A DNA stretch of 64,000 bases from Hyaloscypha bicolor E (lineage: Eukaryota > Ascomycota > Leotiomycetes > Helotiales > Hyaloscyphaceae), in NCBI RefSeq assembly GCF_002865645.1, contig NW_020194619.1, positions 1,400,442 to 1,464,441 of the forward strand. The letters are read 5' to 3'. Below the pieces are notes generated by a model, which did not search any database, had not been told where the DNA came from, and was given only the letters and a program-made list of their open reading frames with translations. Positions 1 through 64,000 of this stretch are shown in pieces. The position numbers were made by a program, and so were the translations under genes. Each line of letters opens with the position of its first letter. Within the stretch, counting starts at the first letter, position 1.

Positions 1-1611
1 TTTCCACGGCCGTGTCAAACTTCTCGATAGCTTCTTGGTACTTTTGCTGATCTAGGAGCAGTTCTCCATAGTAATTATACACATCCGGCACCTTGTCGAA
101 GTTCTTGATACATCTTCGGAATGTGGCCATTGAGGATGCAATGGATCCCATTTTGTACTGCGTGACACCAAGTTGGATATGCGAGAAGATGAACTTCCCA
201 TCAAGGTCAATGGACTTTTGGTAGTCTTTGGCTGCCTCGGCAAATTCTCCGAGGATGAAGTGCAACTGAGCACGATGGTAGTAAATATCAGGATCGTCAC
301 TGTTCTGTTCCATAGCCTTCTCGAAGTCATCCGCAGCAGCGTCCTTGTTTCCTGTGTTCATGTTAGCCGGTATCAATCTCGGGTCAACGGTTTCACAAAC
401 CAAGTTCCAAATGCATGCTTGCTCGCTTGATGAAGCTCTGGGTCAATGCTGGTTGTAGATCAACGCTTTTTGTCAGATCGCTCAATGCGTCCAGATTTTC
501 ACCCCTGAGGTATCTGAATGTTCCTCGCATGTTGTAGGCGAACGCTTCATACTCTCCAAGGTCGCCTAGCTCCAGGGCCTTGTCAAATGCTGCTGCGGCC
601 TCCTCATATCCGTCCCCCGTCTTCTTATCCATCGCGCGCAGACCTAATTGCAGTTGCCCCTTTCCGGTATCTTCTGGAATCTCAGCACCGAGCTCCAATC
701 CGGTAGGAGGAGGTCGCGCTCGGAAACTCTGTAGATAGTTTGTAACGAAGGTTGGGCTGGGCAAACGCTTATCCTTGCTGGCCAAAATTTCCTTCCCTTT
801 TGCCTCGGCCACCTTCTTGAGCAATCTTTCTACAGCTTGCGCGCTGCTTTCGTTCCGGAATCCATCGATAATACAGCTAGCAGTGAAGTCAAGCAGGGCT
901 TCGCTGAACTTCTCGAGATGCTCATATGCGTTTGCCCTTCGGTTCAAGGCCTTGACGTATTCATTATCGAGATTGATAGCAGCAGTCGTATCTTCAATGA
1001 CCTTTTCCCATTGACCAAGAGCATTGTAGCATGCGGCGCGATTCGAGTAGAAAATTGGATCAGGCTTGCAGAGGATAGCCTTGCCGTATAAGTTGATAGC
1101 TTTGTTGTAGTCTTTGCTGCCATACGCCGTGTTTCCCGCAGCCTTCAGCTTCGCAGCATATTCCTTCCTTTCTTGTTCGGAGAGGCTACCAACTGTTGTC
1201 TCGTCCACCTCGGGCAGCTCGTCGGCGGACTCGACCGTCGGCGCTTTGGGTTTAGTCTCTGTTGCACCTTTCTCGACATCTGCGGGCTTCTTCTCTTCTT
1301 CCTTTTTCCTCCGCTTCTCCTTCTTAGACGACTTTTTCGGTGTGTCTCGTCCTACTGTCGTCGTTTTCTAGATTTGCTCCGTCAGCTGAATGGTCTCATC
1401 ATCGAAGCGCACGAGTTGATCATACTGTATCAGTCAAGTAATATGCAACACCAGCTCCCGTGACAACGATTGCAACTCCAGCAATGGTGTACACAACAGC
1501 TTTGTTCTCCGACGCCCATGTTGATATTCGATCCCAAACAGATGAAGGAGGTGCTGACGACGCGAAATCGGGGATGCCTTTGCCGGCAGGAATTGGACTC
1601 GGAGAAGACAT
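1..1611 (-). CDS. tom70: Mitochondrial import receptor TOM70, 3' end cut by window edge
   Basis: Outer-membrane receptor that takes Hsp70/Hsp90-bound carrier precursors and passes them to the TOM pore. Exons read complement(join(<1..351, 401..1367, 1426..1611)); all junctions are GT-AG and keep frame. Residues about 1-62 (exon 1) hold a short Ser/Pro-rich leader and one membrane anchor near residues 36-57 ([21 protein letters not shown]). A charged Lys/Glu linker follows, then TPR repeats beginning [19 protein letters not shown] and ending at the window edge with repeats such as [19 protein letters not shown]. Anchor first, charged linker, then TPR array is the TOM70 order. The ATG at 1609-1611 is the first Met before the anchor. 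The C-terminal TPRs lie outside the window. Confidence 0.93.
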
Positions 1612-2859
1612 CAGGAAGAAAAGGTATTATTAAGAGAATGAACGGCAATGGAAAGAAAGAAGCTGAAGGAGCTGCTTGATGGGTGTCGCAGACTCGTTGA
1701 TAAAGCAGTTCAACAAACAGCTCTGCCCAGGAAAAGATTCGCGATACAGGAGCTCGGTCATCAAGATCAACCTCTGATTCGCCCCAATCTCAGTTGCGCT
1801 AAGCCTAATTAAAGTCTCTGGCGTTCAACTTCATATTCTTTTTCATCCAAAATATTCCATAAAATTTCATGAAACAAAAGGCCAATCAACGATAGATCTG
1901 CCCATTGTCTAATAACTAGTCAATTATCAGTAGCTTTGCTATTGAAGAGCCTCCGCCTCCCCCTGCTTTGTGTCTTGACTCCCACTCAGAGGGAGGCACC
2001 CCGCCGATTGCTACACGATCAAAACCTCGAACTTCAACTTGTACTTGTTTCTTGTTTAAGCCTCTACTATTCTTAACGATATGTACAGCGCGCTCTGTCC
2101 AAGCCTGAGCAATGACTCCAAAAGCTCCAAAAGATGGGGCAATGCTCATCCTCCTTAGTGCCCCGCCTACTCCATCCTTGCTTCCAGCCTCCTTGAAGGA
2201 ATAAAGTATTTCTATCGAATAAGATCAAAGATTTGACACCATTTATTTGCATTGATTTTACTCTTCTTCTAAGCATTTGTCCAGTTTGTGTTTGGATCAT
2301 GAAAGTGCCCGGGCTCATCGGCTACGCATTCTTGCCCCAGATCTGGCGGGAATACAGAGGGGATCAACAAGGATCCTTACAGCATAACTGCGGCGAGGTT
2401 TGTAACCTCGAGTTTGTAGTTTGAACATTTTGTCTTCGCCCTGAGAGATTCGTAGTTAGAAGCAGCTTCTTTAATGTGGCAGACATAGACAAGCAGATCA
2501 ACGAACCGAACGATCGTACTCGTCACTGGGGTGGCAGCAACAATGGGACACGTTGCGCAAGAGATTTGGAAGGCAGTGCCTTGAGTTTAGCTGGAGTTTA
2601 CGCAAGATCCCCAAGGGAAGATGGAAAGAGATGAGGAAGATCGTCTCCCGGGAGTCAAAACAAATGGCATCAATTTTCCATATGCTCAATCAAAGTTAGA
2701 CATTTCCCAATACTGTACGTCTCGAGGAATGGTGCCACGGCAGCACATAGTAGAAGAGGAATGCTTGTTCTGCAAGTACCCATCATCATGCTACTATCCT
2801 CACATGTTGCCCATCGATCGACCTCAACCCCCTCTTCCCCTCTGTCAACAGAGTGCAAT
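1612..2859. other. Intergenic, upstream of TOM70
   Basis: No convincing gene. Open frames here are short, low in coding character and match no family. The part next to 1612 must hold the TOM70 promoter and 5' UTR, but I see no clear motif. Confidence 0.6.
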
Positions 2860-3657
2860 CTCAGTGACCTGACTCTTTGTGAGAAAGGCGGCTCGAAATC
2901 TCGTACTGTTTGTAGCCCACTGTAACCAATCCGGCGATAGCTTTCCGCATAAAGCTTGCCCTCTCCATCAGGCAGTGGCGCGAGTGGGTCTCCACTGGGA
3001 ATGACAATGCCAAAAAACAAGCAGTTTTCCTGCTCTCCATGAGTAGCACAGCGTGATGGGTTGAGGAAGTTCCTTGGAAAACTCAATTCTGTTAAGAACT
3101 GATGTCCATAGCCACGACGGCGCCAAGTATTTGCTAGGTCGTAACAAGGAAGGGAGACGAAGGTCAAATCATACCAGCAAATTCCATATGCCAGATCTTT
3201 CCACCAGATACCGGCACAATTAACCCCGCCACCTTGTGCTACCACGGCAGATACCAGTCTCGACGAATCAGGCAGTCTGTCCGATTCATACGAAAGTTTG
3301 CGAGTCGCATAGTCGGAACAAATCATCCTATACGAGTTTTTGTTAATACTGCTTCCACCTTCACACTGTGGATAGAACATGGTAATAGAAACTCCCTTTT
3401 CAGTGGTTGCATGATCGTTATCGATCCTCGAAGACATAAATCTGAATACTCGCCCAGAAAGCTTTGATTCCTGCAGAGTCCAACTGCGTGAAGCTAGTCA
3501 TTATCAAAGGAATTCGAGGCTGCTTGTGGAAGGCAAATCTCGATGCTTTCCTGTCCAGAGCGAGATAATACGTCCAACCTGCGGTACTTGGGAGGTCGAG
3601 CTTGCAAAAAGCCTTCGGAGTCACTCGAAGCGCCAAGAGGTATATAGAGAGATACAC
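2860..3657 (-). pseudogene. Decayed HET (heterokaryon incompatibility) gene, middle and C-terminal part
   Basis: On the minus strand, 3657-3440 carries a degenerate copy of the HET block normally read as RGWTxQE..LS.R.LHF (here AGWTYYLALDRKASRFAFHK). In another frame, 3400-3150 carries YRMICSDYATRKLSYESDRL, then LP..S.LVSAV.....AGIWWKDLAYGICW, which is the well-known region after the HET core (Y..Y..R.LTY..DRLPA.SGLA....YLAGLW..DL..GLLW). A further piece near 2900-3000 (GKLYAESYRRIGYSGL) fits the C-terminal tail. The N-terminal half of the HET domain is absent and the pieces sit in different frames, so I call a truncated relic. A functional multi-exon gene is unlikely because the catalytic-core half is missing. 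Confidence 0.65.
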
Positions 3658-4048
3658 ATAGCTCCGGAAGGAGGCATTAATTAGTCTCTCATTAAAGTCA
3701 CTTATTAGAATTAGTTATACTTGCAAGCGTCACTCTACACTTTGCCTTACCTTGACTACTTGTGCAGCACCCTGCTATTGTGTGCCTCACATTATATCAG
3801 GAGCGAGATTCCAAACATACTTGATATATAGATCAATATTTATGGAAAGATATTATGCAAGAACATCCGGTTTCTCGCAGGACAACTGAGCTGATCAACA
3901 GTTCAGACCAGTGCAAATTGCAAGTTTGTGTCATTCTTGATTCCTACATTATTCTATGCCATTTCTCATTACAGCCGTTAAACGTAACGTCAGGGCCATT
4001 TTCTCTACCCCATGTGTTTCTTCCCAAAGTATGTCCAAATTCTCAATT
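3658..4048. other. Intergenic, AT-richer
   Basis: 391 nt between the HET relic and the 3' end of the bZIP gene. I see no gene or repeat; it should hold the bZIP 3' UTR. Confidence 0.6.
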
Positions 4049-5887
4049 TCAACCAGCCTTCACATTTCCACTAAGACCATTCACTTCCGACCCAAACTCC
4101 GTGAATTTACATGAATCTCTCAGCTCCGGATATTTCCTCTGAAACGGCTCATCCAGACTCCAATTCGATAGCTCGAGAATATGACAGGCGAAAAGGTCGG
4201 ACACTCTCACTTCAGAGCCTTCGAAAACCATCACGTCCATGTCTCGGTATGGCCAGTTGACATTAAGGGACTGCGCGTAGGTATATTGAAATTCGTCTGT
4301 TGCGTATCGCTCTTGGTTGTTGATTACGATGTCTCGGAGTTTGCCCCAGACTATCTGTGATCGAGTTTTAGCAGACAAGATTAATTTAAGGGGAAATGTT
4401 TGGACGACTCTGACACTCACCTGATCTATCCATATCGGATGCGGTGTTAGCAGCTGGGATACTCGCGGGACATGCCATTCCGGAAGGTTGTTATAAGTCT
4501 TCTCAGACGGCAGGATCTGCCATTGGGAGAGATGATTCATGACAAAAAGAACAGCTACCTTCTCTGGAAGACCACGGAGTGCAGTTCTCTGAAGGAGACT
4601 CGTGATGACTGAGGCAACCGCGTGCACCGAGTCTGATTGTTCTGGATTCAGAAGAGCTTTGAGACTAGGAGAGAAAGGTCCGATGACAATTCCTCTTGAG
4701 TTTCCATTGATGGCAAGACCCCTTTGCCGCTGGAGGAGACATATGAGAATACTGTCCACTGGACCAGTTGGAGGGACCAAACGAAGTGGAAGCTCCCACG
4801 CTTGGAGGGAAGGCTGGTTCACCATTGTGGGAAGATCGTAGGATATTGGGACTGGTGGATTGACGACTGGTACGGGATCCATTTGTGGGATGGTTTCATT
4901 TATCATGGAGGGAGTGATTATTGGCGATCCCCGGGCGGAGGAGCCAACAGAAGGAGAACCAGTAGACAAATATTTGTCATTCAAAGATGATGAAGGAGCT
5001 TGAAGTGAAGGCCACGATGAATCTGCAAGTCGTTCGTCAGCAATAAAATGTACCAGTGCGATGATAAACTACCTGTTCTACCCAGGCTACCGAATGGGTA
5101 AGATATACTTCGTCCGAATTGAGGCCGTGAGCCGGCCGGCATCAATCCAAGGCTTGTCGGTGGAGCCAATGGTCCCCCAGCCGCCGCAGCAGCACTAAAG
5201 CCTGTATCAGAGCTGAACGAGTCACTCGTTAAGCTGCCGGCTGTTGAGAATTCTGAATTCGACGTCGAGTAAGCAGGAACTGTTGTCCATAAATCGCCTG
5301 CACTCGTCAGAGGCATGGATCCAGACAGCGCGCTGGTTATGTTGCTCAGAGAGGAGCGTGACCAAGGTTGAGCATATGAATGTAGACGGGGCTCCCTCAA
5401 AGCATTCATATCGGACCTTACTTATCCGAAAGTCAGTAATACTCTTTTGTGGAAGCAAAGTAGGGAATGAGCGCATTCATCACTCAATGAACAAAAGAAC
5501 AAAAGATTCCGAAGGCCTTCTTCACTGTTCCAAACTGTAGGATGCACACGTACACATTGAGTTCGTCGTCAAGGGTGATGAGCCAATATCATCTTCAAGG
5601 GTGTGAAGGATATCCTTCAAACGCTTCAACTCTTCTTCAAGCTCCTCATTTCTCCTCTGTATCTCATCAATATTTCTCTCATCTTGCCGGTCTCCTGATA
5701 AGTCGTGAATTCGCTGTTCTAAGCTTTCAATGTGATCTCTAGTCCTTTGACGAATGCTCCTCTGTGCTTCTCGATCGTTTGCTCGTTTCCTAGCAAGCTG
5801 TTCTGGAGTCAAAGTGGCCACACTTCGAGCGCCCGCCCGTGTAGCTCTGCGTTTGGCACCGGGCTTCGAAGATGGTGATTCCCCCAT
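4049..5887 (-). CDS. Fungal bZIP transcription factor with DUF3425 C-terminus
   Basis: Likely nuclear DNA-binding regulator, 527 aa. Exons complement(join(4049..4354, 4421..5022, 5073..5416, 5556..5887)), all GT-AG with consistent phase. Residues about 30-60 form the basic region (ARKRANDREAQRSIRQRTRD) followed by a Leu/Glu-rich coiled coil to about residue 100. The canonical bZIP Asn is replaced by Asp, as in the fungal NDREAQR-type subgroup. The middle (exon 2) is Ser/Ala/Gly-rich and probably disordered. From about residue 270 on lies a DUF3425-type domain: LPLRLVPPTGPVDSILICLL, a LL..TALRGLPEKVAVLFVM segment, then an aromatic-rich tail (NWPYRDMDV, NWSLDEPFQRKYPELRD). Target genes cannot be told from sequence. 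Confidence 0.88.
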
Positions 5888-6940
5888 TCTCTATGGCTCC
5901 ATCATCGGACTCTTTTGAGTTGAAAAATATGGATTTGCAGTCAGATATGCTAAGAAAGAGTTGGTGCGTCTGGCGCTTGAATTATTGCGCCAAAGGATCC
6001 TCTTGGAGGGGCAATTTCTTGGCGAGGGGGCCTGATACGCATCGGTCTGAATTCCGATATTCGTAGAATGATACAAAGAATCCAAGAAAGAGTTGTTGAG
6101 ATGTTGAGAGCTCTGCCTTATCCTGGTGCGCCGCCGCGCGTCGGAATGCCTTGATTCTCGCGCCGACTCAGCATCTCTGACAGGATTGTAAATATAAGGA
6201 GATTGTTTGCGGAGAGGTGTTCGGGGAGACGGACAACACGGCGTCTTATAGCAAAACACTATCCGTCGACTTTGACTAAGGATGTCAGTCTAAGTCCCGT
6301 GCGATGGCCAGCCCTGTTTCCCATCAACCATGATCGGAAATATGCTGCACAATCGCCAAAAACACCCTTTCCCCTAGCTCTGCCACAAAAACAAAAATTT
6401 GGTTTTTGGAAAATAGTTATCAATTTACAGGCTGGCGAACTTCCGTTTCAGCGTTTGTTAATTAAATCTATCCGGCAGGTCGGCGACTGTGTGGGACTCT
6501 CGAGATGGATCGGGTTCGTAGTGTCTAACGGTTTGATGCCAGTAAGGGTCTATTTCAATGGCGCTGTGGCGTCCTTGGATCCTAATTCAAAAGTCTCGAT
6601 CCGTGAGCGCGCCCCGATTCATAGAGAGTTCCAAGCCCTTGACCATTAATCGTACCGTCTCACATTGAAAGGAGACGAGTTTTAAATGTTCCAGGACTTC
6701 ATGGACAATACAAGAGTAGACATTGAAAGTTCGGAGGGGAAGCATCTGAAAAGAGTTGGTTTGGGACACTTCGGGAATTCAGCGCCACTTCTTTTGTCCA
6801 CTACGAGCAAGTCCATCTCAGGCATTGGTTGCTTCGCGAGTTTCCGGAACCTTAGAAACAGGCATTTTTACTCCGATCCAGATGAACATGGATGGTCTTC
6901 TGTCTTGGCACATATGCATTTAGGGCTGTGCAAGTCACAG
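5888..6940. other. Intergenic between bZIP promoter and pseudouridine synthase 3' end
   Basis: About 1.05 kb. It contains the upstream region of the bZIP gene. Open frames of up to 190 codons here or overlapping the next gene run antisense or lack any recognisable domain. No feature supported. Confidence 0.6.
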
Positions 6941-8344
6941 CTATGCGATCTCAGGATTTTCGTCTTTCACCGCTGCGACCAGTTCGTCCATCGTTCCAAC
7001 TTGAGTCGGTCCCTCCCGCCCGTCCGGTGGCAAAGCCCAAGCTGGCAGAGGGCTGACATAACTCCAGGAACCTCCAGCGTCTTCATATCGAAGGCTATGC
7101 AGCCACAAAGTAAGTTCCTGCTCACCCGGATCCGTGTAAAGTGGGGTTTGACAAACTTCGCAGAGCTCACCCGACATTTTCTCTGCTTTCTTCTTGTTGT
7201 ACTCGTCAACCATCTCATCGTGGTAGGCTACCGCATCTGCAACCTCGGACTTGCCCATCCGTGAGAGTCTAGTAATAATGTCCTCGTCGGTATCTTGCGA
7301 AGCATCTGCATCGTTGAACCCCAACCTGGTCCCCCAGACACGTTGATTGCAATATATCGGATCATTTGCGATTGGGTGGCCAAGGAACTGTAAATGGACT
7401 CGCAGTTGGTGAGTTCTTCCTGTTACTGGAAGACATCTGACAATTGTGTATCCTTCCTTCTTTGACCTGTCTGCATTTGTTTCTTCTGATAGATTTTGTT
7501 CCTTCGATCCCGGCGGGTAGTATGCAAGCTTTTTAAAGACAGTTCGAGCAGCTTTCCCATTTGCTCGAACCCGGTTCAGGCCAAGTTTTGGCGATATCTG
7601 TAGAATAGGCATGTCGCAAACGACCTCACCATCTGGAAATTCGCCTTTTACGCGGGCAATGTATTCTTTCCGAACTGTCCTGGCTGTAATTTGCATGCTC
7701 AGCTTCTCTGCAGCCTTTGCGTTCTTGCCAATGAACATGACCCCACTCGTCAATCTATCCAGTCTATTGCAAGGCAATGGATTGAAACCATGCCCTCGTT
7801 CTGCTCGCATGATTTCCACCACAGAATTGAAATTATAACGACCCGCAGGATGGACTGGAACCCCAGATGGCTTGTTGATAACAATCATATCATCGTCTTC
7901 ATGTAGAACAGATATCGGGAGAGAGGTTACAGGGGGCTCGTGTCGATGTAGTGTATGCGATATCACATCGCCATTCTTGACAACATGTGAGGTACTGGGC
8001 ACCGGCTTGCCATTAACGACAACAGATCCACGTTCTATGGCATCTTTCTGACCCCGTCAGACCAAGTTCAACCGCCTCGGACCGGCACTTACATAGTACT
8101 CCAGAGGTCTGTCTCGGAACTCGCTGGAGAAGATATCAAGTAATTCCCGTCCTCTCCATCTCTCCTTGCAGTATGTATTGTAGGTGTAGTGGTATGGGGC
8201 GACCCGCCGTAGGCCATTCTCGAGATAGTACGGCCGAGGCCACGGGTCGCATGGGGTAACAAGAACCGAAGCTGGTTCGGTGAAAGGTTTCTTCTCCTCC
8301 AGCGGAGGGTAGGAAGTCTCCTGGGGGACCTCGACGAGCGCCAT
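6941..8344 (-). CDS. RluA-family RNA pseudouridine synthase (Pus8/Pus9/Rib2-N type)
   Basis: Converts a uridine to pseudouridine; relatives of this type modify U32 of cytoplasmic or mitochondrial tRNAs. 452 aa, exons complement(join(6941..8047, 8093..8344)). The N-terminus has the eukaryotic signature YYLENGLRRV.PYHYTYNTY and CKERWRGRELLDIF, followed by an S4-like stretch (GSVVVNGKPV). The catalytic loop NRLDRLTSG contains the nucleophilic Asp at about residue 181, and GRTHQLRVHLQFLGHPIAND is a second family motif. A CxxC pair (CEVCQTPLY) lies near the C-terminus. Unlike S. cerevisiae Rib2, no deaminase domain follows, so riboflavin synthesis is not implied. An ATG at 8344 is the first Met in frame; an upstream open stretch lacks ATG. 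Confidence 0.9.
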
Positions 8345-8777
8345 CTTCGGATTGACTGTCGCAAGCCGCCGGGCCAGGAGCGCTATAATCCTCGGTGAGG
8401 GAGCCAGCGGTTCGTAAGCTGTCAAAACAGAGTGTGGTGAGGTATGGTGAAGTTTACTTTCAATCGTGGTTTTTGAAGGTTAAGATTATTCACGAGGACC
8501 TGCAGGTAAAGCCCGCGCCTTCCCCGATTCGTCCAAGCCAGTCGCAACCTTGATACCTCGGCTCTGAGGCTCTCGGTCTGAACTCTCTTTCTCAGATAGT
8601 CTGGTTTCATCTTTAAACTTTCCTTCTTAGTAATTCCAGTTCCCCTCCATTCTCGATCGCCGTCCCTGATATTGATACAATCGTTGTTCTCTTGATCGTG
8701 ACGAAGACATGCTAGCAATCTCGTCATAGCTGCTCCCAGTCCTGCATCCTGCATCCTGTCTGGACCGATCACGAAAT
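8345..8777. promoter_or_regulatory. Shared divergent promoter region
   Basis: 433 nt separate the ATG codons of the pseudouridine synthase (minus) and the thioesterase (plus). Both promoters and 5' UTRs must lie here. No TATA box or known operator stands out. Open frames in it start without supported exons and are read as UTR. Confidence 0.6.
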
Positions 8778-9469
8778 ATGTCTCACCTTACGCTCAAGGA
8801 ACGCCGGAGGGAGGATTACGGGTACATTTTGGAGTATAGAACGAGATGGTACGAGTACAAGTTAGGATTGAGCACAGTCAGCTGATTTGTGAATGCAGGT
8901 CCGACAACGACAGTATGCATATCTCAAGTCAACTTGAATCTCTCCCGAGTTGTGGGATATTAGAACTCCAAAATTCTTCGGGGTCGAAATCTCCACATCG
9001 AGTAATGCTGACTGTTGATTGTTAGTGTATAATCACATGAATAATAGTATCTACAACTTCCTGTACGCGGAGAGGCCAAAACACCAAACATGAAGTTTGG
9101 GACAACATATCTAATATGGTCAGATACGATTCGGTGGTCAATACCTATTTGATCAAGGAGTGCGGACTCCACCCTCCAACTTCATCTCAATATGGGCTCG
9201 TGGTTCACTCTCATGCAGACTTCTTTGGCTCCATTGCTTTCCCTGCTGTGGCAGATCTAGCACTCCGAGTCAACAAGCTGGGAAAGAGCAGTGTCACCTA
9301 TGAGATAGGACTCTTCGAGCAAGGAATTCAGGAGGTGAAGTCGGTTGGGGAGATCATCCATGTCTTTGTCGCCAGGGATACTGGTCGACCTGCTGCTAAT
9401 GGCATGAATGAGAGCCTCAAGGAAGGCTTGGAGAAGATTCTCGTGATACAGAAGCAATCCAAGTTGTAA
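8778..9469 (+). CDS. Hotdog-fold acyl-CoA thioesterase-like protein
   Basis: Probable acyl-CoA/aryl thioesterase of the 4HBT (YbgC/FadM-like) family, 155 aa. Exons join(8778..8848, 8899..8912, 9026..9062, 9124..9469). Exon 2 is only 14 nt and exon 3 only 37 nt, but all junctions are GT-AG and together they restore the motif WSDNDMYNHMNNSIYNFLYD, which is the hotdog active-site loop (D..GH.NN..Y in relatives). Exon 4 supplies the central helix and sheet (GLVVHSHADFFGSIAFP, KLGKSSVTYEIGLFE, VFVARDTGRPA). Substrate unknown. It is divergent from the pseudouridine synthase. Confidence 0.88.
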
Positions 9470-9905
9470 TTGCTTCTCAAATTCCTTGATTTTCTGTGAT
9501 GCATTTCCATCACGTGATCGATGGGAAAGGGGAGAGGACAGGATGAGAAGGTAGGAGATAGGAAAGTGGCTGATGCGTTCAGGAGGCTTTCGTAGTGTGA
9601 GCGAGTGCCCCTGTTAGTGTTACCATATCTCAAGATTTCCTTGGGCTGAATTTTTTGGGACCGAAATGAATCGAGTCAGAAATCCACGGCCACTAAATGA
9701 ATTTTGAAATGGACAATCTCTCCTATTGTCCTATTGTGTCAGCCAAGTGACGAAATAACACAATAGTTTCCTTCACATGGTCTTCGTCTCAATACCATAG
9801 ACTTTTCCTGCATACAAATACTACCGCTCACCCATACCACGTTTTCCTCTTCAAGACCAACCTCAAACCATCAGCACCCCTTCACACAAGTCTTGTCCTC
9901 TCATC
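9470..9905. other. Intergenic
   Basis: 436 nt with no gene seen; 3' end of the thioesterase and promoter of the next gene. A pyrimidine/CA-rich stretch precedes 9906. Confidence 0.6.
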
Positions 9906-10680
9906 ATGACTTCCACAACTTCAGTACCATCACCATGTCCCCTTCCGGATGCACCAGACATCCCGAAAATACTGAAAATCATCCAGTCTGCACTTGATAT
10001 CCAGAAACCCAAACCCAACATCATACTTTTCACCAAGTCCGGCTTCAAGGAATCACCCCAGGGAGCTATCAGACGCAGGGAACGTTCCGACGGCAATGAG
10101 AATAACGACAACTCAGACGAGAGAACGCCCAAGAAAATCAACTATGGTCCAACCGGTATCGCGGGAGGGGAGCTTGATGAGAGCGAGGATAAGAACATTG
10201 AATCAGCCCCTCGTCGGACGAGAAGCGAACAACCGAAGCTTCGCATGTTAAAGACAAAAAAGCACCACCGCCGACCCAAAGTCTGCCCACAACTCACACC
10301 ATGGGGAGATTACGGGATGCTTGCAGACATGAACGATTTATATCCAGAGCAGCGTAGACTAAAATGGGACAATAGCGATGTTCCCGAATTCAATTTGGGC
10401 GAACCATTGGACGAGTTGCACTTTTGGGAGGAATCTTGGATCGAAGCAAATAAGGAGAAGAAGAAGGTTAGATATGAGAGGGAGAGAAAGAGGAAGCGAC
10501 AGCAAAGATATGGGGGTTTGAAGGCCACGGGACGAAAGAGAGCCTATAAGAAGCGTGCAGAGGCCATCTCGAGGAGGGAGAAGGGGAAGTTTGTGGATTT
10601 GGAGCATCAAGGGGTAAGCAGTCAATCCATTTTCGAAACTTTCTCAGCTGACTGCTTTTCAGGATAAATGTGAGGTCTAG
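9906..10680 (+). CDS. Unrecognised highly basic protein
   Basis: 241 aa, join(9906..10613, 10663..10680); the last exon adds only five codons after a GTAAGC...TTTTCAG intron. No family recognised. Residues about 50-125 are charged and likely disordered (a run of Asn/Asp/Glu, then Arg/Lys). A Trp-containing segment (LTPWGDYGMLADMNDLYPEQ near residue 130, then FWEESWIEANKEKKK) precedes a Lys/Arg-rich tail (RYERERKRKRQQRYGGLKAT) resembling nuclear localisation signals. I infer a nuclear or nucleolar protein. If the intron is not removed, the protein ends differently at 10667. Coding status rests on the 700-nt open frame with an ATG in good context. Confidence 0.6.
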
Positions 10681-11543
10681 GTCGAGATGAGCATTTGGAG
10701 GCGGTGACTGAAATATAGGACAGAAACGGTCTGATGGCATCGAGATTGGGATGAATAAGGATTACTTACTCGAGGCATCAGACATATTTTAGAGCAATGC
10801 TTTAAGATGGCAAGGTTTACGATTACTGACTTGTATATTTTCTAGTTAAAGTTTGAATGGGAGCTCTCGATCTTCACGCCCGATCGTTTTGCACTCGGAA
10901 CAGTATTGATGTCAATTGATCGTTCAATTTCGGATGTGGCTATCGGATGCGGCTATCGATCCCTTCCTCCCTTCCAGGCGAAGTCCCTCCCGCCCATTAT
11001 CGTTACACAAACAGTTCCAATTGCCGCCTCTCACTCCGGGAACAGAAGCGGGGGAGCAATTGAAAGGCTGTAACGTCCCCGAGATGGTGGATCAACATGC
11101 AGTCACCTTTTCGGCCCTGTTTTGGGGCAAACGAGGGGAACAAAACAATATCAGTGGTCATCACCACCAAAGCCTTCAGTTGCCGATCCCTGAACAAATG
11201 CAAATCACACCCCACGATCCAGTTTTTCTGCGCCTACCCCGCGAAGTATTGGGGCCTCGTGCCGTGCCTCAACCGTCACTAACTGGCGGATAATCTTCGA
11301 CGTCAGTCGCGATGACGGCGAACTTCACATGGCTCCATGAAACTGCCAGCACAATGAGCCTTGAGCCAGTGCGCTAGGCCGAACTGTTCAGCCGGGGGCA
11401 ATGAATATTACCAGGAGCAAAGATGGGGGTTCCTTGTTGTTTGCTTTCCATATTAGGCCCGTTTCCCCGGATTGAAGCCGGCGAATCTGTGTGATCTCAC
11501 GGCCTGTGCCTTTGTACCAGCAGAACCATCGTGGCGATAAAAC
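10681..11543. other. Intergenic
   Basis: 863 nt without a supported gene. Short frames on both strands lack domains. It holds the promoter of the transporter. Confidence 0.6.
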
Positions 11544-13347
11544 ATGACTCCCGCTCACGATGATTTCGAGAAAGGCCTTTCGGCCCCAGAAATGGATTCA
11601 GGCTCGGATAAAGCACGAATGCAAGAGATTGACATCGTTGGAGGGGATCCTGGAATTCTTGCGGTGCCGACACCAAGAAGATTTGAAGCTCCAGAGTTCA
11701 TTCGGAACTGGACGCCAGAAGAACGACATGCTGCTGAAAAGAGATTGAAGGCAAAGATCGATCTCAGGTTGATGCCTATGATAATCTTGATGTATATCAT
11801 GAATTATCTGGACAGAGTAAGTCGCAGACGCGTTGTGACCGAAGTGTCTGCTGATACTTTCAGAATAATATTGCTGCCGCCAAACTGGCAGGCATTGTCA
11901 CAGATTTGAACCTCAAGGGCTCTGAATTCAATGTACGTCGCATGGGAGACCAAATTATCCACCAAGTCTAATCCAATGTACCAGACAGCTGTCAGTATCC
12001 TATTTGTCGGATACCTTCTCATGCAAGTCCCCTCAAACTTGTTCTTGAACAAGATCGGGAAGCCTTCACTTTATCTCCCAACTTGCATGATTGTCTGGGG
12101 TGCGATATCAGCGGCAACAGCAGCTTGTAAAGGCTTTGGTGGTCTTATTGCATGTCGATTCATGCTTGGTTTCGTAGAAGCTGCTTACTTTGTAAGTCTG
12201 TCTCTTCTAATTTCCAGCTTCAACTAACCATCTCAGCCTGGATGCCTGTACTATCTTTCATGCTGGTACACACGAAAAGAGCTAGGTCTCCGGACCGCAA
12301 TGTTCTACTCCGGTGCTCTCATCAGCGGCGCATTCTCTGGATTAATCGCAGCCGGCGTCAAGGCTCATATGAATGGACTTAGGGGAATGCTAGCTTGGAA
12401 ATGGCTCTTCATTATCGAAGGAGTGGCTACCATAGCAATCGCTTCCTTCGGCTACTTCATTCTGCCAGACTTCCCGCGAACTACGACCTGGTTGACTGAT
12501 GAAGAGCGTCAACTGGCTATTTGGCGACTCGACGAAGATATAGGCGAGGACGATTGGATTGACAGCCAACATCAATCCTTCAAGGTTGGACTGAAGCTTG
12601 CGTTCTCTGACATCAAGACTTATGTTCTCATGTTTATGCTCTTTGGCATTGTTGCCTCTGGAACAGTGACGAATTTCTTCCCGTACGTTCTCCCTCGAGT
12701 CTTGGAACTTCAGAACTGACAACAGCCAGGACGGTGGTTAAAACACTCAAATACAACGACGTGAACACTTTGCTATTAACAGCTCCGCCATACGTTTTGG
12801 CAGTCATCACAACCTTCCTCAATTCGTGGCACGCTGGTAAGCCTTCTTGCGCTAGTTCGAGTTGACGAACTGACATCGCCCAGATCGAACCGGAGAGCGT
12901 TTCTTCCACATTATCGTCCCTCTTTGCTTCGCCATGATCGCATACATCCTGGCGGCTGCGACGACCCACACAGGAGCTAGATACTTTGCTATGATGCTCA
13001 TGGTTCCCGGCGTATATTCCGGCTACGTAGTCGCCCTTCACTGGATCAGCAACTCAATGCCTCGTCCACCAGCAAAGCGAGCAGCAGCCCTAGCATTCAT
13101 CAACGCTGTCTCAAACACCAGTTCAATCTATGCGAGCTACATGTATCTCCCCAGCGCAAGCCCGAAATATATAGTGGCTATGATCGTGAACTGCGCTATG
13201 GCTCTGATGGCAATCGTGGCGGCGATTATTTTGAGGATGATCCTGGTGAGGTTGAATAAGAAATTGGATGCTGGCATCTTTGTTGAGGGGGCGATCAATT
13301 CGGGGACGACTGAGGCGGGGAAGAAGGGCTTCAGATTCAGAATCTGA
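11544..13347 (+). CDS. MFS transporter, anion:cation symporter (Dal5/allantoate permease) type
   Basis: Twelve-segment plasma-membrane permease for small organic anions such as allantoate, nicotinate-like or vitamin-like carboxylates; the exact substrate is unknown. 521 aa from six exons: join(11544..11816, 11864..11932, 11985..12191, 12237..12682, 12730..12836, 12884..13347). Diagnostic ACS-family motifs are MYIMNYLDR/NNIAAAKLAGI across the first intron, GYLLMQVPSN.FLNKIGKPS in TM2-loop, CRFMLGFVEAAYFPGCLYYL in TM4 and WKWLFIIEGVATIAIASFG in TM6. A cytosolic loop (DEERQLAIWRLDED) separates the halves, and TM11 carries NTSSIYASYMYLP. All introns are 44-53 nt. Cytosolic N-terminus of about 80 aa is usual for the family. 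Confidence 0.92.
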
Positions 13348-13759
13348 GGGAGGTTCGACGGATTTGATGATGAATTTTGGAGTGCTTCCAGAAATGGATC
13401 TCTTTTGTGCCGAGCCCGTTTCATAGAATCATGAATCTTCTCTGATGCGCATCTTCCTCTCTTGTGTGTTGTGATCCTCCATTTCTACCCAATGTAGCCT
13501 CGCTCGCCATGTTTCCTAACTGCGGTTCATGCTGCATGGTTTCTCTTCACAAAAAAAAGGGGGTTTCGAGTTCCTTCTCATTCCATCGACCAGGAGACGG
13601 CCTCTGGGACATGCTGGTCATGAAATCGAACGCAAGGTGGCCAGAATCACCTGCCAGACCCAGCCAAACAAGAATATCGCTTGCTTGACTGTAAGTTCTT
13701 CCCACCCGTTGAACCTAAGAGCTTTTTTCTTAATTATCAGCTTGGTTGATGCAGATGCT
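13348..13759. other. Intergenic, transporter 3' flank
   Basis: 412 nt without a supported gene. Contains the transporter 3' UTR. A run of nine A precedes GGGGG near 13551. Confidence 0.55.
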
Positions 13760-13849
13760 GTCGACCTAGAGATACCTGTCGACCTAGAGATACCTGTCGA
13801 CCTAGAGATACCTGTCGACCTAGAGATACCTGTCGACCTAGAGATACCT
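13760..13849. repeat. 18-bp perfect tandem repeat, 5 copies
   Basis: The unit GTCGACCTAGAGATACCT occurs five times head to tail without a mismatch, so each copy carries a SalI-type GTCGAC. Eighteen is divisible by three; the plus strand reads VDLEIP, the minus strand STGISR, in open frames. It abuts the truncated end of a HET domain fragment on the minus strand. Confidence 0.97.
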
Positions 13850-13867
13850 GTCAAGCAAGTATGCCTA

Positions 13868-14029
13868 GCGAAGGGTTTCCAAAGCCTCGAATAGATTGAT
13901 GCCGACTTGAAATGGATGCTCGTCAATGTAGATCTGCTTGAAGCCATCCGCAGACTTTCCCCAGGCATAGGATAATTCTTGGTATGAGCGCTTTTCTGCA
14001 AAGCTTGCATTCACAAGCTCACAGCGGAC
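13868..14029 (-). pseudogene. HET domain fragment, N-terminal part only
   Basis: Minus-strand frame encodes the typical start of a HET domain: RCELVNASFAEKRSYQELSY, then AWG, then a short strand (KQIYIDEHPFQVGINLFEAL) and ETLR, matching the family pattern YEALSYVWG...I.V.......V..NL..AL..LR. A stop follows immediately at 13865-13867, before the expected LWIDAICINQ block, and the DNA beyond is the 18-bp tandem repeat. Upstream a 12-nt C tract (14059-14070) ends similarity. No start codon in frame is supported, so this is a relic. Confidence 0.75.
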
Positions 14030-14573
14030 CGGTCGCCCTGCAGAGTATGGGGTCGGGACCCCCCCCCCCCAAGATCGCAATATACTCTCTTAAAAAAAGA
14101 AAATCTGGCTTTTACTTTTTGCATTTGCACCTGCTTATGCGGCCCCTAGTAATTTTTTACACGCGAGTAGAAAAGGTAGCTGCAAAGGTCACAGCACTAT
14201 AGTCTCCCACTTGGGATCGACGGACTGGATTCTATAAAAGACGGATGAATGTTCAGCTCTCAATGTCTCACAAGATTTTCAAGTTCAGAGGAAGTGAACG
14301 AATCACGTGACAGACCCTTGTCATCCTCTGAACTACTTGAAATTCATCGGACTCGGCTTCTGCGAGTGTGAAAGGCAACCCGAGGGAGTGAGATCAATTC
14401 GCTATGTGCGGCCGTTTTGATTACAAACAGGGAAAATCCATACGTACAGCAGGCACCCCGCTATGAAAATGAATCAGAATCCGCCGCGAACCCAGGCAAT
14501 GCTTGACCATGCTTGACCTAATGAGAGTATGTACTTATGAAACCGGTACGCCAGCGCCTTTCCATTGTGAGAA
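14030..14573. other. Intergenic with poly-C tract
   Basis: Contains a run of twelve C at 14059-14070 and the 3' UTR of the antizyme gene. No other structure found. Confidence 0.6.
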
Positions 14574-15474
14574 TCATATTTCCATGCCTAAGAAAAGCCA
14601 TTTGTCACTTGTGACATCGATATCGTTCGCCCACAGGTCCAATGTAATCAACTCGAATCCGACCCATCGAAGACTTTTCATGAAAGATTTGCGTTCGGTC
14701 TCTTGCACGGATCGATCGAGGCAGATGACTACCTGAGAGACGGCGAAGACCGTTTCGGCGAGTTCGATGAGAGCCATGAGCCTACATATGTTAGATTTAT
14801 GTGATGTGATGTGGGAGACAACATACCCTTGTTTCAAATCGGATCCAACGACCGCAGAATCAAAGAATGCAAATAGCGACTTGTTCTCTCCATTTCCACC
14901 CACGAATACCCGGAAGCTGCAACCACTAGAGTAGTCCCAGACCTCAAGCCAAGCATCCATAGCCTGTCCTCCTTTGCCATTGGCAAAGTAATTGTTGTCG
15001 TACGCACCCACACTTTCGTCAGGAGGTGAATGCGCGTTCGTACCCATCACGATAGAGCCATTATGCGCCGCCTTTCCTTCTTCACCAAGGAATACGGCTT
15101 TCATGGTCTCGCAGAAGAGTCTCTCACACTCTTCCCGGATGTGGTACGCTGCCCCCCCTCTACTGCTCCTCTTCCTGCCATCGGATTCGCGCTTCTTGGT
15201 GCCAGAGTTGCTGGGCTCGGAGATGAGCGCGAGCTCGTTGGCAGACGTCAGGGCTGCGAGAGGGGGACTTGATGGTGGTGAGGGAATCCCTGAGATCCCC
15301 AGGACCTCAGGGAAACCACAGTGCCCCGCCGGCCCCGGTAGTGGAGTAGTGGAAGCCCGTGAGGCGAGCAGAGGCGTCGACGCAGTAGGCAGAGGCGAGA
15401 ATGCTGGCGGTGCGGCCTACGCTCTCGCCATTGCGATTACTACTATTATGATTGTTGTTTCTGCTGGGAGCCAT
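14574..15474 (-). CDS. OAZ: Ornithine decarboxylase antizyme, expressed by +1 ribosomal frameshift
   Basis: Binds ornithine decarboxylase, blocks it and sends it to the proteasome, and limits polyamine uptake; polyamines raise the frameshift rate and so close a feedback loop. ORF1 is 15474..15307: 55 codons, ending GAGGALWFP then TGA in the context TTT CCC TGA. Skipping the T at 15309 opens ORF2 (15308..14827 and 14781..14574, one 45-nt GTATGT...TAG intron), 229 codons. ORF2 starts EVLGISGIPSPPSSPPL and holds the conserved antizyme body: WLEVWDYSSGCSFRVFVGG, KSLFAFFDSAVVGSDLKQGL, MALIELAETVFAVSQVVICL and SDKWLFLGME at the C-terminus. Full product 284 aa. ORF1 alone has no function known, and ORF2 has no suitable start of its own near the shift. 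An intron cannot explain the frame change: no GT-AG pair fits. Confidence 0.92.
15287..15315 (-). promoter_or_regulatory. Antizyme +1 frameshift site with overlapping stem-loop
   Basis: On the minus strand the slip site is UUU-CCC-UGA (TGA at 15309-15307). The arms UCCCUGAGGU (15313-15304) and AUCUCAGGGA (15296-15287) can pair over 10 bp, including one G-U, around a 7-nt loop CCUGGGG. The stem contains the P-site codon and the stop itself, unlike classic stimulators, which start several nt downstream. Confidence 0.75.
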
Positions 15475-15667
15475 TGCTGTCGATTTTTGCCACGGTTGCG
15501 TTGGTGGAGGGTGTGAAGGTAAGGCTGGAGATCGTCGGTCGAGGACTGGATCGATTGGAGATGAAGGTGTTTGATGGGGCGTTCGAAGATTGGAGTGCTT
15601 GATTGATTTGTTGGGGTCGAAGATCAGCGGTGAAGTTGGGATGAAGTGTCGTTGGAGTCGATTTCAT
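15446..15667 (-). promoter_or_regulatory. Upstream ORF overlapping the antizyme start
   Basis: ATG at 15667 opens a 73-codon frame ending TAA at 15446. It begins MKSTPTTLHPNFTADLRPQQ and ends in Gln-rich sequence. Its last 29 nt overlap the ATG (15474) of antizyme ORF1 in another frame, so ORF1 would be reached by leaky scanning or reinitiation. It could also be chance within a long 5' leader, or lie upstream of the true transcription start. Confidence 0.45.
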
Positions 15668-15730
15668 GATCAAGCAACGCCCCGCTAATTAAGAAAAGCT
15701 TAGCAGCATCACGTGTTTGACGCCAACCAA

Positions 15731-15955
15731 TCACAGCTCAGCACGTTCTGGCCAGGCGATCGGCTTGATTTGTCCGTCGAGTTCGAAATTCACACAGCTG
15801 GATTCGACTTCCTGCATGAACCTCATGGAATATGGAAGCATCCATGAGTAGGAGAGAGCATTCGAGGGGTCTATCATGACTCGGGGTGCTTCACGAGGGT
15901 GCCTCGGGGGTGCCTCGGTCTGGACTTCCGTCCCGTTCTTCTCTTTAGGGGCCAT
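15731..15955 (-). CDS. Possible small ORF, unrecognised
   Basis: 74 codons with a real ATG. The first 25 residues are charged (MAPKEKNGTEVQTEAPPRHP); the rest has mixed hydrophobic and acidic character (YSWMLPYSMRFMQEVESS, then FELDGQIKPIAWPERAEL). No family recognised. It lies just upstream of the antizyme transcript and may be a relic exon or chance. Confidence 0.25.
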   Translation of the reverse strand: MAPKEKNGTEVQTEAPPRHPREAPRVMIDPSNALSYSWMLPYSMRFMQEVESSCVNFELDGQIKPIAWPERAEL

Positions 15956-16669
15956 TCAGACCATGGACATAAAACCTCTCTCTTAAAATGGATACATCCA
16001 GATCGTCGATCACTACTGTATGTGCATTGCCAACCTATGGTTCTGCTTTATAAGTCACGCAGACATCACATGGTGCAGCTGATCACTGGTAAGCGCGGAG
16101 TTACAGCCTTTCACGATCGTTTCACCCCTCACCAGATGAACTCGCCTTGAGTTGCCGGAACCGACCTCCGATGTTCCCTCATACTACGCATATTGTAACA
16201 TCACAATCCAGCAGACGAGGATAATTAATAAAAATATAAAATGCTCAAGAGGGAAGGGGGACTTTCAATAATATAAAATCTGCAGGGGTGTTTCGATAAG
16301 ATAAGCCAATGAGGGGCTGCGAGGCTCGGAGTTGGGTACATGATCTGACGATCAGCCAGCACACAACCCCTCCACACCGCATACAGGCACAAAGTGCTCG
16401 CGCCATCGGACCGCTCTACATATGACTCCCTTTCCCTAGAAAAGGCTCAACCGCCTGGCAACACTAGGGGACCGACGACGACATGACTCCGAACTTTACT
16501 ACAACTTAAGCTAGGGCGTGTATTTCGTCACAGTGACCATTGTAAGTCAAGTTCTGCCATAGCCGCGCACTTCCGAAGTCCGGACAAGTGCTTGGAACTG
16601 ACTAATTGGTGGACTTGAGGCAGATATCACAGCAAGAACTCCTCAAAACATTACCCAACAGCAGACAAG
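15956..16669. other. Intergenic upstream of Yippee gene
   Basis: 714 nt without a gene; includes an AT-rich patch near 16220-16290 and the promoter and leader of the Yippee gene. Confidence 0.6.
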
Positions 16670-17560
16670 ATGGCGCCGGAACCACGGCCCCCCTTCGCAA
16701 CGTACCTCCTTCCCTCGCTCTCCTTCCCCTTCCGCCGACGCTCCTCGACCTCCTCCTACCCACCACCCTCCCTCTCCAGCTCAGCAACCTCTTCTCCCGC
16801 AACAACACCCTCCTCCTCTCCGCCCTCCGCGCACTTCATCCTCCCCTCCTCCCCAACATCCGCGAAAGCTGTGCTGCGCGCCGCGCTCTCCAAGATCCCA
16901 GAGTACAGTGGACCGTTCGGGAATAAGAATGTGACACATTTAGACGACGAGCAGGAAGAAGAGACCCGTGGCTTACAGCGCGCACAGCCTAATACCCTCC
17001 GCTGCTTAAACTGCGCAACGGACATCGCGCTCGCGAGCCAGGTGGTTAGTAAAGGCTTCACGGGACGGCATGGCCGCGCATACCTCGTCTCACCTCCCCC
17101 TTCTCCACCTTACACAATCTCAAACTCAACGAAGAAAGAGGGGAATAAGAAGGTTACTGATTTGGTCAATACGAAGGTGGGGAGGAATGTTAATAGGGAG
17201 TTATTGACAGGGCAACATGTTGTTGCGGATGTGAGCTGCACGATTTGTGGCACGGTGCTGGGGTGGAAATACGTGGATGCCAAAGAGGCGGCGCAGAAGT
17301 ATAAGATTGGGAAGTTTATTTTGGAGATGAAGAGGGTTGTGCTGGGGTTGGGGTGGGAGGATGTTGGTGTTGTGGGGAGTGCGGCGGAGGATGGGATGTT
17401 GGATGGGAGGGAGAATGGGCAAGCAAAAGAGGGAGAGGAAGTCGTGGTCTTTGATAGTGAGGATGAGGATGAGTGTGAGGATCTTTTCGCTGGGGTTTGG
17501 GATCCGGAGGTGGTGGCTAAGCGGAGAGCGAGAAGGGTGGGCAGGAAGAAGGAGAGTTGA
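16670..17560 (+). CDS. Yippee/Moh1-like zinc-binding protein
   Basis: Single-exon gene, 296 aa. The Yippee fold (also in Mis18 and cereblon) binds one zinc through two CxxC pairs. Here these are C112-x2-C115 (RCLNCATDI) and C190-x2-C193 (VSCTICGTVLGWKYVDA), spanning about residues 110-222, with the family motifs GRHGRAYLV, ELLTGQHVVADV and EAAQKYKIGKFILE. The N-terminal 65 residues are Ser/Pro/Thr-rich and the C-terminus is acidic then basic; both extend beyond the roughly 100-130 aa of a plain Yippee protein. An insertion (PPPSPPYTISNSTKKEGNKK) sits between strands of the fold. Cellular role in filamentous fungi is not established; yeast Moh1 is linked to stationary-phase survival. Confidence 0.9.
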   Translation: MAPEPRPPFATYLLPSLSFPFRRRSSTSSYPPPSLSSSATSSPATTPSSSPPSAHFILPSSPTSAKAVLRAALSKIPEYSGPFGNKNVTHLDDEQEEETRGLQRAQPNTLRCLNCATDIALASQVVSKGFTGRHGRAYLVSPPPSPPYTISNSTKKEGNKKVTDLVNTKVGRNVNRELLTGQHVVADVSCTICGTVLGWKYVDAKEAAQKYKIGKFILEMKRVVLGLGWEDVGVVGSAAEDGMLDGRENGQAKEGEEVVVFDSEDEDECEDLFAGVWDPEVVAKRRARRVGRKKES

Positions 17561-18639
17561 TGGTAATGGCTTCTAATGAGCTTTCAACGAGTCAAATGGG
17601 TAACGTTAATTAATGGTTTGGAGAGCAGGATTCGGGAGGAGCAATGGTGCAGCAATATACCCATCAGAAGGCGGCAGCAAGATTAGAGCAATGAGGTCAG
17701 GCGGTCTGAGTTTTCATTCTGGAACGGATTCGGAGTTATGCGATACTTATTCACCAGCATGGCTTAATGTTTAGATTCTCTCCCTAATTTTGGTCTGGGT
17801 TTTGGCATCGGTTGTCTTAGGATTTAGTTAGCAGCATATACCCCCATATGAATTACAACAATGATATTACAAAGAGGAGCCAGTTGTAGGGATGCATGCT
17901 TGCCTTTAAATCTTAGTCCATCTCGCACAATGCTTTGCTCAAAGAGAACTATAAATGAGCACAGAGAATCGGATATTAACCAATGATATTCCAGATTGCC
18001 AGATCCGAAGGGGAAGCAAGAGTCAGCCCCTTCGGTTACCAGTAGCGTCGAACTAAGCGATGTTTTGTTTGGAGATGCACTTGTTCGAGAAAAAGAAGTT
18101 GGGCAACTCTTAAGGAGAGACAGAAAGAAAACTTGTGGTTAAAATGCAGGCGCTAGGTCGCCTTGGGGGTTAGAAACCTGTTTCTGAAACTAAGGTGGGT
18201 TCCTATTCGACGATTCGCCAGCTTCTTCGACTTTAGAGGAATAAATAGACACAAAGACGTATCGTTATTCCAAAGTAATTTGCCTGTGCAAGTAATGGAG
18301 GCTGCTATTCGACACTTACCAACCCGCACATGCACACTCATGTGGGCAACAAGATTATTAGAGGAATAAAAGACACAATACCACATTGTTGTTAAGAAGA
18401 AAGATGCTAAGGAGCTTTGGAAGGTAGGGATTTGCTCATGCGAGCAATAAGGATTCCTCTTCGACTCATACCGACACATGCTGCTGCTCTCCTCTAGCAA
18501 ATAGCACAGTTTGAAGAACAAATAACCAACTATTAAAGAAGTAAACAGCAAGAAAGAATCAACGTCTGGAATGCACCCAAGACGTCAAAAACTAACAAAC
18601 TTGGGGCGGTCCAAGCTGTGGCCATCACCTGACTCCGCT
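17561..18639. other. Intergenic, weak internal similarity
   Basis: About 1.1 kb without a supported gene. Two short segments resemble each other: AGAGGAATAAATAGACACAA near 18235 and AGAGGAATAAAAGACACAAT near 18359, each after a TTCGAC-containing stretch, suggesting an old short duplication. Confidence 0.4.
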
Positions 18640-19276
18640 CCTCATGACCAATATCGAGAAGACTGCCGTGTTGGTGTTTGCGGAGCGCAGCGATGCTCAT
18701 TTAGCTCCTCCCACGAATAATTTTCTGAACTCGTTCTCCCCTCCTCAAGAATATCACATGCATCTTGCCTCCACCCAATCCCAACCAATTTCTTGCATCA
18801 AAGCACACACAAGCAAAGCATCAAGTACTATGGAGAGCGTCATGAAGACATGCTTGACGATATGGCCAAGCTTTTCTCTCACATCCTCTGTTGCATCAAC
18901 GACTCCTCCTTACCTGACCTGACCCTCGCCCTGACACCGATCGCCGCAACCCGAGCACCTCTCAAGCCCCACTCCATCTATCTCTTCCTATACAACCATC
19001 ATCAAAGAAGAAGATCTAGGCATCCGTGCCTTTACTACCGCTGCACTTACTGTACTAAAGCCTTCTTACAAGTTCGCAGTCGAGGCCATTCGGGGTTAAA
19101 CTCGAAAGGCAGGTTCAACCTCTACCTTGCCCCTGCAGATGGATCAATATTACAGACTCGAAACAGGTACAACAGCCTCGGCTTCGCTCCCGAGGACATC
19201 TCTCTTGTTCCTCCTCGCAAGTACACTAACAAGAGACTCTGTTGCGCTCGATCTGGCGTTGGCACCCATCCCCTAG

Positions 19277-19993
19277 GTAAGCATCCTCCATGCAGTGCTG
19301 AGCCCCTGCTAACCGTGCAGTGCCCCACCAATATTCTCTGCCAAGTTCGACCTATCAAACGTCCAATGCCTCCGACTTGATCTCCCCCACCTGGACAATG
19401 ACAACGCTGCTCAATGGATCCACCAGAGCATCCTCGATCTGCCTAAGCGATATTGCAGCGGCCCCATTTACCGCCACAGTACAAGTCGAGTGGAACAGGT
19501 TGTTCTTTCCAGGCAGAGCAGCGCAGAAGCCCAACCGCTGCCTCCCTCCAGACACCTTCCAAGTCTCGACATCTTCTGCACTTCAACTTGCCTTCTAGCC
19601 TTGCCAACCATCTTCGATTTTGGTCAACCTATTCTAACTCGCTCTTTGAACCATCTGCAGGAAGAGTTTCAAGGCCTGCTTTGAACTACGCGGTCTGCCA
19701 GGAAGATTTGCGCGAAGGTTGAGCGCAGAGATGAGGTCGAGGAAGAAGACGCCACTCCTGCAATGATATAATTTGGCTCAGCGGATGAAGTTACATCTAA
19801 GGAGATATCCTCCTTGCCTATCAAGCTTTCCATATCCTCTGAGAAATTGGCAACAAAGCCTACTTCGGCTCTTCCTGGAAAGCGCATCGGACCCTCCACT
19901 CTTCGAATCTCCTTTAAAGCCAAAGACATTAGACATCTCAAGGCTCCGTACGGAGAGCCGAGCAAAAGTTCAAGCAGCAGGGGGAAAGTTTGA
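19277..19993 (+). pseudogene. Eroded exon with upstream intron relic
   Basis: GTAAGC at 19277, TGCTAAC at about 19308 and CAG at 19318-19320 form a textbook 44-nt fungal intron. The frame that opens after it reads IFSAKFDLSNVQCLRLDLPH and LDNDNAAQWIHQSILDLPKR, then an acidic and Lys/Ser-rich stretch. It is interrupted by in-frame TGA (19682) and TAA (19769) and closes at 19991. The frame before the intron that looks coding ends in TAG at the donor. No family recognised. Confidence 0.45.
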
Positions 19994-20978
19994 CACGTCT
20001 CCCTCCGACCACGGGTCCGGGTGGGACATGTCACTCCCACACTCAGCCACCAACAAACGCAAGAGAGGGGACATAATGTTGTTGGAGAAAATCTTGTACT
20101 TGTTAGCTTCTTGAGATAAAACAGAGACCCTAAACCTTAGCCGCTTCGGCGTGCAATGTGATGTTCAACGAAAGGTATGTTCTCTGAAGTGGAATGGAGA
20201 AAGGACTCACACAGACTTGGGTTTCCTGATCAGAAAGAACATGGGGCGACTTTCCTGGATTCTCCGTACCATGGATGGCACACACCTCTCAAATACCGCA
20301 ATCTCTGCTGCCAGGGGCAACCGGATGCTGAAAGAGCGTTCCCAATACATTAACCTCGGCGATCTCTTCATCTCTCTGCACGGCAGTCCTTGCAACGCGC
20401 GGCTACCCACAAACTATTCCAAGACGCAAAACTCAAGCCCTCGTCTTGAGCAATCCGTTCGGTTCTCTTGTTCTTCTCCCAAGGTAAGTTGAAGAACCAG
20501 CAACTATCAAGGAAACCCTTATTGACGAATCTGTAGCCGCTGCCGAGTACTCAAGCTCCGATATCACCACCACGGTCACGGATGTCTTGAGCAACTTCGG
20601 ATCCGCCCGAAGGCACCCCCTCACATAACTAGCTAGGCATGCAGACCTTCTCATTGTTGGCAGCAACAGCAAGTGCCCGTTTGGTTACGGTTCTCTCACT
20701 GTCACCGAGACCTACACCCTCCTCGCTGCCAATCCGACCCTTACAGCACCTCGCTCGGCAGTAATGATGTATGCAATCCTCATCCTGGGGCAGCATCCTC
20801 CGCGGACAACCTGCTCATCGAGACACTCCGCCGCCTCGGTGCTTCGATTGATTGAGGCCTTACCTAGCACCACGGATTCTGCCTGTTGCATGGGGCGAGC
20901 AATCGGAACACGCGATGTAATATTGGGCAGCAGAAATGGCCTTGTCGTTGCAGGTGGTCGCACTTCTCTGTCAAAATG

Positions 20979-21199
20979 AACGATTTCTTTGAAATCAACT
21001 GTGTCATCAAGGTGAGCGGTGTCTTTGAAGTGAACGGTGTGTTTGAGGTGAGCGGTGGCTTTGAGGTGAGCGGTGTCTTTGAAGTGAGCGGTGTCTTGAA
21101 GTGAACGGTGTCTTTGAAGTGAACGGTGTCTTTGAAGTGAACGGTGTCTTTGAAGTGAACGGTGTCTTTGAAGTGAACGGTGTCTTTGAAGTGAACGGT
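20979..21199. repeat. 18-bp tandem repeat, about 12 copies
   Basis: Unit GGTGTCTTTGAAGTGAAC. The five last copies are identical; earlier ones carry substitutions (GTGAGC for GTGAAC, GAGGTG for GAAGTG) and one copy has lost a base, so the plus-strand hexapeptide VFEVNG shifts frame inside the array. The gradient from diverged to identical copies suggests growth at the right end. Confidence 0.95.
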
Positions 21200-24100
21200 G
21201 TCCAAAGTGCGAGGATTCTAGAGACACCTTGGGGACCTACTGCGGTTATGAGTACGACTTGGCATGAAATCTTTACCTGCTTCTAAAAGCAAGGCCAACG
21301 GCAAGCGTTCTACTGAGCCTCAATCTCCTCCTCCTGCCAAGCAGCAACTAACCAGGAAAATACCTTCAATGTCTGTCCTCATTAGAGCCTTTAAAAGGAC
21401 ATCTGGACACACAAGGAGTTATCGATCGAGTGGAGCGTTTCTTGCCAGATGAGCTGTCCTTCCAAGGCCAAGAAGGCCAAGAGCAAAAGACAATCGAGGA
21501 GACTATGACTGGGTTGAAGATGACAAGGATGTTTCTGAGCAAATCAACTATTCCTTTCCGTGGATTTTCAAGGGAGGTCGAGAACGCACCGGACCCGATG
21601 ATGGACTCTCGACGCTTCATCAACAGCCAGAACAACTTTGGTCCTCATAGCGACCCATGTCTCCATCGTCTTCAGAGTCGCATAACAACAGCTTCTTCAA
21701 CAATCCACAAAGCTTCGCTGACATGCGTATGGCAATAGGAAGCCGCACGTCAGGCTTCAAGTTATCATGGCGGCTTCTTTTTCTCAAGGGTTCGACGTTG
21801 CCTATGCCTACGGTATCCAACGTGAAGGCCGAGCAGGTCATTCGTTCTCCCACCCCAACTCTAGGATGTGATAGCGGCGCAACTGCAACTGCAACCACAA
21901 TGGTCACCCTTGAAAGGCGGAACGGGAGAACGATGCCACCTATCCCACTCGATGTCGCCTACGGGAGAGCCTTCAAGGCGAGTACGAAGCCGGCGACTGC
22001 GCTCTAGGTTACATGTGTCCCATCCATCCAGAAAATGGTCCGCGTGAACTTCGGAAGGCTGGCATTGTCTTGGGACCGTTCCGAAGGCCAAGACCCCATG
22101 GGCATGAGGAGAGACTGCCGTCTTGCCGATTTCAGAGTGATAGGCTGTTAAAGAAGAAAAGGAACTCTTCCCAGGGCACGGAGATATCCAGACGGTCCAG
22201 GAGATCGAGTTCTTCGTGAAGAAATGAATGGATCTTGTTGTCCGGCCATACAACAACAACCGAAAGGTGCCGCCATCTTCGCCACAACGGGTCGGCAGAC
22301 CAGCTTCCGAAGTGATCAGTATCGACGAAGAAATCCGATGCCTGGCAGAACCCATGTTCTCCATCGGCTTTCCTCATCTGTTCTGAGAGAGCATATAGCC
22401 TCATACCTTTTGAGCATGCTCTTCTACATCGAGGCAGCCCTCGGAACGACAGACAACATGAAGCTTCCCGCAATCTACGATGACATGAACAAACAAGATC
22501 TCCTCCTCAAAGCCTCCATTGACCCGAATTGGAATGCGGGTGATGCCAATGGTCTCCTCGCCACCTGCGGAAGCTGTCAAGCTAGATTTCCGACATCTAG
22601 AGACGAGAGTTATGCTTTCGACGAGCCAGCCGTCTGTGGAAACGATTGCCGCAGGGACCTTGAGGGTATTCAACCAAAGTTGAATATGATGACGAAAGGC
22701 ATCGACTAGTGTCGTTCCGAAAGCTTTTTACTAGACATGCGCAAGGACAGATTCCAGCATCCTTCGTCGAGAGTACCGCGGCCTCCGCCGTCATCTCCAC
22801 CATCAGTTACGTTACCGTGGAGAATCCAAATCCGAGTGCCGAAATATTAAGCGGCTTCCTTTTTCAGGGAGTACCAGCGAGACTGTTCATGGTCACCAAG
22901 GCACAATGGCCTTTGGGACAGGAGGTCGGAGACATTGGTCGCATAGCACACTTGGACAACTTGACGCCTACTATACTTATCCGACCAAACGACACATCAC
23001 ACCAAGGCTCCCATATGCACCCCGCAGAGAAGAAGGCTTTCCTTCCCGAGGAGCACTCTTCAAAGACAATTCAGATTCGCTCCTTTCTTTGGCCCCAAGT
23101 GTCTTTGGAATTGGTCTAACCATTGGTGTGACATTCACACACTCCCTCAGAGACTAATAAGCCGAAGCTGCCAAGTCTTCGGGTACATCCGTACGCGAGA
23201 TCGGTGTTCAGATTATTGAGACGTGCAGCGAAAAGGAACTTCGAGAAGAGATGGCACGACCATCCAAATAACGATAACGATGCCAATGGTATCCGCCTCC
23301 CAATCCAGACGCACGCTCGACCAACGCAACAACCAGCCAATGAGGTGTCAGGAGATACCACATCTCATCAAGAAGATAATCAAGAGGGCTGGGAAGCCGT
23401 CGACACCGAGTTGAGAAAAGAACTCGGTGATTCAAGGATAATATCTCAAGAAAGCTAACAAACTATGTGCTTGGCCATCCGAGAACCATTCGCACCAAGG
23501 CCTCGTTTCCATCAATGGAGAAGAATCAAGGAGGCACAAAGTTCATCGGCAAGTTTTTTTTTGGCAAGCAACCAGAGAAAAAAGCCGGCGAAGATGAATC
23601 CTTGGGACAGGAGATGCTGATCAATGCGAAAGCTGGCACAAACTATTCGTTTTCAAGAAGGGCTGGGAAGAGTCGGTGCCGCGGTTTGGCTTCCATGCTC
23701 ACTGCGTTATGCCACTCTGGTGGCTACCAAAGTGATGGAACTCCCAGGAGACCCAGAAGTTGGCGGAACAGAGTGGTGGGAGGTAAGTGACGATTCCTTC
23801 CAACCTGGCTTTGAGTAACCCAATTTCCCGTGTCGGAGTCTATATTGGCAGCTTCGTTTGTGGATAATTGAGATGCTGATGTACTCCCTGCCGTGCTTGA
23901 AATTTCCCTCTTTTTGGCACCCTCGAGCAAGAAGGAAGGATCTCGTTATGTATAAATTTCCTCCACGGAAAGAGAGGAGAGTCAAGCCCGCTACACAACA
24001 GCGCCGCGTGGCCAGACAGTCGAAGAGTCCCCGAAGAAGCCTCCCGTCAAGAAGGCTACCGCTACCAAGAAGGGCAAGGCAACTGCCGCTGAGGACACTT

Positions 24101-25413
24101 CTGACGCGGAAGAATCCACCAAGAAGCCTGCTGCCAAGAAGGGTACGGCTCCCGTAAAGAAGCTTGTTACCACTAAGAAGGGCGTCGGCAAAGGCACTGC
24201 TCCCAAGAAGGCTCCTGCAGCCACGGACTCGGCTCGCTCCCCGTGTCGAACTAAGTGGGAGTTTACTCTGTGGTCGCTGTGGTTCCCCAAATAACGACAC
24301 TCCTATTGCTCTTGACGGCGACGGCGAGTTCCCTCACTCTCGATTCAGCCCTCTACCTTCGCCGACAACATCCTCGGAGCTAAGACTCAGGAATAGTCGT
24401 CAACAATATTCTCCAACAACGGCAAGCATTCATGTCGCAGTCCCAGTTGTGGGCAAGCCTTTAACAAGTTACATTGTCTTAAGTCAAGAAGGCAATCATC
24501 GACCCCAGTCCTACGACGGCATCCCGTCTAACTCTCGCCGCTCGTCCACTCAACGAGCGCTCGATTTGTATGGCATGGCTTATGGACTTGACCCAATCAA
24601 TGACCGGTCTGTTGACATGATCGTTGCGGCTCACGAACGTGGATGGGAACCTGTTGAGGCTGATGCTGAAGACGTCAATAGCTATGCTAACCCAGTCGAG
24701 CTGCCTGCCACCCCGGTTGGGCGGTGAAGGAGGCAACGGCTGTGAAGGAACGACAGAAACGCCTGAAAGTGTTGCAGGACCTGGCGAAGCAACACGAGGC
24801 AAGCACATGAGAGAAGCAATGCTTGTTGTTTGACCAGGAAATTACTGTCAATGACTGAATCTTTGAGAATTCCGACAATGATTCAGGAACCTGGCTTTGC
24901 AATAACAAGAAGCTGGGGAGGATGTCTCTGGCCAAAGCACCAAGGAGTCGGGCGAATCCACAACGAATGTTAGCGATAAGGGTGTAATGCAGTTACTCGC
25001 GATGATTTCTATAGTTGATCTCTCGCACCGAGAAGAAGTGTGTGAATTTTCCGAACTCTGAAGATTCTTCTTTTTTTGCTTGCTTGCCACAACAAATTTA
25101 CCAAGCGCTTCTCTGCTTTCAACCAGGAGTCTCAACCACAACTTCCAACTCATCAAACGTTTCAGACGTGACAACCATTGTCAAGACAAGAGCTAGCCAA
25201 TTGAGCCTCTGTCAATACTCTCCATTGACAATCGATTCCGACGAGACGGTCATTTTCGAGAAGAGAGAACCTGGGGGCCAGGTCCCCGTTCGAAACTTTC
25301 AGCCGATATCGAGTGCCCTCTCGCGAGAGCTGGGTAGCTTAGTTTAGAGAAAAGACACCTAACCTCAACTATTTTTATCCACCTCCTCACGTCACTCCAC
25401 TCCCCAAACGAAG

Positions 25414-25790
25414 ATGTGCGAGACCATCGTGGTACATCACAGATGTGGCCATGAGGATGCCAAGAGAGCCTCAGCGTGTTTCAAGGAACCGAAATCGTTT
25501 ATGGATAAGAACGGTGAGCGGATAGCGGGTCTGAAAGGACTGCCAGCACCGCTTCCATGGTCTCATTCCAAAGTAACCTTCGGGTTCGCTCCATTCATTT
25601 GTGGTGCCCCAATTGCAGGAAGGAGAGGAGAAGAGAAGCGAGGGAGAGATGCCCGCCCTTGGAAGGTTGGCAACAAGAATTGCGGTGGTGGGCGGAGTGG
25701 ACGAGCGGTGAGGATGATGGGGAGAGGAAGAGGATAGAGAGAGGCGGAGAGACTGAAGGAAGTGGTGCTCAGATTGAGCGAGGTGGTTGA
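25414..25790 (+). CDS. Small Cys/His protein, exon structure uncertain
   Basis: Begins MCETIVVHHRCGHEDAKRAS and CFKEP, resembling the start of small fungal Cys-rich proteins with a CG-H motif near the N-terminus. A second frame carries IHLWCPNCRKERR (CxxC) and a Trp/Glu-rich end (ELRWWAEWTSGEDDGERKR) to the stop at 25790. Joining them needs an intron with donor GTTTAT at 25497 and an acceptor at 25537, 25546 or 25573, all of which restore the same frame; or one frameshift has broken the gene. Without splicing the first frame ends at 25737. A zinc-binding role is inferred only from the Cys spacing. Confidence 0.4.
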
Positions 25791-26687
25791 TGGCTGGTAG
25801 ATTCGATGACAATATGTACATGGTGATTTGAAACCTCCTAGTCGACATCTTGGAAACCATGAGAAAATGGTCGAAGCTTCAATGTATCAAGACTTACGGT
25901 GAGTATTTTCCTGATTAAATGGCGACCAGCCCAAGAGGCAGACACGCTGGCTATTTCGTGAATGAAAAAATGTCTTTGAATAAGTCCTTGGACTGGAGGT
26001 CCTCATTGTCCACGTGGGGGGTGGTTAAAGGAGGTTAGTCAGGTGATTTTGACGCTAGCCTTTATCAGGATTTAGCGCGCTGACAAACCCAGCGTCCATT
26101 TCTTTGATCAAGAACCTTCCTGCTGCCCCTTCTCACCTTCATCCAACAACACCAACAATCACCATCGCGATACACAGCACCAACGCCGGATCATCAGATC
26201 TGGCATCAGAAGCGCATACTGAGGTCCCTGCTTTCGCTCATTGTCCGTCAGAAGTGGGGGAGGAACAATAGTTGGTGGGCACAATAGGAGTCGTGGCGGT
26301 TCAGCTGGTATTGTGGAGGAGCCAACAATCAATCTCAGAACGTCGCACATCGCAGCTCTGCTGCAATCTTGTACATCATTTCCTTTCTCTCAGAGCTTGT
26401 TGTTCGTGTCACCAGAGTTATCTCCAGTGATTGCAATCAGATTTGATTTCACCTCGTTCTCCTGAACGGAAAAAAGAAGAATCCTGATCTTGCATACGGT
26501 CGCATTTCACGAACCCTTGTCCCTGTCCCTTCCTCTTCGATCACTGATCTCTGAGCACTGCTTGCGTTCAATAAGTGCTTCAGAATAGTTGCGTTCTGCG
26601 CTCTTCAGACTTCAAATACGATACGATCAGCTTCTCCGACACACACATCTCGACTACGACTCACCGTTCACTTCACATCTTGAAATC
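25791..26687. other. Intergenic, upstream of mpe1
   Basis: About 0.9 kb. Contains the mpe1 promoter and a pyrimidine-rich leader after about 26470. No gene supported. Confidence 0.6.
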
Positions 26688-28644
26688 ATGACGTCCTCCG
26701 TATTTTACAGGTTCAAGTCCCAGAAGGAACCTACCAGACTGGAGTTTGATGGTACCGGTATCTCTGTATTTGAGCTCAAACGTGATATCATCATCAAGAG
26801 CGGCCTTGGTGATGGAACCGACTTCGACCTTGCAGTGTTCAGCGACGATGGCAAAGAAGGTAAGTTCTCCTTGCTATAAGTTCACTGGACGTATTGCTAA
26901 CTAGAAACCAGAATATGATGATGACACTGCTATCATTCCTCGATCTACAACAGTCCTCGCCCGCCGACTGCCCGCCATCAAGAAGGGCGCCGGCAAAGCC
27001 AACAGATATGTGACAGGTAAAATGCCAGTCAATGCAAAGAACTCGTCACGAAAGGAGCAGGCGAGCAAGGCGAAGCCAGCCGCGAGCACCAATGGTCCTA
27101 CACAGATGAACAGCTCCATGACGGAAGAGGAACGAATGGCGGCCATGTTCCAAGCTCAAAGCGAGCAGTGGAGTGCACAACAAGCAGAGGCGGCCAAGTA
27201 AGTCGCGATCTATGGTCCTGTATCAATTCATACTAACCTAACTAGACAAACAAAAGTCCACTTCATGGGCAAGAAGCCAGGCGCGAATTCAGATAACCCC
27301 CCTCCCCCAGGCTATATTTGTTATCGGTGTGGAGAGAAGGGACATTGGATCAAGGAGTGTCCTACGAACGATGATCCCAACTATGAGAACAAGCCTCGTA
27401 TCAAGCGTACGACCGGTATTCCAAGATCGTTTCTGAAGACTGTGGAGAAACCGGCTCTTACTGGCGATGCATCGGATGATGCAAAACCACCTTCTGGTAT
27501 CATGCTTAATGCAGAGGGTCAGTTCGTGATTGCAGAGCCAGATAAGGCGTCCTGGGACAAATTTCAAGAAAAGACGAAGTCTTCTGTTGCTGCACAAAAG
27601 GCTGCTGCGCTTGGAGATAAGGAGTTGCAGGATAGGGGGCTGGAGTGTTCGATCGACAAGAGAGTATTCATAGACCCAATGAAGACGCCCTGTTGTGAGA
27701 AGACGTACTGCAATGATTGCATTACTAACGCGCTCATCGAGAGCGACTTCACATGTCCTGGCTGTCAGACTGAAGGAGTGTTGATTGATGATCTTAAGCC
27801 TGACGATGAGACATCTGCGAAGATAAAGGCATACCTGGAAGAGAAGAATGCTGCCGCGAAGAAGGAAAGAGAAAAGGAGCGATCGCGAAGTCCAAGCGTA
27901 AAACCAGAATCAACTCCGACTGAGGTCCAAAAGGCCAAATCGAAATCGCCGACTCCAAAGTCACCTGCCGATACTAAATCACAGGCCAAGTCACCACCAG
28001 TCTCAACCTCGACTCCTATTACTGAAAAGTCACCTGTGAAGAACGAACCTGTCTCCAAGAAACGTCCGGCCGACGAACTCCTCGAGAATCCCAAGATCCC
28101 CAAGGGACCCAAGGCAATGCAGCAACAAGAAGCCCAGAAGCAAGCCGTTCTCCAACAACAGCAAATGATGAATGGTATGGCCGGTTTCCCAAATATGTCC
28201 TTCAACATGAACATGCCGAACAATTTCTACGGCGGTAATGGTTTCCCTGCCATGCCGAACAACATGATGAATGGTTTCCCTATGATGCCAAACGCCATGC
28301 CGATGATGCCCATGAACCCTATGATGGGAATGAATGGAATGAATGGTTTCAATGGCTTCCCTAACATGTACAATCCTGGCGCTGGCGGGTTTGGCGGGAT
28401 GAACAATATTGGAATGATGAACGGAAATATGGGGGCTGGGAATGGGATTCTGAATGGCGGTGGAGCACAGAATGGTGGCAATGCGAATGGAGCAATTGGA
28501 GCGTTCCCAAATCAGCAGAAGACAGTGTTCGCGGAGCCGTTGCCGAATGAAGAGGATAATGCGTACTTTCGCAAGCCTGTGAATCCCCATCGTCACCAGG
28601 GACGCCAGAAGAGAGTTCGCCCAAGTGACTACAGAGAGTTATGA
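26688..28644 (+). CDS. mpe1: Cleavage and polyadenylation factor subunit Mpe1 (RBBP6 homologue)
   Basis: Subunit of the nuclear CPF complex that senses the polyadenylation signal RNA and promotes pre-mRNA cleavage. 618 aa, join(26688..26859, 26912..27197, 27246..28644). Domains in order: DWNN ubiquitin-like fold at residues 1-80 (VFYRFKSQKEPTRLEFDG), CCHC zinc knuckle near 176-190 (CYRCGEKGHWIKEC), and a RING/U-box-like domain near 287-330 (CSIDKRVFIDP, TPCCEKTYCNDCI, CPGC). This order is unique to Mpe1/RBBP6. A Ser/Pro/Lys-rich region follows, then a striking Met/Asn/Gly/Phe-rich tail (about residues 465-580) and a conserved-looking end (EDNAYFRKPVNPHRHQGRQK). Confidence 0.96.
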
Positions 28645-31600
28645 GCATGAGGCTTTCTCTCACTTCTTCGCCGCGGACATCATCTCACTCAGTATTATGA
28701 GATTGAGATCTTGAATCGAGATATGGCATATAGACAAACAAACTTCAGCATTGCATGGCGTTAAGGGGGTGGACTTGATCGTTGCATTTACCGCATGGTA
28801 TTGAAAGCACGGAAGAGAGGCGTTTAGCTTGCTTGCCGCATACCGCATGGATATGCAGGTGTTCTGATTGTATTGCGGAAAGCTTCTGAGAAGAGGCTGA
28901 TTTGTCCGTAGACTACAGTAGTCGATACGTAGCAATAATGGACATACATTTCAATCATATTGCGTTTGACTTCGTGACTTTGTTTTAGTGACTGATGACT
29001 TGTGATATAAATTCAAGGTTGAGCTTTATGGGGATGAGTGTTTGTAGCATTTGTGAGTTGTAATGTTTGATTTGATTCGGATTTTTTGAGATGGCGGGTT
29101 ACTGGCATGGCTAAGGCGTTCAATCAGGAGAATGGAAGAGATCCTCCTTGACGACGCTAAAATTGCAGTGCGGATCTCCAGCCTCGACAGCTCTTGCAAG
29201 TTCACAAGGCTGCCCAGAAAGATCCCGACAACTCATCTGCACAAGGCTACCTGACTCACCCCCTCCAAAGCCTCGCCTCTGCTCACCGAGTACCAAAGCC
29301 CTCCCACATCCAGCATCCAGCATCCCTCACACCTGCAAGATTAAGCATAGCTGCCCATCCAGTGCAACCAAACAAACACTTGACCTCACTCACGTTGCCG
29401 AAAGGAGTCAAAACCGAGGCAGCGCGGCATCTCGAGGCCTAACGTTCCACCGTCCGCCACGCGACTTTGGAGATGGAGGGGAGAGCTGGACCTGGAATGC
29501 CACGCGTCGAACAGCTGGTGAGGGAAAGGAGAGACCGTCCTCAAGCTCCAGACGAACTACTCTGTTTAAGGTAGCATATGCTCCGCGGAAACCTTGCGAA
29601 GGTGGGGGCTTGGAGGTTCTGGAAGTCTGCACGGAAGGGAGAGTGTGAAGTAGTGGTAGGTTCAGGTAGACGGCTTTTTAGCAGGTGTGGTCCACTATGG
29701 TGCTTTATTGTACTAAGTGGATGACGATGGTATTCAGCCTTATGAACTGGCACGGAACTGGGACAGAATATGTGACATCGAGATGAGGCTATTTGATGGA
29801 TATTTAAAAATATTTGGAAGGCGCCGAGGTTGATCTGGGGAAAATCCGGGGTAATGCATGGGTCGTGTCATGGGTTCCGGGTCTGGACGCATGCATGGCA
29901 GGAAGGATAAATGTGCACGAGATGATCATGGATGATCTCAGATGGGGCTGGGATGAAATATGATAAATTCATGAAATCATTCTATTCCGAAATCTCGGAG
30001 TATATCTGCCCTCGTGGTGAGCTTGCAAGTTGCAGCAACAGCCGTCGGATAAAAGGGGGTAAATTGAAGAGATGCAAAGAGGCGGGTATGGCTGATCTCA
30101 CGGAGCTGTTTCTTCGTGTTCGTGAGAAGTATTTTAGGCACTGAATCAAAACGTACTGTACCCTACCGCTGTCAATTCATTCGCAACTGCTGGCCAAATC
30201 GGAGTCGAGCTCTCGGACAGAACCTACACGCAGTGAGGAGGCAAAGGACTTCGGTTCGGGGCTCCGAATCAGCAATTAGCATTCGAAGTCAGCGAGCGGT
30301 GCAGGCACTTACTCAGCCAGATCAAAGGAGACAAAGCATGAAGACAGGCTCGAGAGCTGCGGATCCAACATTGCAAGTGCCTCTTGCAGGCTGGGAGGCA
30401 CCTGGCGTGTTCGTGTGCAATTCCCGCGGGCGGTGGGATCGCGGACGGATGGGCCCGCTTGTCTTTCCCCGGAGGCCCAGGTTTCTCACTGTGGTTGCAT
30501 TGGGATCGGATGTCTGAGACGCCCTTACGTTTGCTCGGGTCCTCCTAGCAATGCAAACGAAACACAGCCTCTCTTTGAGCCCCCGAGCTCGTGTGCGGGC
30601 CTCTCGCAACAATTTTGTCTGGTAGGACGAGACGCGAGGAAAAGTACAGATACTCTCACCCTCCCGTTTGACTCTGGTCTAAAGAAAGGAGGCAAGGGGG
30701 TTAGATGGGGGCAAACGATAGTCTACGGAGTAGATGGGGAAGATTGATTTGAAAGATGACAGCTCTTGGCTATGACCTCCACGCTCTGTACTCCCCCACG
30801 CAGACGCCTGTAAGCCTCACTCATGTCCCCCACTCCCCCCCGTTCACCTCCCCATGCCCCATGCCCTTGCCGGGACTGAGACACTCGTGGAAGCTCTGGA
30901 AACACCCGGCGGCAACGTGGCCCAGCACAATATCCATTTCCAGCTGCGCTGCCGAACTGGAAACACTCCGTCCCACAGTCCCACTCCTGGCATCCAGACG
31001 AGAGACAGGCCTCAAAGACCTTCCCCATGAGTCAAGACGCAGCAACGCACGTAAACTGCCTCCTTTTTTCCATTTGCTGCACCGGAACTGGAGCACTGCA
31101 CTTTTAGCTGTTGCCTAGGCACCATCAGGCAGACCGATGTAAGGGAAAAGCTAACTTCGCTTTCCATTCTCACCGCCTCAATTTGGTGATGGGATTGGAG
31201 GCTTTGTGTCGAATTGCAGTGAAGCGTTGGGAGTGTGAGGGTGATGTGGCATTCTATTGCCCACTAGTGAGTCTGGGGAGCGGATAGTGGAATCCGGCTG
31301 CCAGCCTGCCAGTGAAAGCCACCCTGCAGGCTCTGAACATACAGTATCTCTCCCTTACCCCACAAAAATATTGTGAGGAGTGGAGTGGAATGGAGTCCTG
31401 GCCTGCTCGGAAGCTGGAAGCTGGAGGAGTCTGGACATGCAAGCCTCTCCTCACCAGCCAGCAACTTTCGGAATGAGCTGGCGTTTGGCTGCTGGTGACA
31501 GGTCTGCTTCTGGAGTGATGGACAGGGGATGCGCAGTCCGGGGGAATCGGGTTCATGGGGGAGGTGAGCCCTGTCGGAGCGAGATTGCAGTGTGCATGGA

Positions 31601-32164
31601 ATGCCAAGGTAAGGCATGGTTATGGCATGGGCTGGGTTCTTCCAAGAATGTTCTTGTACTGTATCAACGAGCCAGTGCAGGGGGGTCGTGCTGGAGGCGG
31701 ATTCTCGGGTGCGCTGCGTCCTTGTCTTACCAAAAGCAAAGAGGCTATCCTATTGCAGTCGCGAGACTGGGGGGAGGGCAGGGCTGGACTTTATTTTTTT
31801 AAATGGAGGATCGAACGGGGATGTGGGATGAATGACAAGGGCTTACGGTCTGTGGGATTTGATAAATATCGCCGTGCCTGCCCGTTTGTCTTTTTTTACT
31901 TCTTCCATGTTGGTTTACTCGAACTTAGTTTTTGCTCAAATAACGTGTCCTCTGCTGTCATCAACTTACACACCACCATCTTAAGAGGCTTGTATCACTG
32001 TCGGAAACCGCTGCTGGTGAGTCCACCGCTTTTTGCATATGTGTACTGAATGTCCGACTGACCCGAATCTCAGCCTGCTTCACTAAATCTCTCGCCAATA
32101 CCGCGAGGACTGTCTGCAAGTCCTAGAATCTCACATCGCCTCACAATCCTTCACAAACACAAAG
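28645..32164. other. Gene-poor 3.5 kb
   Basis: No supported gene. The longest open frames (166 codons at 29148, 164 at 31555) lack domains and have low-complexity composition. CT-rich strand-biased stretches occur near 30770-31070. It could contain non-coding RNA or untranslated leaders; nothing specific seen. Confidence 0.5.
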
Positions 32165-32416
32165 ATGCCTTCCCAAACACCAACACCCATCGCCCTCCCC
32201 GTCCCTCGCCGTCGCTCGCCCCTCCTCACAAACACCTCCCTGGGTCAAGATGTCTCGCTCTTCCTCACCAACACACTGAACTCGAAAGCAAAGGCTCCAT
32301 ACAACTTCATCTCAAGGATGGACGAGAACGACTATGCTCCTCCTGCGCCGCCGCCACCTAGTCCCGTCAACTTTCCTAGCGAGAGCTGGAGCACTGCTTG
32401 CTCGATACGGAGATAA
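32165..32416 (+). CDS. Possible small protein, unrecognised
   Basis: 83 codons with ATG after a C/A-rich leader: Pro/Arg-rich start, then a segment NTSLGQDVSLFLTNTLNSKA, then a Pro run. A second overlapping frame (to 32531) also looks coding (LLARYGDKAGEARPWLRERI, then VEEERYNSGDD), which hints at a frameshifted small gene. No family recognised. Confidence 0.35.
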   Translation: MPSQTPTPIALPVPRRRSPLLTNTSLGQDVSLFLTNTLNSKAKAPYNFISRMDENDYAPPAPPPPSPVNFPSESWSTACSIRR

Positions 32417-32958
32417 AGCGGGCGAGGCGAGGCCCTGGCTGAGAGAAAGGATATGGGGAAAGGGGAACGGGTGTATAGTAGATGTGGAGGAGGAAAGATA
32501 TAACTCCGGCGACGACCAGAAAGGCACGTGATGGCTGGCTCATCGACGGAATTCAGCTTTCTTTCTCTTCACTGAGATCTTGGGAGCTTCGCTCAGGATC
32601 GGATAGAATGGTTCCCTTGGCTGGAGACAATACACGGATGCCAGCCGCTCACGCGTGCATTGGGTTTGGGAGTTTAAAATAAGGTGTTTTTTTGATCTTT
32701 TTGGTTTTTTGGGTCTGCTTTCTGCATTTTTTTTTCTCGTGGAGATGACTCTTTAATGATCTGTTTTATTGGCGGGCATGGGTTGCGTGGTGTTTGGCTA
32801 GCTACTGTAGCATGCATAGCAAGCAATGTAAATGTCAATATTTTACAAGAGAACTTCTCCTTCAAAATCACCACTCTCACATATGGCTTATCCTCAATCG
32901 AACCCAATAATGCTCTTCAACTACTTACCAGAATCATGGGTCTCGTACTAAAACAACC
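32417..32958. other. Intergenic
   Basis: 542 nt; the second frame of the preceding ORF extends to 32531, the rest is T-rich (runs of T near 32690-32740) with no gene. Confidence 0.55.
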
Positions 32959-34300
32959 TTAGTGTTTACCACACCGAGTGATCACTGCTTTCATCACTTG
33001 TTCAAGAAAGCTGGACTGCATGCCAATCATTCCCATCTCGCTCTTCAAATACGCATCAAGCAGCACACTCCCCGTCCCGAACAGCCATTTCACAACCCAT
33101 AAATACCCAAAAACATGTTCCCAACCCCCGTCGTCCTCTTTCTCCTGTTTTCTCGCTCTACGCTATCGTCTGATTGCTTTCAGTCCCACGTCTTCGAGAA
33201 CGATTCCTCGAGCTTGAAGCTCGAAGAAAATAAAGAAGCGCTAGAAACGATCGAAGGTTGTAGCGTGGAGAGAGTTAGGGGTGGGGTACGCGAGGCTGTA
33301 CTGTACGAGCCGTCGTCGTGGTAGAAGCCTGAGAGGGTGAAAGTGCCGAGGATGGTTGTTAAAGAGGAGAGGATTTGTGGCGTGGGATGTGGAGGGTGTT
33401 TTGGAGGCCGTGAGTGAAGGTCGTAAAGACCTGTTTGGTTAGTGTTGGGGTCGCGAAAGGGCGGAAGGGGAGTGTACCATGCGGAGACCTTGATGCCAGT
33501 TAAAGCCCCAGAAGTAGCGGAGGGTTGTGACCTTCTTTAGGTCTCGGAATATGGGTGGCCCTTCCTATAGAAAATTAGTAGCTGGGCTCAGTTTCCTTCA
33601 GAGTTGTTGAACCTGTTGATTATCAAAGAGTGTTAATGAGATGGCGTTCATGCTCACCTTTTGCTCACCCACTCCAAACAGAACTCCGAAGATTGCAAAC
33701 CACTGATATAGCATACTCGTTGAGCAGTAACTTTGAATTCCCATCCCAAGAAGTATCAGCAACTTTGTCACCAACTCAAATCTCTCGCGCTCATCTCAAC
33801 ATCGGGTGCACTTGCCTCAGAACCAACGACCTCAAATCAGTAGCCAAGAACAACCAAATACACCTCTTTAACTGCCTCAGAAATCACGCCCTCATGTCAT
33901 TTTCCTCCCCCAGAGATGGGAGACCCTTGACTTGGAAGTTCCACACGCATCGAGCACATCAACGCTACACTCCATTTGAACTTCTCCCATCCCCATTCTT
34001 TCATCGCGACGCCTTCTCCCCTTTCATACCCCAAGCCTCAGAAACTGCGTTCTGGAATGCAAAAGAGGATTTTGGCTACGGTTCCGAAGTAGATGTACCA
34101 TTGTAGCAGGAGCCCGAAGCGAAATCCCGAGTCTGAGGTAAAGGGGTAGAATTGCGCGATGAATAAGGGAGAGAGGATTAGGATAGAGAATAATGGGCCG
34201 CGGAAGGTGAATGGCGGGGATAATAGGGAGAGAAGACAGATTGGGAGAGGGGCGATGTAAAATAGGACACCAGTAGGAAGTTGGAAAAGTGTTTCAATTG
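32959..34300 (-). pseudogene. Wax-synthase-like membrane O-acyltransferase pseudogene
   Basis: Minus-strand pieces in family order: two or three membrane segments (LPTGVLFYIAPLPICLLSLL, then GLLLQWYIYFGTVAKILF), the block GWEKFKWSVAL, a GWNF-type segment (WNFQVKGLPSLGEEND), FLRQLKRCIWLFLATDLRSL, further membrane helices (FELVTKLLILLGMGIQSYC), the signature PPIFRDLKKVTTLRYFWGFN plus WHQGLR, a histidine in LSGFYHD near the active site, and C-terminal GYLWVVKWLFGTG ending at TAA 32959-32961. Lesions: TGA at 34038-34040 where Trp is expected, a frame change near 33945, TGA at 33884-33886, a further break near 33790 and one near 33362. An intron with TACTAAC-like branch (CTACTAAT) survives near 33570-33655. 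Such acyltransferases esterify alcohols in lipid or secondary metabolism. The start codon is not identifiable. Confidence 0.75.
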
Positions 34301-35394
34301 CAATGTTAGGTTTCTCAACTCAACGTACTTTTGAAGGCAGTTAGGGGAAGTTCAGAGACATTACCAGACCCATATCTTGCTTTTACGTGACAATATCACC
34401 AATTTTTATGTGGTTTGATTCAGTTTGTCTACTTCAGCCGCTGGTGTGAGAAAAGGAGAGTCAGGCACGGTGGTGTGAGTATGCAGCTGTCGCTTGATTG
34501 GCGAACACCTGACTGGGAACCTGAACCAGTCTTCTGGTGTGCAAGTGACTTTGTCCCTCTCCTCCTCCTTCTTTTAGATCCCGACCGACTCGAGAAGTGT
34601 TGGAGGACTTCCCTTGAGACCCCCGCAGCATACGGAATGTGATATCGGAAGTGCTTGCAGCTTGCATACAGAGCAACATATGATGGACCTACTGCGACAG
34701 CTCAGGAAAGGAAATTCGAAGCGACAGATTCCACCTCCGAGAACCCTTTCCGTCTGCCGGAGGCACGATGTTCATCTCTCTCTCTTAATCATAGAATAAA
34801 AGTATCAATTCCAATTTCAATAATGAAGACATCGGCCATGTCAAAGTCTCAGTATCCCCATTGAACGACCCTGCAGAAGAGTTATTCTTAGAAACATGGA
34901 AGGGTAAGATTATGCATAAGATCAAACGTTCCGGGAACCTGGGAAAGACTCCCGATTCGACGACGAGCATGGAACCACATGAAACGCCTGTGAAGCCTGT
35001 TAAGATAACAGATTTCGAAACGAATAGTGGAGTTGTAGTGATAACGGGGAAGTTATGGCATTTGACGGGGATCTGGTTTGGGAAAAGTCAATGCGTGTAG
35101 AATGCAGTAGGATTGGGATGAACTTGTGCATATTGAAATATAGTGTGATGGTTTATGGTGATGGGTGTGCAGCAGGAGTCCAATTATGGCTGTGTGGGGA
35201 AAGGAGAGATTGGCAGGGTGTAGCTTGCCGAGGTTGATGGAGCTTCGGTGACCCCACTTGAGCTTGAATCACATCCGACGTCTTCAAAGTAGCTATGCTC
35301 TGCTATGCTATAACCTAATTCTTTAAGTTTTCACGGTGTTCCAATCTGCTTCAATCAACTGCGTTTGTACTCCAGCATCAAAGCAGTAAACACA
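34301..35394. other. Intergenic with one open fragment
   Basis: Plus-strand frame 34795-35100 follows a TAG acceptor-like site and reads EELFLETWKGKIMHKIKRSG and VKPVKITDFETNSGVVVITG; it looks coding but has no start and no family I recognise, so it may be another relic. The rest holds the promoter of the GST-like gene. Confidence 0.35.
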
Positions 35395-36595
35395 ATGGAT
35401 CAAAGCAGAGAAATAATCCTCTACCATTACAGCTTCTCTCCCTATGCCCGACGGTACGCTTCCTCCGTCTCCCATTGAATTTCTGCTAACAATAATAGAA
35501 TAACATGGTACCTCAACCTCCGCCGAATACCATTTAAACAATGCGTCTGTCCCCTCCTTCTCCCCTTCACATCCCCTCACTGACAACAAATTCATAGATG
35601 CAACCAGCAACCATGCCCCGCCCAGACATTTCCTCCCTCGGCACCGCATACCGCCGAATCCCACTCCTCTCGATAGGTCGAGACATCTACCTCGACACAC
35701 GCCTCATCCTCTCCAAACTCGAGACCCTCTTTCCCCCTTCCTCTGCCCACCCCGCTCTCACCTCTCCCTCCCCATCCCCCGACCAAGCAACTCTCACCAA
35801 ACTCCTCGAACACTGGGCCATCGATGCCGGGATGTTTAATAGAGCCGCTGCACTCATCCCGTCAGACATGCCGCTGTTGAAGGACCCGAAGTTTACGAAG
35901 GATAGAGAAGACTATACGGGGAGGAGCTGGAGTAAGGAGAATATCGAGAGAGCGAGGCCCGAGGCGTTGGTCGAGATTCATGCGGCTTTTGAGTTTTTTG
36001 AGGGGACGGTTTTGGCGGATGGGAGGGAGTGGGTGTTAGGAGGTAGGGAAGGGCCAATGTTGGCTGATATTGAAGGTATGCTTTTTATTGTTTTTGTTTT
36101 TGTGTTGGGGAGGATTTTGGGGGTTGAGTGAAGAAAGGGAGGTCTAATGACACGGTTGTAGCGGCCTGGCTTTTTAGCTGGTTGAAGGGATTGAAGGGTG
36201 CGCTGCCGCCGGCCTACATTTCTTCTCAGCAATTCCCGAAGACCTTCGCATGGATCGAACGTTTCGACGCCGTGGTGCTCGCTGCGATGAAGAAGAATGG
36301 GCCGGCGCAAAAGATCTCGGGAGCTGAAGCTGTGCAGGCTGTTGGGAACGGCGAGTGGGCAGAGGAGGAGGCGAGTGTCGATGGCGACAATCCGAGTGGG
36401 TTGAGGAAGGGGGAGATGGTTGAGGTTTGGCCGATTGATTCGGGGTTCAGTAGGAAGGATAGAGGCAGACTGGTAGGGTTAAGCACGAGGGAGGTGGTGG
36501 TTGAGGGACGGACGGAGGAGGGAGGAGAGGTGAGGATTCATGCGCCGAGGCATGGGTTTCGGGTGAGAAGCGTGAAGGAGGTGGAGAAGTTGTGA
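35395..36595 (+). CDS. GST-like protein with C-terminal beta-barrel-like extension
   Basis: 338 aa, join(35395..35453, 35499..35544, 35598..36075, 36162..36595). The N-terminus has a glutathione S-transferase thioredoxin-fold pattern (IILYHYSFSPYARRITWYLN, LRRIPFKQC, then RIPLLSIGRDIYLDTRLIL as the expected beta-3/alpha-3 region with the cis-Pro replaced by the IPLLSIG strand). A helical C-terminal half follows (LLEHWAIDAGMFN, ADIEAAWLFSWLKGL). The last 80 residues (KGEMVEVWPIDSGFSRKDRG, then RLVGLSTREVVVE) look like a small SH3/KOW-like barrel not part of ordinary GSTs. Catalytic activity is uncertain. Confidence 0.8.
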
Positions 36596-38903
36596 GGGAG
36601 CCAGCTGGGTTTGAGGTTATGATTGTGTATAGATCGACGATTCAAGGGATGTTGAAAGTGCTGGGTGAACGGCCTGGGGTGCATTGAATAGTATCTGGGA
36701 GTTGTTGTAATACATAGATACTTGGAACAATGACCAAGAAAGTATTCGTTCATATTTAAGACCTAGCTCGGTGTGTAAGATAGCTCAGCCTTATGACAGT
36801 GAAGCTTACCAGAGAAATACACAGCCGAGGCCTGACAGTATCTTGAGCTAACTTATGGAATATAAAGTTGAATGTACACTCCCATATTCTAGTCCTTGGG
36901 AATTCTCAAAAATGAGGAGCACTGGAGTCGGTGAGGTTTCCGTGGCAATCCAGCGAACACCCACGAGTGCGGCAGGTTGCACAGCAACGACCAGCTCAAA
37001 AAGCCTACAGCTCAAAAATTCTAAGGTCCATTTAGATACTAAGCCTCTAGAGCGTAGTTTGCTTGTTGTATTCTTTAAGTTTTTATCCTATTCATTTTGT
37101 AGGTCATTAAATATCGTTTGCAGGGCAACATGTCTAACTGAGTGAAGCCGCGAGTAAGGAAATAAGGCCGATCGACGAATGCAAAAGTTTAAACCGCAAT
37201 CCGACTTCCTCAATTCTTTTCTCTGTCTCCAATTTCTGTGTAAAACGACAACTTCTATATTCTGCTGTTGAATGTTCAATACTATATCCTCGGAGGGGGA
37301 GGGGGGTTAGGGGCGAAGCGAGCCTGGACTGGGCTAAAAATAGGAGGAAAGAAAATGGTCTCGTATTCCTTTCTTGTTCTATGTTACGTTACTACCTCGC
37401 CGTGTTTTGGACTCAAATCAGCTGTTCACGGCCTAGAGTCGTAAACCCTAGATGAAATATATCCAAAGAGAGGAAATCTGCCACATCTTATCTAAAAGGC
37501 GCTTCTAACCGACTATTCGCCGCGGAAGTAAAATGCCGACCCAGTCGGAATTTAATCAACGAGGATTCGGAGCATTGCCCGGGATTTAATCAATTAGCAT
37601 TAGCGGAAGTCAAGCCCTCAGGTCTGTCTTTCAGAATGGTCGAATTGTCCGGTGATTACGATCCTATATTACAAGTTTGAATTAGGGGAGCATTCTTCTC
37701 CTTGTCCTCGTCCTCCTCCTCCTCTTCTCAACGGTGCACAAGTAAGTGAAGTCTGGGGGAGTATTGCATTTCTAATCCGGGGCATTACCTCCTGAGGATC
37801 CAGACCAAGATGGGCCCATTTGGGAATGGTGCAACAGCGGGCCCATATTTCCCCTACTCCGCGGCCAACCATTGGTCTCCTTGCCTTGGCGCGCGGCCCG
37901 GACGCAGACCTGTCAAGGACCGAGTCGTCCAACAGCCCATCTTTTTTTTATAAGCCTTCAGACGTCATTCCTCTGCGTCATCCTGCCGTGCCTCTCAAAC
38001 CACATCAACACCTGTTCGCATTCGGATCTGCCACTCAGTCAGGTTTGCAGAGCCGCAGTCACGCCCCTCCTCTGGCCCAGATCAACCAGAACTGTAGCTC
38101 GATTGCTCTACCGGTACACGCTCCTCGCACTCCCAGCCGTGTCCAGGGCTGGTCGTGTGCAGACGGCGACTTTCGCGTACCGTGGACTCCTTTTGTACCG
38201 GTCGCAAAGCGACGTCACCACCGGGAAAGCCAGTGAATTCGACCCAGTTCAGCGAACGCCAAAAGGACAGCAGTAGGCACATCCGCTTTTGACACCATTG
38301 TCTTCGATACTGTGCTGTGCCGTGCCCTGCACGCTCTCTGCATCCCGTGCTGCTCGATCACGCCGCATTGCATTGTGTTGAAGGGCAGCGCTGGGGAGAT
38401 TGACTTGAATTTGTCAGGGGCTGGTCGCGTTGCTTGCCACTTGCCATCCTCGCACGCAATTCTTTTCTTTTTCACCCATCCACAACCTTGCTGACGCCCA
38501 CCCACCCACCGGCGGCCATCAATTATCCTGTCGTTTCTGGCACTGCGCGATCACAATTTACTCGACCTCGCTGTCGCAGCGTCTATTGGTGCCCAGAGGT
38601 GGTACGTTGTGGGTGAAGCTGCAGCAGCGGCGGCGGTCGGAGCGTGCCAGAGTTAACGGTTGCAGAGCCTGAGTGCGTCATCCTACTTTAAACCTCGACG
38701 AACGTCATCCCTTCCCCTTCCCCTTCCGCATCGACTCCATCAGACCACCAGCACAACGCCCAGTCACTGCAACCCAGATTAGATTGCGGGCGCATTGCCA
38801 GTCCATTCCTCCTGCAGATCTCAGAACATCGTCATCCTGTGTAAGCCACGACTGTTGACTACACAACGCTCCTTACCCCCCGCTCGCGCGACCGAACTCA
38901 ATC
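36596..38903. other. Long intergenic and probable leader of atf1-type gene
   Basis: 2.3 kb with no supported gene. GA/CT-rich patches occur near 37290-37310 and 37690-37730. From about 38250 to 38903 the sequence is pyrimidine-rich and likely 5' UTR. ACGTCA at 37962-37967 and GCGTCA shortly after resemble half CRE sites, compatible with CREB/ATF autoregulation but unproven. Confidence 0.45.
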
Positions 38904-40647
38904 ATGGGCTCCTCTCCCAAAGTCTCCGCGAAGAAGGCGGACACCAAGTCGCCCGTGCAAACCAATGCCAATGCCGAACCTCCAGCAGCCACCGGTAAGT
39001 CAATCAATTCCATCCTCGCCGTCGCCGTCGCTGTCGATGCGACCGGCGAGGGCAGGGCCTCCTTAACCCTCTTGACTTTCCTCTTGCGCGACCGACTTGG
39101 AGGAGTGGGAAAGGCTAATCTCTATGTCTCCAGAACCTGCATCGGGCACAAAGCCAGAGGATACAGTAAAGGGTGAATCAACCAATGCAGAGCCACTCGC
39201 TCCCCCTCCCCGACCTGCGGCGGTAGCCAATACGCCGGACTATTTCTCGAGTAATCACGGCCACCTCTCGAGCGAAACGAATCCTTTTGAATACTCCTTT
39301 GCTGGCGGTAGCACTACGAATGGTGGACAAGTACAGACACCTGGCGGTACAAAATTACCCTCTGTTGCTGCTCTGACTTCACCGGCTGGAATATTAGGCC
39401 CCGGAGTTACACCCAACTTCTGGGGAGGCCTGCGATCAGGTCCACTCAGTCCTGCGATGCTTTCAGGCCCCCAAAAGGACGACTACTTCACTGACGGTCA
39501 TCACCTACGTGGTGGCTTCCCCACACCCAACGAGTCTGGCCTCAGGTCAGGTTTGACTCCAGGTGGCGGTGGCTCTATGTTCCCTGAGCCAAGTCCCAAC
39601 TCTCAGGCACTTTTCAGTCAACTTGCGAGTGGCGGCGCAACTCCTACGACTCTCGACTTCCACCGCACTGCTATGAACGCTGCTGCTGCTCAGAAGAGAG
39701 AGGCTGCCCAGGCGCAGCCCAACATCACCTCTCAACCTCAAGATCTTAATGGTATGGACGTAAAACCTCCAGTACCCGGCCAGTTTGATCAACACGACGC
39801 CAACGACGCTGCTAACGGGCTTTTTTTACTAGCTCAAGCTCGTAACGGCCCCCAACCTACGAATCATTATACAATGGCTCCCCAAATGCCTGTCCACGCT
39901 CATCCACAAAACATGCAGATGGGAGGTCAGTCAGTTGAAACCTCGCCAAACATGGCGAACCGAAACGGTGGATCCATCAGCACGACTTCTGGTCGTGGAG
40001 TAAGTGAAATGAGCGGCTTCTCTGACGAGAACGAACAGCAAAGCAGACCGAATACTCGTGGCAAGGGCAAGCGTGGCTCTACAGATGTCCAAGCAAATGG
40101 ACAAAAGAACCAACCATCAAAGCCAGCTAACAAGAAGTCGAAGCGCAATAACGGAAGTGCCATGGAAATGGAACCTCAATCTGAGGAGGAACCGGACATG
40201 AGCAAAGACGAGTATAATGCCAACGGAAAGAAGATGACTGACGAAGAGAAGCGAAAGAACTTCCTCGAGCGAAATCGGTAAGTCGATACCATCAGTGTCC
40301 CACTTCAGCGCTAACATTATCATAGGGTGGCCGCCCTCAAGTGCAGACAACGCAAGAAGCAATGGCTTGCTAATCTGCAACAGAAAGTTGAGATCTACAG
40401 TGCTGAGAACGATAGTCTCAACGCCCAACTTTCCGCATTACGAGACGAAGTTGTCAACCTCAAGACGCTTCTTCTCGCCCACAAAGACTGCCCAGTCAGC
40501 CAACAGCAAGGCCTTGCAGGTCTCGGCATGCACCAACTTATGGAAGGCTATCAAGGCCAAATGAACCCTTACGGCATGGCTGCCGCCATGCAAGGTCAAC
40601 AGCAGCAAGTCATGGCTGGCCAACAAATGGGCCGCCGCTATTCATAA
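38904..40647 (+). CDS. atf1: CREB/ATF-type bZIP transcription factor (Atf1/AtfA)
   Basis: Nuclear stress-response factor, in other fungi the target of the Sty1/Hog1 MAP kinase, controlling oxidative and osmotic stress genes, spores and virulence or secondary metabolism. 518 aa, join(38904..38994, 39134..40277, 40326..40647). The N-terminal region has the Aft1-like segment TPDYFSSNHGHLSSETNPFE, followed by Gly/Pro/Ser-rich sequence with several SP/TP sites suited to MAPK phosphorylation. Basic region at about residues 405-428 (KNFLERNRVAALKCRQRKKQ) with the CREB/ATF cysteine, then a leucine zipper (LQQKVEIYSAENDSLNAQLS) to about 465. The last intron splits the basic region at Arg412. A Gln/Met/Gly-rich tail ends the protein. 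Confidence 0.95.
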
Positions 40648-43600
40648 CGGCCATTCAATCTCGGTGTAGGATAGCATGGGGTGCGGATCAACGGAAAAGT
40701 TTTTGTTAAGAGTAAAAGGAGGCATGCATCGGGCTGGAGGCTTCGTCGTCTTCAAGTCTACGGTACTACACTAGCACATCCCATCCATACCGGGTCTCGT
40801 GCTGGGCTTACGTGTCATGCAAGCAATGAAAGAGTATACATACATGATTGATTTGGCGTTCCGGGGCAAAACGCCATCTAACGCGAGCGGCAAAGCAAGG
40901 CAAAGCAAGGCAACATTGTAGATTAGGTTCTTCGTCGTTATTCCTTCATTCTTCTTTTCCATCATCCTTGCCTACATTTTGCTTTTGCATCGCTTCTGGC
41001 TTTGGGTTGTGGTTTCGGCACTAGGTTGGGATTGGGGATGTACATAGGGAAGAGAAGAGACGAAGGAAGGAATAAAGGCGCCCTCTTTCTTAACGTATAC
41101 GCATACAGCTCATGGTTGGCGCATTGGATTGGATGGTGGTTGCGCTTGCGTCTTTGCTGCTGCTCGGGCTCGCTGGCTCGTCGGTGTGATTGCTTTTTTG
41201 GCGTTGATGGGGTGGGATGACGTGCTGGGGTGGTGACGATGGGGACGATGGGGGTGTATTAGAACTGGCCCAGCCCGATAGCAGAGCAAGCAAACCCAAG
41301 CAACGAAATCAAACGGAATGGAAGAAAATCAAATAATAATCCTTGCTCCTTAACTGTGGCCGCGTGTGACGCAGCTGTTCCTACCTCTCTAAGCCCAACG
41401 TCTGCAGGCAAAGGAATGATGAAAAACCTCTTCACTGCTCTCGAGTGATTCGAGAATATTGAGTTTTGTTGCACGTCGTACTCATTGTACGGGGTCGACT
41501 TGGAACATTGGGAATGTCAAAGTTGGGCTCCGGTTCATGGAGCTCGCTGGTTGAGTGAATTGCTTAGTAGGTTTTAGTTGCAGATCGGTTCAATCTCCCA
41601 AGGTTAGGCTGGTACATTGAACAACTTTCATCTTGAGTGAATGTATGTTTGCTTTAATATTTCAAACTGTTATTACACGTAGATTCAATGTCCCAGCTTC
41701 CCCTCTGTGCAATGAATGAAGGTTCAACTGACTTTCTCTTTTTTAATTTTTTTTAATTAAAAAAAAGACTCTCCGGAAGCTCCTCTTGCTCTTCTCTTAC
41801 TCCACACTCTCCCCCTTCAAACTAATATGTTCTTACATTCGAGAAACGAGGCTGTGAGGAAGTCCTATCTCGGTGAGATGTAGTTCTGGGGTTTTGTTGT
41901 GAGGGTTGTTGGATAGAGTGCAGGTTGGCTTCTAGAGTGGTGTGAAGGTTTCCCCTCCGCGATACTACTTGTGTACGAATCGTGAAGGGTGACGCCAGTC
42001 TTTTCTTGCTACCGGGGTCCGCTGGGTCCTGTGTGTGCGTTGGTTTACTTGACTTTTCATACCAGAAATGGGGAGAATGGAAGGAAGTTTGAAGGGTTCA
42101 GGATGTTGGCTCAAGAGACTTTTTGGAGCGGTTTACATTGCGAAGATTTGCAAGGGGGTTTGGGGTTGTCATATGGGTTGTTTCCTTCCGCAAAGTTTTG
42201 AGGGATGATGAGGTTGATGGTGGGTGCATTGTTGCTCTAGAAATTTTGTTTCCTATGGCTCTTTTGGTCTGAAGTCGCCTGATACATTGGGATGATAACT
42301 TACTGACATTTTCTTGATGTCTTTTCGTCTGAATCGCACAGCGGTTAAGTGAATCATCCGGCAGGAACTCTTGTTGCACATTGCGCCAAAGTGCGAAATG
42401 TCTCTGGTGCAACGAGAATGTCCAGAGCAAGGGTGAATTAGTATACATGCACGAAGCCTAGCATGCCAATGCGCACCGAGTGGTCTTGCAAGTCTTGCTT
42501 AGACGCCTGAAACTGTTCGTATATCTGTAGCTGTATATTCCACATCGCCTTGTCCGTCGGATGAATTTCGCAGTCAGAGTAATAGAAGGTAAACGTGGAC
42601 TGAAGAGCATCTGCATTGGGCTAGTTTCAGGACTCGAGGCGGGTGAGGATCAATTTCAGCCTCGGTGCCAAGCCCTTGGGCTTTCCATAGGCATTAGTTT
42701 GTCTTGGTGTGCTAGTAGAATCTGGATGATGGGTGGTGGGGTAAAGATTTATCATCGGAAAAGATTGGGGAGGTCGGTGACTCGGTGTGAACTTACAGTA
42801 CAGGTTCCTCGAAACTTATTGCACATAGTGCCCAATATACCAGCATGTCGAATTCGATGGATTTTGAGAGCACCAGGTTCCTAATCGTAAAACTGTTCCC
42901 ATCGCTCTTCGCTATCATCAACCTTGCGGTATCATGCTTCACCCTCAATCAGCTCGAGTGTTTCTGCCGGTCAGCCAGTTATGGACTGGACTGCCAGTTC
43001 GTAATCCAATTTTCAGGTCATCCTCGAATTCAGCCTTACGGATAAGTCTCTTCTCGCTTCTTTCAGAAATGATAACAGTCAAAGATGAAGGTGCAGGGGC
43101 CTGAATCCGGTATTGTCCCACTTGTGGATAAGGTCAAGGGACCCATCTTTATCCATGCAAGAGATGGGATAGTAAGGCGACGCTTCCGAAGTTTAAAGCA
43201 GGACCCCGCAATTTAGAAGCATTTACTATTGAATTGAAACTATTGGCAGCTACAGTGTAGCTTCCGGATCTAGTCCATCTCCATCATCGTGACGGCGTCG
43301 GGAAAATGTCCGAGACAGTTCAGCGATTGCCAGTCTCGAGGGATGAGAATGTCTTGACTATTGAGACCTGTTTAGGAATGGGATAATGTATTGTACTGAA
43401 GAAATTAGTTTGGCACATTCCTAACGAATTGCAGCTAGGGAAAGGGAAGACAGCTCATCCTGCATCGCTTGCAGGTCGATCGGTCCGCAAAAGGACGAGC
43501 ACGTGACGAAAGAAAAAAGCAAAGAACGATACGAAGGTGTGAAAACTTCTTTCCGTAAGCACTTATCAGAAGATTGGCTTAGGCTGGAATATTTGAAGAG

Positions 43601-44351
43601 TCAAGTCATTGCGAAACGTAAAACAGTGCTGCGTCTAATCCTGCTTAGGACAGGCTGCTCAGAGAAGCAGCAATGGAGTTATGATATTGACAGTTTTACG
43701 AAAAACACTGGAAGGGATAAATAGACATGTAAGAAAATCTAGTCAACTGTCGGGCAAGGATGTCCATGACCGCGGTATATTCTCTCCCATGCCAGTTCCC
43801 AGGGCTAAGGACGTTTCTTTGTGCTGTCTTTCCAACGAAGTTTAGAGTGGCGGGATCTGAAACTTCAGAACAGACGGCGAAGATAATTTTGGGAAATACG
43901 AGTAACCTAATCATTTCCACTGCACGGTCCACTTTTCTACAGCGACAATTAACAGTTCTTCAATATAAGATGTTCGTAGGAAAGGTGTTCGTTCCTCCTT
44001 CCCCAATATTCGCTTACGGCCTAGCGCGGACTTCAGCCAGGGAAGGCGCAAGGATCCGAAAGTCAAGCGCGATTCTCTTGGCTTTCAGAATCAGCCTCCA
44101 AACCGAATTTCCAAACGCTCATCCCTTCTCCTTCTTCAGCTTGCTCATCGGCGTGCAGGTATCACCCATCAGACTGCTCATCCCACACGCATACAGAGAC
44201 TGTCACCTATACTTTTATTGCCGCGGGCGGTACAAATCCCGTTCTGAACGCCACTACTGCATGATCTGTCACGAAAGATTGCCCCTTCGATCCTCACTCC
44301 TCGCCCGCCAGCCCGTCGCATCTCGAACGACAGCCAGCACACTTCCTCAAA
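40648..44351. other. Gene-poor 3.7 kb
   Basis: No supported gene. It contains the atf1 3' UTR, an A/T palindrome near 41739-41770 (T-run, AATT, A-run) and the promoter of the Btz gene. A 213-codon frame at 43760-44401 overlaps the Btz start and has no domain. Confidence 0.5.
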
Positions 44352-46564
44352 ATGGTCCATCGACAGAGGAAGGACTTAGCTGCAATTCGAAGACGGGTTG
44401 AGGACGAAGGCGATGAGGAAGGAGGCCCCGACGCCGGAGACCTCGATGACGATTCGTTGAGTGAGGGGTCGATAATAAGTGAAGAGGATGACGCACAAGA
44501 AGGTGACGAGATCAGCACAGTTGGAGCAGCTCCTGCTGCCTCTTCTGAGCTATCCAAAGTCAATGGAAATGGAGAAAAGCAACCCAAGGAGGCCCCAGGC
44601 AAATCAGCCAAAGGCATCGCGGAAGCTTCCAAGAAGCCGCTCACGAACGGCACCAGCGATATGGATATGATGCTTAATGGGCTCAAGATATCTGATCAAA
44701 GTGCCATTGTGGAGGAGGTACAATACGAGGACCTCCGTGAGGATGAAGAATTCCAGGTACCATCTCCAGCTGTGGTGAATTCCACAGCTCAGATGGATCA
44801 ACCACAAGAGCTTCCACACGAGCGACGACGAAGGGAGCACGAGGAATACAAAAAGAAGCGAGATGCAGATCCAGCATTTGTGCCAAACCGAGGAGCATTC
44901 TTCATGCATGATCATCGTCACTCTGGACCAGCAGCGAATGGATTTCGGCCATTTGGCAGAGGCAGAGGCAGAGGACGGCCTGGTATTGGCGGTCCTTTTG
45001 CACCATCTAAGTATGCTTCTATTTCATATAACCAGAACATCAAGTACTGATCAGTCACAGTCAAATGGGCCACACTTTCGAGCCTACCGATGCTCCGTGG
45101 ACTCACGACATGCACGAAGTCATCAGCGAACCTACACCTCGCAACTACCAGGCATCGAACTATTCAAACGGAGTTTCCAACCTGCCATCTCGAGTACCAG
45201 TCAGTGCTCCAAAGTCTGCACCTCCGAATCGAGCATTGTCAACAACAAAGCATGTTGGAAATGTGCAAATTCGCCTGTTCCTGTCCACCATGGAGAAGCC
45301 TGTCGTCTTTCCGGGCATCCCTTGGAAGCAGTATACTCGACTCCCCGATCACCGCCCACCACTGCGCCGTGATAAGCCAGTCCGAATCTCTCTTCCCGGT
45401 CATCCTCCGAGATATATATTCCCTGCAGTTGACAGGTCTTTCATCTTCATACCTCGAGCTATGAGGCCCAATCAACAAGGCTTCGGCGGACGTGGCAGAG
45501 GACGATCTATACTAGGTTCTATCGGTGGATACTCGAGACGCACAAGTGTTTTCGGTGGTAGTGTGTACGGCAGTGCCTACTCGCCCAGTATTGCCATGAG
45601 CCGTCGTTCATCTCTTGCTCGGGAAGTCAACAGAGAGAACATCGTCTCTCCAACAGGTTCGACGATGTCCCGGCCACAAATGACCATGGACCCGTCCAAG
45701 CCTGTTGTTAGGCTGCCCCCATTAAGCCAGCCGGTACAACCACAACAACTCCAACCCGCGGAATCCGAGCCCCAGAATGGGCCGCCACAAGTATCTTCAT
45801 CCATCGATGACCTACCGCGACCACAGACTTATCCACTTCCACAAAAACCCACCTTCCGCGAGAACCGACCCAATCCGATTCCTATGCATCAGCCTCGTCC
45901 CCAGAAAGCAGTATCAGTCGCTGATATTGAGTCACCCGCAACATTGTCATTTAACCCTCCTCAACAACATCAGCAACCTTTCCATCAACAGGTCCCAATC
46001 CAAGTTAATGGCAACAACTATCCACACGATACCATGTTACATTCTCGAAACCCTTCATACCCAAGCCAGGCTTCAACCGGCACTCCTCTCTCCCAAATCC
46101 CCGAACGTGCCATCCATGCCCAACCTTTCCAGCCAAACCCATACCAGCAACAACCACAAAACTTTTACTCTCAGCCTTACCAGGTCATGCAACCACCGCA
46201 GGGATACTTCTACCCACAATCCTTTAATCAAGCTATGGCTCCTTCCGGTGGTGCACCTCCATTCGTTCCTTCTCAGCCGCAACAACAGCAAGCCTCGTTC
46301 CATCAAGCCGGTCAGCAATCGGATAATGCAGCGTCTCAACAAGGTGTTCAGAATCTGGTGGCCCAAGAAGTTAACGGAATGGTATACTACTACGACGCTA
46401 CACAAATTCCGGCTGTGGCTACTTTCCCATCATATCAGCAACCACAATCATATCCGATGCAGCAAATTGGTGGCGTGGCTGGATTAGGTGGAATGATGAC
46501 ACCCTCCCCTGACGGCTTCTATTATCCGCAGCCACCGCAAGGAGTCGTGTACTACCCACAGTAG
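44352..46564 (+). CDS. Barentsz/CASC3 (MLN51) exon-junction-complex protein
   Basis: 720 aa, join(44352..45010, 45061..46564). Btz binds eIF4A3 and RNA in the cytoplasmic exon junction complex. The SELOR/Btz domain is at about residues 130-240: YEDLREDEEFQVP, a basic helix (ERRRREHEEYKKKRD), the hallmark PAFVPNRGAFFMHDHR, and after the intron GHTFEPTDAPWTHDMHE. The N-terminus is acidic with a basic start. Residues 240-360 include a GRGRGR patch and a short folded-looking segment (VQIRLFLSTMEKPVVFPGIP). The rest is Pro/Gln/Tyr-rich and likely disordered. Confidence 0.9.
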
Positions 46565-48035
46565 TCGGCTCTCTTTCGGCGTGCTATCACTTGTTATATT
46601 CTCTTTAATGCTTTCAGCGATCTTGTCAGGGCCTGGGTTTCATTGTGCGTTATGGAAGCGTTGCTACCCCTTTCCCCATTGCACTGTTCTCTGCGAAAAG
46701 ATATCTGTTGTTGTCGATTATCGTTGGAAGGTGGTAATCGATCTCTTGATTTCCCATGACACAATTCGATGTCATATCGGGTGGCGGAGAAGACACCAGT
46801 TTGGCAGGCGGCTACACGCTTTTCAGCTACCTGCATTTTATTACCTGCTGTCTTGTTGCATGATAGCCTTCTTCATCATTGTCGTTTAAGAAAGATTCCT
46901 CTTGAGGCATTCCGAGCGTTGGTCTTGGGCCGTGGCGGTAGAGTAGTAGTAGTTAAATAGGAGCATCAGTGATGATATTGGTTACTGCAAAACTTCAAAG
47001 ATAGGTACCTACATTCGGTGACCTCATTTCCCACTTTTCGTCCCGAAGCTTCGAGCAATTTGACAGAAAAAAGGATCCTCTGAAATTTTATGTTGGAGCC
47101 TCAAGCACCCTTGCAGCTGAAGGGAGGCAACCACCTCTCGAAACGACAGGTCGGCCCCAAGCCTTAGTTCTATCTTTTCGGAAGCCATAGGCGGGTGGTA
47201 ATTGAATCAAAAAATGGTTGGTGTCTCAAATGTGAACACTTTTCACAAATAGTTCGCATGCACTGCAGTGCTACCTCCGGGCTCCTCGAATCACTGACGA
47301 TACCATAAATCCACGACGCAATGCCGCTTCGAACCTCGGGAACGCAGAAGAGTAGGTTGCATGCAGCAAAATGGAGTATATCTGGGATAGAAGTATTGGA
47401 AAGTAGATAATGAGCCCGTGAATTTATTGGAGAAATGGACATACCCCAAACCGAGCATAAATCTATATCGGGGGTCATGATGTTAGTCGGTGTATTCACC
47501 TACAGTACCTCGTGATCGGATTTGCCGCTCTACTTAGCTTATCCGGCTGCGCGAGGCCGAGCACTCCCCACCACCTCGTACACTTGCCAAACCCTCACAA
47601 GAACTCGCCCTTTCCCAGCAATCGCCTTTACTCACAGATACCTCCTGAGCACTCTCGATCCGTCTCGCCGCTTTGCCTCTTTCCAAGTAGTTCTCGAAGT
47701 TGATTTGTCGTTCAGCTTGCGTACGTCGAAGGTGCCTGCGGTCGCCCGGCCAAACGAGGCCTAGCGCGTTGCAACGCCGCTTATCGAGCTGCTCCAGGCA
47801 CCTCTGCCATCTCCCCTCCTTCTACCTCGTCTATCCTCCTTCCCTTCCCTTCCTTTCCCCATCACCACAGCACTTCATCGTAAGGACTTCATCGTGATCA
47901 GTTCTTACCGCCTCGACTCTTCGATCCCTCGAAGATCTCCAGCGCTGAGTACACTACAGTTCGTCGCCCCAACCTGAGACGTCACCGCTTGAGCTTGTTT
48001 GTTAGCTGACACAGCTCAGCCGGATCATAGCAGTC
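46565..48035. other. Intergenic
   Basis: 1.47 kb without a supported gene; Btz 3' UTR at the left, NBR1 promoter and CT-rich leader (47560-48030) at the right. An ACGTCA occurs near 47977. Confidence 0.55.
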
Positions 48036-50859
48036 ATGGCGTCGACTTCAACAACTAATCAGGACACCTTGGTCACTCTCAAGATCAACATCGAGGGCAG
48101 CAACCGCCGATTCAAGCTCCCTCTTCGTGATCTCGGAGCCAGCACCCTCCCGGATAAGGTACGTTGTGGTTCCACCAGGCATATGAATGAGGCTCTCAGC
48201 CTCAAAGCTTTGAGACAACTTCCATCACGATCCCCTTCCACTGTGCTTTGATCAGGAAGCTGACCCGATGATGTGTTCATAGCTCCGCTTCCTTCTTGCC
48301 ATCCCACCCACCTCCGAAGCTATCTTCGAGCGTTACTCCGACAGTGCCGCAGCCTTCGTTGTCCTCGACCCAAACAACACCTCGGTCTACAAGCAACTCT
48401 ACCGTGCCGCGAAGGCGAAGCTAAAGCTTCGTCTCAAGGTCACTATCAAGGACAAGGAGCCCGTCATGCCAAAGCCTGCTACCGTCGAGGACGAGGAGCC
48501 CAACCCAGTCAGCCCCGTTGACGACAAGCCAGTCTTGCCTGATATTCCTTCTTTCCAAAGCTTCAAGATGCCCGGCTCAACCGAATCTCAAGACGTTCTG
48601 GACGCTCCAGAACCATCATCTACCGCCAGTTACTCTGAGAAGACAATCTATCCCGGCTCTGTTGCCGAGATCCAGCGTGGGTTCGAGGAACTCCTCATCA
48701 ACCAACCTCGATCCAGCATCACTAGCACAACCAGCGTCCCACCGATGGCTCCTTGCTGCAGTCAGTTCAAGCGAGAGGTCCCCAGCATGTTCCATCACAA
48801 GGAGGTTCCGAGAATGAACAACTGTTCGAGCACTGAGATCCCTGTTACTCGTGGCACTGCTGCTCGGGACAAGTGGTTTGCAGAGTTGGCTGGATTGTCC
48901 AATGAACGCCAACAAGCCCACACAAGCACAATCGGACCATCTGTTCCAGTTCAGACCGCCAGCATATTCTCCGTTTACTGCAACAACTGCAGTGAATCTA
49001 TCCCAGATGAGCACTATCATTGCAGTACCTGCGATGATGGCGACTATGACCTCTGCCAAACCTGTGTCAATGGGGGCGTCCTTTGCGGTGGCGAGGATCA
49101 CTGGATGATTAAGCGTTTTGTTAAAAATGGAAAGGTCATCAACAGCACCACCGAGACAATTGCACCAAAGCCAGTGGCATCTGAGCCAAAGGCCGCACCA
49201 ATCATCCCAGAAGACTTGCAAGTTCCAGTTGCTACTCGCACCTGCAATTCTTGCATCCAAGGTGAGCTCCTTGAGCAGTGTGGATCGTCGTGCACCTTGC
49301 TGATATCACATCGCAGAACTCTCCGAGGAGAACTTTGTCACCTGCGCCACCTGCCCTGACTATGATCTCTGCATTCCTTGCCACATTGGCATGCAGCATG
49401 GCCACCACCCAAAGCATGCATTCGAACCTGCTGTTGAGGAGACCCAGCTTGATTTCATTGCCAAGACCCTGCTCGCTCCAGGTCGTAACATTGGCCACAA
49501 TGCAATCTGTGATGGATGTGATAAGGTATATTCATTCAGCCACTTGTAACGGAATAATTGCTAATAAAATAGTACATCTATGGCGTGCGTCACAAGTGCC
49601 TTGACTGCCCTGATTGGGACTTCTGTGCATCTTGCATTCCCAATGCCAACTTCATCCATGCTCGCCACCGATTCGTACCAATTTACGAACCCCTCAATGA
49701 TCTTGCATCACTGTCCAGATCTTTCACCAACAAGGCCCGCCATCACGGCATCTACTGTGACGGCCCTCTTTGCAACCAAAACAATGGTGTTCAATCCTAC
49801 ATCAAGGGAGACCGATACAAGTGTGCTGTTTGTCACGATACTGACTTCTGTGCTTCGTGTGAGGCCAGCCCTTCAAACCCACACAACCGCACTCACCCTC
49901 TCATCAAATTCAAGACACCGGTCCGCAACGTCAGTGTCACAACTTTGGGAGATCACGAGGATGGTCAACGTATGCCGGTTATGGGTGACCGTATCGCTCG
50001 TGGCCGCACTACATCCAAGTCCACTGAGACTACACCATCTCAGTCAGCAAATGCTGCCACTCAAGTGCAGACCGTTGCTGATCTCCAGCCAACCGAGCCA
50101 CTAAAGGCCGAGGAGACTAAGGAGGAGAAGGTTCCCGAAGTCAAGGTTGAGGAGGCCAAGGAGCTTCCCGCTGCAGCTGTCCCTGAGGAGTTAGTTGCTT
50201 ACTTCGTTCGTGATGTTGTTGCTGATGGCACTGTCCTTCCACCCAACAACGTCTTCGAGCAGACCTGGTATCTTCGCAATGGTGGTAACACTTCTTGGCC
50301 CGCTGGATGCACAGTCAAGTTCGTTGGTGGTGACAACATGTGTGCTGTTGACCCCCAGCACCCCGCCAGTGTTCACGAGCTTGTTTCCGCTGCTGAGAGC
50401 ACTACTTGCTACACTGAAGTTGCTCCGGGCCAGGAGGCCGGCTTCACAGTCTTAATGAGAACTCCAAACCGTGCTGGCAACTTCATCTCTTACTGGCGCC
50501 TCACTGGCCCGGACGGCAACAAGTTTGGCCACAGACTGTGGTGTGATGTCAATGTCAAGGAGCCAGCTCTAGTTGTCAAGGAAGAGCCAACAGAAGCTAA
50601 GGTTGAGTCCGAAGGCAGCCAGATGGTCTTCCCCAAGCTTGAGAAGGAATCGCCAACGACCAGCATTCACGAGGAACTTCCAGCCATCCCTGACACCTCT
50701 GAAATTGAGGAGGACGCCGAGGAATTCGAGGACTTCGTCGAGGAGACGCTCGAGGATGATGAGACTGAGGACGGCTTCATGACCGATGAGGAATATGACA
50801 TTCTTGATGCTAGCGATGAGGAGTACCTCGCTGAGCAGGAGAAGGCTACCAAGAAGTGA
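48036..50859 (+). CDS. nbr1: NBR1-type selective autophagy receptor
   Basis: 865 aa, join(48036..48158, 48283..49261, 49317..49525, 49573..50859). Order: PB1 domain at residues 10-100 (VTLKINIEGSNRRFKLPLRD), a linker, then four ZZ-type zinc fingers: VYCNNCSESIPDEHYHCSTC, RTCNSCIQ.ELSEENFVTCATC, AICDGCDKYIYGVRHKCLDC and a fourth with CDGPLCNQN...CAVCHDTDFCASC. An FW (four-tryptophan) domain follows (FEQTWYLRNGGNTSWPAGC, ISYWRLTGPDGNKFGHRLWC). The acidic C-terminus holds a candidate LC3/Atg8-interacting motif, EEYDILDA (YDIL at about 845-848). Such receptors carry cargo (aggregates, peroxisomes, or vacuolar hydrolases in yeasts) to Atg8 membranes. No UBA domain is seen. Confidence 0.96.
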
Positions 50860-51790
50860 ACAGTCTTCTTGGACATATAGCGATGCAAAGGGCGTAAGAT
50901 TGACACAACAATAACACTGGATAAGGATGGATGGGTGCAAGGGGTTTATTTGGGGATCTCTCTTTTACTTTTTCTTGGTTGTTTTCTTTTCTGCATGTCT
51001 GTAATCCTGGGTTTATCGCTCGTTTGGCTGGTCATTTCATCGGTGACATGAGGCGCAGGATCTTGGCTCTGTGATGATGGGACCCCGCGAGCCTCGGGAG
51101 GAGTCAGAACTGCAAGCGGGAAACAACAAAACAACAAATGGATTCAAGGATCTCTTCTCAGTATGCTTTGGGATCAGTTTGGGTAGTAGCAATGACATGC
51201 CTTCAACGAATCTTTCCGCGTGTTGTAGTGACTGTGGTATTGCTATTGCAGCAGGAGATCCTTGCTTGTCTTGACATGCCATTAAAGTCGACCCGAGTTC
51301 TCACCCGATACATGCAAGCCGTTGAAGACTTGAAATTTCTTGCTCCTGGTTAATAATCATCAGAGTTTATTTATAAGTTAACAAACGCATTGTTTGCAGA
51401 ACTGCGTCCGGATGGTGAAGTAACTCGTTCGGCGATAATGCAAGACCTCCAGATCCAGTAATGAAGTTGTCTTCCACATCCTAATCGAGGCATGGTTTCA
51501 GAACTTTATTGAAAATTATCTACCTTCGTTGCGGCTAAATTAAGCTTTTTGGGTTCCTATGCTCGGAGACTTCTTTCCTCAGCGGCTGAACAGAAATCCC
51601 GATCGATATCTCTCATTCCAAATTGATTACTTCCGCGCGGCCGACACACTTCAAAATTGAAGTGGTTGCACGAAGTGACGAAGACCATATGACCTCCTCT
51701 CAATACCACCTTGATACATAAGTGCCGTTCCTTTCCCACAACCCCTCCTGGTGGCTCTTCCTTACAGTGCTCCCAAGCTCGCAACCCCAA
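50860..51790. other. Intergenic
   Basis: 0.93 kb; NBR1 3' UTR and promoter of the dehydrogenase. No gene supported. Confidence 0.6.
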
Positions 51791-52836
51791 ATGGCACCAC
51801 AAAGCACAATAATCATCACCGGCGGGACCGGCTCGCTTGGATCCTCTCTCGCGCGAGCCCTGGAGACCTCGTACCCCGGCCGCTTCCACCTCTTGCTCAC
51901 GTGTCGAAACCCGGACGACGAACATGCGAAGACCATCTCTACCTTCCTTGAGTCGAAGAAGGGGTCGTTCGCGCTTGAGAAGCTCGATCTTTCGGATCTG
52001 GATGGAGTGAGAACGTTTGTTGGGGATGTGAAGGCGAGGGTTGCGAGTGGGGAGCTGAAGGGGCTGGTGGGAGGAGGGCTGGTGAATTGTGCTGCGAATC
52101 AGACATTCTTCAAGGGGCAGAAATGGAAGGATGTTATGTATACAGTTAATTGTCTGGCGCCGGCTTTGTTAATGAGGGGACTTTTGGGAGTGATGCTCGA
52201 GGGGGAGGGGAGCACGGTTGTCAATGTCGGGAGTGGAGCGTATGAGATTGGGAGGTGTGATTATTTCGAGGGCAAAGAGGAGAGTGAGGGGAAAGAAGGG
52301 GAGAAGGTGGGGTTCTTGGAGGGCATGAAGAGGTATGGGAGTTGTAAGCTGGTGACGATGATGGTGGGGTTTGCATTCCAGAGACGACTTTATACTGTGG
52401 GTTTCTTGCTCTTCTGCTCTCAAATGGGGACGCTGGAGATGGAAGGGGCTCGTACTGACGCGAATAGGTTTATCCTGAGAACAAGGTCCATATCATCAAT
52501 CTGGATCCTGGCTCGATGAATGCTGGAGGCAGACTTCTCGGCAGCGAGCGTCACTGGGTCTTTCCGATCCTGTATGGGATCTTGGGAGTTACCGGGCCAT
52601 TGTTGAGGCTCGTGAGGAAAGACGCGATTAACCCTCCATCTGTCCCTGCGAAGGCGATTGCCGATCTATTTGGGAGTCCGAAGGAAAGTGAGGGAAGAGT
52701 TTGGAAAACGGGGAAATATTTTATATTGGATGATGAGAAGAAGCCAAATGCCTTGAGCTTGAATGACGGGAAGCAGGACGAGGTTTGGAAGAACGTGGGC
52801 AGAGATACGGGACTTGGCGATGGTTTGAAGGTTTAA
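51791..52836 (+). CDS. Short-chain dehydrogenase/reductase
   Basis: 324 aa, join(51791..52396, 52468..52836). Rossmann fold with the NAD(P) motif TGGTGSLGSSLA at residues 10-21, a DL motif (KLDLSDLDG), a NCAAN variant of the NNAG motif near 99-103, catalytic Ser near 148 (NVGSG) and the YGSCK (Y182-x3-K186) pair. The DPGSMNAGG segment after the intron matches the conserved PG loop after beta-6. The layout resembles retinol-dehydrogenase/WWOX-like or 3-ketosteroid reductase SDRs; substrate unknown. An upstream in-frame ATG (51722) would add a hydrophobic 23-residue leader; I prefer 51791, which starts just before the Rossmann strand. The donor is GTGGGT. Confidence 0.85.
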
Positions 52837-53510
52837 AGGGTCTATAACTCCGGAGATTGGGACATTTTTCGCTCGGTGGTTTTACGGTTGTTGACAATAC
52901 CTCTCTTCTATACCCTAGCTTCGTTGTTCCAGACATTGCTGTATATTGAGCTTCATACCTGTACACTCTAAAACCATATTTACATTGCTGATACACAAGG
53001 GCATGGCTGCAAGGGATAAAGTGTTCACCACCACAGCGAGATCCCCAGTAAGGTCAATCCGGGAACTGCAATTGAAGTAATGTAGATAGATATCTTAATT
53101 TCAAATCAAAATCTAAGAAATGAAATGGATCTATCAAGGACAGGTGTGGAAGAGGGGAAACTGTCGCAGAACGGAGATGACACTTGCCGAATAATTGGAT
53201 GGGAATTGGGTAGGCTGGCCGTAGTGTAAAGCTTGATGTTTGGATTGGATGAGATGAATGTCTATGTTTCGGCAAATTGCCGTGAAACCGAAGTTCATCT
53301 CTGTTCAGGGAGACGGTGTGGCGAAAACACTTCAACTGCTGCTGAGCAGCTCCCAAGAGTGTCCAATCTGCACGGCGTCAAAGAAGAATGAAGAACCGAG
53401 AGTGTTCTAGGAAGCCAGACACTATCGATATGCACCCACCGCAACCTGACTTACCCATGTTCAGAGGTAACATCCTTCTCTTCTATAAATCCACCTTTTC
53501 CCCTCGTCCA
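52837..53510. other. Convergent intergenic
   Basis: 674 nt between converging dehydrogenase and cation-exchanger genes; two 3' UTRs expected. No gene supported. Confidence 0.6.
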
Positions 53511-54912
53511 TCAATCAAAGTACGAGCCCACAGCGATCAGTACGTAAACAATCAAACACAAACTGCCCTCAAGATAGTTACTTTTCAGGTCCCGGGTAAA
53601 ACTACCCACCACAAGAATGCTCAGAACTAGCACAATCATATTGAAGAGCTCAAACTCCAAGTCAAGGTCCCTTCCAATGGCCCATCCGACCAAGACAACA
53701 AGTGGGATGTTGAACAAAGCGGTTTGAATAGTCGAACCAAGACAGTGAAACATGGCCGCTGTCATGTGGTTTCGGCAGGCATCTTCGACAGTGGTGATGT
53801 GCTCTGCAGCCTTCTCAACGATGGGAACCAGGATCAAGCCGAGGAAGGATTCGGAAACTCCACGTTCTTTGACGATGAAGGGGATCCCTTGGACGAGATT
53901 GATAGCCAGCATGGTGACGAGCGTGAGAGCAATCGCGAGAGAGACGAGGCATTCTGCAAAGCATAGCTTCTCTTCCTTGTGAATTGGCGCCAGATTGCTA
54001 ACGATTTCCTCTTCGTGCTCGAGCATGACCTCGTATAATCTGTGGTGGGAGCGCATCTGGAAGTAAACATATATAAAGTAAGCAAGCATGAGGAAGATCG
54101 AGGTGATGCGAGAGATGAGGAGGACGTGTCCCGATGCGGCCGTTTGATCTTGGTGGGTCGCATGGAAAGCTCCGGGAATCATGAGGCCCATTCCACTGTG
54201 AGAAATTAGAGACGTATACTGCACGATTGAGAAAGCGGAAAGGAAGTACATACGCAGTTAGAAGGAGATCACTCCCGAGTTCGCTGACAGCTCCATTAAA
54301 GGTTTGCTCACTGTAAATCAACCCCCCGCAAAAGAAGCATACGCCGAGGCATAACAAAAGTGTTGCAAGAAGAGATCCAAGAGCGGCGGCTTGAATGACG
54401 TAGTACTGCTTCTTGTTCAGAAGGACGAGGAGCAGAATCATCTCCGGCGTCGAAGCCAGGATAATCTCAATTAGATGACCCAGGACTTTAGGAAGTTTGC
54501 GGGTGCTCTCGTGCGAGGCGAAGCCGATAAGGTTGGCACATGGAACCATTGCAAGATAACTCAGAATGAACACCAGGAGATGGAGATCATCAGGGTGTGT
54601 GTACTGGAGGACAATAGCCGTTGGCACAAGCGGCCAAAGAAGGTTGACACATTTGGAGGCAGGGCTTGCGGTTCGCCAGCAGATGCTCAGAATGTGCATG
54701 GGCCTGATTCGAATTCCCTTTGCCAGCTTGAACCCACGATGATGTACGTTGTCATATCCGACAGAGGGTCGAGGTTCGATGGTGCTCGAGGGATGAGGAG
54801 AAGGGGTAATTTCAGCCATGGGGATGTCGTTGGAGAAGGCTACTCGTCGACCGTTTGGTGAAGTCGAAGGAGGGGGTGCTGGAGGAACGTCGGTATGAGA
54901 TGGTGGAGACAT
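53511..54912 (-). CDS. CAX-type cation/proton antiporter, divergent motifs
   Basis: 447 aa, complement(join(53511..54195, 54254..54912)). CaCA superfamily protein probably in the vacuolar membrane, with two repeats of about five membrane segments joined by an acidic loop (residues about 260-290, LYEVMLEHEEEIVSNLAP). Matching CAX landmarks: IQAAALGSLLATLLLCLG and CFFCGGLIYSEQTFN in the first half, LILVPIVEKAAEHITTVEDA and IQTALFNIPLVVLVGWAIGR in the second. The canonical ion-binding GNxxE pairs are altered: the first alpha repeat reads ASTPEMIL and the second EKAAEH in place of GNAAEH, keeping the glutamates but losing Gly-Asn. So Ca2+/H+ exchange cannot be assumed. The N-terminal 60 residues are Pro/Ser-rich. 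Confidence 0.87.
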
Positions 54913-55909
54913 TCTGAGACTTGGTTATGTTAGAATTCCGGAAGTCAATGAGACGTGGGGTGGAAAACTCAACGGCAATGTGGAGTATCGGAATAATGGT
55001 GAAATTTGGCCGTAGAGCCAGAGAAGGATGATGAAAGAAATTTTGAAAGAAGCTCTAGGGTATAAGGAATCAAGAATTTGTAAAGAGGAAGAACGAAATG
55101 ATTTCGAAATGTACGAAAGTGCGAGATGTATGGTGACTTCTAAATTTGCTTCCACGAGGAGAGAAAGAGCAACTCGGCCAGGACTCTTATCAAGCTGTGA
55201 AGGAAGGAGCAAATCAGACAAAAACCAGGCCTCCAGATGTTCATGCAGGGGGTTTGTTCGACTCCACTCTGAGGAAAATAAGGAAAGGGAGGTAGCAATG
55301 TTGCATCTTGGTTGAATCTTTTTGCGGGTTTTGGCGAGCTGACGCTGGCCCTCTCTCCGCTGAAGCTCACAGGAGCCAAGAGCGGGGCAAGAAGTATCCT
55401 TTCTTGTTCATCCTACTGCTATGAGGGTGACGGAATCGACAAGCAATGCTGGCCATTTGCGAAGACAGCAAGGACTCAAAAAGACAGAGATTTGATGCCC
55501 CGGCTAGAAAGGGAACTTTTGACATTCAGTCACAATATGACTCGCCTGTTATTAACATTAACAAAGTAATACATATGGGTATGAAAACTTGCTCCGTATC
55601 GCCCAGACTCCTTGCCCAATATTCTTCCCCCATTATACAAGATTTCCAGACTATCCATTTTGGTCCCGTTCCGAAGTTTCAAATCCCTACCGTCCGAACT
55701 CCCTAATCCTTCACGGGAACTCTTCACCCATTGCCCGTCCACCATGCGTCTGACTTCTGTTTTCAGAATGCCGCGACCGAGGCTTGGAGCCGCTCAGCAC
55801 ATCGTGCTTTCATATCGGCGATCGACGCCTGTATTCTCAAGGCTGAGCAAAGCCAGCCTTGAAGCTTTTCCCTGCCAGAATTGAAACTCCTCCCCCTCTC
55901 CCACACTCT
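54913..55909. other. Intergenic
   Basis: 1.0 kb; promoter of the antiporter on its left side. No gene supported. Confidence 0.55.
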
Positions 55910-56584
55910 TCACGAATTCGTATGCCCTCGTGTATCTCCTCCCAGCCCATGATGTCTCACTGCGAATTCCCGGGCTGAGCTGGGCGAGCCAGACCCCGAC
56001 GCGGAGCCCGCAGACACAGGGTGATCGAGCACAACATCCTCAAAAGGAATCTCGCTCAACGGGGTCTTCCCATCAGATATAACCCCTTCTTCCTCCTCCC
56101 TCACATGTGTGATGCCGCCTGCAATCGTCTGATGTTGATGCGGGGCCGTCTCTTCGTACTGCGGCGGAGGTAGATCTCCATCTACAGCTCTGTCGTCTTG
56201 CCGTCCTCTCCTTTCGGCTCCAGGCATCGTGGACAATGGCAGATCACCACGATTGCCTTGTCCCGGAGGTATCTGTCTCTTCCCACAACGCCGGCCTCCA
56301 ATGCAGCATCCGCAGCAACACCAAATCGAGGCCAGGACGATGATGCCAATACCGACGACCACGAGGCAAATAGCTATTTTCGCACCGGAAGCAAGACCAC
56401 CCCAGACATTTTGGTTGTGTGTATCAATGTAAGGTCCGCTGGTTGGACTTGAATAGCTACTCGATGTGGTGAGGCTTGTTGTCGCTTGCTCTCTGTTGAG
56501 ACTCGAGCTCGTAGATAATGTGGTGGGAGGCCAGTATGGAAGAGAAGTGGGGCCGAAATGAGGGAATGCGTCTGAGATTACCAT
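55910..56584 (-). CDS. Single-pass membrane protein, unrecognised
   Basis: 224 aa, single exon with a real ATG at 56584. A Ser/Thr-rich extracellular-type stretch (residues 1-60) precedes one membrane segment (AKIAICLVVVGIGIIVLASI, about 70-88), then a cysteine cluster (WCCCGCCIGGRRCGKRQ) suited to palmitoylation. The cytosolic tail holds a PPxY-type motif (LPPPQYEET) that could bind a WW-domain ubiquitin ligase, and acidic and Ser/Gly-rich ends. The plan resembles fungal Wsc/MID-like or small PPxY adaptor membrane proteins, but there is no signal peptide or Cys domain. Function not assigned. Confidence 0.6.
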   Translation of the reverse strand: MVISDAFPHFGPTSLPYWPPTTLSTSSSLNREQATTSLTTSSSYSSPTSGPYIDTHNQNVWGGLASGAKIAICLVVVGIGIIVLASIWCCCGCCIGGRRCGKRQIPPGQGNRGDLPLSTMPGAERRGRQDDRAVDGDLPPPQYEETAPHQHQTIAGGITHVREEEEGVISDGKTPLSEIPFEDVVLDHPVSAGSASGSGSPSSAREFAVRHHGLGGDTRGHTNS

Positions 56585-57328
56585 TTCGGCGTGTCTTTAT
56601 GAGTGAAGCTGGAGGTTTGGATGCTCGGTCACCGACAATCAAATATGAGGCTGGTGGTTGGTGATCCGTAGCGCCTAGGAATACGAGGTCAATTGGACCT
56701 AGGAGTGAAGGCCAACGCTCGTGTCGCAACGACACTAATGTCAGTCAAATTGTAGATAGAGGATTAGATGGCAATAACGATGAAGGTGAGAAGGAGACGC
56801 TCAGGTGAGAGATTTAGGGCTGCGCAGAAAAGGCGCCGCCAACTCACCGCTGCCCGTGGTTGAACAGGCTTATCTGCACTGCAGACATCTTGAGGCGCAG
56901 CACATTGGTGGTGAGATCCTGCTTCGGAGAAGTTGGCGCCGATTTGTCCACGGACATACTTGTTAGGGCCAACTTCGCGAAGATCATCGTTCAATCGATT
57001 TCCATGGATCTGACGTCGTTGGAGAAAAGGAAACGCCGCCGGGATGGTCGTGCTCAGAATTGTTCCATGGATGTGGATGTCGATGTTTGAGGTCGAAATG
57101 AAGGATTTAAATTTTGGAAAATGTGGATTTGACACGTGACCTAACGAAGCCTGCTTAAATTTCGGTTTGTCATCTTGTCATCTTGTACCTTTAATCCAGG
57201 AACACCATCAGCCTTTCCTCCATCTATCTGTCATAAATCCACCATTATCCAGTCATTCGCGATTCCAATCTAGTCCTCGTCCAATTTCTAGCTCAATATC
57301 TCTCTCGGCATCTCCCGCACTGCTTTAT
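56585..57328. other. Intergenic
   Basis: 744 nt. A 123-codon minus frame at 56764-57135 has no ATG (its first codon is GTG) and no domain, so it is treated as leader of the membrane-protein gene. Confidence 0.55.
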
Positions 57329-58815
57329 CTACACCTCATCCCTCCCTTCAGCCTCCTCGCTCTCAATCATTTTGCTGAGGGGTCCCTTCTTCACCATCAA
57401 GCTCATCACTTCATAAAGAGCATCTGCGGCAGCCATTGTGGTGTGCTCGGCGTTGGTGTCGTACGCTGGAGCGACCTCCACGATATCCGCTGCGATAAGG
57501 TTGATTCCTTCGAGTCCTCTCAGGATAGTACGGAGTTCGCGTGTGGACCAGCCACCCGTCTCCGGAGTACCGGTCGCAGGCGCAACTGAGGTTTGTCAGT
57601 AGAGCGCACGAGTAGAAAGAAATACTATCTTACAAGCTGGATCAAGAGTATCGATGTCAATCGACAGATAGACTGGTTTAGTAGTGCCAACACGGTCCTT
57701 GATCTTCTTGATGATACCATTCATTCCAATAGTGTCGATTTCTCTGGCCTCCACAATCTCAAAGCCACAGTAGCCATCATTTTCATAGTCACTGGGCCCG
57801 CTCAAAGTTGTTCGGATACCGGCATGGATGTTGGAGTCGTTCGCGAGCAGGCCTTCTTGAGAAGCATGGTAGAAGTAGGTGCCGTGGTTGATGCTGGCAA
57901 CCTTGCTTGGAGATCCCCCGAAGACCTTTGGCTTCCATGTGTCAAGATGAGAGTCGAAGTGGATCACAGAGATTGGACCGTAAGCGCGGTTGACTGATCG
58001 GAGGAGAGGTAGAGTGATTGTGTGGTCACCTCCGAGGGTGATGACTCTGGGAAGAGTCTTTCCATTCTTCGCTGGACCTTTCTTTTTAGCATCAGTCGCT
58101 GGAGCGCGGGTCAAGATTGAATTGTGTCCCTCTTCAATTTGGTGAAGAGCCCAGGTGTTATCATAACTGCCAGGTAGTAAGTATCGGCACAGTTGTCGAG
58201 GCGGATAGACGGGCTTACGACGTGACTGGGATATCTCCACAGTCTAGGACTGTTGCCCAGCTGTTGAATGGATTTGTCTCCAGTGGGACGTTGTATCCTC
58301 CACTGAAACCAACCCTGCGTGAGCCTATGTTTACGAACCAGGGTATCAGCTTCTATGCTGTTTGGGGAGACTGACTAAAGATTGAGACGGCGAGAACCTT
58401 GACGGATTCCAGATGGCCCAAATCTGGCCCCAGGTCTGTATGAAGTTCCTGTGTCGAATGGAGCACCTGCGAGCCACTCTTAGTGTCCCAACCTTGATGG
58501 GTACCCTTTAGGGTACAAGTAGGCAGGCACGCACCGATAAAGGCAATATCGTACTTCACATCATCAGATGCCAGACATGGGAAGTATGGCAGACGACCAA
58601 ATGTCGAGATGCCGGAGAATACAGAGTCGGCCTTCGCACTGTCAGCCTCCGACCGCTCGGGATCTCAATTGGCTTACCTGAGTTCCACCGTCACCGGGCA
58701 ACGTGTTGTACCACAAGGCTTTGTGCGGCCCCTGGATTGGGACTTGTTGCTCATGATCGCCATGAGCAAGTGCAGTGGTAACCAGGATGACCACGGTCAA
58801 GATGTTGGTCAACAT
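57329..58815 (-). CDS. Agmatinase/ureohydrolase with signal peptide
   Basis: Mn2+ ureohydrolase family; agmatine (to putrescine and urea) or a related guanidino compound is the likely substrate. 399 aa from six exons: complement(join(57329..57585, 57634..58166, 58219..58302, 58376..58466, 58535..58631, 58678..58815)). The N-terminus [20 protein letters not shown] is a signal peptide, so the enzyme probably enters the secretory path. Motifs: [32 protein letters not shown] (first Mn ligand His), [10 protein letters not shown] (DxHxD ligands) and [19 protein letters not shown] (two Asp ligands), all intact. Two splice sites are weak: donor GTCAGT at 58375 and acceptor GCGAAG at 58632-58637, chosen because they alone keep frame. 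Confidence 0.9.
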
Positions 58816-60644
58816 GGCGAGGGCGGGGAGGGGGAGGGCAATTGAGCAGCAGAGGAAGGAAGGAAAGGCCGCAAATGAGGGGAATTGCCTTTATGAATAG
58901 TGCTGTGCTGGCGCTGCTTGAGGGCACTGCAGGCGTCATCTTGACTGTGCGATATTACAGGTAGACCGATGAGCACTCTCGCAGCATGATCCCGACCAAG
59001 CCACGCGTGGTATGGCCGCAGGCTCACAGGCTATCTCGGCCATTGGCCTTTTGGAAGATTACCTGAGAAGTTACCAAGCTGCTGGTCATGTTGTGGCTGA
59101 TCTTCTTAGGTAACTGGAGCAGATACAGAAAGATTTCGTCCGATGCATGCGGGGCACAGATAAAGGATCTGGAGGGGTACACGCTTCGGAGTGCTCTAAC
59201 CAAGACCTGGCCGAGGGATAATGGTAACGGCTTTGGGGACAGGTCAGGTACTATCAATAATAAGAATGACAGGAATGCATTGTCATTTGGAATTGGGTAA
59301 TGGAGAGGTAATCGAACTTGTCAACGACCGGGGTCGCTTCGGACGCATCGGGAAGCGGTGAGGGAATTCCACGATAAGACTTGAGGAGAGCTTTATCGGC
59401 GGGGTGGGAAAAGCAGCGGCGAGGGGTCCTAGGGCAGCGTTGTTGTAGCCTGAGATGCTTCCTTGTATCAAAGGCATGCATTTGAGGAGGATGCTAGTCA
59501 CGTGATCCAAAAACCTCCGCCCCCTAAATCTCTCTCATGCAGTTAGAGAAGCTTCATGCACGTCGAATCACTTCTAGACAGGCTTCCTGAGACGATTCGT
59601 GGCCTGGTCCAATGATCCTCCGAGATTCGACGTCCTCGAAGGCTCCAAGGCCGACGGTCATCGGCCCAGCCTCCCAGATTTTCTTTTCAGCGAGACGCTT
59701 GCAGGCAGGTGGGCACCGTGGGCAGTAGGTAGGCACGGCAGGAAAGTTGCAGAAATCCAGGCGGCGCGGCGCAGACCTGGCAGGGAGGAGCTTTTCATGA
59801 CTTCATGAGGGTGATTCGTGGGTGTATTTGGCCACATACGTTTCATGCAGCTGCAGCGTCCTGCTGCTCCGCATCGAGGCTAGGAAAAGCATCTGCCCAC
59901 TGCCCACTGCACACTGCCCACTGCCCCCTCGCAGTTTGGCCTTCTGATTCGAGGATTCCTGCAAAAGGACCTGTATCCAATGGCACGGGAGCCACTCACT
60001 CGCCGGCCGCTGCGTCAGTCCCGGTCGCAGTCCCAGTGCCCTCGCCGGCCCAATTAGGGGCGTTCAAGCCAGAGACCACCTCCCCATCCGAGGCCATCTC
60101 AGACTGTGCGCTCTCCCCCAACGACATCGAAAGGCAGAGAGGCTCGTCGCATGCTCTGCCAGTGGCCCGCGACGACGATAATCCCCAGCCTCCATCCGAC
60201 ACAACTCGTCGTGCGAATCCGACTCGCTGCCGGATCACTTTCTGGGCGACTTGAGCGCCTTCTCTCTGGCTTCTTGCAGCCTGGACGCACCAGCGACGCC
60301 GCATCTCCTGAGTCTCACTCCTCATTCGGGGCAGCTCCTCTCCTTCTCGAGCGCCACTGCTTGCTTTTCCGACCCGCTTGACTTGTACTGCGATACCACG
60401 GTCCTTTCACGACGTTCACGATATTCACGACTCTCGTTATTTCTCTTTCGCAATACATTAGACTGCGAGCTGCGAGCCGCGAGCCACGAGGGCTACTACA
60501 CTTGCCGATAGCGTTCTCGTGCATGAAACCGAATTGTCGATGAACAGCCGGCGACCTCTTGAAAACGAAATCGAAGCCTAGTCGATGACAAGGCGATGAC
60601 CCAGCGATAATCTATCCCCCAAGTCCTGCGTTGACTCGGCGTGA
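58816..60644. other. Intergenic
   Basis: 1.83 kb without a supported gene. A short degenerate array of CTGCCCA-like units lies at about 59890-59930. The right half is likely promoter and CT-rich leader of the following gene. Confidence 0.5.
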
Positions 60645-63600
60645 ATGCTCCTCACACAGACGAACTGGCTCAGGATGCCGGCCCGAGAGCTGGGGGCCTC
60701 TGTTGATGCTCCCAATGGACCGCAAGGTGTGGGCACGACTCTACTGAGGAAGCACAAGATACTCCCCCATCCGCGAGAGGTTCGCTTTCCAGAAGTGTAC
60801 CCTCTGCCTCGTGCCACAAAGCCCCGCGATCTTGTCATAGACACAGGCAATTCCTCCATATCCAGCTCAGATACATCGAGTCCGCGAATGTTGAAACACG
60901 CGTCCAAAAGGATAGGTGCTCTGCCCCCAACCCCTCCAACTCATTCACGGCAATCCTCAGGATCTCACCCTACGATCACCGCAGCACCTAGATTCGATAT
61001 TGCATCCATAAAAACGCCGACAGACGTTCCATCTGCACCAAGCACGCCACCAGGTCAGAAAAGTCCACCCACTCCAGATGTCACCCCTCCAAGAGCGATG
61101 CCCTTGGCGTTTCGTCCTCCCGGCAGTGACCGATATCCATCTTCGCGCACCGACTCGTTCAAAACTGCTCGAGAGCACCCAGAATCCTCAGAGGAAGATG
61201 AAGTGTCAGAGCCCACCGTGAGACCGGTCCTCCCTTCAGCAAGAACATCAGCAGTGGAGGTGCCCCAAGTCCCGCAAAGGCCCTCGAAACCCAAAGAAGT
61301 GGGATTAGGACTGGGCTTAGAGTCTGATAATGAAGGAGCTACAACACCCAGAGCAAAAGTGGATAGATCACAGGAGGAATTTGTTGTATTTGATGGAGAA
61401 TGGGGATCGACAGAGGAGGTAAGCGAAGTCGAACGGGAATGGGACGACAATCTTATGAGGAATGTGACTGTCCGTAAGAGGCCTGCTCGTAAACTACAAA
61501 TGTTGACAGACGGGCCTTCGGGAGATGTTTTGGAGGATGATGTTGTTTCCCCAACAGCGGCAACCAAGGTTGTGAGGAGTCTACCGTTACAAGAGCGAAT
61601 TGCAAGACATCGGCTGCAAAGGGACGCGTCTGACCAAACGCCCGGTGGAAAATTTGGGGAACGCAGGGTTTGGCCTACACCTGTTGTACATCCAGAATCA
61701 CCATCAACGCCAGACGTCCGGAGATTCTCGGCCATGTCAGGACGTTCAGTGAGTTCCACAGTCATAGAGGCCATGGTTGTTGACGCTCCACCGACAAGAC
61801 GAAAGACTCTTCGACACAGTAAGAAGCAGCTCGGGTTGAGAGAGTTCAGTTCGGACCAGTCGACAGTTACTTCTGGCCCAGACTCGGTTGGGTCGAGTGA
61901 AGCTCCACACCGCCTGCATCACTCCATGGCAAGGATCCCGGAGAAAAGGCATCGAAGCTTGGCCTCAAATGCCACCATAACCACAACCTCTTCAAGTAGC
62001 AGGTCACGCCGGGAACTCTTGAAGAGCGGAGCAATTCCAGTTGTCGTTATCCCTGATCGACGCTCATCTACAAGATCCTCAAGACCCCCCTCGCTCAGAT
62101 CTACAAGCAGCCGGAGGACCAAGCGTAGCATGTCTCTTAATTCGGCGCCGTTGTCCCAGTCATCGAAATACAACGATCCTGGTTATTTTGATAGTCTGCC
62201 TCCAAGGAAGCGAACGATGTCGGAATCAGCCGGTTCTGGAAATTCAGTCCGAACGATAGATTTTCCTCCAAACATCCCGGCTAGAAGCTCATCACTCTCC
62301 GCTCCCACTAGTCGCAATACGTCGAGGGCTGGATCTCTAACTGCTGAGAGTCTCAGGGCTCACAACACGATCCAAGCCCAAAACAAAGAAGTAGCCAAAG
62401 AAGTTAAGCCTGAGCCAGTCCAAAGCCACCCATCGCCCGAAGAAGAGGTAGAGACAGACAATGTGCCACCTCTGAACGTGGATCATAACTTTGATCATAA
62501 CGGAGATCCCTTCTTTGGAAAACGACTTTCTACGCAAGTCACACCATTTTCTCAGGCATCCTACGAAACTGCCGGCACTACTGCAGAGGTCTCAGAAGCC
62601 TTGGCTGTGTCTATATTTCCACACCAGAACAAGTCAGTCCTGGTTGTGCAGCAGAGAGCGTCATCTGACCCGTCACCTCCTAATCTCAAGGCTATCGATA
62701 CAACACAGCAGCCCAAGGCCAACGGGTCAGCTTCTATGGGCCCAGTGACGCCCCCACAACCAATATATTCAATGGATGAAATCGATTCTCCTCTCAGGAA
62801 CCCCCGAGCGCCTCCTGAACCACCAGCGATCAAGTTCATTCCGCCCACGCCGGCTGCACTGACTCCTGGAGACGAAGAGAATCGCCAGCTGGGCCATAAT
62901 CTGGATGATAGGCCTTCTACTTCAAATGACAAACCTAAGAGGGGTTTGTCATTGATGCGTCGTGCTTTCAGCAATCGTCGCAATTCAGAATCAGCTGCTC
63001 ATCAGCCGGGTCTCCTCAAACGCACATTTTCGTTGAGTAACACCCCACGGAGAGATTTGACGGATCATTCAACGCAAACCTCGAAAGAGACTGCCAATCC
63101 GTCAACGCTATATCCCTCAGTTGCTGATCGCCCTGCTGATGGAAGCAAATTGCATCCTTTCTGGAGACCCGCCCACTTCTGGGATGATCTTGAAGATCAG
63201 GAGTCTGATGATGACGACGAGTTCAGCCAGTACCCACCTGTTGATAACAGACCTCCACTGCCAAAACGAAGCTTCAGTCAAAAGTTGAAGCGGACCTTCG
63301 CCATTTTGCCCATCGAGGATGATGATTATGATTACCTGCCCTCTGCGGTAGATCGTCGAACTATGAGGAGAACCCCGAGTGGAAATATGAGAGTTGTCAA
63401 ACAGAGGAGTAACACAAGTCTCAGAAGGGACGCAAGTGACAGGCAGCAGTACGCTGTTGCGCGGCCAGTGAGCGGACCTTCCGAGGGTTCGTTTGGGTAC
63501 GGTTTCAAGGAAGGAAATGGCGGGAGGATCCACACCATCCCGGGTTTGGGTATTAGGATAGAGTACATTGGATGGGGAGGGATGCGGAGGCGGATGAGTG

Positions 63601-63704
63601 AGCGGAGAAGACAGCAACGAAGCGAGAAGCTCAGGGCTAGCATCAGCGGTCCAAAGGGCGTCCAGAGCGGCGTCGACGATGTTTTACGAACGAGAACTCA
63701 ATGA
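60645..63704 (+). CDS. Long disordered conserved-looking protein, unrecognised
   Basis: Single exon, 1019 aa. No catalytic domain recognised. The opening GPQGVGTTLLRKHKILPHPR, VRFPEVYPLP looks conserved; then Ser/Thr/Pro-rich disordered sequence with many TP/SP sites and RxxS sites, a patch FVVFDGEWGSTEEVSEVERE, an Arg/Ser cluster near residues 450-500, KRGLSLMRRAFSNRR and LLKRTFSLSNTPRRD (basic RTFS-type repeats also at RSFSQKLKRTFAILP), the segment LHPFWRPAHFWDDLEDQESD, and a C-terminal GLGIRIEYIGWGGMRRRMSE. The RxFS motifs resemble 14-3-3 or AGC/CaMK kinase sites. A second ATG at 60675 (MPARELGASV) is an equally good start. Probably a phospho-regulated scaffold; function unknown. Confidence 0.75.
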   Translation: MLLTQTNWLRMPARELGASVDAPNGPQGVGTTLLRKHKILPHPREVRFPEVYPLPRATKPRDLVIDTGNSSISSSDTSSPRMLKHASKRIGALPPTPPTHSRQSSGSHPTITAAPRFDIASIKTPTDVPSAPSTPPGQKSPPTPDVTPPRAMPLAFRPPGSDRYPSSRTDSFKTAREHPESSEEDEVSEPTVRPVLPSARTSAVEVPQVPQRPSKPKEVGLGLGLESDNEGATTPRAKVDRSQEEFVVFDGEWGSTEEVSEVEREWDDNLMRNVTVRKRPARKLQMLTDGPSGDVLEDDVVSPTAATKVVRSLPLQERIARHRLQRDASDQTPGGKFGERRVWPTPVVHPESPSTPDVRRFSAMSGRSVSSTVIEAMVVDAPPTRRKTLRHSKKQLGLREFSSDQSTVTSGPDSVGSSEAPHRLHHSMARIPEKRHRSLASNATITTTSSSSRSRRELLKSGAIPVVVIPDRRSSTRSSRPPSLRSTSSRRTKRSMSLNSAPLSQSSKYNDPGYFDSLPPRKRTMSESAGSGNSVRTIDFPPNIPARSSSLSAPTSRNTSRAGSLTAESLRAHNTIQAQNKEVAKEVKPEPVQSHPSPEEEVETDNVPPLNVDHNFDHNGDPFFGKRLSTQVTPFSQASYETAGTTAEVSEALAVSIFPHQNKSVLVVQQRASSDPSPPNLKAIDTTQQPKANGSASMGPVTPPQPIYSMDEIDSPLRNPRAPPEPPAIKFIPPTPAALTPGDEENRQLGHNLDDRPSTSNDKPKRGLSLMRRAFSNRRNSESAAHQPGLLKRTFSLSNTPRRDLTDHSTQTSKETANPSTLYPSVADRPADGSKLHPFWRPAHFWDDLEDQESDDDDEFSQYPPVDNRPPLPKRSFSQKLKRTFAILPIEDDDYDYLPSAVDRRTMRRTPSGNMRVVKQRSNTSLRRDASDRQQYAVARPVSGPSEGSFGYGFKEGNGGRIHTIPGLGIRIEYIGWGGMRRRMSERRRQQRSEKLRASISGPKGVQSGVDDVLRTRTQ

Positions 63705-64000
63705 GTTCCTACTACCCCATTCAAAGATACCCAGCAGCAGATTCGAACAAAAAAAATAGGCCAAGGATTGGAAAGCGCGGATCCCAGGACTGTATTATCA
63801 CAATGATTCCCCCGGATGGCGGTTCGCGCTTCCTTTTCAACGTGTAACTTACTTTCCTGGCATTTTCTTCTTGACTATGAGCGAGCGATTGATTTGCTTG
63901 ATTTACGATCAACTTTTACATTTCAGATGATAAGCTCGGGCTTCGAACTCTATTACGATGGCATGACTTGATGATTTGAGGATATGACATGGAAATCACG

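What the first reader, a model, noticed from the sequence alone, without database searches (positions are those of the whole stretch)
14574..15474. Antizyme gene decoded by +1 programmed ribosomal frameshifting at CCC-UGA
ORF1 (55 codons) ends at UUU-CCC-UGA and the conserved antizyme body lies in the +1 frame with no splice option between them. The CCC codon before UGA differs from the UCC-UGA of vertebrates and fission yeast and from the GCG-UGA of budding yeast. It is a testable recoding event that automatic annotation usually breaks into two false genes.
Basis: partly seen in the sequence, partly recalled or inferred. Interest (0 to 1): 0.8.

Follow-up and report, generated by a model that had tools for sequence, protein, structure and literature searches.

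The report
Fungal antizyme gene with CCC-UGA frameshift
This is a fungal ornithine decarboxylase antizyme gene that can apparently be read in full only if the ribosome skips one base at a stop codon; the mechanism is known, but the codon it slips on is a rare one that seems to have arisen once among this fungus's relatives.

Summary
ORF1 (55 codons, ATG at 15474) ends UGG-UUU-CCC-UGA, and the antizyme domain (Pfam ODC_AZ, 8e-39) lies in the +1 frame. Of 121 ORF1 relatives read, 76 end in W-[FY]-[SP]: 71 in Ser (UCC type), 5 in Pro. Those 5 and the window form one supported group, so UCC to CCC looks like a single change in a Leotiomycete lineage.

Corrections:
(1) ORF2 carries a conserved 45-nt in-frame intron (14826-14782), so the product is 284 aa, not 299.
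(2) CCC-UGA antizymes are already in print as a tiny minority.
(3) Many relatives appear to carry an ORF1 intron ending 14 nt before the shift codon. It is absent here, and no GTRNGT donor lies within 463 nt of the ATG, so frameshifting is the only good route.
(4) 0 of 120 listed relatives contain the frameshift product; 74 of 120 join ORF1's start to the body by other junctions.

No RNA stimulator stood out. The frameshift itself is inferred, not measured. Verdict: a known kind of gene with an unusual, lineage-specific shift codon.

The parts
15307..15474 (-). ORF1: 55 sense codons plus UGA
   Evidence: relatives of the peptide
15310..15312 (-). Shift codon CCC
   Evidence: Read directly in the DNA
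15307..15309 (-). UGA stop of ORF1, slow-to-decode partner of the shift codon
   Evidence: role recalled and from PMC5009743 passages
15313..15318 (-). UGG-UUU immediately before the shift codon; UGG at this place is conserved in antizymes
   Evidence: PMC5009743 passages
15322..15401 (-). Conserved end of the ORF1 peptide (about ILASAYCVD..GFHYSTTGAGGA), candidate nascent-peptide signal; approximate limits
   Evidence: Alignments; function inferred
14827..15308 (-). ORF2, first exon part, +1 frame from GAG after the skipped U
14782..14826 (-). 45-nt in-frame intron, GTATGT...CTAAC...TAG
   Evidence: 15-residue insert against relatives, splice-site sequence, relatives that end at LKQG
14574..14781 (-). 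ORF2, second exon part, with stop 14576-14574
15268..15316 (-). Weak candidate intron GTTTCC...AAG (49 nt) that would bypass the shift site; judged not used
   Evidence: corresponds to the junction of 5 of 120 database relatives

Best explanation
The locus is the ornithine decarboxylase (ODC) antizyme gene of a filamentous ascomycete close to Stipitochalara and Rhynchosporium. Ribosomes translate ORF1 to CCC-UGA. While UGA sits in the A site, a fraction slip one base forward, CCC to CCU, and read GAG in the +1 frame, giving a 284-aa antizyme from an mRNA that has lost a 45-nt intron. By analogy with studied antizymes, polyamines raise the slip rate and antizyme then shuts down ODC. Shown here: the two frames, the conserved ORF1 end, the antizyme domain, the intron by comparison, one ODC-family match in the genome, and Pro at the shift codon in one group of relatives. 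Inferred: the slip itself, its direction at CCC, its response to polyamines, and inhibition of ODC. Specific proposal: because a tRNA-Pro that reads CCC can pair fully with CCU, this lineage may use true P-site re-pairing, which UCC-UGA does not allow.
For: Frames and stop. ODC_AZ 8e-39 over 2-114 of 114. ORF1 relatives to 2.9e-28; 76 of 121 end W-[FY]-[SP]. Pro rows in one group, 98/87. Best PDB fold match is human antizyme with ODC, 3.3e-4, the only one at 0.001 or less. One ODC-family match in the genome. No GTRNGT donor from 20 nt before the ATG to 463 nt after it. The +1-frame sequence just after UGA (..SG[LI]PSPPSSPPLA) is conserved.
Against: No transcript, ribosome or protein data. DNA of relatives was not available, so CCC in them is inferred from protein. 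No RNA structure near the site beats shuffled sequence. CCC in place of UCC lowered frameshifting in a mammalian cassette (PMC5009743 passages). The fold match has low TM-scores (0.29 and 0.52) and a mean pLDDT of 64.3. The tRNA-Pro that reads CCC was not identified.
Confidence: 0.93

Rival explanations
1. A short intron spanning the shift site is spliced out and joins ORF1 to ORF2 in one frame, so no frameshift is needed.
For: A 49-nt GTTTCC..AAG candidate (15316-15268) joins the frames and matches the junction of 5 of 120 database relatives; another 24 of 120 join the ORF1 core straight to G[LIM]PSPP. 40 GT..AG pairs are possible in the window.
Against: The donor GTTTCC and acceptor AAG are far from the GTATGT/TAG of the gene's own intron; no GTRNGT donor near. 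The stretch removed is conserved as +1-frame protein. Separate ORF1 proteins ending exactly at the shift site occur in 76 of 121 rows.
Confidence: 0.04
2. Sequencing error or a decayed gene: one base too many or too few broke an ordinary frame.
For: None beyond the break itself.
Against: P0001, from JGI-sourced contigs, is 96% identical over ORF1 and ends at the same WFP. ORF2 is intact and 94% identical to P0010 of Stipitochalara longipes over the aligned part. The break lies at the antizyme shift position.
Confidence: 0.01
3. ORF1 and ORF2 are separate products: ORF1 a regulatory leader peptide, ORF2 started at its own downstream codon.
For: ORF1 exists as separate database proteins.
Against: No antizyme precedent known to me; the +1 frame is conserved right from the UGA; ORF1 stays closely linked in position and sequence to ORF2 in relatives (74 of 120 models contain both).
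Confidence: 0.02

Closest known systems
Antizyme genes with a UCC-UGA shift site (the substantial majority; here also the 71 Ser-ending ORF1 relatives, those named by their sources including Trichoderma, Colletotrichum, Fusarium and Claviceps)
   Same: Two overlapping ORFs in +1 relation, UGA after the shift codon, UGG two codons before it, ODC_AZ body, related ORF1 peptide
   Different: Shift codon CCC (Pro) instead of UCC (Ser); Phe or Tyr precedes it here, Tyr in all 71 Ser rows
The two CCC-UGA antizymes mentioned in the review PMC5009743
   Same: Same shift codon and stop
Saccharomyces cerevisiae OAZ1, GCG-UGA
   Same: +1 frameshift at a stop in antizyme mRNA (PMC5009743 passages)
   Different: Other shift codon; strong intrinsic shifting held back by inhibitory signals
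Agaricomycete antizymes (PMC4505036)
   Same: Conserved ORF1 peptide just before the shift site
   Different: UUU shift codon, other peptide, a conserved 3' RNA structure; none of the stimulators was tested here
E. coli pheL, CCC-UGA (incidental frameshift)
   Same: Phe before CCC-UGA; 15% +1 shifting reported (PMC5009743 passages)
   Different: Bacterial leader peptide, shift thought incidental

Membership tests
ODC antizyme (OAZ) | ODC_AZ domain | tested here: met
   8e-39, 132.5 bits against a cut-off of 24.2, positions 2-114 of 114
ODC antizyme (OAZ) | Antizyme fold | tested here: met
   Best PDB match 4zgy_B, 3.3e-4; TM 0.29/0.52, 15% identity, so modest support
ODC antizyme (OAZ) | ORF2 in +1 frame of a short ORF1 ending in UGA | tested here: met
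ODC antizyme (OAZ) | UGG two codons before the shift codon | tested here: met
   UGG-UUU-CCC-UGA; rule from PMC5009743 passages
ODC antizyme (OAZ) | UCC as the shift codon (usual, not required) | tested here: not met
   CCC; CCC is a known minority
ODC antizyme (OAZ) | Target enzyme ODC encoded in the same genome | tested here: met
   One Orn_Arg_deC_N match, 7.2e-77; that it is ODC rather than a related decarboxylase was not tested
ODC antizyme (OAZ) | 3' or 5' RNA stimulator of frameshifting | tested here: inconclusive
   Five folds, z from -0.11 to 0.78; no Rfam match at gathering score in 12000-18000; no DNA of relatives for covariation
ODC antizyme (OAZ) | Frameshifting raised by polyamines | not testable with these tools
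   Needs a reporter or ribosome profiling
ODC antizyme (OAZ) | Binds and inhibits ODC | not testable with these tools
   Needs biochemistry

The most novel reading that the evidence does not exclude
A single UCC to CCC change in one Leotiomycete lineage switched antizyme from a +1 shift in which the peptidyl-tRNA cannot re-pair to one in which tRNA-Pro re-pairs fully on CCU: a natural, clade-wide change of frameshift mechanism with the regulatory circuit kept. In the window species the ORF1 intron beside the shift site is also gone, which removes any alternative-splicing bypass that intron-bearing relatives might have.
Probability: 0.35. Interest if true: 0.6.

Novelty: new member of a known kind. 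Interest (0 to 1): 0.4.

Why it matters
Antizyme frameshifting is the classic polyamine sensor. A lineage with a CCC shift codon beside lineages with UCC, in nearly the same surrounding peptide, is a natural experiment on whether peptidyl-tRNA re-pairing drives +1 shifting, and on what compensates for a codon that tested weaker in mammalian cells. It also shows that none of the 120 listed database relatives of this gene contains the expected frameshift product.

Tried and rejected
Rejected: sequencing error or decayed gene (conserved ORF1 end in other sources). Judged unlikely: splicing across the shift site.

Led nowhere: RNA stimulators on either side of the site (five folds, z from -0.11 to 0.78); Rfam on 12000-18000, two matches, both below gathering score; viral contigs for DNA of relatives, 16 pattern matches, none confirmed. 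The tRNA-Pro set is unsettled: the tRNA search scored 63 of 3058 candidates and gave 28 matches, none called Pro by ARAGORN. Pattern and DNA searches gave an intron-bearing sequence that I read as tRNA-Pro(CGG) and an 87% similar copy on C71, and one AGG-bearing sequence on C54 whose arms look degenerate; ARAGORN called none of the three loci tested. Sequence search of the PDB with ORF2 gave Tako8 and WDR5 matches and no antizyme. With the profile, antizyme chains 1zo0, 4zgz, 4zgy and 5bwa appeared at 0.0038 to 0.017, below WDR5 chains from 0.00087; I take the WD-repeat matches as chance over a short stretch of about 35-40 residues.

Literature: the 2007 survey of antizyme shift sites (DOI recalled) is not held, so whether these fungi are among its cases is unknown. 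Searches with CCC-UGA and antizyme led to one review that states the CCC-UGA antizymes (PMC5009743, passages only) and one table of slippery sequences listing CCC UGA (PMC3500957, passages only). PMC4505036, PMC2375905, PMC5640933 and PMC6173133 were also seen as passages only. Searches with Aspergillus/Neurospora and Sclerotinia/Botrytis/Helotiales were seen as listings; no listed title concerns this gene's shift site, but 20 of 28 and 10 of 251 were listed.

Full report
What is there. The gene is on the minus strand. ORF1 starts at 15474 (GCA-ATG-GCT) and has 55 sense codons ending CTG-TGG-TTT-CCC, then TGA at 15309-15307. With the U of UGA skipped, the frame reads GAG GTC CTG and stays open to the stop at 14576-14574. 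That frame matches Pfam ODC_AZ at 8e-39, positions 2-114 of 114; ORF1 matches no Pfam family at E up to 1. A model of ORF2 (35-row alignment, mean pLDDT 64.3) has human antizyme in complex with ODC as its best PDB match, 3.3e-4, the only one at 0.001 or less, with modest TM-scores of 0.29 and 0.52. By sequence the support from the PDB is weak: a single-sequence search gave only WD-repeat chains, and the profile put antizyme chains at 0.0038-0.017, below WDR5 chains. The window's genome, 82 Mb in 76 contigs, gave one antizyme match and one match to the ODC family.

Aligned with 34 relatives, the window has 15 extra residues, YVVSHITSHKSNICR, between LKQG and LMALIEL; P0009 has an insert of the same length and P0101 a shorter piece. 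In DNA this is a 45-nt stretch, 14826-14782, GTATGT...CTAAC...TAG. Among the 120 listed relatives, 92 matched the search motif: 85 have no insert, P0009, P0011 and P0018 have the 15-residue insert, and four others have inserts of 1, 6, 16 and 16 residues. Of the 28 without the motif, P0091, P0096, P0110, P0113 and P0114 end exactly at LKQG, as expected if their donor is GTAAG read as a stop; that last step is my inference. Without the intron the product is 284 aa (55 + 229; one search prints 285 with the stop). The donor lies 480 nt beyond the ORF1 UGA. A review states that junctions 50 nt or more after a stop can trigger mRNA decay and that the exon junction complex takes part in this in Neurospora crassa (PMC6173133, passages). 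So mRNA that is not shifted may be a decay target; this is inference.

ORF1 is a conserved peptide. Alone it found 8 proteins at E up to 10, best 2.9e-28, one of them from Rhynchosporium graminicola. A 14-row profile found 211, of which 120 were listed. Of the 121 distinct ORF1 proteins held from both searches, 76 end in W-[FY]-[SP]: 71 WYS, 3 WYP, 2 WFP. The other 45 end elsewhere; many run into unrelated residues right after the GA[AG]G-type core, which I read as an unspliced ORF1 intron with a donor such as G|GTAAG. Among the W-ending rows, 11 carry such an insert by the script's pattern, and six more that it missed are visible in the same output (P0151, P0177, P0202, P0206, P0230, P0240). 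On this reading the intron ends 14 nt before the shift codon. It is absent in the window, where GGC-GGG-GCA-CTG-TGG runs straight on. These are readings from protein, since DNA of the relatives was not available.

The shift codon. 64 of 120 ORF2 relatives show x-P-E in the +1 frame across the site, which, if they align as the window does, fixes the last two bases of the shift codon and the U of the stop as C-C-U. An ORF1 that ends in Pro should then have CCC, and one that ends in Ser, UCC. Only the window's CCC is read directly. One more row, P0008, reads ..VVSLR.. in the third frame, which also fits CCC (hand reading, not counted). In a tree of 77 ORF1 rows built without the last residues, the window and the 5 Pro rows form one group (98/87) with a single change between Pro and Ser. 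Only 52 columns were kept and the bootstrap had not quite settled, so other forks are weak. The nearest rows outside, P0181 and P0171, end in Ser. The simplest account is one UCC to CCC change.

How it probably works. [quoted passage not shown] The window has UGG there and Gly-Ala-Gly-Gly at -8 to -5. It also says that only two CCC-UGA antizymes were known in an extensive survey, that CCC in place of UCC significantly reduced frameshifting in a mammalian cassette, and that E. coli pheL shifts at 15% on CCC-UGA with a role for the Phe before it. The window has Phe before CCC; P0001 and P0002 have it too, and the other Pro rows and all 71 Ser rows have Tyr. From base pairing, a tRNA-Pro that reads CCC can pair fully with CCU after a +1 slip, while a tRNA-Ser on UCC cannot pair fully with CCU. 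I therefore propose slippage with re-pairing. I could not settle which tRNA-Pro genes this genome has. No fold on either side of the site beats shuffled sequence. A stimulator may be the conserved ORF1 peptide, as shown for the different peptide of Agaricomycetes (PMC4505036, passages); that is untested here.

Splicing as a rival. 40 GT..AG pairs could join the frames, but no GTRNGT donor lies from 20 nt before the ATG to 463 nt after it, while the ORF2 intron has one. A weak candidate, 15316-15268 (GTTTCC..AAG, 49 nt), corresponds to the junction in 5 of 120 database relatives; 24 of 120 join the ORF1 core straight to G[LIM]PSPP; 43 more have other junctions, 2 are unclassed and 46 lack the ORF1 core. 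None of the 120 contains the frameshift product. The stretch that such junctions remove is conserved as +1-frame protein, typically SG[LI]PSPPSS. Its length varies from 11 to 14 residues in 63 of 64 rows, though rows open in this frame are the only ones that could be listed, so lengths in whole codons prove little by themselves. I judge most of these junctions to be artefacts of gene prediction. In relatives that keep the ORF1 intron, a real distal acceptor that bypasses the UGA cannot be excluded without RNA data; in the window that intron is gone.

Verdict. The observation and the interpretation stand, with an added intron and a shorter product. The system is of a known kind. What is unusual is the shift codon, its apparent single origin in one fungal lineage, and the absence of the nearby intron in this species. 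I found no paper that describes this in the searches listed, but the key 2007 survey could not be read, so priority is open.

Noticed in passing
13758-13852: Perfect 18-bp tandem repeat, 5.3 copies (CTGTCGACCTAGAGATAC), in an open minus-strand frame that reads TGISRS repeats.
   Followed up: partly
13865-14089 (-): Start of a heterokaryon-incompatibility (HET)-like domain, Pfam HET 0.0058, below its cut-off; possibly a fragment downstream of the antizyme gene.
   Followed up: partly
16619-17560 (+): Divergent neighbour with a Yippee/Mis18 zinc-binding domain, 5.9e-13.
   Followed up: no
15667-15446 (-): Upstream ATG at -193 opens a 73-aa frame that overlaps the ORF1 start; it would matter for antizyme translation if the mRNA begins upstream of it. 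The transcript start is unknown.
   Followed up: no
P0163 (ORF1 relative, not in the window): Reads AEWYS and then GGSYLR without a stop at the shift site: a base error, or a gene without the UGA.
   Followed up: no
24 of 120 ORF2 relatives: Database models join the ORF1 core straight to G[LIM]PSPP. If any reflects real splicing from the ORF1 intron donor, antizyme could be made without frameshifting in those fungi.
   Followed up: partly
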